Shown here piece by piece: positions 1 to 64,000 of a stretch of 64,000 nt of DNA (positions are counted from its first letter, which is position 1; every line of letters starts with the position of its first letter). Under the pieces are notes generated by a model. The model was not told the origin of the DNA. It searched no databases and was given only the letters and a program-made list of their open reading frames with translations. The position numbers were made by a program, and so were the translations under genes. This stretch comes from Sipunculus nudus (taxonomy: Eukaryota; Annelida; Sipuncula; Golfingiida; Sipunculidae). The stretch is taken from NCBI GenBank assembly GCA_026874595.1, contig CM049317.1, positions 16,663,382 to 16,727,381 on the forward strand, in the 5' to 3' direction.

Positions 1-614
1 TGCGTCTGTTGAATGTCCTGCAATTTGGATAGATACATCGCGTACCTTCTTTGATGTGTTTTGTTCTTCAAGCAAATCATAACATATAATTCCTTCTTCC
101 TGTCTCCCCTGATATATTTGGATGAGGTCACGACTCCTAATTTGCCAGCCTCTAGCGCATGCGCTCCAAGGTGACCAGGCTCCCCATTTGGGTGAATAAT
201 GATCTGTAATAAAACTTCCTCCCTAAAGAACCCAGATAATCAGATATAAGTTCGGCGAATATCTTGAATAAATGTCTTGCTTTAAGATAAATGTTAATCA
301 TTTAAACTCTATTTACGGCCAGAGAGTTGTATTCCTTGATTAAATCCATCTAGTGATACATAGGAGGCCACATAATCAACCTTCTAAAAGAATACCTTGA
401 AAAGGGACGCTTTATTTTAACTCTGTTTCATTGAATTATGCGTTACTCTTAGAGAATCTAAGAAAAATAAACATCTATTTCATGCCCAAAATATAGTAAC
501 CTAACCCTCTTCAAGCATAGGGAACTCAGTTGCTCCTAAAATTCCATAAACAAGGAGGGCAGGCAATGCAACCAACAGCATAAAGACATTTAGTCCGCTA
601 TGTATTTTACTCAT
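1..614 (-). CDS. Secreted protein with TSP1-like motif, 5' exons (partial)
   Basis: Two minus-strand exons join in phase. Exon 1 (614 down to 506) starts with ATG and encodes 36 residues: a short N-terminus, then a hydrophobic stretch VFMLLVALPALLVYGIL typical of a signal peptide. It ends on one base before a GTTAGG donor, an allowed but weak site. A 302-bp intron follows. Exon 2 begins after a TTATTACAG acceptor at 203 and stays open to position 1. The junction gives Asp and then WGAWSPWSACARGWQ followed by IRSRD, which resembles a thrombospondin type-1 repeat (WxxWxxC, then an RxR layer), although the usual CSxxCG spacing is shortened. Downstream residues (GIICYDLLEEQ) remain open past a possible GTACGC donor at position 45. 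Such proteins are secreted or extracellular adhesion factors. The gene continues left of the window. The exon structure is seen directly; the TSP1 assignment is an inference from the motif. Confidence 0.55.
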
Positions 615-1985
615 CGATATGCAAATGTCCTTTCTTCTTTTCTACGTCTAGTAGGAATGCGTATTCTAAAAAATAAACATAAGACTACTGTCACGCTGGG
701 AGTTTTACCTTTTTCAGCAATTCATTTCTCAAGTGGAATAAATCATATATTATTTGGAGCAGTTTTCAGTTGATGATACATTTGTTGTTAAATATGTTGT
801 TGAAAGTAAATATGTAGTTGTTTTTTTTCTTTCCTAATATGAGAAGGAGAAAGGTATGCATTACTGTGTGCGATACAGACCTTAAAAAGACAGGGAGTTC
901 TAGTTCTGTCAGTGCTTCCACACAGCAAAATGTTTGCATGGAAACTGCCACCCTAAGTGTTCTATTAGAAGTGAGAGTAAAAACATTCCAATTAGTATAT
1001 AATTACCTGATATAAATCATTAGTTTTGTGCACCATATATATATATAGATTAATTAACCAATTTCCGATTAAGTGTCTGTTTTTCAAGGACGGGTATTAA
1101 ATTATTTATTTTTGAATATTACCCTTAACCATTCGATCAGTCATACCAGGGCCTGTAACGGAAACTGTCAAACTATTGTTTGTTCTTTCCGCATGCAATA
1201 TCTTCCAATTAACTTCTATTTGTTGGCTAGACTTTACAACAAGACAAATTAATTTGAGTGGCAAAATACCTTTGTTTAATTGTTGTTTAGGAACATGAGC
1301 AGATTTTAAGCAGGGGAGTTAATTTATATAGCATTGTATTGGTTCGTACATTTTTTCGTAGCAATCATTTCAGAAATTAATGTCTTTATTAATTTAACAA
1401 ATTATGAATTTCTATAAATTCAATAAAGAGAGTCAGTCGATAATTAAACTCAGTAATTGTTGCCTATCTAAAATCAATTGTTTTTGGTATGCGAAAATTA
1501 CTGTCTGGCCCTCATGATATAAAAAAATGTTCTTCTGTTGTTTATTAATTGCTTTTGCTAAACAAATGTATAGAAAAACAAGACTGAGGACCACGTGTGG
1601 TTATTATGATTTATTTTCAATTAAGATGCTGGCATTTTACAATGAATCTAAAACATGCGAAAACATTTCTTACCATTATATTCATATCCATATCGCACAC
1701 TAAGAGTGTATGAGCATGTACGTCAAGGTCACTTGCAAAATGTATTGTCACAGACACCGAACCGTTCCATGACCTCTTTAATTCTGCTGTCCCGAAATTT
1801 TATTTGTAAATACAACACCAGGTTAAACAAACTCGTAAACAATAAACATGAAACTTTAAGTAGTTTTTGCACAATTAACATATTATCATGATTGCATGCT
1901 CGTATGATTTTTTATCAGGAATATAAAAATGAGGACAATAAATGTCCTCACTGTGTTGAACGATTGGTAGTGGTTTTTGTTTTAG

Positions 1986-2044
1986 ATCAGCAGCTTCACA
2001 AAGCAGAAACACCCTGGAAGTCCAGGGGAAATCTCGATAACTAA
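1986..2044 (+). CDS. Possible orphan terminal exon
   Basis: A strong acceptor (GTTTTTGTTTTAG) ends at 1985. In the register that needs one base from an upstream exon the sequence reads QQLHKAETPWKSRGNLDN and then TAA at 2042-2044. The residue mix is protein-like, not AT-biased filler. No upstream exon with a matching phase was found, and no family is recognised. It may be chance. Confidence 0.18.
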
Positions 2045-3365
2045 GTATCTCATATTCATATTGGCTTCATGACTGGCTTGACTATTATGACATTCGCCCT
2101 TTATAATAATACAAAACTTGCTTAATTATCTAAACTTTCAAAATTTATTATGATCTGCATTACCATGTTTCACACCTTGTCAAGGAAACCTTGTCCTAGT
2201 GAATAGTCAGGCCTCATTAGCCTACTTTAAACCTACACTGGTGAAGGTCATCGATTCTGAATGACAGTAATACACGATACGTTTTCCCGCAAATTACGGC
2301 ATTACTCTTTAACGCAACGTGTATAAAAATGAAACTGTTACAGGAAGCAGTACAAAAATGTAAGTATTGTGCCTTGTTTAACTGTGTTAGCTGGTTAAAG
2401 GACACAAACATTTAATCCTATATTATCACATACTTAAAATCTGTTTAAGGCTTATAACCCCTTAGGAAATATGCTTATAAATAGCAAATGCATGCATATT
2501 CAATAGAATTATATCCCATATAAGGGAATCATAAGCATTACTCTTCTGGTATGTTTTTCCATCACATAATACAGACATAACAAAATTGTATTTAATAGTT
2601 TAGTTTCGGATGTAGCAAAATATTTTAAATATATCATAGTTATGAATGTGTGGAACATCGATCTACCATGTATCTTTATATATTTAAAATAAGCACATGA
2701 AAAACTGTACCACATTTTATACAACAGTTGTTTATACCAGCAATGTCTATTGGGAAATGTGCGATATATTTGTAATTTGGCTGCCTCCTGCTTATTCATT
2801 AAGAGTACCCAGGAAATTGTTTTAGTTCCGATGGTATTGCCACTTGCACCAGAATGCCAGCATTCTCTATACAAATTCCTGCATGTTTTGTTTTTGCCTA
2901 AAACAAACAAACATTCAGTTACAAGTTTTAAATTGGATTCTGTTCTGAATTCTAGAGGTTTTTACTTTTCCATTTAGCCCAGAATTGTCAGAGATGGTTG
3001 CTTTGTTTCATGTTAGATGATATTTTGATATGATATAAAACTCTCACTTATTTAAAGAATAAAGAAACATTTCAATATGTATTGGATAAAGATAAACCGT
3101 ATATATTTTTTGTAATACATAAGCAGCATCAGGCTCCAGGTTTTTTGGGTATAAAGGTGTTTATTTTCATAACTGTAAGTACCTGTTTTCCATAAAGACA
3201 ATGAAAATATGGAAATATTGAAGTTTCTTTTTAATTATATGCAACATAAATGCTACATCGCCGATCATTAATGTAATATAAATTTGTAGTATTATGATTG
3301 TCCAAACCCCTTATATTTTAGACAAGTTGCCCATATCATGTATGTAAGTTGCTTGTTAGTCATGT

Positions 3366-3540
3366 TATAATTGGTTGCGGGAGATGTCCATGGTGAAACT
3401 GACAATAAATATCCGGGTTTAATCCCCGGGGTGGCTATGAGGGTGGGTTGTATCAGCCCGTCCCCGGTCGGTGGTCTTCTTCGCTTTCTTAGGTTTCTCC
3501 ACATTTAGACACTACCAAACGCCAAGACCGGAGCCATGGG
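3366..3540. repeat. Possible SINE-like or dispersed repeat
   Basis: A GC-richer block in AT-rich surroundings. The plus strand contains GGGTTTAATCCCC, which resembles a tRNA T-arm / Pol III B box, but no convincing A box is visible. The 70-codon minus-strand frame across it is rich in Arg and Pro and is not recognisable as a protein. A repeat is more likely than a gene. Confidence 0.25.
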
Positions 3541-3683
3541 GAGTGCCTATATCAGTTATAATAATTATATGTATTATCAATGTAAAATAAATATGTTAAA
3601 AAATAACATGAAGCTCACAATAAAAGAAGCGAACACCAAATATCTGGAGTCGCCTACTAAATATATTTTTTTTTTACTTTTAA

Positions 3684-3686
<3 letters not shown>

Positions 3687-3724
<38 letters not shown>
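3687..3724. repeat. (TA)n microsatellite
   Basis: An uninterrupted AT dinucleotide run of about 38 bp. The Tyr-Ile frames on both strands are translations of this repeat and are not genes. Confidence 0.95.
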
Positions 3725-3726
<2 letters not shown>

Positions 3727-4078
3727 CAAACATTATACATGATACACAATACAGAGACAATACAAACCATAATGTGTGTACATAACACAAAGCACCGGTA
3801 GAAACAGCCTTTACATTGTAACAACATTTTTACATAATTCAAGACATCAGTAGTTCTTTTGTTTTCATTACTCTTGAAATACAGTTCCATGAAACACCAA
3901 GTAATTTAATTTAACAGAAATGTAACTATCACAAAAGTGAGCAAATGGTTTTATAACGAAATATTGAAAGATATTGTAATATTTTCAAAATACATTAAAT
4001 TTCATTTTTACTTAATAAACTTGATATGTGAACAGGTCCCTTTAATATAAGTTAGGAATTTTAAAAAAAATCTTACAG

Positions 4079-4688
4079 TTATCATGCTTGCGTCCGACTG
4101 GACAAATTACAAGCCATTTAAAGGTATGAGTTTCTTTGGGTCTACCTTGTGAATGTCTGATGAATCACACATGTTTAAACTTATAGTTGCAAAAATCGTT
4201 ATTATGTTTTTGCAGCTGTCTTTCAAAGTGAATTAACATTAAAACATAAACAAATACTGCGGTATAGAGATTAATGAGAACACAAACGAAATTAATCAAT
4301 AAGCAATTACAAACCCAATAGTTTCAAAACAACAACGTAACAGCATGAATATTCAAAAATGAATGCGTCGGCCTTTAACACACTAAGCCTTCATAAGACG
4401 TATAAATCAGTAAGAAACATGGGCTATGCAATAAGAGTTCCAGTTTGCGCTATAGATTTCCAGTAGCTGCAACGAAACATCTGTTATCTACAGGGGTATC
4501 AAATATGCCCTGATTTGCAGCGTCATGATCTTTTTTTTTGGTTTGGAAACGAGGCCACTCCTTCAGGCGGTTAACATAAAAACATTACAAACATACATGT
4601 AGTTCTGATGTGTTAATTTAATATCTTTTTTTACCACAGTGATGTTCGGTACACCAAGATCGACCCTACAAAAGAACGATGGAAGTAA
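4079..4688 (+). CDS. Two possible orphan exons of an unrecognised gene
   Basis: At 4079-4123 a TCTTACAG acceptor and a GTATGAG donor enclose 45 nt that read IMLASDWTNYKPFK in one register. At 4640-4688 a TTTTTTACCACAG acceptor precedes DVRYTKIDPTKERWK and TAA. Both peptides have protein-like composition, but the phases do not join directly (the first ends on one base, the second needs two), so an intervening exon would be required. No family is recognised. Confidence 0.2.
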
Positions 4689-4990
4689 ACTTTTATTATC
4701 ATCCTTTCAGTTAATTCTATCGCACCTGTTTCAAATGGCTGCGTGGTGGACTGGTGGAAGGGTGATTAGCGAATATCATCACATTATTCACAACCGTGGG
4801 CAGAGTGGTTGTGTTACAGGCATGCATAAAAATACACATAAATACGTAACTGACGTGTAACAACCACTCACATAATTGGCACCCAAGGGCATTTTAACAT
4901 TCTTACGGGCACACAGAAAATCTACACCCGGAATATATAAACTAATAACCCATAAGGAAGAAAATTATTTGATTAATTCAAGATGTAGAG

Positions 4991-5262
4991 CACCACATTA
5001 CGACACTTCAACGGCTTCAAAACAGAGCCTTAAGGACGGCCTTGAGACTTGAGATTTGAGAACCCGAGTATCTGTGCTTCACGAGAAGGCAGAAATAGAA
5101 TATGTGAGAGATCACATTCTAAGGTTGAGCAAAGGCTATGTCGAAAAGGTGAAGCAAGAGAAGTTCTATAAAGAATTCAAAATGTGGCTCGACTGGCAAA
5201 AGATCAGCGGTAAGCGGAACCCCATTATCATCACCCCACTAGAGAAAGTGGGGGAGGGGTAG
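4991..5262 (+). pseudogene. LINE reverse transcriptase C-terminus, frameshifted
   Basis: One frame (4991-5056) reads HHITTLQRLQNRALRTALRL and stops at TGA 5057. A second frame, starting inside that stop region, continues with TRVSVLHEKAEIEYVRDHI and LRLSKGYVEKV to about 5262. This order (LQRLQNRALR, then a short gap, then a conserved LHEKA-type stretch) is what follows the thumb of Jockey/CR1-group LINE polymerases. Catalytic motifs lie upstream and are absent because the copy is 5'-truncated. The frame change marks it as dead. Confidence 0.6.
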
Positions 5263-5879
5263 AAAGGCTCCGGAGCTCTGCAGCGCCCGACTGCAAAAGT
5301 AAAATACGGGCCGTCCATCGGATGAGGACGTAAAATGGCGGTCCCGTGTCCAGAAGGGGACGGGCACGTAAAAGACGCCATACTGTTTTTCGATAGAAGA
5401 GTAGGCCAGCCTGTTACCGGCAGTATGGTACCAGGCCCTGTAGAGCCAGCCGTTTGGTGGATAAAAGTTGAGGGGATCCCGAAAGGATCAGGGACAAGGC
5501 TCCGAGACGTAAAAACCGGGGTTCGGTTAGGACCAGCAGGGACAAGGCTCAAACATGATGGCACAAGCACCAGTGAAGGCTCCCGAGAAGGCTCCGATCG
5601 AACGAAAACTGTACCTGGTCGAAAGGGACAAGGCTCAGGGCAGGACTTACGGTAGTCAAGGGGTAGGCCGATTACGCTCGGACATTACTGGCTGGTTGCT
5701 AGGCTCCCGGGAATAACTGGGGGATTTCCCCGGTGGTGGACGGTCAGCGAGGGCGGGCCGGACCTGGCTGGCTGGCGTGTCAGTTCTGGTGACCTCAGTG
5801 CAGAGAGGGGGGTACCCAAAGAGGCAAAACTGCGGCGTAAAAACCCTAGTTTTTGCCTGAGCGGTGTAACGGACATGGC
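5263..5879 (+). repeat. LINE 3' untranslated region
   Basis: GC-rich, with GGGACAAGGCTC at three places and no intron signals. The 106- and 134-codon frames here run on opposite strands of the same non-coding block and look incidental. It ends exactly at the target-site duplication. Confidence 0.5.
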
Positions 5880-6233
5880 ATTAATTCAAGATATATTATC
5901 AGCTAATTATAGTGGCACACTAATCAAATGTATCGAATCGGTTATAAAAATAACAAAGACCATATTATTTTATTTTATTTTTTTTTGGCTGTGCAAAGCC
6001 AATCCAGATGATGTGGCTGAGACTAAAATTTTTACATTAAAATGTTTGTAACGATGGATCCAACAAACGAAAACCGTGAATTTTAAATGAATAATAATGA
6101 ATTATTTCAAATCGACAAGAAATCGACAAGAAAATGACCCTTGATCTGACAAGCAAAAATGTTTCATCATGATTTTATCGTAGCATTGAGTACTTTTCTC
6201 AAAGTCCAATGTGATGTATTTTTTTTTTATCTG

Positions 6234-8920
6234 ATCGGGATAAGGATGTGATCGAAGAGAGGAGTCAGTTGTTATCGGACATGTACCTCCACAAGAACTG
6301 GCCGGACATTACGACCAGGTCTATCACCCAAAGGCTTACATCATGCCACCTTGAATGGGGGCTGCAGAAGGGGTGGGTAAGTCCAGCATTTAGGCTCATA
6401 CTATGCAAGAATTGACACCAATCAATGGTAAATCCCAATAAGGTAGTAATTTATTTTATCTTAACCAAGGACGACATTTCAAAGCCTAATTCCCCGTTTA
6501 ATCTGCTCCTGGAGCCCACTTTTGCAGAGTTTATGTTTAACTTTTTAAAACAAGTCGACCATAGTTCGAGCTCTTGCTGGAATTCAATTAAACAGTAAAA
6601 CCAAGATCAAGGCAAGTCAAGGCAATATGACGAAGGATGATTTAAAGTTTATGTGATTATGATTGTTTTTGACAAAGATGGTAAGGAGAAGGTGTTTTTA
6701 AGTTTTTATAGCCTTGACCTTCGGCCCATTTTTACCAGAATAAAGACATCATTGACATACACCATATGTGTAAGTAACAAAGTGATTCTTGTGAAACTAG
6801 CCTGCAGAATATTATCACTTTTTGTGACCACAAAACCAGCAAGCAATCAAAATTGAGGACTTCTGACCCACAGACAGGCTTATTGAAAACTGACAGGGTG
6901 GCAGTCAGGTTACTAGATCATTTCATAAAGAAGACGAAGATGAAGAAATTGAGACATAGTTTATGAAGATAAACCAATGCAGACAAAGTAATGAGGGAAA
7001 TAAGATTTCGACGTGTCTTGATTAACCTGACCTTGAACTTTGACCTGTTTAAAAGATACACTTACTGCGTCAGGGAATCGTTCGTGTATACCATATGTGA
7101 ATTCACAAATGATTCCTGCAAATTTGTTGCCGGTAGAATGCTGTGTCATACACAAGATTAAGAAAATAGCCGAGAAGAGAAAAGCTGAAAACAGAAAGAC
7201 ATACTGAGCTCATGGCACAAAGTTGACAACTATAAAGAAGACAAAGAGGAAGAAAACGAGCCAATGCTTCTGAAGAAAGGAACAATATTGACAATGATGA
7301 TAATTACATTTTGACGGTTTTCGCGGACCTATACTGACAGAAAAATAGGCTTCAAGGACTTTTGATTGTAAAATACCTAGGTAATTTATCGGCATGTGAT
7401 TAATATCAATTGAACAATTCTAACAATTTCCTTAGTGTAGCATTTTTATTATCATGTCAGTAAATTTAATATTGTAATATATTATTTGTTTTAATTCTAT
7501 GTAATTGGTTTTTTAATACATAGAGTCATTTGGTAGTAGAAGAGTTAGTGGCTCCAACACCTGAACCTTGTCATATGAAAAAAAAAACAACAACAATATG
7601 GTCCTTATTGGACGTGTTTGGCTTAGGTTTGTTTGCAATTTTGGCGGATCCCCTCATGTTATAAACGTGCATATTTACAACATGACGTTTTCGGTTTATT
7701 TTTATTAAAACTTCAAAAGATAATATCTATAAAATGCGCGCCAGGTATCGGAATATGTCTTTAACTGCACAAAGATTTCAGAAAGTATTAAATTGTTTGG
7801 AATATCATAACCTTCTGGTCCTATGTACGAGTGTTTAGTATTTATGAGGTTCAGAAGATATATTTTGTTGATTTATATACTTACGGATGACAGCATCCAT
7901 ACTTCGGTTATACGTAACAGAAGACCGAACCCGGGAAAATGCGTACTTCCTTTTCAGATGAGATGGTCAAAAGCTTTCAGAAGATATTACATTGGGTGAA
8001 AAGGGCTGATTTCTAGAGAGTGGACACAAAGATATACGACGAAATAGCCGTATAAGTAGCCAACCATACTGTTACGTTTAAAAACGACACTGTCCGAGAG
8101 GGCGAGTAAGTAATCCTTTATTATAATATTGTTTTTATCTTTTAAAGGTACATGACCAATTGTAATAAACGTGTCTATCTCACGGCATTACTTCATCTTG
8201 GCTGAATACAAACGTTTCTAGGCAAAACTATTTGTAAAATGGACTCTACATGAATCGCCAAGCCACCTGTTGTATACATTATTAAGGTATTGGGTGTGAG
8301 TAGACACAGTTTACATGTGACTGTTTACCGTTACAAGGTTGCGTGGTCAGAGGTCCGATCTCCGCAAGCACGAATATTCACAAATAAGTATAAGAGTAAG
8401 TAAAATGCATGAGGATGACTAGCGACAGGCCTAGTGATTATAGAGAAGGATTTATTCTTTTTTTTTAACTTGCAGTATCGGAGCTGTTTAAGGAGGATAA
8501 GCGTCTTTGTTGCTCGAAATCTTACTCTGACGCTCGGTTCTTGGGGTCCAAGCGTCCGACAGGATGTGCTTAATTTCAGGCTGTTCTATCAAAGTTGGCT
8601 CTTCTGTCAGTCGGTGCCCGTTGCCAACTACATGTAATTCAGAAACCAGTAAATCGTGTAAATAATGTACTGATAATAAATCCTTGGATTACACCTTGAT
8701 CAAATAATCATAAGAAAATGACATAAAATGAAAATATTCCTATGTTACACAACTCGTCAAAGTGTGACACAGATCACCTGCCATTGGGACGTTCAAAAAT
8801 TCTTGTGTGACGCGCCAAAAATTCAGCCTTAATTATTTCGATTTTATGTTTTTTAGAACACTGTTGGTATGGAAGAAGGTATGGCAAACCGAGGTATTAC
8901 AGTGATGGAACTCTGATGAA
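6234..8920 (+). pseudogene. SnoaL/DUF4440-like secreted protein, decayed copy A
   Basis: Exons 2-4 align with the intact copy at 23413-26113. The exon 2 remnant (6234-6376) keeps SDMYL and YHPKAYIMPP and a good GTAAGT donor, but has a 1-nt deletion after the KN codons, an in-frame TGA at 6352-6354, and no AG acceptor. The exon 3 remnant (7958-8105) is exactly 148 nt, like the intact exon, with TTTTCAG and GTAAGT intact, but has stops at 8014-8016 and 8053-8055. The exon 4 remnant (8857-about 8920) reads LLVWKKVWQTEVLQ, a stop at 8903-8905, then WNS. No signal-peptide exon was found upstream. Perfect retention of exon lengths and splice sites with several stops indicates decay in place of a once-spliced gene rather than a processed copy. 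Confidence 0.8.
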
Positions 8921-9601
8921 ACAGTTGAAGCAAGAAAGAGATTTCCTGTTTACAAATCAATAAATAACATACCATGCAAACTTTAAGCTTACAAGAAAGA
9001 CAAAGGCTTTAAATGGGGACTGTCTGAGTGCTGGTAAAGATTATGAGATGTTAGAATACTCTGTGCAAAAGCATTTCATCCACCTATCTGGTCCATATTC
9101 CTAGCTTCATAGGTGCATAAGTTATTTTTAGATTCGTTGCTCTTCCTTGATATCGTTAATGGGTCGGGATCATGTGCCGAATAATCACCAACATCTAAAC
9201 GTTTCTTCATTGGCCAATCCAAACAAACACATAATTGCACACAAACACACGCATACAAACATACGAACGGAGTTGAACACATACTCTCCTGGCGGAGGAA
9301 ATATATATCAGGTGCAAATATAATACTCGGACTTAAGGTCCACTATGGAAAAAGCAACCGAACTGGAAAGCAATCGATGACAGAGAGGAATACTTTCCTG
9401 TGATCAAATGTGACCACTGCTTCAAAGGGAGTGTTGGGTTCTTGATGCAACTTCCATATTGGAATGGGCGTACAGACAGACAATTTTAAAATATTCAGAC
9501 GCAATCTATGTTGTGGACCTGATGTAAGATATCACAATTTTTCATTGAAACAACTCACAGGATATGTTATGTAATAACTGCACGCGACGATTTTATTATA
9601 T

Positions 9602-9718
9602 GTGTATATATACAAATATTACTATAATATATCAGATTATATAATTATATATAGTATATGTATAATTGTATATTTAATTATATAAAATGTATAATATGAT
9701 ATATTTGTATATATACAA
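9602..9718. repeat. AT-rich foldback
   Basis: GTATATATACAAATAT near 9603 is mirrored by ATATTTGTATATATAC near 9702, giving 16-bp inverted arms around about 85 bp of AT-rich DNA. No terminal features of a known element are visible. Confidence 0.5.
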
Positions 9719-10368
9719 ACAAAAATTCCTGAGGAACTTCTTTGTTCCTGAACTGCCCACTTTTTGTAGTCTGATATATTCTTGGCTGCGGTTCCAAAAC
9801 AGGGGTCTCCCGCAGTTACATTACTTAGACTTCAATTTAAATCCAGCTATTCACCTACCTTTCTGTATAATTTATTCGATTTGTTGCTTCATTAATACAT
9901 AAGGAAGTAATAAATGGCTGTAATTCCCATTATAACGGTTAAAAAAACCCTAAGTGACTGATGCATGAGCTTGTTTATCTACGAGTCATTAACAAACATG
10001 ATGCATGCACCCCTGTTGATAAACGAAAATAAAAAAATCAAATTAGGTTAGGTTTGGAAGCTGACAGGTCACCAGTTGCGAAACGCCCTTTCAAAAACTC
10101 TGGTTCGTCTGACTTACCGCCCGATGCCCTTGTTGAATGTGTTTAGAGCATTTTCGATATGAACATTTATGATGTAAAAAACATGTGGCAGGAGGGCCGG
10201 GAGGGGGGGGGGTCCAGGATTTAGGAATGATCAATTCCAGGAGGACTAATGACAAAACCTTCAGAAAAGGTCCACAGGTACGGAAAAGGAAGATGGGTCA
10301 AGGCTGTTAAAATTGTTTGAAACACTTGGATGGTCTGAAAAAAAGGTTAAGGCAACTGAAAGGGGAGC

Positions 10369-10386
10369 GGGGGGGGGGGGGGGGGC
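10369..10386. repeat. Poly(G) tract
   Basis: A long uninterrupted G run; a second, shorter one lies near 10203. Such runs can form G-quadruplexes and are error-prone in sequencing. Confidence 0.8.
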
Positions 10387-11565
10387 TTGACCACTTGAAC
10401 CCCCTCTGGATCTTTGCGGTATATCGTGATTATTTTCATTTTTTTTAAATATCTTTGGCAATAGACGTCAGACAATGGAATAGGCCCCTTTAACATATAT
10501 TAAGTTGGAGTGTCAGACAAATAGATGGATATATGTCAAACTAGTTTTATTGTGAAAATCCCTCTAAACACATAATACATAAATAGTTTTAATACATAAC
10601 ATAAATTTGATATAAAAATGGTACCCTCACACACAGTTACGTTGTGGTGATTGAATTAGCATTCAGATGAGTTTGGAACCAGCTGGTATTCGGATTAATA
10701 TTAATGAAATCACGAACTGTCACGCTTTGAAAATGGGAAAACATTATGGTGGTATAAAACTGGTTCTGTCACGTTATAATTATACTTCTGGTGGTTACTT
10801 TATGCACAGGTTGTATGTTTAGGTAAACACTTTTTGTTAAGCGTGGGCGATGTTAACTGTCTGCGATATTTTGTTTCCTTTTTTCTGCATTTGGATTTTT
10901 AAAAATTTCCGAGAGTAATTCTGAGAAGCCAGATCTTATAAAATTATTGAAGACTAATCAACAACTCCAATACAATTCAATTATACGGTTAAAAAAAGAT
11001 CAGGTTCCATATACACTTAATCTCTCCTTTTACATAATGAATTGATCTTTGGTAAACCTACATCTAAACTTTGATGAGTCCATTTCTAACATTAAGTTTA
11101 TTTTACTTAAAAATTAAAATTATTGATTTACAGATGAGGCTTTTCAGTCATATGCTCAGGCGCAGGGCTAGGATATATTGGGCTTAATAACAAAGCCCTA
11201 TATTAATGACGGATTTAAGCAAGTGTGACATAACATTTAGCCAGTCACGGACCCACTCCCATGGTCAGTAAATGTAAACAACGTATGACACTTGGACCAG
11301 TGGCCCTTTTTCCTATATCGGCATGCAGTAATAATGGTAAATCCAGGTATTCATCCGGGTAATTATTCTGCATAATGAAATGACCAGAACAGATATCACT
11401 GCACTATCACCTTGCATGTACATATTCAACAATTCTATAAACAGTTGTATCACGTAAACTTTCCAAGAAAGAACGTGTATATGAGTTTTTCTTTATATTT
11501 ACAATACCGCGTGACGAATATTACCCCGCAGAATATAAACATGTTTGGCAATATACAAAATATAA

Positions 11566-11810
11566 CAGGTTTCTGTGCCTCAGGGGTAGAGCGGATCGAC
11601 TCAGAGCCGGGAGATCGTGAGTTCTAATCTTAGAAGAGGCTGTCAGATTTTTCATGGTCGGCCCCCGCCCTGGGTGGGCGCTCTGCAAGCTTAATGTGGA
11701 GGCCGTGTTCCACTCAAAAACCAGTGGTATGACCCAGCAATGTGGACAATTGCACAGTAAAGTCCCGCAGGTGCATACTCACCAGGCCTGGTTAACACAA
11801 GAATATTAAA
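11566..11810 (+). mobile_element. tRNA-derived SINE, copy 1
   Basis: The head contains a B-box-like GATCGTGAGTTCTAATC preceded by an A-box-like GGGTAGAGCGG. The body (GGTCGGCCCC, GTGGGCGCTCTGCA, GGCCGTG, GGTGGTATGACCC-like, CCAGGCCTGGTTAACAC) matches the SINEs at 14750 and 26262 in order. It ends near the GGTTAACAC block, so it is shorter than the other two copies. Confidence 0.7.
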
Positions 11811-12142
11811 TGAGAAGAAGCTGACCTGTCACGTAGTGCGATAAGGGACGCATACTTAGAGTTAAGCTATCATTTAAAAATAGAGGCGGTTACCTCCAAT
11901 AATATTACCAATGAACTGCGTCTGGTACGGAAACAAAGCTACTGCTTCTGATGAGATCAGGTTCACACATTGTCCTTATAACCTTTCCCCTTTTCTTTTT
12001 TTGTTTGCAAAGCAGAAACAGACACTCCTTTACATGGATACGGTCATATTACTAGTTATGAAAGCAAACGATAAATGGACTCATTAAGAAGAATGCCGAG
12101 AGGGATAGAAAACTGTTTTGTATAACTGTTTGTATAATAAAG

Positions 12143-12325
12143 TATAGAGGCTCCATAATGCGTTATTTTTTTTATAATTCTATACTGAGGCTGCATACTG
12201 CATTACTAAACTGAGGCTCTGTAGTACGTTCCCTCAGTATAATTCATTATCGAGGCTCCGTATTGCGTTCTCTTTGTATAATTCATTATCGAGTCTCCGT
12301 ATTGCGTTCTCTTTGTATTATTAGA
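12143..12325 (+). repeat. Short degenerate tandem repeat in intron 1 of copy B
   Basis: About five degenerate units of roughly 39 bp built on GAGGCTCCGTATTGCGTTCT and TTTGTATAATTCATTATC. The same repeat occupies intron 1 of the intact copy at 23681-23910, so it predates the duplication. Confidence 0.75.
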
Positions 12326-13570
12326 TTATTTGTGCATTGAATGTTGAGCATTGCAATAAGATTTATTTTAATAGACGCTGAGAGAGAGATGACACTCAGA
12401 AAAACTGAATCAGTCATGATTGTTTCCAAGGATCCCGCTGAGTATTATGATAAGATCTGTCACCCCGAAACTTACATTATTCCATCCGGAGCTCCAGTTG
12501 TACACGGAGAGGAGTACTACAGCTGTCAAACAGTATCTGTATTATAGTTGATGGCGACACAACACCGCTGACAGAAAATCCAACCTGGTCACAATTCGGC
12601 AACTGCACGTCTTCAATTCTGCAGGCTGCTTTTTTTGGGGAGATTTTGGGAGAGGGTGTCATTTTCCATATTTCCCACAATTCCGAGTTATTTTATGTAT
12701 TAGAAAAATCCGCAAAGGGTTATTTATCAAAAAGGACATCAAGGGAAATGGCCCATGTGAATTCTGATGATGGGAAGGCCGCCCGGCAGGAACCCAGCCA
12801 GACGGAACAGTCACTGTTGATATGAAATTCACACGGGTGAATATTTAAGTATTACACCAAATTAAAAAAAAGGGAAATTTAGGGTAACGTTTAAAATGTT
12901 TGAATTGTGACTTTCAGTTTAAAAGGATGCAGATAATGTGTAAGGCCAATATAAAATTGTAATTGTAATATGATAATTCCAAGTATAATATATGTGAATT
13001 ATACAGTGATATGGTCAATGGTAGATGATTTGTAATAATCATGAGGAAAAAGCTGAGTATATTAATTAACCAATATTTATTATGCTTGTGACTAAATTTG
13101 ATCTAAATCGTCTATACGCCCATGTCGGATGCCTACCAAAATCATATTTATTAATAAAATAAAAATAATTATTATACTGAATTCTGAACTAAAGATATTC
13201 TTTATATATATAATTTTATGTATTATTTTATGCTGTTTCTTCATGAGCGCTGAGATGGATTGACTATGTGTGTATTTTAGTGTTAGGCCCACTGACTTCG
13301 GAAATTGCACTGACCCTTTGGCAAGTACCTCCGGTTTATGGTTTTGTGGCATCTGTGTGTCCTAAGAAGGTTCCTCTCAGCTTTCAGGTATTATTTTTTA
13401 GTCTCGCTGTACGATAGTCTGGCCAGACCACACCATACGATCAATAAAATATGCTCATCCGAATGTTATATTTACAGATCTTGGAATTCAAAGTATTTAT
13501 CCGTTCAATGATTTTGGTGAGTTGTTGTATCAGAATTAAAAGTTGGTCCTAGGGACACAATACTGTTTTG

Positions 13571-13586
13571 TGGAGGTAACCGCCTC
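13571..13586. repeat. 16-bp inverted partner of 11883-11898
   Basis: TGGAGGTAACCGCCTC here is the exact reverse complement of GAGGCGGTTACCTCCA at 11883-11898, with weaker similarity continuing on the outer side. The pair brackets exons 1-2 of copy B. Confidence 0.6.
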
Positions 13587-13688
13587 CATTCTTTAACGAT
13601 GACTCGTCTTATTCTTTACGAACGTATATAAATGACTTTTGCTCTTGATAGGGCGGTAGCATTCTCATGTTGTTATTTACTTTATATC

Positions 13689-13859
13689 ATGGTGTCAGCC
13701 AGGCCGGATGTCTACCGCACCTGCCGGATCTGGGTCTATAATCACCCCAATGCTAGGTCATATTACCGAGGAACCTCCAAAAGACGCACACGTGTGTGTG
13801 TTTTACACGGCTGTGTGGCACAGCCTTCCTATAAAGCCTGCAGAGCAGCCGATGGTTAA
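13689..13859 (+). CDS. Small basic Cys-containing open frame (doubtful)
   Basis: TATATAAA at about 13624 is followed, at a normal promoter distance, by ATG at 13689 and a 56-residue frame rich in Arg (for example SKRRTRVCVLHGCVAQPS) with four Cys. There is no obvious signal peptide. A second frame across the same DNA (13708-13920) is also open, which argues that the openness is compositional. It lies where intron 2 of copy B would be expected. No family is recognised. Confidence 0.18.
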   Translation: MVSARPDVYRTCRIWVYNHPNARSYYRGTSKRRTRVCVLHGCVAQPSYKACRAADG

Positions 13860-14316
13860 AATTGTAACCGGATTTGAATCATGTGCCTTACGCCTTGACC
13901 ACAGAAGCCGGTATCACTGAAAACTGATCACCAGATGAAGTATGAACCAAATAACAAATATTCGTCACATTCAAGCAAAAATTAATGTGCCGGTTAAAAA
14001 ATGCTATGTTTGTATTTCAAAGCCCGTGCACAAATAATCATCACCGAGCACAAAAACTTATATAATGCTTAATGTTTTAAGCCTGTACAAATATGCTTCT
14101 ATATAATTTTAAACACATCAAATAGTGCAAACATGTGTGGTACTAATACACTAGGCGCGTATTGAAACTGCCTTAAAATGGAGTGGATAAAACACAAGAG
14201 ATCACACTCCATAATTATGCGGGAATAGTATAAAATCAAATCAATAACGTATATCAACCTGTCTTTTCTTGAATGAAAGGCCATATTTAGACATAATCGT
14301 TCATTTGGAAAACAAG

Positions 14317-14320
<4 letters not shown>

Positions 14321-14378
<58 letters not shown>
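14321..14378. repeat. (TA)n microsatellite
   Basis: A 58-bp TA run; it underlies the Tyr-Ile-rich minus-strand frame of 171 codons, which I do not regard as a gene. Confidence 0.95.
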
Positions 14379-14380
<2 letters not shown>

Positions 14381-14711
14381 AGTAATATTACACAGTTCCC
14401 AATAGGTGTTATATTGAATACAATAGAAAACCAAGGAGGTTGTACGGATGTGTATAAACTCCTTGAGATGGCCATATTTTAACGCTGAAAAGAGGAGCTC
14501 GAAATACCTGGTGTCCGCGTTGCCGTAATATAACCAGACCACAAAAGTGGCTTCCTTCCACTGACGCATTTTTATTGTCACGCTACACAAGTCGTGTAAA
14601 ATCAAACTATCCAATGTAAGGTTACAGCCGACATCGATGTGTATTTCTTTTCAAAATTTGCTTATGTACGTTTGTTACTCACATTGTTTATTTACAGTGG
14701 TAGGGGTAATA

Positions 14712-14745
14712 CCCCCCCCCCCCAAAAAAAAAAAAAAAAAAAAAA
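14712..14745. repeat. Poly(C)-poly(A) tract
   Basis: A run of 12 C followed directly by about 22 A. It lies immediately 5' of SINE copy 2, expanded from the GGGGTAATTCCC seen at the same place beside copy C. Confidence 0.9.
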
Positions 14746-14749
14746 TACG

Positions 14750-15130
14750 GCGGGCTTCTGTGTTCTATAGATATAGGATTTGAAGCTGTTAGACCGTCAG
14801 TTGGAATCTCATCCAAAGCGGTAATATTTTTCACGGCCGGTCCTTAACCAGGGTGAGTGCGTTGCAGGATTGATGGGAAGGCCGTGCCCCACCGCTGTGT
14901 TTCTCTCACAAACGAGGTCGCCCTTCTTTTGTTCCTTGGTGGTGTAACCTGGCAAAGGTTTTTATTTCACTCCAGGGCCCACAGCTGCAGTAATCACCGG
15001 GTTTGGTTAACACCATGATGAGGACTGGTAGGAGGCTTTTGGTACTTCCCTGTTGTGTAGTCAAAAACCGGAACGGATTTCCTTCGATATACATAACCAA
15101 CAAATTATTTGATAAAGGGACAAAAAGGGC
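14750..15130 (+). mobile_element. tRNA-derived SINE, copy 2
   Basis: Body landmarks match the 26262 copy in order: GGCCGGTCC, GGTGAGTGCGTTGCAGGATT, GGGAAGGCCGTGCCC, CTTGGTGGTGTAACC, GCAGTAATCACCGGG, GGTTAACACCATGATGAGG and GGAGGCTTTTGGTACTTCCC. It sits at the same distance 3' of gene copy B as the third SINE sits from copy C, so it was probably copied with the gene and not inserted separately. Confidence 0.7.
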
Positions 15131-15199
15131 AAGCAGTACCACCAGTTCCCCGTGCAAAGAGATATCATTTTTTTTTGCAAAAACTAGTTTTAAAATGAA

Positions 15200-15440
15200 A
15201 AAAAAAATTAAGGATTCTGGATTTGCAAAGGGGAAGGTAACGCCAGAATTATTAGTTTGCTACCCTAGTCATAATTTTTTAATGACTCAAATGGGGAGTG
15301 GAAAGAAAGGCCAGGCCCAACTGGAACCTCTACTGTTCAGTCCTGCTCAAAGTCAAAATCATTCAGTCATAAACACAATTTCAGCAAACTGATTAATCTA
15401 ACCTGTATCTGTAAATATCTCCGGAACGTCTGTGGCGCTC
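15200..15440 (+). repeat. Dispersed repeat shared with 28200-28460
   Basis: Landmarks TTTGCAAAGGGGA, TCCTGCTCAAAGTCAA, ACAAT-TTCA-CAAACTG and AATCTAACCTGTAT recur in order at 28210-28440. The 129-codon frame across it reads through the repeat and is not a gene. Confidence 0.65.
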
Positions 15441-15515
15441 ATATTTTCATGTGACCCTCAGTTCTTGAGCTTGAATTGTCCGTTGGGAGTTTCACAATTA
15501 TCATTAATGGAGGTG

Positions 15516-15520
<5 letters not shown>

Positions 15521-15562
<42 letters not shown>
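15521..15562. repeat. (TA)n microsatellite
   Basis: An uninterrupted TA run of about 42 bp. Confidence 0.95.
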
Positions 15563-15566
<4 letters not shown>

Positions 15567-15741
15567 AATAATGTTCAGGGAAGAAAATTCCGTCTGTTGG
15601 TTATATTTGGAATGGATGTCGATGCACGCTCTATATTTTGCTCGATTTACTATATTTTTGATAATTTACATTTCTCAGGCGAAACATCTAGAATTCGGGA
15701 TGAAAGCCTACTGTGCGCATGAATATTGACAGGAGGTCTAT

Positions 15742-16240
15742 CTTTAGCCTCGGTCACAACCGGGATATGGTCGCCGTACGGCGGGTGTATGGGGCTATTC
15801 CGTGCGGTTCAAAGGCCGCAGGGACTCCGTAAAAAACTTACTAATTTAGCCCCGGTCACAACCCACCGTGCGTATTTTTAGTATGTACATTTTATTTTCG
15901 GGAGGCTTCGGCCGCCACGTTTTTCTGAAAACGTGGGGAGGGAGTGGCAAGAGTAGGGAGGGAGTACGTCAACGCCCGTCACTCGCCAGTTGCGCAAGGT
16001 GTAAATACGTGGCCCGTGAGCGGTTGCGTGCATCGTACGAAGTGCACCTGGGACTATGTGATCAAAGGTCTCGCAAGGGTATATGCGAGCAAAAAACCTT
16101 TCGCCAACATCTCGCAGACTGATTTTGGATGTGATCAAAACTTTCGAAAACTCACTATTAGGCGCAGGCTCTCGTAAATTTGCGAATTTCAAAAACCTCT
16201 CGCAGCGGCCCTCGCAGCCTCTTTTGGGCCTGTTTTTGCA
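15742..16240 (-). repeat. GC-rich dispersed element, inverted copy
   Basis: CpG-rich block bounded by AT-rich DNA. Its left end AGCCTCGGTCACAACC is the reverse complement of the right end of the 20560-21500 block (GGTTGTAACCGAGGCT, one mismatch). On the minus strand it also carries TTTGATCACATAGTCCCAGG and GCAAATTTACGAG, matching TTCGATCACATAGGCCCTGG and GCAAATTTGCGA there. Frames on both strands are open but unrecognisable. Confidence 0.6.
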
Positions 16241-17832
16241 CGGAATGGAGCCAAGAAAGGTATATGCTTCATGTTTTTTATGCCAGCACAAGCCTAAATG
16301 GTTAATATCAGTATACCTTTTTTTCAAAGTATCCAATGTGTATATATAAACATTAATATTAATATACATATATTTGTATGTTAGAATGTTTATTTAATAA
16401 TATTTAATATTTATTTATAAAATAATTATACTATATAGTCATAAAATAAATATATAAATATGTTTTTGCACATTATATGTTTCTATTTCATTAAATTTTC
16501 ATAACATATATTACATAATATATTATATTTTCAATATAACTAAACACTTTTATTATCAAGTGTGTGGTCCCTCTTACAAAATCGGCATCCTTTGTGCATA
16601 CACAATTAATATCGAAATAGAGATTACATAGTAAGTAAAAATGCTTATTTCATGAAATATGTCTAATATTTACTGCTTAGAAATAAATTGTTCAAATGTT
16701 CAATGAAAATTTATTTATCTGAAGTCTCAGAACTGAGTTTCCATTTCAATGACGTCAATAAATGTATTTAGGTTTATAAAAATAAATATAATACATAAAT
16801 TATATATCAATTACATTATTGTATTATATATAATATCAGAATTCCGTGAGATGAATAAGCTGATTAATTATCTCTCATGTTTTTATCGGTGATATCGGTT
16901 CTATTGGTGTTTCCCTGCATGATTTTTTGGAGAATTTGAATATATAATTGACAGCAATAGTACAAAATTAAAATGTTCCATGGACCATTTGCTTCTACAG
17001 AGGAATTCACAAAAACTAAAAAATATACGATCAAAAGACAAGAATGGTAAAAGAAAGGTAACAAATCTATGTTTCAAGTTTAACTTTGGAACCTGTCAAA
17101 GGTTGCATGACTATGGCATATCTATGGCAGACATGTGTAATAATAAACTTCGGGTAGGTTTACATTTGTGTAAAATCAGATAATTACTAACTAATTAAAT
17201 TTGTATGACATGAATCTATACAGGTTCACATTAATGCGAATTCTGAAAGTGAATTCTTACACTTTATTTTTATTAATAAGATTTTAACTATATTTAAAAC
17301 AATCATATGATACAAATAAATTGGAAATATTCCTGCTTCTGAACATCTATTTTCTCATTATCAAGTATATATAAGATTTTACCGAATTCTCAACAATCAG
17401 AACATATGTATATGTAAAAATGTATTATTATTATTATAACAATAACAAGATGCACATTCAAACAATGTATTGAAGCATTTGCGTATATAAATCGTATTGA
17501 GAGGATTGCAAAATATCATACAAGGTAAATACCACATGTAAAAAGCGAATTTCTCTAATTGAGGGATGATGATTATGACAGTTATTAATGTATAAATAAA
17601 CAAGGTTAAGTATCTTTAGTTGATGTTTACCAGGCGTTCACATAATTAATGTAATTACATATGCAATTTAGGGATACGTTGGATCGGGGTTGGAAAACGG
17701 AGCAGGAGGTTCAACGCCCCTCCTTCTTCCCTCCCTCTTATTCTTTAAGAAAAAAAATCGTGATATGTCAGTTTAACGTCGGGGATTAGTTCTAAGTCGC
17801 AGCTTAGCGCACGCATGATTTTTGGATTTTCC
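16241..17832. other. Very AT-rich spacer without genes
   Basis: Long AT-rich stretches (especially 16330-16860) and no frame with coding character. Nothing else seen. Confidence 0.5.
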
Positions 17833-18000
17833 TACACTGTAAATCCCCTTGTGTTACAGGGTAACACAAAATCTTGTGTTAAAGACATATAACACAAGTT
17901 TGTGTTGTGTTAACACAAACTTGTATTAATTATAGGTCATTGAGTGCATGACACAAGGCCTTGTGTTATTTAAGCACAAGGCCTTGTGTAAATTGCGTGG

Positions 18001-18111
18001 TCATAATAGATCCGGTCGGTCCTTATCCGATTCATCCGTATCAATATTATAACACTGAAATGATTCCGTCAAGCGGTTAGCAAAATCACGGTCGACTAAG
18101 TTGTTCGCCAT
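18001..18111 (-). CDS. Small acidic open frame inside the TIR element
   Basis: ATG at 18111 reading left gives 36 residues, beginning MANNLVDRDFANRLTESF and then an acidic segment (IDTDESDKD), with TGA at 18001-18003 just before the left palindrome array. The composition is protein-like in contrast to the surrounding AT-rich frames. It diverges from the plus-strand exon at 18282, so the 18.1-18.3 kb GC-richer segment could be a shared promoter. No family is recognised. Confidence 0.25.
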   Translation of the reverse strand: MANNLVDRDFANRLTESFQCYNIDTDESDKDRPDLL

Positions 18112-18281
18112 TAGATGTAGGAATGACGAACTCGAATACTGGACGAGCGTAGTTAGTCGGAGGGGCTAATTTGACCTTAGCATACGGGTCGCCACTGAAG
18201 CGCGCCAACTTTCTTTGTCTGGACTACCACCCACTGTGCTGTCCAGCCACGCGATGTTTACTGTCACAGCCCTGCTTCAGA

Positions 18282-19076
18282 ATGAATAAAAAATCTGTTT
18301 TGCAAGCTGAAATCAAGCTTTGTTCTCCTGAATTTGTGAGTATATTATATGTCATTGTGGATACCATTGCACGAGTTTAAAGACTTTTCTTCTAAATAGT
18401 AAAAATTATCTAATTGAGCAACATAATTTTAGTCTTACGTGCCGATATCCTCTCAATATCGCTCAGATTGCACATAAGATGTATATTATGCACTAGACGT
18501 ATGTATATTTATACGTATAAAATTATTTCAATGTTCCCCGAAACCCTAACTAAAACTTTGAATTATAATAAGCAGATGTTTTTACAGGTGCCAGAGCTTG
18601 TGCTGTTCGATCTGCAAGGACCACAGCATCTTGGAGAAAAAAGCTGACTCTATATTTAAGAAGGTAAGTCATCAGGTATGAAGACGATAATATCACGTCT
18701 TTCTAATAACTATATATAAGCAGACATCAATGAGATTAACCTAGCATTTCTTGATTTCGAGGTGATATATGATCAACAGAAAAAAGACATATAAATGATG
18801 ATAGCCATAACATTACATATTTATTTACAGATCAATTTTTACTCATTGTTATATACATTTGATAATTAATATTGTTATTTAAACGCCCTCTAAAAGCATT
18901 TACACATAGTATCTGTCACTGTTATTCTCTAACTGATACTTCATTATACATACATATAAAGACATTATTATTATTATTATTATTCAGAATAATAACATAT
19001 TAATATAGAAATTTCCTTTCTTTCGTTTATGGTTTAGGAGGAGGGTGCAGAGGAGACTGAAGTATGCATCAAGTAA
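18282..19076 (+). CDS. Possible three-exon small protein inside the TIR element
   Basis: Three plus-strand segments join in phase 0. Segment 1, 18282-18335 (MNKKSVLQAEIKLCSPEF), has donor GTGAGT. Segment 2, 18595-18663 (SLCCSICKDHSILEKKADS and IFKK), follows CAG and has donor GTAAGT. Segment 3, 19038-19076 (EEGAEETEVCIK, stop), follows TTCGTTTATGGTTTAG. The product would be 53 residues with a Cys cluster (C, CC, C, then His) that may be a metal-binding knuckle. A GTAAGA at 19073 could instead splice on before the stop. Consistent phase at two junctions is the support; no homologue is recognised, and a competing minus-strand frame overlaps exon 3. Confidence 0.35.
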
Positions 19077-19447
19077 GAAGGTGATATTCACAAGGCTGAA
19101 AATGTCAGCATCATCATAGATGGGATGCGGGTTGCAGAGTGTGCAGACAGAAACATACAAACCAAGAACTGTAAACAACAGGAAACAAGTTATTAAATGA
19201 TGACATTGTGAAATTTCACTTCGATCCATTCTAGGTGGACATTCATACCTAAATCTTATTGATAAATACCTAGTTTCTGGTGAAAGCATGTTGATATACA
19301 TGTATTTATCCATTTAATGAGATCCATATTTTCTTTTATTTTCTTTGTACTGCAGATTGAATGGTTATCTAGACACTGATAAATAGCAGCGCAATTTGCA
19401 TTAGAACAACAAGTAGTACTTTCACTTACATTTTCATTTGCAAACAA
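18984..19447 (-). other. Overlapping minus-strand frames, unresolved
   Basis: Two adjoining frames are open: a Cys-rich one (STTCCSNANCAAIYQC, then DNHSIC) and a hydrophobic one (NITFLLDAYFSLLCTLLL) preceded by a TGTTGTTTACAG acceptor. They could be exons of a membrane protein, but no clean join was found and they oppose the plus-strand model above. Confidence 0.2.
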
Positions 19448-19601
19448 ATCCTAAAATACCAAACTGTAACTAGTTTTCTTCCATGCTATAACTTTAGAAG
19501 TTACCATTCAGCCACCGATTTTATTTATTTACTGAACAAATCAGCAACAAGACATATTGGCACATGCACCTGTAGACAATTACGTGACCGAATGTCTTGT
19601 T

Positions 19602-19603
19602 TA

Positions 19604-19671
<68 letters not shown>

Positions 19672-19672
19672 A
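19602..19672. repeat. (TA)n(CA)n microsatellite
   Basis: A TA run of about 58 bp passing into CACACACA, inside the TIR element. Confidence 0.95.
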
Positions 19673-19964
19673 AGTTACTCATGGCAAAACTCAGATTCGT
19701 TCAGTGTGTCACTATATATTTCAATACAGAGTCATAAACGGTAATCCCAAATTCGAAAATGTCTCTGTTGCTATTTGTTTCAGGAAATCAAGGTCTGTAA
19801 CATATGTGTTGTACTTAATTCTTAATACAATAAACTCATTTGATAACAACATTTTTTATTTTCTATTGCATGATGCTGATGCACATGGTGTATGGTTATG
19901 TATGGTAGATACCAATTGTGTCCTATATTAAAGTAAACCTTTTGTCAAAACAACTCCAGTTACT

Positions 19965-20345
19965 TGTGTTAAATAAAACACAAGAATGTTACGAATAACA
20001 CAATATCTTGTGTTAATTTAATACAAAAATATGTAATATCTTACACAAATTTGTTTTACCTTTAACAATAGGACATTGTGTTAATTTAACACAAGATTGT
20101 TTTACTTTTAACACAACTAGATTGTGTTATTATAACACAAGTTTGTGTTACCTTTAACACAAGTATATTGTGTTAATTTAACACAAGAATATGTTACATT
20201 TAACACAAGAGACTTGTGTTATATTTACCCAATCTTGTGTCAAACTGGGTTTGACACAAGTTCTTGTGTTGTTTTAACACAAGTTGACGCTGTTCATATA
20301 AGACACAAGCACTTGTGTTTGAGGAACACAAGTTTGTGTTATTTT
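19965..20345. repeat. Right subterminal array of AACACAAG palindromes
   Basis: Dense alternation of TTAACACAAG and CTTGTGTTAA, often as adjacent inverted pairs, with spacing of about 20-30 bp. Open frames across it are repeat translations. Confidence 0.85.
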
Positions 20346-20483
20346 TAACACAAGGGGATTTAGAGTGTAGCCCCGCTGCTTTGATCCCTGAAATCCAGTC
20401 TTAAATAATTACATATTATTTTTGTTACCTTCATCTTCTTTCAATATACAGTGCAGCCTTAAGCCTTGGGCCAATAAACATTA

Positions 20484-20489
<6 letters not shown>

Positions 20490-20538
<49 letters not shown>
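20490..20538. repeat. (TA)n microsatellite
   Basis: A TA run of about 49 bp lying between the TIR element and the GC-rich block. Confidence 0.95.
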
Positions 20539-20542
<4 letters not shown>

Positions 20543-20559
20543 ATGGCATATAAGGCAGA

Positions 20560-21500
20560 TTTCTGTCAGCTGTGTATTACACAGGCTTATCCCGAGAGTC
20601 AATAAAGGCGGGTTATACGAGTGTTCGCAACAATTGATCAATCGCAAAATTGCGAGAGACGTGATAGAGGTTTTCAGCACACTTCGCAAAACAAATTGCG
20701 AGCCTCCGCAAACCTTCCGCAAATCCCCTCGCAATCGCAAATTTGCGAAATTTTCGATCACATAGGCCCTGGTTATTGAGTTGAACGTGCTAACAACGTA
20801 CTTGTAATGTACGATCTCCATGCGATTGCCACGTTATCGTACGGTGGCCGTACTTACATGTGCTGCAAACTTACATGTCCTTACTCACTCGCATGTTGTA
20901 AGTGCGTGCAAGTGCGATGAACGTGAGTTTTTCCGCCCGATGTCGGGGGTGAATCCGTAGCCCGACCACAGCCCGAACGCAGCGAAAGTCCCTTGCACAC
21001 TAAAAGTGCTACGTCGTGTCTGCGTGTTCCAAAATCCTTACTGAGGCGGTACTCACCACGTACTGATCCCCGAATTTTGCCCACATTTTTGCAAGTAGAC
21101 AGCACGCACTTGTAAGTACGGCGGGTTTGGACCACGGCTGCGCAAGCGCTTAATTTGATGCGGCGGCTGCGCGTCAGGCAGCCAACGACGGGCTCCGTAC
21201 GGGCACAGTACAGTAGACGTACGGGTGTCTTTGGATGCCCGTGCGATTTTTAACGCCTGTACGGCTACCCGGGAGACGCACGGTGTACCTGCGGCTGTCG
21301 TAAGGAGTCTTTTGGGGTTTTCGCAAGGTTAGCTTGCGGCGTCCGCAGGGTAAGCTTACTTTACCGTTCGAAGACCGTGAGAATGAGGAAGACACCTTGC
21401 CGTTCCCAGACGTCAGCCGAATAAGTATTCCAGCGGGGTCAAAGACCGAACGGTGATCTACGGTGTGCAGTGACCGAAGCAGGTTGTAACCGAGGCTTAA
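20560..21500 (+). repeat. GC-rich dispersed element, direct copy
   Basis: About 0.9 kb of CpG-rich DNA in AT-rich surroundings, full of short palindromes (CGTACGG/CCGTACG, TCGCAAATTTGCGA). The right end GGTTGTAACCGAGGCT matches the left end of the 15742 copy in inverse orientation. Minus-strand frames of 84 and 112 codons are open but look compositional. Possibly a non-autonomous transposon; the class is unknown. Confidence 0.6.
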
Positions 21501-22666
21501 ACCTTCTAACATTGATCTTCTGTGTTGAGAATGGTTCCCTGTGAGCCTTTTGCAGGAAGTGTTGTCTGGTTAGTTCACAACAAGTATATCACATTTAAAT
21601 GACTTGCTTCATATTTTACTCAACGAATCAAATATTATATTTCGGACTTATAGGTAACATTCCCATGATTTTACAAAATGCTTTTTTACATCATTACCTT
21701 AACATTCTTTGATTATATTATCTTGTCATGAAATGTAAATATCAGCTGTCAGTGCAATATTTACACATTTTGCTAGTTATTTACACGGTTTCTTTTTTAG
21801 CAAATGACAGTGACTGCTATAAAAGCAGACTATTGTCCTTGTCGTGAAATTGCCTCGTTCGATCGGACTCTCGAACTCCCGGAAGCGAGTGTCTGAGAAA
21901 AAATCCCGGCGCGATTCCGATCAGCAAATATTTATAAAATTTTCAATTCATTCAGTAATGGATGTATTCGCGATAATTAAAATGTTACTTATGGTGTTAG
22001 TATTATATGTGCTCCTGACTTAATTTTGCAAATGATAAAAACACGCAGAATGAAACTAATATCGTTGTGCATTCATAGGGATTGTATAGTAATTCCATCA
22101 TTCTTGGATAATACAAAATCAATTATCCGATATTATTATGAAGACCTTGAACAACATTAACGTCTGTTTGGGTGATGATCTAATTACTATGCACACGTGT
22201 TACCAATTGTTAGTTTAGGTAACGTATAGTTGAATGAAGCTGGTCACGCTTTGATCATGAGGGACACTATAATTGAATGAAATTGCTTCTGTCCTATGTT
22301 CATTATAATTCTGAATAGTTACAACTTGCACATATGTAATAACAAAATCAAGTGACGGTGGCCTTGGTGAAGAAACTCTTCTGTAACTATGTGCGGGGGT
22401 ATAAAAGAAAAGGGGGCGTGTATATGTATCAAAATCGATTTACATTTCACAGAAGGGCCTTTTCTGTAAAAACAAAATCTTGGTAAATGTGTGAGATGAA
22501 TGTGAATTCCTTAATAGGAATATTTTGTGGTCGCTGAAGCGAATGCTCTCAACGAAATGTCCATATAAACACGTTCAAATGAAATGCAAACGTTGTGGTC
22601 TTTGTGGTATTTTACAGAATTTCAAAACCTCCCGAGTAGTCCCTGTTCTGTAGTAACTTGTTTAAG

Positions 22667-22668
<2 letters not shown>

Positions 22669-22714
<46 letters not shown>
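22669..22714. repeat. (TA)n microsatellite
   Basis: A TA run of about 46 bp. Confidence 0.95.
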
Positions 22715-22717
<3 letters not shown>

Positions 22718-23169
22718 CCGTATGGTCCTTTTACTGAAGTTCAGCACTGGTGAAAGAACAAACCAAAAAGACAAAAAGACTCAAAACCTGAGCATTTTTT
22801 TAGAGCTGAAGATATTTGAAGAAATATAACGTGATATAAGGAGTCCGATTTTCCTCAGCTGTTTGGTTGCTCGTGTCTCTCAAGAAAACCCACGGACTTG
22901 TGAGTCATGAATGACCAACTGATTACAGGGAAACTGCCAGGGCGCAGCCAGAGCTACTTGACAGACCTTGGCGATCGGGCACGGGCGTAATTAACACACT
23001 GTAACGCATGACCCATACAAGGACGAATGTTTCGCTGGCAAACAACAAAGTGAATTACGCATGCTAAAAAAACAAAGTCCAGCATACATTTGGTGACCGG
23101 CGAAACACTTGTTTATACATCATAAATAAAAATAGCGTCCGCTACATGCTTCAGAAAGCAATAAAGGGG

Positions 23170-23172
<3 letters not shown>

Positions 23173-23217
<45 letters not shown>
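23173..23217. repeat. (TA)n microsatellite
   Basis: A TA run of about 45 bp, roughly 120 bp upstream of the TATA box of the intact gene. Confidence 0.95.
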
Positions 23218-23219
<2 letters not shown>

Positions 23220-23335
23220 GAAGTTTTTAGAGGTAAACCTTATTTAGGTTCGTAATAAGCCCTATGTCCACCTTATTATGAATATTTATAAACGTCCAGG
23301 TCATCCAATGGCCTTGCCCTGGCCCTGTATACTAG

Positions 23336-23342
23336 TATAAAA
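23336..23342 (+). promoter_or_regulatory. TATA box of the intact SnoaL-like gene
   Basis: TATAAAA lies 70 bp upstream of the ATG at 23413, which would place transcription start near 23366 and leave a 5' UTR of about 45 nt. Position and sequence fit a core promoter; no initiator was confirmed. Confidence 0.5.
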
Positions 23343-23412
23343 CAATGGCGCACTGACTGGTGATGTGGGACCGTTAAAATTTTCAGTGACGGCATTGATA
23401 CAACTTTACAAC

Positions 23413-26113
23413 ATGGGTATCAAATATCATCTTCTTTACATAGCCATGATTGTCTGTTATGGAATCAAGGCTGCCGCTTCTGGTGAGTAGTTACAGGATC
23501 CATACAATATTCATGTACATGTTTCAATTTTATCATTTTTTTTCGCAAAGCAGAAACAGACACACCTTTGAATGCATAAACCAATATTTACTAGCTATAG
23601 TAGACGATAAATCGACTCATTTAGAAGAATGCCGAAAGGAGTAGAAAACTGCGTTTTTGTAAAATTGTTTATATATTCGATACTGAGGCTGCATATTGTC
23701 TTATGTTTGCATAGTTCTTATTGAGGCCCTCCACTGCCCTGTTATTCATTATTGAGGCTCCGTTTTACGGTCTGTTTGTATATTTCGGTAATGAGGTTCC
23801 CAATTGCGGTCTGTTTGTATTATTCGTTACTGAAGTTTCGTATTGCGTTCTGTTTGTAAAATATAATATTAAGGCTCCGTATTACGTTTGGTATGTATAT
23901 TACGATAGTTAAGGTTATAATACCGATAAGAAAATTAGCCAAACGCCATCTTATTAAATAAAACATAATATCTTCATAGTATCCCTGTTTATAAAATCAT
24001 TTCCATGAGTAATCATTTCATCATAAGTAAATGGTTATTTGGTGCATGGAATTGTTAATATTGATACGATATACAGATGCTGATAAAGAGATGATACTCA
24101 GGAAAACTGAGCTGATATCAGACATGTACCTCTCCAAGGATCCCGCTAAGTATTTTGACAAGGTTTGTCACCCTGAAGTTTTCATCATGCCCCCGGGAGC
24201 TCCAACTGTACACGGAAAATGTAAGTACATCTCGGACTGCTTATTAATAAAAAAATCATCTACATGTCAATTGACGGGTACACAAGTCGTTGCCAGAAAC
24301 CCCTCTATGTCAACCATTCGGACATGGCACGTCATAAATCTGGCAGGTTACTGTGTTCTTGCGTAATTTGGAAGGAGGTTGTAATTTTCCATTTTCCCAT
24401 AAACCCCGAGATATTCAAATAAATCTGAAAATTCCGCGGTCTTTTCGCAACACCATTTATCAGAAACTAGACCATCACTGATCACTGGTTTATGAGCAAT
24501 CCTACATCGATTGATAGGACCTACCACTGAGGAAAATTACATAGGAGCAATACCATATTAAAGAGTCACGTTTAAAATGTCTTGCTTTGTAAATTTCACT
24601 ATAAATGTATGCGGTTTATGCCCAAGGCCATAATAAAATCATAATCATCTAACACTCCTTATTTTTTGTAGGTAAATTACATGGTGAATTGTTTCCTTTT
24701 CTTATTACAGTAAAATGGGGAATATTTGCAATTATCATGTGTATAATTATAGAAATCAGGCATGCGACTAAAATTTACCATATTTCGGTTAATAGGCAAG
24801 GTGATTTTTTAAAAATAAGTTTTAAACAAAAACCAACCCCATTGATAATTATCAAGTATACGATTCATAGGGACCATTTGTACCCAGAAATAGATAAGTG
24901 GGGGTTTCTAATGTGTGATACACTTAAATCATAGCTTGCGTTCAAATATTCGGCTCACATAACTAGCTTTTTTCGTGTTTAATTGTCAATACTTTCTTGA
25001 ATAGTCTTTGATGACTTTCCCGGATCCGAAATATGCGATATATTAAGACCAAAATCGATTCTTCATTGTCTCATTCACGAAATGCCCTGAAAATTCAATG
25101 AGATTCCGTTCATGACAGGGGGAGATATTTTATTATCCTCACACATACATACACACACGTACATACAAACACTCGAATGGGGATGCATGCATACCCTACT
25201 AGCGAAAGCGTTACACTCTATTTAAAGGGCAAACACTCCGATAATGTCATATGCAGTCGTTCAGCCTTTTTCAATCTTTATCGCTTTTTTACAATAGTTT
25301 TGGAATTTGGTAGCTACGAAAAATCATGTTAATTCATAAGTAATATTCATATTCAAAAATATTTTACAATGCAAGTTTTTTTTATTATAAACAAGGTTCC
25401 TTTCAACGCTTCTGAGTTGTGCTCTGCGATATCTCTTGTTCACGCTTACCTGACCAAACCACAAGAAATGGTAAAGAAAACATGACCCCCTGAAAATGCT
25501 TTATTTTCAGCTCAGACAATTGGAAAATTCCAAGAGATCGTGCACCAGGTGAAGAAGGTTGACATCTCAGTGGAAGACATTCAAGTATATGGCAATGTAG
25601 CCGTAGTAGTTGAGGGTCGTAATACCACGTTCGAAGATGGCACTACGGTGGTTGGAAAGTGAGTGAAATCGTAATGGAAACAAATTCACTACATTTTCAC
25701 TTTATATTATATCGACGTACTGTTTTTTTATAAGTAAATATCATTAACTTCTTAGAAAACGTTGTAATATGTCACATAATATGTTCTCGTTAAAACAGGA
25801 GCAAAGCAAACTTTATATTTGTTACATATTAATTTTACTTGTCAATTGATCCCAGATAAAAAAAAGTGTGGTTATAGTTACATATTGGACAATCAGGGAT
25901 TTCAAATTATACGGCTTGTATATCATCTTCTCACCAAATACTTACAGTATATTTTAAAGTGTGAAGTCTATGAATAGATTGATTTTTAAGTGCAACATTT
26001 TAAAAAATTTCAATACAGTGTATAATTATTTCATGACTTCATTTTTTAGAGGAATCATGGTGTTCGAAAAGGTGTGGCAACTCCGTTACAGTGCATGGAA
26101 CTCCAACAGTTGA
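23413..26113 (+). CDS. Secreted SnoaL/DUF4440-like protein, intact copy C
   Basis: Four exons join in phase: 23413-23482, 24077-24220, 25511-25658 and 26050-26113, each with AG acceptors and GTGAGT/GTAAGT/GTGAGT donors. The product is 141 residues. Residues 1-22 are a signal peptide (hydrophobic LLYIAMIVCYGIKAAAS). Exon 2 (DADKEMILRKTELISDM, SKDPAKYFDKVCHPE, IMPPGAPTVHGK) and exon 3 (VYGNVAVVVEGRNTTFEDGT) fit the cone-shaped NTF2-like/SnoaL fold, and the end KVWQLRYSAWNSN matches the W-x(5-7)-WNSN ending common in DUF4440 proteins. These domains bind small ligands or catalyse diverse reactions, so no specific reaction can be claimed. NTT in exon 3 is a possible N-glycosylation site. Two decayed copies lie upstream. 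The start is fixed by the signal peptide and the TATA box. Confidence 0.8.
23681..23910 (+). repeat. Short degenerate tandem repeat in intron 1 of copy C
   Basis: Units built on ATTGAGGCTCCGT-TTACGGTCTGTTTGTAT of about 39-40 bp, matching the array in intron 1 of copy B. Confidence 0.75.
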
Positions 26114-26261
26114 GGAAAGAAAAGTGTATAAAGTCAAGCGCCTGTGTGTGAAACCGACAAAACTATCCAACATAAGGCAACAGCCAACATTGAAATTCTG
26201 TTCAAAATCTGTTTATACTGATCTTCTACTTCTCACATTGTAATATTGGATGGGGTAATTC

Positions 26262-26650
26262 CCATACAAAACGGGTTGGGCTTTCGTGGTATAGAGGCAT
26301 ATGATTCGTATTCGTTAGATCGTGAGTTCGAATCTCAGCCGAAGTGGTGACATTTTCTTTGCGGTCGGCCCCAACCGGAGTGAGTGCTCTGATAGATTTA
26401 TGGGAAGGCGATGCCCAACGGCCATGTTTCACTCTCTAACGAGTGCGCCCTTCGATTGTTTCTCGGTGGTGTGACCCGGCAATGGCCTTGTTCTCACAAC
26501 AGCGCCAACGGGTGCAGTAGTCACCGGCCCTGGTTAACCCCACGAACTGGGAGGAGGCGTGTGCTACTGCCCTATCTTGTACTCCATAACCGGAATGGAC
26601 TTGTTCAAATGTACATCACTAGTTACTCTTTTGCCTCCGACAAAATATTT
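26262..26650 (+). mobile_element. tRNA-derived SINE, copy 3
   Basis: The best-preserved head: A box within CTTTCGTGGTATAGAGGCAT and B box within GATCGTGAGTTCGAATCTC, as in tRNA genes. The body continues with GCGGTCGGCCCC, GGAGTGAGTGCTCTGATAG, GGGAAGGCGATGCCC, TCGGTGGTGTGACCC, TGCAGTAGTCACCGGCCC, GGTTAACCCCACGAACTGG and CATAACCGGAATGGACTTG. It begins about 150 bp 3' of the copy C stop codon. Confidence 0.8.
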
Positions 26651-26979
26651 TATCAAGGGAGCTGTAGGTCACGGCGCTCAGCTGAATTTGATTATGAGAA
26701 TATTTATTTAAAAAAAGCCTAACATATGGAAATGTGGCAACAGATAGCCTTCCATGTAAACTTTTTGTGCAAGTATTGGTAGCTGAACAAAGTGACTGTA
26801 ACATGCTTGTAAATTATTAAAAGGAAGAAACTGGAGATTAGTTGATCAAAGTATAATAATACACATTATTATACTAATTGAATTTATTACTATAAATGAA
26901 ATCAGAGGGTGTTAAAAAATAATCATAATTTTCCATTTTCAAATCAGAATAAGTTTGATATCCATTTGTCATTCCAAAC

Positions 26980-28480
26980 TAGAGTTACTGTGTGAAATCA
27001 AATATGTTGACAGATGGCCCCTATGACCTTGACCTTGTGAACTAAAAAAACAAAAGTTCTTTCATTATTGGCTAGTGAGCATAATGTTGAAGATGGAAGG
27101 TTTGGGATATTTTTTTTCCCTTAAAATGCATCCACAATCTTTTTAAATAAGTGGGCCCTGTGACCTTTGACCAAAAAAATCAAAAGGGGTCTTAGTAAGT
27201 TTGCAACCAATATTTAAGTCCAACCTGGAGTTATCATCTGGAAACAAATATGTTGACAGATGACCCCTGTGACCTTCACCTTTGGTTTATGACCTCAAAA
27301 TAAAAAGCGTTCTTACTTATTAATGGGCTATATATAAATCTATATATAAATATATAAATATATAAGTTTGAAACCAATATGTTCATCCAAACGGGAGTTA
27401 TTAGTCAGAAACAAATATGTGCACAGTTGGCCACTCTGACCTTGATTACAATAGGGCATCCGCTTACTCAGGCGGGGCCCTAATAACACGAAAGGTTTCA
27501 GGACACTCGATGAAACCACAGTGGAAAATGTGATAGTATCAATATAGTTTGGAAGTCTTAAGATAAAGGAAAAAATCTTTAAAAAAATAGAAAAGATACA
27601 GGTGCACCACCAGTCTTAAGGACCTGATGAAATCAGTAATTACCAATAAACAGACCAGGTTTCGGGACACAAGATGAAAGCAAGATCGAGAAACTGACAT
27701 AAATGCTGTCATTTGACGGTCTCCAAAACAGTTAACAAATCTTATAAATCTGAAAAAAATGCAAGTTGCGCTACCAGTTTCTTTAAACTAGTCATGGTCA
27801 ATTATCAAGCCTATATTCAGGGCAAGCAATGCATTAACTGCCAAGACACTGGAGGTTTTTTTGGAGATTTTTGTTTTCCGGGGGGGGGGGGAGGGTATTA
27901 CAAGCCCCGTAGCTCGGAGGATATAGGTCACATTGACCTAATTTCAGGTTTCGAAGAAGACTTTTAATCGACCTCTCTGGATATTCAATTACAGGTTTCT
28001 AGGTCCACCGATTTCATACGTGCCAGTCTAACAGACCGACGAACAGACGGAGGACGAACGCTCATCGATTACTTTAGCTCAGTTGACGTACAGTCAGCTT
28101 AACGAAAAAGGGATAAAAAAGTGCAGTGGTACCACCAGGAAAAAGGCAATCAAAGACTTTTATGAGCAACATATGTTAACAGTGCAAACATTCAAGTTTC
28201 AGAGTTTTGCAAAGGGGAGGGTCAGGCCTGACATATTGGTTTGAAACACTCAAAAAAAGTTTTAGCGGCTCTGATGTTGAAGGGTCCAGATTCCACTGGG
28301 TTTGCTACTGTTCTGCCCATTCTTCAAATATTTATTGTTTTGTATGGATTTCAAATTCGATCCTGCTCAAAGTCAAGAACATTCTGTCTTAAAGGTCATA
28401 ACCACAATTTTTACAAACTGTTGCATCTGACCTATATTAAATCAAGTAGTTAGTAGGGCTTTCAGGAACGCGGAGTTACC
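26980..28480. repeat. Dispersed repeat region with AGGTCA-type and ACCAGTCT modules
   Basis: Repeated modules of about 130-200 bp with TATGTTGACAGATG-CCCCTGTGACCTT, then modules with ACCACCAGTCTTAAGG, GCGCTACCAGTTTC and GTACCACCAGG. The segment 28200-28460 is the relative of 15200-15440. A TA-rich stretch lies at 27330-27365 and a G run at 27878. No gene. Confidence 0.6.
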
Positions 28481-30330
28481 GTGTGTGACGCTCGAAATTT
28501 TTACCGTTCTTGGGATTAAAAGCGAGAGTCTGTAGGACCGTGAAGTTTAAAATTTGTCCTTGTCGCATACACTAACCATCGCGATGGATCTCTTATTATA
28601 AACAAAAAGTAAATGACAAAAGATAAAAATACAAATATCCAGAGATTCAACTTTACATAACCGTTCAACATTTCTCACAGATCACCTCTTCTTAGAAATA
28701 TCCAAACTCGGATGAAACCCTCCTGGACTCTTTACATTATCTTTCTGTGAAAGCCCTAACATAAAATATGTTCAATAGAATATAGGGATATTGCTAAAAA
28801 TGTGTTTTAGCTGGAAGTAATGGGAAGGTGCCATGTTCAGATACAAAAAATAAGATGGCGCTACCAGTCTCCTTTTCAAGATAATAAAGCTATCAAAGAT
28901 CTTTGGTCCGACCGATTCCTCAACAGTTTAAGACACCTAATGGATCCCTGATATTTATCAAACATTCACTAATTATACCTTCAGCACACTAATCATTAGT
29001 TACATGGTCCCATTTAAATTAAATCGGTCAAATATCAGAGTCCATACCCAATACATAGCTGTCACATTCGTGCTCGATCTTTCATGATTTTTATGATCAT
29101 GAGCACAACACGATATGCAGTTTCTGTCATCTCATTAAAAATTAAACCCATTCAAAATATAATGTAAAAAACAATTCATCTGGAATACTTCTCTGTTTAA
29201 CCGACCAAAACAGAAAGAAACAACAAACCAACCAATAATGTGCCATAACATGTAACACTCGTGTAACAGTCGTTCATTTCAAGACAAAGATTTGATAATC
29301 AAGTGTACATTTATTGTGCTTCATATCCATATACATGGCACTAAATAAATAAAATACGGAACATGACACATAAGCAAGTATCCTTGTACCCATGTGGAGC
29401 AAGTAAAGAGTAAGTTTATACTAAAATGGTGACACATGGAGGCCACTCTGATCACTCCTTACGAAGGGTTAACTGTAAAATGTCACAGACGCCCGAGGCT
29501 ACTGCTGATGTTGAAGCGTGTTTAACAACTAAACAATATCTACCATGTAACATATGACAGCTACATCAAGTGGCTTTGTTGCAAAATAGACATGGCCTCA
29601 GGTGGAAGCATAATAAAAAAGCAGATTTGCAAACAGTATGTCTCACATTATTTAGTCAATTAAAATGCAGTGAATTTAAAATTGTATACTTTTTTAACTT
29701 TCAAAAAATAGCACCCATATAATGCATGAAATAAGAAATGTTCATCAGACGATGAAACGCTACCCAGCACCGAGGTCCAAACGATTTTCAGGTCCCTCGA
29801 TTATTAAGATGCGCACCATAAACCCTGAATTAAAATCCTGTGAATACAGCGTAAAGTGACAGTGGCAGTGAGCTACTTGATTTAATGATCTAATACTGGT
29901 TTAATATTCATATGTTACATTCATAATTATATATTTGATACTTTAATATAAGAACCACGAACAATTGTAAAATAACATTAGAACAATAAGCCCTTGCATA
30001 ATCAAAGTTGTACCCTCTACTGCGATGTTCCCAGGATATGTATGGTATTTCAAACAATGACTGATCTTAACTGTAGAGGGGTAATTGCATATTAATGACA
30101 TAACATATTTTACATATATATACCACAAGTTGTTAATACAATTATTAACCCACCCAAATGAATTATTATAATCGTAAACTTACATATATTTATATACAGC
30201 CATCAGAATGTGTGCACCTCAATTATAAAACGTTTTACTGTCTGTCCGGTTGAACAGTTGCTGTATCTGGCCTACAATACCGGACCAAATGAATATATTA
30301 ATATAATATTGGAAGATCAGTACGTATATC
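28481..30330. other. Intergenic, mostly AT-rich
   Basis: Contains one more ATGGCGCTACCAGTCTCC module at 28857 and otherwise unremarkable DNA with only short chance frames. Confidence 0.4.
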
Positions 30331-30335
30331 ACGTC

Positions 30336-30463
30336 ACTTAACACAAACAGCGAATAGTAGGCGCTCGTTGCACAATGCATCACTTCATCTTCCCGATCTT
30401 AACCGCCCGCTCTCTCCTAACGTCCCCTTTGACGTAATTCTCCTTGCACGTGAGGTGACGTCA
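30336..30463. promoter_or_regulatory. Cluster of CRE-like sites with an E-box
   Basis: A perfect CRE palindrome TGACGTCA at 30456-30463, half-sites TTTGACGTAATT near 30428 and CACGTCACTT near 30335, and CACGTG at about 30448, in a GC-richer pocket. A promoter or enhancer is possible; no gene could be assigned to it. The 60-codon frame at 30368-30550 overlaps it. Confidence 0.3.
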
Positions 30464-30550
30464 AAGCCATTTGCGACACCTTTCTATAATTTATTTAGTT
30501 TTTTGAATACTAAAGAAGAACAAACACTTGAAATACTACAAGAAGGATAA

Positions 30551-31727
30551 TATTTCAACAATATTTCAAGGACAATCACCTTATACACATGCAGGTAAAA
30601 ATCAGAAAAGACATCTGCAAGCAAATTAATTAGTAATTAATCACACGATTGCCTTTCCAGGTTTCAACTGGATATTCTGATAAACGATGCTTGTTGATTT
30701 AGGTACACGAATTTGACAACACTATGTTATATGTGTACTGAAACTTATAGTGAATGCATCGGAAGGGAGAATGAAAAGGAAGTGTATTAAGCAAATAGTA
30801 AACACATTGATGATCGTGCATATTGGCAAGCTATGTTCACGGCATATTATTTATACGAATTTGTGTACACTTTTTCTTCTAAGAGACATCGGTTATCTAC
30901 ACTGCAAATATCTTAGTTGTTTACCCTTTTCGTCAAAAACAGACAAAACTACATCAACGAAGAAAGTGTAACCAGTATATTTGTGCCTTCTTATTAATGT
31001 ATTGCCGCCACAATAAGCTCTGGGTCGGAGTAATACTGATGGCAATCTAACACCTAAATCTCACACAATCTTAAGTCTACAGACTGACCCGTTTGAATAC
31101 TTTTTGTTTTAATAAAAGTTTCTGGCACTGAAGGATATAGGCTCATAACCAGACTATCCTATTGAAATGTCCCCACTCCGCAAGAAAGAACCCTTCAGAA
31201 AGACATTGTGGTATACAGTTTAAAAGTTGTTCGACGAACAATCGAGAGCTAGTTTGAGGTGTCAACTGAAATTTTAAAATAATGGTAAACATCAATGAAG
31301 TACAACATGCAGTGAGATAAAGATCTAAAAAAGAATGGGTGCGATTTGGTGGGGGACAAGATGGACCCCCCCCCGACACATACCCTTTCAACCACGGTGA
31401 CACTTGGTTCGAATGATTTGTTACATTGGTTGCTCCACGAAAATCATATTCCATTAGCGTATTAGCTGTTTTCAATGGTGGTAATTCAAAGCAAGTAAAG
31501 CAAGCAGGTCACTGAACCGATGAATTCATGAAATGAATGGACTTTCTAACATATATCTATCAAATAAATTCCTTAAACTATGCTGCAGCACCATTTCTTG
31601 ATACTGTAATAATTCAATGTACTATATTATAATGTATTTAAATCTATATTAATTATACCAAAACGATCCGTATGCAGGATGCAACATGTCGCTAGACTAG
31701 GATTACCGACTATCATGCTTGAACTCC
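30551..31727. other. Downstream flank of the minus-strand membrane gene
   Basis: No exon recognised. It includes the 3' flank of the gene ending at 31728. A 110-codon minus-strand frame at 31143-31475 is open but contains a C/G-run translation (SGGGPSCPPP) and no motif. Confidence 0.35.
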
Positions 31728-32279
31728 TTAAGCTAGAGGCTCCATCTCTGGTTGTGCTCCTGTCGTACTACTTTCTCCATGTGATGCACCTGACTTATGA
31801 TTATGTGCTCTAGTTTGTTCTGCAAATGATACCAATTACATTACCATTTCATCATGGTTGATATGCAATTTCTGGAATAATAATAATTTATTTGATACAT
31901 CACAGTTTCTAAACATTTACACAAGTTAATGCGAAAACAGTTAATATTTTATCTGTATTCATCAGTCCCCTTAATATTACTAATAATTACTAAATATTAC
32001 TAATATATTAATACATCCGTAATTTATAAAACAAAACATTACAACTAGAATATGGACATTCACATCTGCACTGTAATAACCAAAAAAAGCATAAAATCTA
32101 TGATATGTCATATGTTGTTTATGTACTGAATCGCAGAAGAAAAAGAATTTATTTTGAGGAAGCAGAAATTACCAAGAGAATATAATTTTCAAAATCAGAT
32201 CAAATAAACGTTACCTATTTGTTGAGGATTATTAATTGGTCTCAAGCAAGGAGACAATCTTCTAAAATGCAAGGACAAG

Positions 32280-32363
<84 letters not shown>

Positions 32364-33384
32364 CGAAGAGTAGACTAATAGTTCATTTAATTATCTTCTG
32401 AAATTGACGTTACCTGTTTGTCCAGACTTATTTGTTGGATTTACGCAAGAAGATAATCTTCTAAAATGTAAGCACAAGAAATATTTGAACAGAAAACCAA
32501 TAATTCAATTACCGAATGGAGGAGTTAAGTAGTTATTGATATTGTTACTAGAATGCAAATGATCATTTTTTTCTGTTCTTCGAGGTTTGAGTTGACGTCA
32601 TTTTACAATACAAATACATATTACCGTTATGCTCATGTAAGTATATACCATATCTTAAAAACACGCCATTATTCTTAAAATATTGACAGATGCTCATAAG
32701 CATATTAGGAAGAGTGGCTGGTTACACACGTGTTATAAATAACTAGTTGAGTAACAAAATACATAATTCAAATTTACTTTAACTCTTGGGAAACCAATAC
32801 TTTGCATTGTCATAACAAACTATGATACTTACGCCATGCATTCTTTAAGAACTTTCTGTACATCTGCACCTTTCTTGTAAAATACTACGATGAATAGTAG
32901 AGACGTTAACAACAAGGTGACGATTACTGCACACGCTATGTTGCCCCCTCCTGAATTTCATGAAAACGCATTTTAAAAAAGGAAAATATAAGACAGACAT
33001 TTGAAAAAACACTTTAGTATGATATAGAATGATTAACCTTAAAAATACCATGTTAAATTATAAATGTTTTCAAATATTTTCTTACCTACGATACATGGTT
33101 CCACCAAGCAAAACAATAAGGTTAAACGCTTTGTGATAATGCTAGGAAAAGGCCTACAAATATGTCATCACTTTACTGGTAACCAAGACATCCTCATGGT
33201 TATATTTTGTGGTTTTACTCTGGTTTTAATTCAGTTAACATGATCCTGTTACCTGTGGTCTTATCCCTGTGATTTTTCGTTGTGGAATTCAACGATGTGG
33301 TCATTCCTTCAGGTGGCATCACGGAGCTGCCACCTAGTGTTGAAATAGTGAAGGATTCAGTCTCTGTACCTTCACAGAACAAAT
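31728..33384 (-). CDS. Single-pass membrane protein, C-terminal exons (partial)
   Basis: Minus-strand exons: 33384-33253 (5' boundary tentative), 32950-32833, one of 32460-32414 or 32261-32215, and 31819-31728 with TAA. The first encodes a Ser/Thr/Pro-rich stalk (TETESFTISTLGGSSVMPPE, then NST as a glycosylation site). The second starts GGGN and holds the transmembrane helix IACAVIVTLLLTSLLFIVVF followed by YKKGADVQKVLKECM, the basic stop-transfer side facing the cytosol. The 47-nt alternative exon adds 15 cytosolic residues plus its two boundary codons. The last exon adds a 29-residue tail (QTRAHNHKSGASHGESS onward, ending PEMEPLA). All internal donors are GTAAGT or GTAACG. The layout is that of a type I surface receptor or mucin-like protein. 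The ectodomain exons, which would name the family, were not found upstream. Confidence 0.7.
32215..32460 (-). other. Tandem mutually exclusive 47-nt exon pair
   Basis: The exons 32460-32414 (RLSSCVNPTNKSGQT) and 32261-32215 (RLSPCLRPINNPQQI) are both exactly 47 nt, take two bases from the exon before and give one base to the exon after. They share the acceptor context CATTTTAG|AAGATT and donor G|GTAACGT. Because 47 is not a multiple of three, using both gives EDCLLA and a stop, and skipping both gives an immediate stop (ATN then TAG). Only one-at-a-time use reaches the conserved tail. They are separated by about 150 bp containing a (TA)n tract. Confidence 0.7.
32283..32362. repeat. (TA)n microsatellite between the alternative exons
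   Basis: A TA run of about 80 bp with two single-base interruptions, filling most of the intron between the alternative exons. Confidence 0.95.
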
Positions 33385-33536
33385 CTTGTCAGTCTATTTG
33401 CATATTTTTAAAGCCAGTGATGCTGTGTAAATGATTATTAAGCGTGTATTGGGGCCAATGAACTGAATGAATTATCCGTAACATTATGAAAATCATTGAT
33501 TCATAGTTCTTTATGAACTTATGCCCCAATGGTTTT

Positions 33537-33540
<4 letters not shown>

Positions 33541-33586
<46 letters not shown>
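33541..33586. repeat. (TA)n microsatellite
   Basis: A TA run of about 46 bp. Confidence 0.95.
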
Positions 33587-33588
<2 letters not shown>

Positions 33589-33589
33589 C

Positions 33590-35570
33590 ACAAGACTGCT
33601 ATGACAGGACAGGGCATGATGAAGTTGGGAATAAAATTAACAACATCCCTATATATAGTATATATCTGGCTCATTTGACATATCCGGAAACGTTAACGGA
33701 CTTATAATTATAGTTTATATTTAAAGAAAATGAATAAACGACATGTTTTACATAATGCTGCTATTTGTAAACCTAGAGTTAGATATATCACACATAAAGT
33801 TAAATCTAGCATATGAAAATTACTGAGAATCATGGTATTAATAATCTCACTATAAAGTTTTATTAAAGAATAAGCGCCATCGTGAACCGTACAAGTAATT
33901 GGGGGACTAGAGGATTAAAATGTGATCACATATTCAAGCAAAATTTATATTAACCAAGGTAACCATGGGAATAAGGGTTTCAGTCGTAATGTGCGAGGTC
34001 AGGATGAGTGTGCGGTTCCTGGGCGTGTTTCTGTTTTGCGTGGTCTAGTTTGGCGTTCCGGTTTATCCAAAGAGAGTTTGGTGTGGCTTAGCTTGTTCAG
34101 CTTTGGTTAATTAATCCGAGCATATCAAAAGAGTTTACATATTTTTTAAATAGCAATATAAAGTCTGTGTTCTATATGAGCTATTTTGTCGTTCTAACTA
34201 CCAGGCAGTTTCTTGAAAACATATAACTAAGACTGTATGATGTACAGTCAACCCCGCTTATTGTCATATCGGTGGTGCATGTATAAATTATGATAATAAC
34301 CGGGATGTGACATTATGCGGGCTTCAGCATCCATTTCCTTTGGAGTCATAGAAGAAGCGTTATGTCTCAAAAATATTTAATACATCTTCAATAAAAAGGA
34401 GACAGAAACGTTTATGAATATTTTTTTTGCACAACGGCATATCAAATTGCCGCAAAAACTGCCAAATATCCGACTTGCCAACAGAAAGAGACGTAGCGTC
34501 TGGGTTATGAGGTCAAATGTCTAGAAATATGCGGCACAGTTATATGTTTTCATACCAGTGTCAACTTTCTTAAGTTTCGCCGCAGTTTTGCGTCACAGTT
34601 ATAACGTTATTTGTTACAAAAGTTGTCATACCAGTGTCAACTTTCTTAAGTTTCGCCGCCATTGAGGTTTTTGACCGGGTATCTCTCCAGTGCTCACAAA
34701 ACCTCTAGCTTTTCGTGAACCTTTAAAGGGGATTTCCAGTCGTAAGCAACGTTAAAAGCTCGTGCTCTATATCATCTAAGCGAAACGTAACTGAGGTGTA
34801 AACCGCGGCCTTTTAAAGGCCAGGAGTTCATTTCGTATGATATGTGATCGCGGTATCTTAAGACTATAATAACTAGTAGCTAAGTGACGGGGAGTGAACT
34901 GCATGCATCAATGCATTTGCCTGCCGTACACAGGTGCGAGATTCGATCGTTTGATATGCCTGACCGATTACAGGCTATTTTGCCTCGTTGATCGCCGTGT
35001 CGGCGTTTGATGTGATATTAACTGCGAACTGGTATCACTGCCAAGGGTTCCAAGCATGACAATAAACGAGATTGACAATATTCCATGATATTAAACGGTC
35101 AGATTTACCATCTTTTATATAGGAAATGTATATCCTTTTACGGTCTATAAAGGTAGACATATGCTTACAATCACACTAAAATTCAATATCTTTTGCAAAA
35201 TGTAACATGATAGTGTATATGCATATAACACATTTATTATATTTTCGGCAATTAGTTGATATTCACATCTGTGGACAATATAACGAAATTAAGCAGCAAA
35301 ATAGCCTTTTTGTCATACTCATTTTAAGGACACAAGTGTGGAATTAAATAAAATTTCATTAGTAATAAGGTCTGCTATATTTAAACAAATAAAATTAGAT
35401 ATATTAGAAATGGTTTTATTAGAAAAGATAAGAAAAATTCAGGCAAAACACTGCTATCTATCTGTATCAAATTAACCGTTACAAATTTTAACCAAATTTA
35501 ATTTTTAGTTTCATACTTAATTATGAATAATTTACGTTCTGGGAGAAGCTAATGTGTTTTATTTTATTTT
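33590..35570. other. Intergenic with scattered repeat remnants
   Basis: TACAGTCAACCCCGCTTATT at about 34247 resembles one end of a pogo/Tigger-type element, but no partner end was found. A tRNA-like B box (GAGATTCGATCG) lies near 34940. No exon of the neighbouring minus-strand gene was found here. Confidence 0.35.
34550..34659 (+). repeat. 34-bp direct repeat
   Basis: The sequence starting TCATACCAGTGTCAACTTTC occurs at 34550-34583 and again, identical over 34 bp, at 34626-34659, 76 bp apart. Confidence 0.8.
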
Positions 35571-35600
35571 ATTTTTTTTTTGGGGGGGGGGGGGGGGGGT
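35571..35600. repeat. Poly(T)-poly(G) tract
   Basis: A T-run passing directly into about 17 G, the reverse complement of the type seen at 14712-14745. Confidence 0.9.
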
Positions 35601-35889
35601 TCTTCAGTCAGTCCATAAAAACAACCAGAATTGATAATATCGCTGACATAACACTGATTTATAAAGACATTTTACCAGATGGGTAAACCTAGATGAATAT
35701 GATTATGTTTCATATATTTACATCGTAAGAGCTACATGAACTGGTTTGTCTATGTTTATCATTTTGACTGAAAAAAATGGAAATAATTAATGAAAACGAT
35801 CAATTTTGATTTTACCATCAGCTGTGCTATTTTAATCATCCCTACTTTTCATGAAGTATGTATTTCTTTGTTGTTTTACTGTTTAAAGA

Positions 35890-37080
35890 AAATTAAACAT
35901 TTAGAGGCCTTTGGGTCATATCGCTCACCTGAAATTGATCAAGAACCTATTTGTATAACAAGTGACACATTTTGTTTCATTTTTTAAGAATTCAAAGAAG
36001 CGGTCTTCTGTTGATTAGGCACAAATTGTTACCGCTGGACCTAGAATCTTCTAACCTGACATCCAGGTAGGTCCAAAAACAATCTCCTTGTAAAATATAA
36101 TGATGAAAATTGGTGGCGCCACCAGTCTACAGACAATGAAAATGCACTGCCTTATCAATTTGCATGCAAAACATCATGGTGATAAATGCATTTGTTATTC
36201 AGATACTGGAGCTTTTGTAATTTTTTTTATTATTCTGGAGGCGAGGGGGGGGGGGGGCATATGCTCATGAAACAACCATAAATGTATCAAATTTCTTTGG
36301 CAATGCAGTTTATAAAACTTAACTACACGGCAAGCCTTAGGGTGCTGCTCAAGCCATGAATGAATAATCTGGTACCGGTAAAAACTGTACTTTATGACCT
36401 GTAGTGACCAGAGGTAATCTGCTTGCTCGTGAACTTGACAATGCAATATAATATAGCCTCAAAGAAACTTCAGTAACAGGCCCTTTTTTTGGAGGTATCA
36501 AAGTTCTATTGGCATACATAATTTCAAGCCAATATAGTGAACCACTCCTAAAGAAAATGGCATCCATGTATTCTATGAGAGTATACGAGAATATACTCAA
36601 ATATTGATGGAAATGCAAAAATTTAGACCAATAAATTGAGCCACTCTGGTATTGGTATTTGAGTGTTGTTCACCCATTGCAAACGCGTGGATGCATGCCA
36701 CGGTCATAAGATTACAGATGGCGCTACCAGTCCTAAGTATGAGATGGAGGTATCCAAGATCTAAGGGCATGCATATTTTCAGCCCAATCTATTGAACCAA
36801 TCACTAAGACAAACAGATGGCAAACACATTGATAGACGCAGAGTGTAAATTTTTATAGATTGCACCACCAGCCTCGAGTACGACGTGGAGGTGTCTAACA
36901 TCTAAGCTCGTGTATATATTGGCCAAATATTAAACTAATCCTGAGATTTTGGCTTTGATCACTAAGACTCCCTAATTCGCACTGTACAAAAAGGAGTACG
37001 GGTAGCGCCACCAGTCTTTGGTAGGAATCAGCTAGTATGACCCAATAAGTATGTTGTGTTTCAGAGAGATCGGTCCAAGG
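35890..37080. repeat. Dispersed repeat with GGCGCTACCAGTC modules
   Basis: Modules with GGTGGCGCCACCAGTCTAC (36114), GATGGCGCTACCAGTCC (36717), GCACCACCAGCC (36862) and AGCGCCACCAGTCT (37003), spaced about 130-600 bp, each followed by similar text on stepwise positions. Related to 27.4-28.9 kb. A G-run lies at 36245. Confidence 0.6.
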
Positions 37081-37104
37081 GTCTCAGAGAAGTTCTTGGG
37101 AAAA

Positions 37105-37133
37105 GAAGGCGGCGGCGGCGGCGGCGGCAGCGG
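37105..37133. repeat. (CGG)n trinucleotide repeat
   Basis: Eight or so GGC units ending in GGCAGCGG, at the edge of the dispersed repeat. The poly-Arg frame across it is not a gene. Confidence 0.9.
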
Positions 37134-37444
37134 TACCCGCGTGAAAGCATAGTATTATCACTAACCATTTGGAATTTATTGGTTTTTGCTGTGTTGATAC
37201 GGTCTAAGTTGAAGTTCCAAGGGGGAGGAGGGATTGTTGCTGATGATATAACAATGGTTTATTCCTTTTTCTTCTTGTACAACAGTTTTCTGATATTCTT
37301 CTAACTATTGACCTTTTGAGGGTGACTTTACTTGCTGGCAAAGATCCTTTGTAAAATGTCTTCTTTGTCTAAATATAACTGAAGGTAAATGTCAACTCTT
37401 ACTCCAAACTGTAACTACTGTCCCTGTTCTAGGTGACTCACATA

Positions 37445-37491
37445 CATATATATATATATATATATGTTTGTATATATATGTATGTATGTAA

Positions 37492-37551
<60 letters not shown>
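37445..37551. repeat. Compound (TA)n(GA)n microsatellite
   Basis: TA runs with TATG interruptions followed by about 34 bp of GA. Confidence 0.95.
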
Positions 37552-37557
<6 letters not shown>

Positions 37558-38582
37558 GACAAAACAAATAAATGAACATTTTTCACTTTCACGTTAAAAT
37601 ACCCTGATGGTTATTTTTCCTGTCAGTTAGCTAATCTCGATGTGTTTAGTGTCAAAGACTATTCGTTAATGTATTTACCCTTGAGAGACCCTCTTGACAC
37701 TCTCACTTATTAACTCTTACATAAATATTTATTCATTCAACTATGAAAAGATTCCAGACAATAAAACACATTTGCAATGATAAATGTTATTATGCTGAAT
37801 ATGTGGAATATCTGGTTTGCTGTTTTGTATTGAAATACCCATTCGAAATGTCTAAATGAAGTAATAACATATTTGTATACGATACGATAAATACGATACA
37901 TAAATAAACTAAGAACAAAACTTTTAGTAACTTCAATGAACTAAGGAAGGTTTCTAATGGATTTATCCTAGAGATGACATTGTGGTTCCTGTGGTCTAAA
38001 ATCTTTTTTTCGTATTTTAATACTTCAAGATGGAATTCGCATAACTCTGTTTTAGTGGATACAATTATAAGTTTGGAAGTATATGAATTATAAATGAAAA
38101 CTAGATGTGGTCGGACAATGGTCCTCGGAGGGCCCCGAGTTCCTGCTAGTGTTAGACTAGTTTACATATGGGTGAAAAATTAAATTAAATGTGAAAGTAT
38201 GACTGAGAATATAGATCTTTCCAGTCTCAGAAAATCAGACTGTTGTCTATCTATGAAAGGTGGTGTGGAAGTTTTTTATTTATCTTATTCTCAATGCAGG
38301 TGTATGGGTTAGAGATGTTCTTACAATGAAGGTGACATTTGAGTTGTTTAGACCACATTTAAAAGAAAAAGGATGCCAGTCTGATGTTTAAATATGAAAA
38401 AGTCATTTGCATCCATGATAAACTTATCACAAGAAAAAATATTGATAATACTCTTTTAAGTATTAAAGCTTTGATCTTCATTGCAGTCCACTTTCATAAA
38501 TATAAAAATAATATCATATAAACCACTTTATGATTAATCCCACATTAAAAAATAATATCCAATAAAACTGATAAAATATTAA

Positions 38583-38584
<2 letters not shown>

Positions 38585-38656
<72 letters not shown>
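38585..38656. repeat. (TA)n microsatellite
   Basis: A TA run of about 72 bp with one interruption. Confidence 0.95.
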
Positions 38657-38661
<5 letters not shown>

Positions 38662-38798
38662 CATTTTACTTACAAGCTTTCTTATTTACTAGTGTTAAAT
38701 GAAAATTTGTACATAATTTCATGTATTAGGCCTTGTAATTTGCTGGCACTTGAAGCGTCCATCCATGTAGAGCTAAATACATAATGCACTTAATGTTT

Positions 38799-38805
38799 TA
38801 TATAT

Positions 38806-38841
<36 letters not shown>
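38799..38841. repeat. (TA)n microsatellite
   Basis: A TA run of about 43 bp with one interruption. Confidence 0.95.
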
Positions 38842-38844
<3 letters not shown>

Positions 38845-40415
38845 ATATATGTATGTTTACACATTAACAAATGTCAAGTCCATTGATTCATTTAACTGAA
38901 ATGTTTCACTTTGGCACTATTATTAGACTTTAAAAAACAAAATAGCCTTGTTGATTATTTTTACTTCATAAGACACTGACACAACCGAAACAGGTCCAAA
39001 TATACTAGTATGTATGAAGAAGGAACACATGTCAGAATAAACCATGGTAAATATGGTATTTGATAAGTATGTATCACTAAATATTCTTCAACTACATTTA
39101 ACCATTAGCTCAAGTACATAAGTCTATATTTGGGAAAACAAATTAAAGTCCACTTAGTCCAGTGAAGGTTAGAAAAATAGCATAATCTTTCATCACAAAA
39201 TAGGAATAGACAACGATTAAGAGTTTAATCCAGCTGTTTAGTTTTAGTGGGATGGGTTTGATGGGGACTGTCATCCTCACTATCTTGGCCAGTCACCAGC
39301 CCACAGGTTCCTGCTGGACCTTTGCTATGTTCACCAGGTTAAAATGATTTCTTATCCCTAATTCCACAGTTAATTACAGAAGAAAAGTTTACAATACTGC
39401 AAACATTAGTAACGTATGCTAGTTTGGAGAACACAGCATGCAGTGTCAAGTAGACCTTCTCGGCCTGTGGTGGTCAGCTGGGCAGCATAGGGTGTACTCC
39501 AGTATGGATGCTGGGCTGGCTGGCCAGCCTGTGTGACATCACATGCAAAGGGTCTATATTGATTTTACAAAATTAAATAAATACGTAAAGGGATACATGG
39601 ATCTCACATTAAGATAATTTTGACGCTCCAGGTGTAAACATAACACCGAAGGAAGTTATAGTTGCACTATTGTTTTCTGTCTCACATGCGTGGAAATAAT
39701 ATTATTGTGGTTAATAGTGATTGTAATATATGTAGTGTCACATTCTGTAAACTCAACCAACAAACCAAACCGTTCTGTTTTTTGCTTGCCGGAAATCTTC
39801 GGTTAGTTGCGTATGTCTGTTTGTTTGTTGCTTGCAGGAATCAAAGATTCGGAAAGCATGTTGATCAGTCCCGTATATTTGTTTGTTTGTCTGTCTGTAT
39901 TTCCGAGCGCTACATGCCATAATTTTCAAGCAATCGCTCTGAAACTTTTACATTTAGTGTAAAATCGGTTCTCCTCGGAGCCTTTTGATTTTGGCCATGA
40001 TCGGTCATAGGTCAAGGTCAGGTTCACCAAAAAACCTTAAAACGTTCTTTTCTGCATATCTTCGTCAATTATAACCGTAGCTGCTTAATCTGTAGCTCAT
40101 TTAATTTCTCATTCTGTTGCCTTTTCAGATGCTACAAAATTGCCTCATTCTGCTGTTATCGTGATTATGCATTTTGGGGGAAAAGTCATGAAATTTGACA
40201 TTTTTTCTAACTTTGTTAATTTTACCTAGAGAGGTCTGATTTTTGCATTAGGTAGAGCTAAATGATCTTATTATCATACAATTGCAAGTCTCGTAGAATC
40301 TCGCACCATTTCTCGTCAAAGGAGATTTTTCGAGATTTCATTAAATATGACTTTAAGGTCGCCATTTTTTTAACTATGACATTATAAATGATATATTTTG
40401 TGTTATCTATAATTA

Positions 40416-40928
40416 CAGTGGAACTCCCCTAAGCCGGACACTCAAGGGACTGGAGGATTTTGTCCGTATTAGCTGTTTAAGTTTGAAAGCTTATTTTTTC
40501 TAATTAACCTGCCAATTATAATTTAATAATGATTGTGTTTTCAACCTATTCATAGAAATAAACAACAATTTCGATACTGTATATTTAGATATAACATGTC
40601 TATGGTTCACCAAATTAAGCTTGTACCCGGGTTGTCACTTCGACTGAAACAGGTCATACGAGGTCACGACCTAGGAATGCCATCTCCCGGCAAATATCTG
40701 AACAATAATAGAATTCGTGATGTCTGTCCGCTTTAGAGGGTCATAATTATACTGGAATATGCTGGTGGGACGGGATAGTTTGTCCGTTGTCCGGGATAGT
40801 GAGTTGTCCGCTTTACTGAGTTTACGTTAAACATAATTTTGAGGCAAAATTTAAGGGACTGAGATTTAGTGTCCGCATTAGTGAGTTTTCCGTCTTACTG
40901 AGTTATCTGCAAGTAGGAGTTTTAACTG
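40416..40928. mobile_element. pogo/Tigger-like MITE
   Basis: Starts CAGTGGAACTCCCCTAAGCC and ends GGAGTTTTAACTG. The termini pair as CAGT-(G/T)(G/A)AACTCC, the hallmark of pogo/Tigger ends, and subterminal TGTCCG/CGGACA motifs recur inside. TA flanks both sides. The paralogous unit at about 43130 reads TTATAAATATCTCGAAA without the insert, which is an empty site confirming a TA duplication. At 513 bp and without a transposase frame it is non-autonomous. Confidence 0.75.
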
Positions 40929-41580
40929 TATCTCGAAATCACTTTTCATTTTTATGGAAATAGCCACCAGGGGGCGTGGCACATGAAACACTGTAACATA
41001 TCATTTTTCTGCAATATCTCAAAAAATATTAAGCGTGACACAATTTTTATTGTCTTATCTGAAACTAGGATCATTGGCTTATTCCTGCACATATAAAGCC
41101 TTGTGCTACCATGGTTACAAAATTTTGGGGTAAAACTTGGGAATCTGAAAATATAGTTTTTCGCTTCTATCTCTGTTATTATTAATGCTACAAAAGTCTA
41201 ATTTTTACACGAAGTAGCATTCCCTTCTTTCTAAGTAATTCAATTGCAAGTCTCGCCAAGTCTCGCTCGGTTCATTGCCAAACGACAAATTACGAGATTT
41301 CACAGAAATGCTTATAACTTGGTCACCTTGTTCAAGAATCATTAGACCCGTGTTAAGTGATATAAGTGGATATCTCGTTATATCTCGCACCATATGTCGT
41401 CAAACGAGAACAGTGGACCATTAAAACAAATGCCTATAATGCTGTCATGTTTTACACTACCGACATATAGTTTTCAGCATTTGACAGCGTCTGACACTCT
41501 CAGTGTAGCAATTCTTGTCAAATCTCGCCTCGTTTTTTTTTTCCAAATGATGAAGATACATCCAATTGCCGTGAGCACAA

Positions 41581-42368
41581 GTGCCTTCAGGGTTTACCGG
41601 TAAGTGTCGGCAAGGCTATTACAGTCCAAGCTGGCGTGCTCGGTCATCCATGAATCTCACAAAGCAGCATTCAATGGGGGACAAAAAAGCCGCTAAATGT
41701 GAAGTGAACACACGTGTGATTTTCATTGTGTCCCCTTGTGCGGCCACTTGTTTGGCCAGGAACCACCGGCAAATCTTTCAAACCAGGGACGGATTCTCCG
41801 ATTTTGTAGTTGGGTGTATCAGACTATGGGCGGATCCCTGGTTTAGCACTTGGGGGGCAGGGCTTAAATTTTAATTAAACATCAAATATATATAATAAAA
41901 AATAAAATATCTTGAAACTTATTTTTTCCTTTTAGAAAATACCCGCTAGATGGCGCTGCAGCAATCATTATTGCACAAGTGGCTTCAGGGTTGACCGGTA
42001 AGTGCCGGCAAGGCCATTACAGTTGCAAACTGGCGTGCGCGGTTGTCCATGAATCTCACAAAGCAGCATTAAATAAAGCCGCTTAATGTGAAAGGAACAC
42101 ACATGTGATTTATATTGAGTCTTCATGTGCGGCCACTTGTGTTGCCAGGAACCACTGGCAAATCTTTCAAACCAGGGACGGATCCCCGATTTTGTAGTTG
42201 GGTGTGTCAAAATATGGGCGGATCCCTGGTTTAGCAGTTAGGGGCAGGGCTTATATTTTAATTATACATCAAATATATATAATACAAATAAAATATATCG
42301 AAACTTATTTTTTTCCCTTTAGAAAATAGCCGCCAGATGCCGCTGCAGCAATCATTATTGTGCCATAT
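41581..42368 (+). repeat. Tandem duplication of about 390 bp
   Basis: Units 41581-41978 and 41979-42368 share CTTCAGGGTT-ACCGGTAAGT, GGCGTGC-CGGT-(C/G)TCCATGAAT, GCGGCCACTTGT, AAATCTTTCAAACCAGGG and GATGGCGCTGCAGCAATCAT. They are roughly 85-90 percent alike by eye. Confidence 0.85.
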
Positions 42369-45009
42369 CTCCAAAACTAAAGACAGTGTCACAACATCGA
42401 TTGCAGCATGTGAAACTAGATTTAATGCGTTTATCCTCGTGGGACTCTGTCATATTCTTCCATTACCATGGTGACCTAATATCGGTTACATTTCTTGAAA
42501 TCAATATATGGAGATTTATTCCTATAGACTGTGGCTTATTTTGTTTATGCTTTCCATACTCTACGGCATGATTACATAGCCCTAACTTGGAGTTTTCCGT
42601 ATGTCTGGCTGTCTGTTCGTCTGGGATTTTTCATTTGATCAGATCCAAATGTTCCCTGTCTGTCTGCCTTGTAACCCTCGATCCTATTGTTTTTTGGTCA
42701 TGATCCGTCAAAGGTCAAGGTCAGGGTCACCTAAAAAAACTAAAAAAACTGTTTTTTTTCTGCATATCTTCGTCAATAATAAACAAAGCCAATCAAACTG
42801 TAGCTAATTCTATTTGCGACAAGATGGCGACTAGCGCCACTGCAAAATTGTTCCATTCTGCCGTTACTATGGGTGCGCATTTTTGGGGGGAAAATATCAT
42901 GAAATTTGAATATTTTTTTAACTTTGCCAATTTTAAGCTATAGACGTCTGTTTTTTTGGCGTTAGGTAGGATTCAATGAGGTGTTTATCATACAATAGCA
43001 AGTCTCGTAGAATCTCGTACCACCACTTCTCGTCAAACGAGATCTTTCGAGATTTTATTTAATATGACCTAGAGGTTGCAATTTTAGAACAATGGCTTTG
43101 AAAGTGATACATTTTGTGTTATTTATAAATATCTCGAAACAATTTTTTTCCATTTTTCGGAAATATCCATCAGGCAGCGTGATATGTGAAACACTGTAAC
43201 ATATCATATTTCTGCAATATATTAAAAAAATATACAACATGTCACAATTTTTATCATCGTATCTAAAACTAGGATCATTTTCTTATTTTTCTGCACATGT
43301 AGCTTTGTGCTGCGGTTACTATGGGTAAAACTTGCCAGTCTGAATATATGGAGGTTTTGCTTCTATCTCTGTTAAAATTTATACTACAGAGGTCTAGTGT
43401 TTTACACGGGGTAGCATTCCCTTGATTCTAAGTCATTCATTTGGAAGTCTCGTCAAATCTAGCTTGATTTTCCGAAAAATGAGAAAATACGAGATTTCAC
43501 AGAAAGCTTATAACTCAATCACGGTTTATGCTAAAGAGGAGTAGTTTTCAGCATTTGGTAGTATTTCAGAAGCTGAACATGGTAAAACCGCAAATCTCAC
43601 CACATCTCGTATCATTTACCGCCAAACGAGAATATTCGTGATTTCGAACAAATGTCTATATCTCTGTCATTTAATTGCTAGAGATTTTATTTTTTTATTG
43701 TTCAAGAATCACTTGACTAGATTAAAGTGACAAAAGTGAATATCTCGTCAAATCTCGCACCATTTCTTGTCAAACGAGAACATGGGGCCATTCAAAGAAA
43801 CGCCTAGAATTCTGTTGTTTTGATAGCGCAATTGATAGCGCCGAACACTCTCAGTCACATTATGTGATTATATTGTAGGTTTCTTTAAATCTTCCATCGT
43901 TTTTCTTCAAATAGAGAAAGTACATCCCATTGCCTTGACCATAAGTGGCGGCAGAATGTGATAGTAAATGTCGGCAGGGGAATTACATTTGACAGTTTAG
44001 TGTTGGGGCATATGTAGCAAATTCGTCCTGAGTAAATTTTGTTTGTAAAAATGTGACACCCCATGCATTTTTGTTTTTCACCTTTCTATGAAACCTTAAA
44101 AACATGGTGCCAATTTTTTTATTCAGTTTTGACATGTCTATCAGCTTGTATTTAAATAGTATTTAAAATGTTAAATTAATAAACTTTGACCGAAACATAA
44201 ACAAAGTAAGCTGGGACAAGAGGATAGGAAAGGTTCTTTTTGGAATGTATTTACATACTAAACACACAAACTTAGTTCTCTGACTAGCTTGGGATTGTCT
44301 AAAATTATTTGGTGGTTATATTAAATGTACCTATTCACATAACGAGTATATTCGATAAACACATATAGTGTTAAATGCTTAATACACATAGTTTGGTTTA
44401 TTCTCCTTAAAATATGATGGTATCTGCTAATATTTCATTGTAAACCATTTGAGTACTCCTGTACACAAGTGATGTTAGGTTTGCGAGATCAGTGGTACAA
44501 ATGTAAACATAGCGCGCATGCCATCTGGCGGCCAAACCGCGCTTATTTACAAATCAAGATTTTCTCAAGCATCCCAATAGTGAATCTTTTTTTTATCTTC
44601 CATATAATTTCTCCTTGTTTGGGAGTGGTGCACGCGCAAGAAGAAACGACCTCTAGTTATGGTCTTTTTATTGTACACAGACACACGTGGACTGCGTTTA
44701 CTCACACACAAAACCATAACAATGAATGAAACAGGTTAATTGGAAAATGTAAGTCCGTGTACAGGGATGGTTTTGCCAAACTAATGAACAAATGGCATGA
44801 GATAATTCACATACTGTTGCAAATGTTTATGTACCTTGACAGTTTTCTTCAGGGGATAAGTGTTATTTTTTTCTAAAAGCACCGGCAATCTCTAGTCATT
44901 TAAGCTATCCCATAAGGTAGCTCCCACCCGTGTAGTTTCTTAGACACTTAATTTTCCTATACACTGAGGTAAAAATGAATGACAGACACACACACACACA
45001 TATGTGAGA

Positions 45010-45083
45010 GAGTAAGAGTGACGCCTTTTAGATAGTAACATGTTCATTGATATTAGTCTATCTAAAAGGCATCACTCTTACTC
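45010..45083. repeat. 26-bp hairpin
   Basis: The arm 45010-45035 (GAGTAAGAGTGACGCCTTTT and six more bases) is the reverse complement of 45058-45083 with one mismatch, around a 22-nt loop. CACACA precedes and a (TA)n tract follows. It could be a foldback transposon remnant or a hairpin RNA source. Confidence 0.7.
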
Positions 45084-45127
45084 CAAACCTACACTTCCAC
45101 TACAGACTAACACGGCTATATACTTAG

Positions 45128-45129
<2 letters not shown>

Positions 45130-45162
<33 letters not shown>
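45130..45162. repeat. (TA)n microsatellite
   Basis: A TA run of about 33 bp; a (GA)n run lies 70 bp further on at about 45233-45262. Confidence 0.95.
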
Positions 45163-45166
<4 letters not shown>

Positions 45167-45229
45167 ATCTAATGGTTTACTGCAATTAGCAACTGCTAGA
45201 GTGCACAATGGTATGACATCAGAGCTGTA

Positions 45230-45260
<31 letters not shown>

Positions 45261-46659
45261 GGTGAGATGGAGAGAGACAGAAAGAGAGAGAGATGTGATG
45301 CATTCATACACAATTGTATTTTCTTGCAAAATCATTTTAAATAAAATATTGTTTTACAAGACACGTTTTAATATTTAATTTTAACATTTGCTAAATGAAT
45401 GTACAAAAAATGATTTAATTATATCTACTTTTTAACAATTTATTATTTAGATGAGGTCATTAAGCAGTAAGTTGGACCAGTAGTAAGAAACACGAACTAT
45501 AAGCTCAGATTCTTTGAGACTTGGTTCCTTGAAAATTACTTGATTATGTGCCGTTTCAGAAAAGTTCAATGTACTTAAAAGGGAATTTGTATGTGCTGTT
45601 AAAACAACCTTAATGTTGACTTCCTCTATACCGGTCCCCATAATATAACCCAAACAATTTTGTAATTGTTTTATATTTTGGATTATGACCAAAACATAAA
45701 AAATACTCCCTAGAATTCCTTAGGAACCTTTAAATATACTTTGGATGAACTAACCGTAAGAGGCGGGTTTCTATACCTTCACTATCAGCGAGCGGATAGT
45801 GATGTTGGTGATGTAATAATCGAACAACAGGATGACGCAATAACAAAATCATATCAAATGGAAGAATAACAGGGTCATTTTCATATGTTATTTATAAATG
45901 AAGCAAATATTTAGTCACTGGTTAAAACAAAGGAAAGTGGAGCCGTACTGTATACGATACAGGTTGCCTGAAATCAGCAAGTGGTCCGCCATATGTACAT
46001 TGCACAAACTACCCAAGGATACCTTGTTGTCTCTATATGAATTTTTTTAATGAATTCATCAATGAGATTTTGTAGAACAATATACTGTGGACAGACAACA
46101 GCTGATTAATTTTCATGATTAGTCTGATGGATCTTGATGCGGATCCATGTACTGGCGGAGGTTTGGGTTCTACGGGTGCTCTCTAATATTGTAATAAATG
46201 TCTTAACGCAGTCTTTGAGTGTCTAGTCTAAGTTGTTGTGATGTAATATATCTTACTAACCATTTTGAGGTGTTTTGTTGCTAAATATCTCTCTGTATGA
46301 AATATTTATATATAATTGTCCTCAATTTTTGCTCTAAAATCAAATTTGACCTGAAAAAAATGACAAAACCACTAGAGAAAAATTGGCCCCATGTTTTTTT
46401 GTAAAGTTTAAGGTCTAAGGTTCACATAAATGTAGGGTGTCCACTTTTTACAGAGAAAAATTACTCGGTTACATATGCCCCCACACTAGTTGGAGCAATG
46501 TTCTATGTGTGTACGATCGTCCGTGAAAGGGAGATAGGCGGGGAACTGTCGGTTTTCGGTAGCGGCCTGTAGTTAAGCTTATGGGACTTTTCGATTTTTC
46601 GCAGGCAGTTTCTCATTAGTGCCGGGGGGGGGGGGGGGGTTGCTGGAAGCTTTGGCAGC

Positions 46660-49600
46660 CTGTAGTACCCTACAAAAAATTGGGAGGGGATAAAATTTAT
46701 AGAAGCATCGCATTAATGTTAAGGTTGCCGGCAAGGGGAGTGAAATGAGAGCGGCCAGCCACTGGGGCCCCATGAATCGCACACGCAAATAGCAGCTATT
46801 TGCGACCCAAAAAATTTAGGAGGGGGTAAAATTTCTGGTAGCATCGGCTTGAGAGTTAAGATTGCCGCCAGGGGGAGTGGACATGAGTGCGGGCAGACAG
46901 AGGGGCCCTCATGAATCGCACGCGCAAATAGCAGCTATTTGCTACCCTAAAAAATTGAGGAGGGGGTAAAATTTCTGGTAGCATCGCATTGAGAGTTAAG
47001 ATTGCCGCCAGAGGGAGTGGACAAGAGACAGGACTGCCACATGGGCTCTATGAATCGCACGCGCAAATAGCAGCTATTTGCTACCCTAAAAATTAGGAGG
47101 AAGTAAAATAATAGTAGCAGCGCATGGAGTGTTAAGACTGCCACCAGGGGGAGTGGAGATCTCAAAGCCTGCCACAGCGGCCCAATGAATTGCACGCGCA
47201 AATAGCAGCTATTTGCTACCATAAAAGTTGTGAAGACTGCCGCCAGGGGGAGAGGAGATCTCAGCGGCCTGGCAGAGGGGTCCCCACGAGTCGCAAGCGC
47301 AAATAGCAGCTATTTGCTACCACAAAATATGTCAAGACCGCCACCAGGGGGTGTGGACATGAGAGTGGACAGACAGAGGGGCCCCCATAATCGCACGCGC
47401 AAATAGCAGCTATTTGCTACCCTAAAAAATTAGGAGGGGGTAAAATTTATAGTAGCATTGCATTGAGCGTTATGACTGCCGCCAGGGGGAGTGGACATGA
47501 GTGCGGGCAGGCAGAGGGGCCCCCATGAATCGCACGCGCAAATAGCTGCTATTTGCTACCCTAAAAAATTTAGGAGGGGTTCAATATATAGTAGCATCGC
47601 ATTGAGTGTTAAGACTGCCGCCAGGGGGAGTGTACATGAGAGCGGGCAGACAGAGGGGCCCCAAGAATCGCAAGCGCAAATAGCAGCTATTTGCGACCCT
47701 AAAAAAATTAGGAGGGGTAAATTTCTGGTAGCATCGCATTGAGAGTTATGATTGCCGCCAGGGGGAGTTGACTAGAGACAGGACTACCACAGGGGCCCCA
47801 TGATGCGCACGCGCAAATAGCAGCTATTTGCTACCCTAAAAAATTTAAGAAGGGTTAAATATATAGTAGCATCGCATTGAGTGTTAAGACTGCCGCCAGG
47901 GGGAGTGTACATGAGAGCGGGCAGACAGAAGGGCCCCATGAATCGCACGCGCAAATAGCAGCTATTTGCTACCCTAAAAAAATTAGGATGGTGTAAAATT
48001 TCTGGTAGCATCGCATTGAGAGTTAAGATTGCCGCAAGGGGGAGTGGACTAGAGACAGGACTGCCACAGGGGCCCCATGAATCGCACGCGCAAATAGCTG
48101 CTATTTGCTACCCTAAAAAATTTAGGAGGGGTTCAATATATAGTAGCATCGCATTGAGTGTTTAGACTGCCGCCAGGGGGAGTGTACATGAGATCGGGCA
48201 GACGGAGGGGCCCCATGAATCGCAAGCGCAAATAGCAGCTATTTGCGACCCTAAAAAATTTAGGAGGGTGTAAAATTTCTGGGAGCATCGCATTGAGAGT
48301 TAGGTTTGCCGCCAGGGGGAGTGGACCTCAGTGCCGCCAGGGGGAGTGGACTAGAGACAGGACTACCACAGGGGCCCCATGAATCGCACGCGCAAATAGC
48401 AGCTATTTGCTACCTTAAAAAATTTAGGAGGGGTTAAATATGTAGTAGGATCGCATTGAGTGTTAAGACTGCCGCCAGGGGGAGTGTACATGAGAGCGGG
48501 CAGACAGAAGGGCCCCATAAATCGCACGCGCAAATAGCAGCTATTTGCTACCCTAAAAAATTAGGAGGGAGTAAAATAATAGTAGCAGCGCATGGAGTGT
48601 TAAGACAGCCACCAGGGGCAGTGGAGATCTCAAAGCCTGCCACAGGGGCCCAATGAATCGCACGCGCAAAGAGCAGCTATTTGCTACCATAAAAGTTGTG
48701 AAGACTGCCGCTAGGGGGAGAAGAGATCTCAGCGGCCTGGCAGAGGGGTCACCACGAGTCGCAAGCGCAAATAGCAGCTATTTGCTACCATAAAATATGT
48801 CAAGACTGCCACCAGGGGGAGTGGACTAGAGACAGGACTGCCACAGGGGCCCCATGAGTCGCACGCCCAAATAGCAGTTATTTGCGACCCTAAAAAATTT
48901 AGGAGGGGGTAAAATTTCTGGTAGCATTGCATTGAGGGTTAAGATTGCCGCCAGGGGGAGTGGATATGAGTGCGGGCAGACAGAGGGGCCCCCATGAATC
49001 GCACGCGCAAGTAGCAGCTATTTGCTACCCTAAAAAATTAGGACGAGGTAAAATTTTTAGTTGCATCGCATTGAGTTTTAAGACTGCCGCCAGGGGGAGC
49101 GGACATGAGACTGGACAGACAGAGGGGCCCCCATGAGTCTCAAGCGCAAATAGCAGCTACTTGCTACCATAAAAAGTGTCAAAACTGCCGCCAGGAGGAG
49201 TGGACGCAGAGAGGGCTGCCAGAGAGTGCCCCATGAATCGCACGCGCAAATAGCAGCTATTTGCTACCTTAAAATGTGAGAAGACTGCCGCCAGGGGGAG
49301 TGGTTATGAGAGTGGCCTGACGCGGAGGCCTCCATGAGTCGCAAGCGCAAATAGCAGCTATTTGCTACCTTAAAAGTGTCAAGACTGCCGCCAGGGGGAG
49401 TAGATATCAGAGCGGGCTGCCAGAGGCCGAGGGGGCCCCATGAATCGCACGCGCAAATAGCAGCTATTTGCTACCTTAAAATGTGCCAAGACTGCCGCCA
49501 GGGGGAGTGGTTATGAGAGTGGCCTGACAGAGAGTCCCCCATGAGTCGCAAGCGCAAATAGCAGCTATTTGCTACCTTAAAAGTGTCAAGACTGCCGCCA

Positions 49601-52600
49601 GGAGGAGTAGATATCAGATCGGGCTGCCAGAGGCCGAGGGGGGCCCATAATTTAAACGCGCAAATAGCAGCTATTTGCTACCTTGAAACATACCAAGACT
49701 GCCGCCAGGGGGAGTGGTTATGAGAGCGGCCTGACAGAGAGGCCCCCATGAGTCGCAAGCGCAAATAGCAGCTATTTGCTACCATAAAAGTGTCAAGACT
49801 GCCGCCAGGGGGAGTAGATATCAGAGCGGGATGCCAGAGGCCGAAGGGGCCCCATGAATCGCACGCGCAAATAGCAGCTATTTGCTACCTTTAAAGGTGC
49901 CAAGACTGCCGCCAGGGGGAGTGGTTATGAGAGCGGCCTGACAGGGTGGCCCCCATGAGTTACAAGCGCAAATAGCAGCTATTTGCTTCCATAAAAGTGT
50001 CAAGACTGCCAACAGGGGGAGTAGATATCAGAGCGGGCTGCCAGAAGCCGAGGGGGCCCCATGAATCGCACGCGCAAATAGCAGCTATTTGCTACCTTAA
50101 AATGTGCCAAGACTGTCGCCAGGGGGAGTGGTAATGAGAGTGGCCTGACAGGGAGGCCCCCATGAGTCGCCAGCGCAAATAGCAGCTATTTGCTACCATA
50201 AAATGTGTTAAGACTGCCGACAGGGGGAGTAGATATCAGAGCGGGCTGCCAGAAGCCAAGGGGGCCGCATGAATCGCAAGCGCAAATAGCAGCTTTTTGC
50301 TACCTTAAAATGTGCCAAGACTGCCGCCAGGGGGAGTGGTTATGAGAGTGGCCTGACAGGGAGGGCCCCATGAGTCGCAAGCGCAAATAGCAGCTATTTG
50401 CTACCATAAAATGTGTTAAGACTGCCGCCAGGGGGAGTAGAAATCAGAGCGGGCTGCCAGAGGCCGAGGGGGCCCCATAATTAAAACGCGCAAATAGCAG
50501 CTATTTGCTACCTGTAAGGTGCCTAGACTGCCGCCAGGGGGAGTGGTTATGAGAGCGGCATGACAGAGAGGCCCCCATGAGTCGCAAGGGCAAATAGCAG
50601 CCATTTGCTACCATAAAAGTGTCAAGCCTGCCGCCACGGGGAGTAGATATCAGAGCGGGCTGCCAGAGGCCGAAGGGGCCCCATGAATCGCACGCGCAAA
50701 TAGCAGCTATTTGCTACCTTAAAATGTGCCAAGACTGCCGCCAGGGGGAGTAGAAATCAGAGCGGGCTGCCAGAGGCCGGGGGGCCCCATAATTATAACG
50801 CGCAAATAGCAGCTATTTGCTACCTTTAAACGTGCCAAGACTGCCGCCAGGGGGAGTGGTTATGAGAGCGGCCTGACAGAGAGGCTCCCATGAGTCGCAA
50901 GCGCAAATAGCAGCTATTTGCTACCATAAAAGTGTCAAGACTGCCGCCAGGGGGAGTGGATATGAGAGCGGCCAGACAAAGAGGACCCCATGAGTCGCAA
51001 GCGCAAATAGCAGCTATTTGCTACCTTAAAAGTTGTCAAGACTGCCGCCAGGGGGGGTGGACAAAGAGCGGGCTGCCAGAAGGGCCCCCATGAATCGCAC
51101 GCGCAAATAGCAGCTATTTGCTACCTTAAAAGTTGCCAAGACTGCCGCCAGGGGGAGTTGATATGAGAGCGGCCAGCGAAGAGGCCCTCATGAATCGCAA
51201 GCGCAAATAGCAGCTATTTGCTACCTTAAAAGTTGCCAAGACTGCCGCCAGGGGGAGGGGATATGACAGCGGCCAGACAGAGAGGCCCCCATGAGTGGCA
51301 AGCGCAAATAGCACCTATTTGCTACCTTAAAAGTTGTCAAGACTGCCGCCAGGGGGAGTGGACACAGAGCGGGTTGCCAGAGTGGGCTCCACGAATCGCA
51401 CGCGCAAATAGCAGCTATTTGCTACCTTAACAGTTGCCAAGACTGCCGCCATGGGGAGTGGACAGAGAGCGGCCAGACAGATAGGCCCCCATGAGTCGCA
51501 AGCGCAAATAGCAGCTATTTGCTACCTTAAAAGTTGTCAAGACTGCCGCCAGGGGGAGTGGACAGAGCCGGCTGCCAGAGGGGCCCCAATGAATCGCACG
51601 CGCAAATAGCAGCTATTTGCTACCTTAAAAGTTGCCAAGACTGCTGGCAGAGGGAGTTGATATGAGAGCGGCCAGCGAAGAGGCCCCCATGAATCGCAAG
51701 CGCAAATAGCAGCTATTTGCTACCTTAAAAGTTGCCAAGACTGCCGCCAGGGGGAGTGGAAATGAGTACAGCCTGACAGAGAGGCCCCCATGAGTCGCAA
51801 GCGCAAATAGCAGCTATTTGCTACCATAAAAAGTGTCAAGACTGCCGCCAGGAGGAGTGGACACAGAGCGGGCGGCCAGAGGAGGCCCCATGAATCGCAA
51901 GCGCAAATAGCAGCTATTTGCTACCTTAAAAGTTGCTAAGACTGCCGCCAGGGGGAGTAGATATGACAGCGGCCAGACAGAGAGGCCCCCATGAGTCGCA
52001 AGCGCAAATAGCAGCTATTTGCTACCTTAAAAGTTGTCAAGACTGCCGCCAGGTGGAGTGGACACAGAGCGGGCTGCCAGAGGGGCCCCCATGAATCGCA
52101 CGCGCAAATAGCAGCTATTTGCTACCTCAGAAAATTGTCAAGACTGCCGCCAGGGGGAGTTGATATGAGAGCGGCCAGCGAAGAGGCCCCCATGAGTCGC
52201 AAGCGCAAATAGCAGCTATTTGCTACCTTAAAAGTTGTCAAGACTGCCGCCAGGTGGAGTGGACACAGAGCGGGCTGCCAGAAGGGCCCCCATGAATCGC
52301 ACGCGCAAATAGCAGCTATTTGCTACCTTAAAAGTTGCCAAGACTGCCGCCAGGGGGAGTTGATATGAGAGCGGCCAGCGAAGAGGCCCTCATGAATCGC
52401 AAGCGCAAATAGCAGCTATTTGCTACCTTAAAAGTTGCCAAGACTGCCGCCAGGGGGAGGGGATATGACAGCGGCCAGACAGAGAGGCCCCCATGAGTGG
52501 CAAGCGCAAATAGCACCTATTTGCTACCTTAAAAGTTGTCAAGACTGCCGCCAGGGGGAGTGGACACAGAGCGGGTTGCCAGAGTGGGCTCCACGAATCG

Positions 52601-54885
52601 CACGCGCAAATAGCAGCTATTTGCTACCTTAACAGTTGCCAAGACTGCCGCCATGGGGAGTGGACAGAGAGCGGCCAGACAGATAGGCCCCCATGAGTCG
52701 CAAGCGCAAATAGCAGCTATTTGCTACCTTAAAAGTTGTCAAGACTGCCGCCAGGGGGAGTGGACAGAGCCGGCTGCCAGAGGGGCCCCAATGAATCGCA
52801 CGCGCAAATAGCAGCTATTTGCTACCTTAAAAGTTGCCAAGACTGCTGGCAGAGGGAGTTGATATGAGAGCGGCCAGCGAAGAGGCCCCCATGAATCGCA
52901 AGCGCAAATAGCAGCTATTTGCTACCTTAAAAGTTGCCAAGACTGCCGCCAGGGGGAGTGGAAATGAGTACAGCCTGACAGAGAGGCCCCCATGAGTCGC
53001 AAGCGCAAATAGCAGCTATTTGCTACCATAAAAAGTGTCAAGACTGCCGCCAGGAGGAGTGGACACAGAGCGGGCGGCCAGAGGAGGCCCCATGAATCGC
53101 AAGCGCAAATAGCAGCTATTTGCTACCTTAAAAGTTGCTAAGACTGCCGCCAGGGGGAGTAGATATGACAGCGGCCAGACAGAGAGGCCCCCATGAGTCG
53201 CAAGCGCAAATAGCAGCTATTTGCTACCTTAAAAGTTGTCAAGACTGCCGCCAGGTGGAGTGGACACAGAGCGGGCTGCCAGAGGGGCCCCCATGAATCG
53301 CACGCGCAAATAGCAGCTATTTGCTACCTCAGAAAATTGTCAAGACTGCCGCCAGGGGGAGTTGATATGAGAGCGGCCAGCGAAGAGGCCCCCATGAATC
53401 GCAAGCGCAAATAGCAGCTATTTGCTACCTTAAAAGTTGCCAAGACTGCCGCCAGGGGGAGTTGATATTAGAGCGGCCAGCGAAGAGGCCCCCATGAATC
53501 GCAAGCGCAAATAGCAGCTATTTGCTACCTTAACAGTTGCCAAGACTGCCGCCAGGGGGAGTGGAAATGAGAACAGCCTGACAGAGAGGCCCCCATGAGT
53601 CGCACGCGCAAATAGCAGCTATTTGCTACCATAAAAAGTGTCAAGACTGCCGCCAGGAGGGGTGGACACAGAGCGGGCGGCCAGAGTAGGCCCCATGAAT
53701 CGCAAGCGCAAATAGCAGCTATTTGCTACCTTAAAACGTGTCAAGACTGCCGCCAGGGGGAGTGGATATGAGAGCGGCCAGACAGAGAGGCCCCCATGAG
53801 TCGCAAGCGCAAATAGCAGCTATTTGCTACCTTAAAAGTTGTCAAGACTGCCGCCAGGAGGAGTGGACAAAGAGCGGGCTGCCAGAGGGGCTCCCATGAA
53901 TCGCACGCGCAAATAGCAGCTATTTGCTACCTTAAAAGTTGCCAAGACTGCCGCCAGGGGGAGTTGATATGAGAGCGGCCAGCGAAGAGGCCCCCATGAA
54001 TCGCAAGCGCAAATAGCAGCTATTTCCTACCTTAAAAGTTGCCAAGACTGCCGCCAGGGGGAGTGGATATGACAGCGGCCAGACAGAGAGGCCCCCATGA
54101 GTCGCAAGCGCAAATAGCAGCTATTTGCTACCTTAAAAGTTGTCAAGACTGCCGCCAGGGGGGGTGGACACAGAGGGGGTTGCCAGAGGGGGCCCCACGA
54201 ATCGCACGCGCAAATAGCAGCTATTTGCTACCTTAACAGTTGCCAAGACTGCCGCCAGGGGGAGTGGTCAGAGAGCGGCCATACAGAGAGGCCCCCATGA
54301 GTCGCAAGCGCAAATAGCAGCTATTTGCTACCTTAAAAGTTGTCAAGACTGCCGCCAGGGGGAGTGGACAGAGGCGGCTGCCAGAGGGGCCCCCATGAAT
54401 GGCACGCGTAAATAGCAGCTATTTGCTACCTTAAAAGTTGCCAAGACTGCCGCCAGGGGGAGTTGATATGAGAGCGGCCAGCGAAGAGGCCCCCATGAAT
54501 CGCAAGCGCAAATAGCAGCTATTTCCTACCTTAAAAGTTGCCAAGACTGCCGCCAGGGGGAGTGGATATGACAGCGGCCAGAGGGGGCCCCATGAATCGC
54601 ACGCGCAAATAGCAGCTATTTGCTACCTTAACAGTTGCCAAGACTGCCGCCAGGGGGAGTGGAAATGAGAACAGCCTGACAGAGAGGCCCCCATGAGTCG
54701 CAAGCGCAAATAGCAGCTATTTGCTACCATAAAAAGTGTCAAGACTGCCGCCAGGAGGAGTGGACACAGAGCGGGCGGCCAGAGGAGGCCCCATGAATCG
54801 CAAGCGCAAATAGCAGCTATTTGCTACCTTAAAAGTTGCTAAGACTGCCGCTAGGGGGAGTAGATATGACAGCGGCCAGACAGAG
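46660..54885. repeat. GC-rich satellite array with CTCF-like core
   Basis: About 8.2 kb of tandem monomers, roughly 70-75 by counting the landmark GCAAATAGCAGCTATTTGC, a near-perfect palindrome. From 46.66 to 49.1 kb most monomers are about 135-140 bp, with an extra TTAGGAGGGGGTAAAATTT-AGCATCGCATTGAG segment. From 49.1 kb onward they are about 100-107 bp and tend to alternate between an ATCGCACGCGCAAATAG and an AGTCGCAAGCGCAAATAG form, giving a dimer near 210 bp. Each carries AAGACTGCCGCCAGGGGGAG. Every open frame in the region is a translation of the repeat. Confidence 0.95.
51069..53390. repeat. 1,202-bp higher-order duplication inside the satellite
   Basis: The segment from about 51069 to 52190 recurs at an offset of 1,202 bp with no difference that I could find until GAGTCGC versus GAATCGC near 52195/53397. 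It covers about eleven monomers, including a distinctive one with CTGCTGGCAGAGGGAG. Confidence 0.85.
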
Positions 54886-56585
54886 AACTCCTTGACAGGT
54901 GTCATTGGCTGAGCTGATGAGTCATCTCGGGTACAGTCGTGATCCTTTGTGCTTCAAATGTGCAACTGCCCGTCCATCAAACAGGCACATTTTAAACCGT
55001 TGGACCTTCAAATCTGAAATTAGGTATACAGTTAGATTTTCCCAAAATCTACTAGCATACCATAATTCGGTTACTCTGACTTTCTTCCTTTTAGATATTA
55101 AGGAAACCCCTCCGTTTTCCATTGAGAACCCATTGTTACGCCTCAAGACTGCCTAAAATCAGAACCACTGTTGTGAGGTTGATCGTAGATAAATGGATAT
55201 TGCTTCATAAATTTCCTATGAACACACAAAAACAGGGTCAGTATTGCATATAAGTTGAAGATATGGGCTGAAGAAATGCACCTTTAATAAATCCAAAAGT
55301 ATATTTTCCCACTGAACCAAAAAATTGCTGAGGGTAGAGACTGTTGTAATCAGGGATAAACTACAATGAATCAAGATTGAATTGTAAATGAGGTATGAAT
55401 ATTTAAAATAATAAATTATTCATATAAATATAAAATTATATTTAAACCACAAATTTACCCAAATGTGGTCATGGCCCGTTTTTCGCTGTAAGCACAGTAA
55501 ATTTAATAGCATATCATGCACACGTAAGGTTGTCAGCTACTACTTTGTAAAAAAGGAAAGGAATTCACCATAAATTGTAGCTTTTATTACAGTTGTAATG
55601 AGACCTTGTCACACCAAGGCTATACTGAAGGCAATGTGTATATCCCCTTATGGACCTTTCAGGCTAATTATGCTTGCTTGAAGCATGGCCTCAATACAGC
55701 CAGGCAGCTCTCGTGTGGTTCCAGCTGGACCTATCTGTCCACCCCCTGCAGTAGTAGTAATTGTGGCCAGAAATGTCGAATTAAACAAATGATTAAAAAT
55801 AATTGTTTTAAAATAAAGAGTCTAAGAAATATGAATGGAAAGAAATTTTAATTTAATAAATATCCAGGTCTGAACCGGGTGTTTAATTTGTTGATTAATA
55901 TTTATTACAAAATTTAAAAGAAAATATAAAAATATGTGCAAAATATAAAATTGTACTCTGACAAGTGCTAATTGAAGATGCGAATATGTTTGACCAATGG
56001 AATTAAGCCTCCTGTCTGTAGCAGATGGTACATGATACTGGCTAAAAAATCAGAATGTATATTACTGGTTCCTTAACGTTGACTTCAATTAATAAAATTA
56101 AACAATGCCAACTCAAGTTTCCTCCTTGTATAATTGCTCCCTGTTTTGATCATTAGGTTATTTTTAACACCTGTATTAGTTACATAGCTGGATTACTTTT
56201 TTGGCCTGATACGTGTTAAAAAATGGAAAGTTATGCAAATAACATAAAATAAAGAAAGCAGATGTGTTCTCATTATAATGTGTATAATGTTAAAAATTGT
56301 CATAAGTGTCGTGCTATGTTTAGATTATGGACAGTGGTGTGACAGTATTCATAAGTGAACACACATTTTTTTTTAATGACAGCCTTAAAACAGGGTACTT
56401 ATGATCATTAATAAAAATAGTGAAATTGGTATAGCCGAAAAGATCCACAATATCGTAGGACTGAAACTGAAGAAAAAAAAAGAGCAATTAGTAAAGACTG
56501 TATAATTGTATTTGATTATGAATAAAAAAAACAATATTTTAAGTATGAAAATAAATACAAACACAAATACAAGGAAAAAGATATG
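54886..56585. other. Unique-looking spacer between the two satellites
   Basis: AT-rich, with two GC-richer islets (54890-55160 and 55600-55760) whose frames (85 and 81 codons) show no motif, signal peptide or splice logic. Nothing else supported. Confidence 0.4.
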
Positions 56586-57197
56586 ACTGTGGAAGTGGTT
56601 AATTTGCCGTATCTGTATTATCGCGCATTTGTCATTTCATGGCATTGGCGCATTTAGGATTTTCGCGCAAATCCGTAAGGTAATAAATGGTGTTTCAAAA
56701 ATTAAGATATTAATAACAGGTAGGTTTATGAAGTAACCTACATCCCACCTAACAAATTATCTACAATAATACTAACCAGAAGCAGCCAAGTATATGTCAG
56801 GACAACAAACAGAACTGATAACAGTCGCTGGTCTTTCTCAGCTCAGCCGTACTTCAAAGCTATATGGGAAGGCTATGGGTGTCTTAAAAAGCTCCTTATT
56901 GTTTCAAAATTTTTTCTACGAATCACTATAAAGGAAAGAGGTCTTTCTCGAGAAATCACTTGCTAGGAAGTCTTACGACAATATGACTTCTTTAACAATC
57001 TGGTTAAAGAAACCTCAATTAAAGCGAACTCGATGGCGGGATTACTAGGCACACATGACTGTGTATCAGGCGAGAACGGTGTAATTTGCCGAACCATCGC
57101 ATGGAATTTACGCGTGTTCTGATTTTAGCGCAAATGTACCTGCCGCTAAAATGGCGAAAATTAAAACCCCGCTAACAAAACCACTTCTAAAGTATGT
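56586..57197. mobile_element. Possible MITE with imperfect inverted ends
   Basis: GGAAGTGGTTAATTTGCCG at the left is loosely mirrored at the right by AAAACCACTTCTAAAGTA, and both sub-ends contain GCGCAAAT and TAGCG-type motifs in opposite orientation. The ends are too diverged to fix the target site. Confidence 0.35.
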
Positions 57198-57344
57198 AAA
57201 TGCGAGTGCAAATACTTTGAAATTGTATTCCTGAATGCTGTCGTGAATAAATTTAATAATAGAATTTTAAAAATCAGTCATTTCATGTATATTATAAACC
57301 GAAATAATTACGGATGTTATTGTTAAAATTTAACATTTATAAAA

Positions 57345-60300
57345 TCAAGTAAGTGTTTGTCAGTTTTAATATATGCTATATCCGGTATACGGGTTACCCT
57401 AACCCTTCGGGCATGAAATACTCCAGTTAAGTCTTTGTCACTATTGATATATGCTATTTGCCGGGTTACGGGTTACCCAAACCCTTTGGGAATAAAATAC
57501 TCTTGTAAGTGTTTGTCATTATTAATATATGCTGTATCCGGGATGCGGGTTACCCTAACCCTTCGGGCATGAAATACTCCAGTATGTGTGTGTCACTATT
57601 AATATATGCTATATCCGTGATACGGGTTACGCCAACCCTTCGGGCATGAAATACTCAAGTAAGTGTTTGTCAGTTTTAATAAAGGCTATATCCGGTATAC
57701 GGGTTACCCTAACCCTTCGGACATGAAATACTCCAGTAAGTGTTTGCCACTATTATGTATGCTATATCAGGGATACGGGTAACCCTGACCCTTCGGGCAT
57801 GAAATACTCCTGTAAGTATTTGTCACTATTAATATACGCTATATCCAGGATACGGGTTAACGTGACCCATCGGGTATGAAATGCTCCAGTAAGTGTTTGT
57901 GACTATTCATGTATGCTATATGCAGTAAACGAGTCTACGTTACCCAGCGGGTATGTAATACTCCAGTTAGTGTTTGTGACTATTCATATATGCTATATCC
58001 GTGACACAGGTTACGGTAACCCACGCGGCGTGAAAAGCTCGAATGTTTGTCACTATTAATATATGCTGTATCCAGGATAAGGGTTACCCTAACCCCTCGG
58101 GCATGAAATACTCCTGTAAGTATTTGTCACTATTAATATACGCTTTATGCAGTAAACGGGTCTACGTTACCCAGCGGGTGTGAAATACTCCAGTTAGTGT
58201 TTGTGACTATTCATATATGCTATATCCGTGACACAGGTTACCGTAACCCACGCGGCGTGAAAAGCTGGAATGTTTGTCGCTATTAATATATGCTATATCC
58301 GGGATACGGGTTACACTAAATCTCGGGCAAGAAATACTCCTGTAAGTGTTTGTCACTATTAATATATGCTATATCCAGGATACGGGTTACCCTAACCCTT
58401 CGGGCATGAAATACTCCTGTAAGTGTTTGTCACTATCAATATATGCTATATCCGGGATAGGGGTTACCCTAACCCTTCGGGCATGAAATACTCCAGTAAG
58501 TGTTTGTCACTATTGATATATGCTATATCCGGGTTACGGGTTACCCAAACCCTTTGGGAATAAAATACTCTTGTAAGTGTTTGTCATTATTAATATATGC
58601 TGTATCCGGGATGCGGGTTACCCTAACCCTTCGTGCATGAAATACTCCAGTAAGTGTGTGTCACTATTAATATATGCTATATCCAGGATACGGGTTACCC
58701 TAACCTTTCAGGCATGAAATACTCCAGTAATTGTTTGTAATTATTGATACGTGCTATACCCTTGATACGGGTTTTATGCTATATCGGGGATACGGGTTAC
58801 CCTAACGATTCGGGCATGAATTACCCCAGAAGATGTTTGCCATTATTAATATGTGCTATATCCGGGATACGGTTTACCCTAACCCTTCGGGCATGAAATA
58901 ATCCAGTAAGCTGTTGTCCCTATTGATATTTGCTATATCCGGGATACGGGTTACCCTAACCCTTCGGGCATGAAATAATCCAGTAAGTTGTTGTCCCTAC
59001 TGATATATGCTGTATCCGGGATGCGGGTTACCCTAACCCTTTGGGCATGAAATACTCCTGTAAGTGTGTGTCACTATTAATATATGCTATATCCAGGATA
59101 CGGGTTACCCTAAACCCTTCGAGCATGAAATACTCCCGTAAGTGTTTGTCACTATCAATATATGCTATATCCGGGATAGGGGTTACCCTAACCCTTCTGG
59201 CATGAAATACTACAGTAAGTGTTTGTCACTATTGATTTATGCTATATCCGGGATACGGGTTACCCAAACCCTTCGGGAATAATATACTCCTGTGTTTGTT
59301 ATATTAATATATGCTATATCCGGGATACGGGTTACCTTAACCCTCCGGGCATGAAATACTCCAGTAAATATTTGTCATTATTAATACGTGCTTTATCCGG
59401 GATACGGGTCACCCTCACCCTTCGGGCATGAAATACTCTAGTAATTGTTTGTCATTATTGATACGTGCTATACCCGGGATACGGGTTACCCTAACCCTTC
59501 GGGCATGAAATAATCAAGTAATTTTTTGTCCCTATTGATTTATACTATATCGGGGATACGGGTTACCCTAACGCTTCGGGCATGAAATACCGCAGTATCG
59601 ATGTTTGCCATTATAAATATGTGCTATATCCGGGATACGGGTTACCCTAACCCTTCGGGCATGAAATAATCCCCTAGGTTGTTGTCCATATTGATATGTG
59701 CTATATCCGGGATACGGGTTACCCTAACCCTTCGGCATGAAATAATCCAGTAAGTTGTTTTCCCTATTGATATATGCTGTATCCGTGATGCGGGTTACCC
59801 TAACCCTTCGGGCATGAAATACTCCTGTGTGTGTCACTATTAATATATGCTATATCCAGGATACGGGTTTCCCTAACCCTTCAGGCATGAAATACTCCCG
59901 TAAGGTTTTGTCACTATCAATATATGTTATATCCGGGATAGGGGTTACCCTAACCCTTCCGGCATGAAATACTCCAGTAAGTGTTTGTCACTATAGATAT
60001 ATGCTTTATCCGGTATACGGGTTACCCAAACCCTTCGGGAATAAAATACTCCAACAAGTGTTTGTAACTATTCATATATGCTATATCCGGGATACGGGTT
60101 TCCTTAACCCTTCGGGCATGATATACTCCAGTAGATGTTTGTCATTATTAATATGTGCTATATCCGGGTTACGGGTTACCCAAACCCTTTGGGAATAAAA
60201 TACTCTTGTTAGTGTTTGTCATTATTAATATATGCTGTATCCGGGATGCGGGTTACCCTAACCCTTCGGGCATGAAATACTCCAGTAAGTGTGTGTCACT

Positions 60301-60655
60301 ATTAATATATGCTATATCCAGGATACGGGTTACCCTAACCCTTCGTGCATGAAATACTCCAGTAATTGTTTGTCATTATTGATACGGGCTATACCCGGGA
60401 TACGGGTTTTATGCTATATCGGGGATACGGGTTACCCTAACGCTTCGGGCATGAATTACCCCAGTAGATGTTTGCCATTATTAATATGTGCTATATCCGG
60501 GATACGGGTTACCCTAACCCTTCGGGCATGAAATAATCCAGTAAGTTGTTGTCCCTATTGATATTTGCTATATCCGGGATACGGGTTACCCTAACCCTTC
60601 GGGCATGAAATAATCCAGTAAGTTGTTGTCCCTACTGATATATGCTGTATCCGGG
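57345..60655. repeat. ~76-bp satellite with telomere-like core
   Basis: About 43 monomers built on TGTTTGTCACTATTAATATA, GCTATATCCGGGATACGGG and TTACCCTAACCCTTCGGGCA, then TGAAATACTCCAGTAAG. The invariant core TTACCCTAACCC equals two telomeric repeats in C-strand form. The monomer has 1-bp-modulus frames, which explains the YPNPSGMKYSS-type open frames as artefacts. Confidence 0.95.
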
Positions 60656-61770
60656 ATAAAACCTTGAAATGATTAAAATGGACTGTTCAGAATGAAGATT
60701 TCAGAAGTGGCAGCAACGCGCCGGTCAAATTAAATCACGTGATTTGTGGCAAAAACCCCACGTGGTTGTTGAGGCGAGATGCCCACTGGACGTGTTACCC
60801 CCTTTAAAAGCAATAATAAGTGGGGAGTTTGATTTTTTGCCAAAAATAAATTGTATTTTAAATTGAAACGAGGATGTACATATATAATGCCAAATCTGGG
60901 TTCACTTGATATTCGAATGCAATATAAATTGTGGTGAATATTAGGCCTATTTGTCAGATATATTGCTGATTTATTATGTTATACTTTGATATGATATACC
61001 TGCATATACATATATATATAGATATTAATATATAAATTCATATAAATAAATATATATGTATATATATAGATAAAAATATATATATATATAAATATATATA
61101 TAAACTAATAAATATACATGTATATATATACCCCAAACATATTATATATATATATATTTATATAGTGTAACCTGTGCAATAAGAGCGCCTGTGAATTAAG
61201 ACCACTTCTGGCCAGACCCGTGGATAGTCTTATAATATATATATATATACAATATATAATGTGGTGGGAGAGAGATTTATTAAATGCTCTCTCGCTTTTT
61301 AGGATGGCTCAGACGTATACTTTGAAATCCACGCGAGGTGTCTATGGGCAGGATGCATTACGAATGGCTGTTAAAGCTGTTGCCGAAGGAGTAAGTGAAA
61401 AGGTGTCCCCCAGAGACTTCGGCGTCTCCCGAAACACTAAAAAGTGCTTAGCAGCGTCCAGCTTAGATTCTGAGAAGGAATGTATTTGGATTTGCCAGTC
61501 ACCTGATGCTCAGCCTTGGTTTTTATCTAATTAAAGGGGGCTATAATCACCTATAAAGCATGTTGAATATGCACGAAAAATAGCGTCTTCTCTTTGAAAT
61601 CAATTGGTACCTGCCAAAATATTGGCCTAAAAGTGTTGGCTTACTAGAGTGGACCTAGCGCGATCACTAGCAGGCGCCAGCCTAAACATAGCGAGAGGGC
61701 CCCCGTGTATCGCCCGGGCCACAATACCTGTCAATCAGGAGATGCCCTGAGTGACACTGGAAAAAAATTA
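60656..61770. repeat. Non-satellite segment embedded in the array
   Basis: The array breaks off mid-monomer after TCCGGGATA. What follows is a unique segment with a CACGTG/CACGTGG-containing stretch, a TA-rich region (61010-61255) and then an exon-like frame. The satellite resumes at about 61771. The same break and sequence recur at 63126. Confidence 0.85.
61304..61534 (+). CDS. psq-type helix-turn-helix, transposase N-terminal fragment
   Basis: ATG at 61304, directly after a CTCTCGCTTTTTAG acceptor-like site, opens a 76-residue frame. MAQTYTLKSTRGVYGQDALR, then MAVKAVAEG and FGVSRNT, has the spacing of the psq/CENP-B-type helix-turn-helix that begins pogo/Tigger/jerky transposases (basic start, a Tyr-Gly or Tyr-x step, an Ala-rich helix, then a FGV-S/P-R-x-T recognition turn). 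After Lys-Lys the reading loses similarity (CLAASSLDSEKECIW) and stops at 61532, and no DDE domain follows, so this is a fragment. Inside the nucleus the domain would bind DNA. It could be a domesticated exon or transposon debris carried by the satellite. Confidence 0.5.
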   Translation: MAQTYTLKSTRGVYGQDALRMAVKAVAEGVSEKVSPRDFGVSRNTKKCLAASSLDSEKECIWICQSPDAQPWFLSN

Positions 61771-63125
61771 GTGGATGTTTGTCATTATAAATATGTGCTA
61801 TATCCGGGATACGGGTAACCCTAACCCTTCGGGCATGAAGTACCCCAGTAATTGTTTGCCATTATTAATATGTGCTATACCCTAACCCTTCGAGCATGAA
61901 ATACTCCAGTAAGTGTTTGTGACTATTCATATATGCTATATCCGGGATACGGGTTACCCTAACCCTTCGGGCATGAAATAATCAAGTAATTTTTTGTCCC
62001 TATTGATTTATACTATATCGGGGATACGGGTTACCCTAACGCTTCGGGCATGAAATACCGCAGTATCGATGTTTGCCATTATAAATATGTGCTATATCCG
62101 GGATACGGGTTACCCTAACCCTTCGGGCATGAAATAATCCCCTAGGTTGTTGTCCATATTGATATGTGCTATATCCGGGATACGGGTTACCCTAACCCTT
62201 CGGCATGAAATAATCCAGTAAGTTGTTTTCCCTATTGATATATGCTGTATCCGTGATGCGGGTTACCCTAACCCTTCGGGCATGAAATACTCCTGTGTGT
62301 GTCACTATTAATATATGCTATATCCAGGATACGGGTTTCCCTAACCCTTCAGGCATGAAATACTCCCGTAAGGTTTTGTCACTATCAATATATGTTATAT
62401 CCGGGATAGGGGTTACCCTAACCCTTCCGGCATGAAATACTCCAGTAAGTGTTTGTCACTATAGATATATGCTTTATCCGGTATACGGGTTACCCAAACC
62501 CTTCGGGAATAAAATACTCCAACAAGTGTTTGTAACTATTCATATATGCTATATCCGGGATACGGGTTTCCTTAACCCTTCGGGCATGATATACTCCAGT
62601 AGATGTTTGTCATTATTAATATGTGCTATATCCGGGTTACGGGTTACCCAAACCCTTTGGGAATAAAATACTCTTGTTAGTGTTTGTCATTATTAATATA
62701 TGCTGTATCCGGGATGCGGGTTACCCTAACCCTTCGGGCATGAAATACTCCAGTAAGTGTGTGTCACTATTAATATATGCTATATCCAGGATACGGGTTA
62801 CCCTAACCCTTCGTGCATGAAATACTCCAGTAATTGTTTGTCATTATTGATACGGGCTATACCCGGGATACGGGTTTTATGCTATATCGGGGATACGGGT
62901 TACCCTAACGCTTCGGGCATGAATTACCCCAGTAGATGTTTGCCATTATTAATATGTGCTATATCCGGGATACGGGTTACCCTAACCCTTCGGGCATGAA
63001 ATAATCCAGTAAGTTGTTGTCCCTATTGATATTTGCTATATCCGGGATACGGGTTACCCTAACCCTTCGGGCATGAAATAATCCAGTAAGTTGTTGTCCC
63101 TACTGATATATGCTGTATCCGGGAT
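61771..63125. repeat. ~76-bp satellite, second block
   Basis: The same monomer as at 57345-60655. From about 61942 it is base-for-base the same as 59474 onward at an offset of 2,468 bp. Confidence 0.95.
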
Positions 63126-64000
63126 AAAACCTTGAAATGATTAAAATGGACTGTTCAGAATGAAGATTTCAGAAGTGGCAGCAACGCGCCGGTCAAATTA
63201 AATCACGTGATTTGTGGCAAAAACCCCACGTGGTTGTTGAGGCGAGATGCCCACTGGACGTGTTACCCCCTTTAAAAGCAATAATAAGTGGGGAGTTTGA
63301 TTTTTTGCCAAAAATAAATTGTATTTTAAATTGAAACGAGGATGTACATATATAATGCCAAATCTGGGTTCACTTGATATTCGAATGCAATATAAATTGT
63401 GGTGAATATTAGGCCTATTTGTCAGATATATTGCTGATTTATTATGTTATACTTTGATATGATATACCTGCATATACATATATATATAGATATTAATATA
63501 TAAATTCATATAAATAAATATATATGTATATATATAAATAAAAATATATATATATATATAAATATATATATAAACTAATAAATATACATGTATATATATA
63601 CCCCAAACATATTATATATATATATATTTATATAGTGTAACCTGTGCAATAAGAGCGCCTGTGAATTAAGACCACTTCTGGCCAGACCCGTGGATAGTCT
63701 TATAATATATATATATATACAATATATAATGTGGTGGGAGAGAGATTTATTAAATGCTCTCTCGCTTTTTAGGATGGCTCAGACGTATACTTTGAAATCC
63801 ACGCGAGGTGTCTATGGGCAGGATGCATTACGAATGGCTGTTAAAGCTGTTGCCGAAGGAGTAAGTGAAAAGGTGGCCCCCAGAGACTTCGGCGTCTCCC
63901 GAAACACTAAAAAGTGCTTAGCAGCGTCCAGCTTAGATTCTGAGAAGGAATGTATTTGGATTTGCCAGTCACCTGATGCTCAGCCTTGGTTTTTATCTAA
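63126..64000. repeat. Second copy of the embedded segment (cut by window end)
   Basis: Repeats 60658-61530 with a 2-bp TA insertion near 63555 and isolated substitutions. It continues past the window. Confidence 0.9.
63774..64000 (+). CDS. psq-type helix-turn-helix fragment, second copy (partial)
   Basis: The same frame as at 61304, one residue different (Ser to Ala where GTGTCCCCC became GTGGCCCCC, after SEKV). It is cut by the right edge just before the expected stop. Conservation of the frame across the duplicate is uninformative because the copies are almost identical. Confidence 0.45.
   Translation, partial: MAQTYTLKSTRGVYGQDALRMAVKAVAEGVSEKVAPRDFGVSRNTKKCLAASSLDSEKECIWICQSPDAQPWFLS

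Follow-up and report, generated by a model that had tools for sequence, protein, structure and literature searches.

Tandem-duplicated 47-nt exons in the predicted cytosolic tail of a putative single-pass cell-surface protein of Sipunculus nudus

The locus lies on contig 12 of the 1.43-Gb, 153-contig genome of Sipunculus nudus, within a stretch of 64,000 nucleotides that was analysed as a whole and is called the window here. Its minus strand carries a short series of exons separated by GT-AG introns, in which two alternative tail exons, A and B, are placed between a transmembrane exon and the last coding exon:

33369-33253, minus strand: Ser/Thr-rich stalk exon, predicted extracellular, with an open frame and splice sites, TETESFTISTLGGSSVMPPEGMTTSLNSTTKNHRDKTT, phase 1 in and 1 out
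32950-32833, minus strand: transmembrane exon, GGNIACAVIVTLLLTSLLFIVVFYKKGADVQKVLKECMA, phase 1 in and 2 out
32460-32414, minus strand: alternative tail exon A, 47 nt, RLSSCVNPTNKSGQT, phase 2 in and 1 out
32262-32413, minus strand: intron between A and B, 152 nt, with a long hairpin predicted for its AT tract (32283-32363)
32261-32215, minus strand: alternative tail exon B, 47 nt, RLSPCLRPINNPQQI, phase 2 in and 1 out
31819-31728, minus strand: last coding exon, common to the A and B forms, EQTRAHNHKSGASHGESSTTGAQPEMEPLA, with the stop codon

Exons A and B are products of a tandem duplication. They share 34 of 47 nucleotides and 7 of 15 residues, are equal in length (47 and 47 nt, a non-triplet number) and in phase (2 in, 1 out), as the preliminary description of this DNA had stated, and both are AG/GT-edged with open frames and all four splice dinucleotides intact. 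The same description placed the intron edges within the duplicated unit, and 28 of the 32 edge bases are indeed identical (18/20 before the acceptor and 10/12 after the donor); farther into the introns, identity falls to 15/40 and 12/28. Local alignment of exon A and its edges with the interval downstream of A gives a score of 46, as high as none of 5,000 dinucleotide-preserving shuffles (mean 10.8, maximum 20). Exon A stripped of its edges scores 21, again higher than all 5,000 shuffles (maximum 19). The similarity of A and B is more than chance.

No third copy stood out on either strand of the window, where the best other scores were 13-17. A genome-wide DNA search with the exon pair, which passes over simple repeats and very common words, yielded the locus and one opposite-strand match, to the AT tract of the locus. 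The corresponding protein search returned seven rows: four are the stalk, transmembrane, A and last exons of this locus, and the other three, elsewhere in the genome, are at chance level (E 2.8-5.4). Because the best candidates alone were scored in both searches, the claim is limited to the statement that no second copy of these exons, the stalk exon included, and no paralogous tails were found in the 1.43-Gb genome.

Translation reproduces the frame logic originally proposed, in which either exon leads to the same tail and both or neither lead to an early stop. Exon A alone and exon B alone are each followed by the same 30-residue end, terminating in EQTRAHNHKSGASHGESSTTGAQPEMEPLA, to give two tails, each about 60 residues long, with 8 of the 15 swapped positions different. 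When A and B are joined, the frame stops within B (after TEDCLLA), and when both are skipped, it stops within the last listed exon (after MATN).

Tandem-duplicated alternative exons are a well-known kind of arrangement; what is new is the gene, together with the place of the exons in its tail, and no published report on the gene was recognised among the open-access papers surveyed. To predict mutually exclusive exons (MXEs), Pillmann et al. 2011 (PMC3228551) require that neighbouring exons be similar in length, homologous and in the same frame, and that their splice sites be compatible. A and B show all of these features, and their 15 complete codons equal the default minimum of 15 amino acids used there. 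They resemble the MXEs detected by WebScipio and those of humans in being adjacent, homologous, equal in length and phase and compatible in their splice sites, and in having a non-triplet length such that using both or neither shifts the frame. They are described here as a predicted mutually exclusive pair arising from tandem exon duplication. Their setting differs from that of human MXEs: 87% of human MXE-encoded regions were reported to be embedded in secondary structure (PMC5740500), and the A/B region is probably an unstructured tail.

The locus is probably the 3′ end of a gene for a single-pass cell-surface protein whose tail exon was duplicated in tandem and whose copies are used one at a time. 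The exon that follows the transmembrane exon would have been duplicated together with short intron edges. Splicing to A or to B would keep the frame and yield one of the two long tails, and skipping or double use would shift it and yield a truncated tail. Both copies would be in use, singly, depending on the cell or the condition. Alternatively, A and B could obey a cassette logic, each being included or skipped independently, so that splicing would set both the length and the sequence of four tails, two long and two short. This is an unlikely reading, as the combination of equal length, frame and homology is typical of exclusive pairs; it is found in 0.56% (90/16,180) of the non-exclusive exons of the Drosophila X chromosome (Pillmann et al. 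2011, PMC3228551).

The positions of the early stops bear directly on this choice. With both exons joined, the stop ends 27 nt before the junction of B with the last exon; with neither, it falls in the last listed exon. Under the classical 50-nt rule, decay needs the distance from the stop to the last junction to exceed about 50 nt; in invertebrates, decay may be governed by other rules. Stops at 27 nt and in the last listed exon are not placed as decay-enforced exclusivity would have them. The classical rule predicts instead that both off-frame products escape decay, if no further 3′ untranslated exon follows. Exclusivity is consequently not enforced by the early stops themselves: frame logic alone does not force one-at-a-time use, and would yield truncated, short-tailed receptors. 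This predicted escape favours the cassette logic. Non-triplet MXE clusters are common in human: 377 clusters (60%) contain exons of such a length, and 83 of these (22%) still show joining reads (Hatje et al. 2017, PMC5740500).

How exclusivity could otherwise be set was approached through the intron between the two exons and through RNA structure. In Hatje et al. 2017 (PMC5740500), 5 human MXE clusters are assigned to a U2/U12 mismatch and 57 to a short distance between donor and branch point. Steric hindrance calls for a donor of A less than 50 nt from the branch point of B, to be set against an intron of 152 nt of which 81 nt are an AT tract predicted to fold on itself. At this length the intron presents no obvious obstacle to splicing, which again accords with cassette logic. 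Compared with 100 shuffles, the A-B region folds better than all (z -4.86); this fold was dismissed as evidence, as its long stem is the AT tract, and a fold of all 1,071 nt of the interval, made without a shuffle control, was set aside. A scan for docking and selector pairing that covered the two introns upstream and downstream of the pair (30-nt windows in steps of 10, on one sequence) found pairing that was matched or bettered in 176 of 200 shuffles for the upstream intron and in 130 of 200 for the downstream one. Competing structures of the type proposed in PMC6071210, where one arm of an intronic stem is duplicated, do not stand out at exons A and B. That no competing RNA structure was found counts in favour of independent use of the two exons as well. 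The window holds no tRNA and no match to a known RNA family at gathering score. For one-at-a-time use, the intron that is not obviously too short and the competing structure that was not found make regulated competition between splice sites, mediated by protein factors, the most likely means of exclusivity. The AT microsatellite (32283-32363, 81 nt, predicted to form a long hairpin) may, as a guess, differ in length from one individual to another.

Another cell-surface protein with an exclusive cluster of two exons is insect Dscam1, where the alternatives of exon 17 carry the transmembrane region. Unlike that cluster, the locus described here has a constant transmembrane exon, and the tail exon that follows it is the one doubled. 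The insect exon 17 alternatives are highly divergent (PMC3228551). Competing complementary sequences have been reported for Dscam1 exon 17 (PMC6071210), in contrast to A and B, where none were found.

The differences between A and B were compared with random change. The 13 substitutions are spread almost evenly over the three codon positions (4/4/5). When 13 random substitutions were placed in exon A, 58% of the simulated copies stayed open and a mean of 7.4 residues remained identical, as against the 7 of 15 observed; 75% of the open copies reached at least 7. Residue conservation was accordingly ruled out as proof of function, the similarity being what random change would leave, and nothing in the comparison points to protein-level constraint between the copies. 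The data are compatible with selection for two distinct peptides as well as with its absence. With residue identity at this level, R-L-S-x-C and P-x-N are motifs that the duplication alone would be expected to leave in both copies, and they are no evidence of a constrained signalling core. Of the switchable tail segment proposed at the outset, the anatomy is well supported, namely the tail of a membrane protein with two duplicated alternative exons; the constrained core is not supported. A Pfam search of the tail gave no family above cut-off, and its one tyrosine sits at the membrane border with none beyond, so that "signalling" is a guess.

These figures also bear on a further possibility, that a single copy works, its duplicate being unused and under neutral drift, with splice edges intact by chance. 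Amino-acid similarity at the level of random change and substitutions spread over all codon positions are what such drift would produce. The two open frames and the four intact splice dinucleotides speak against it, and are weak support for use, given how often simulated copies stay open. A second objection, that the edges are more alike (28/32) than the sequence beyond them (15/40 and 12/28), is a weak point because edge and exon identity do not differ significantly (Fisher p 0.16). On balance, an unused duplicate is improbable, and alternative use of the two copies is the preferred reading. The exchange would then alter a short, probably unstructured segment of the tail. It could, for example, place a serine in an R-L-S-S or an R-L-S-P context, motif types that different kinases could read.

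Four exons with C-type-lectin similarity lie upstream, on the same strand as the tail exons (coordinates within locus L011):

L011 8741-8517: C-type-lectin exon, phase 1 in and 1 out
L011 7850-7725: C-type-lectin exon, phase 1 in and 1 out
L011 3398-3150: C-type-lectin exon, phase 1 in and 1 out
L011 1918-1769: last C-type-lectin exon, phase 1 in and 1 out

Joined, they encode two Lectin_C domains (Pfam, E 1.2e-10 and 1.5e-08). The second has matches to 11 different PDB sequences with E no higher than 0.001, among them LY75 and MRC2 chains (E 1.5e-06 to 1.3e-05). Phase-1 donors on the lectin exons and a phase-1 acceptor on the stalk exon of the same strand allow the two sets to be joined, so the gene may be a receptor with two lectin domains, and the chance that lectin and tail exons form one gene is put at slightly better than even. 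The matches suggest that the outer part of the protein is lectin-like, and the gene possibly encodes a sugar-binding lectin receptor.

Somewhat short of an even chance is given to the opposite view, in which lectin and tail exons come from separate genes and the lectin exons encode a secreted lectin of two domains; the matter is distinct from exon use, and its odds do not add to those given above. Reading past the donor of the last lectin exon leads to a stop 17 codons beyond the domain, after ICQTSETSHSKIPGLFPTSSP, and a gap of about 42 kb that includes satellites separates this exon from the stalk exon. Weighing against separate genes are the compatible phases on one strand and the outcome of a Pfam scan of the minus strand, which found no other match at cut-off in about 31 of the 42 kb of the gap, outside the satellite stretches at 46.7-54.8 and 57.5-60.4 kb. 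Within the window, the stretches 33.2-43.2, 43.2-46.7 and 54.8-57.5 kb gave nothing and 60.4-64.0 kb gave two sub-threshold matches; L010 gave one sub-threshold match and L011 one besides the lectin domains. On the other side of the tail exons, 21.3-31.3 kb of the window held none at E 0.1 and L012 had no matches, again on the minus strand. Among hydrophobic frames linked to an acceptor in the gap, the transmembrane exon ranks fourth of 26 rows in all, several of the others being low-complexity or satellite sequence by eye. Upstream of the lectin domains, the candidates for a signal-peptide exon include none that is decisive. The last lectin exon (L011 1769-1918) has two possible phase-1 donors, and these, together with its read-through, would allow secreted and membrane forms.

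If the lectin link holds, the protein would share the single-pass layout of receptors of the mannose receptor and DEC-205 (LY75) type, to which its second lectin domain is related by sequence through the LY75 and MRC2 matches. Unlike in those receptors, no more than two lectin domains were found, and a search of the minus strand that covered the window stretches named above, L010, L011 and L012 showed no other domain typical of the mannose receptor family. Should both tail exons be used, a receptor of possible immune type would exchange part of its inner tail by splicing, with its outer part unchanged. The most elaborate version is a four-way tail switch on a lectin receptor, in which A and B would give two long tails and both or neither would give two stable truncated ones. 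This is decidedly improbable; if true, splicing alone would pick between two signalling tails and two short receptors.

Two satellite regions occur in the window. The first (46674-54886) has a unit of about 100 bp, with 57.5 copies at 49080-54886; the second (57348-63126) has a 77 bp unit, with 39.6 copies at 57348-60408 and the same unit again at 61878-62876. The haemocyanin beta-sandwich family, a mollusc marker, had no match in this genome and none in 14 control genomes either, and so says nothing on a molluscan affinity.

Lectin domains of this genome also occur in a different setting. A dispersed element on contig 11 (L045, 577000-586999; copies L046-L049) spans at least 10 kb, and the four other copies compared are 95-98% identical to it over most or all of the 10 kb. 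Of 150 matches listed, about 125 are lectin matches in open frames of at least 250 aa, the size class of the lectin ORFs of this element (a hand count; 25 rows have frames under 170 aa). One strand bears a CARD-domain ORF and three single-frame C-type-lectin ORFs (354, 374 and 435 aa), and the other a 605-aa ORF with MULE transposase and FLYWCH domains. The whole has the look of a large mobile element that carries a load of domains of immune type.
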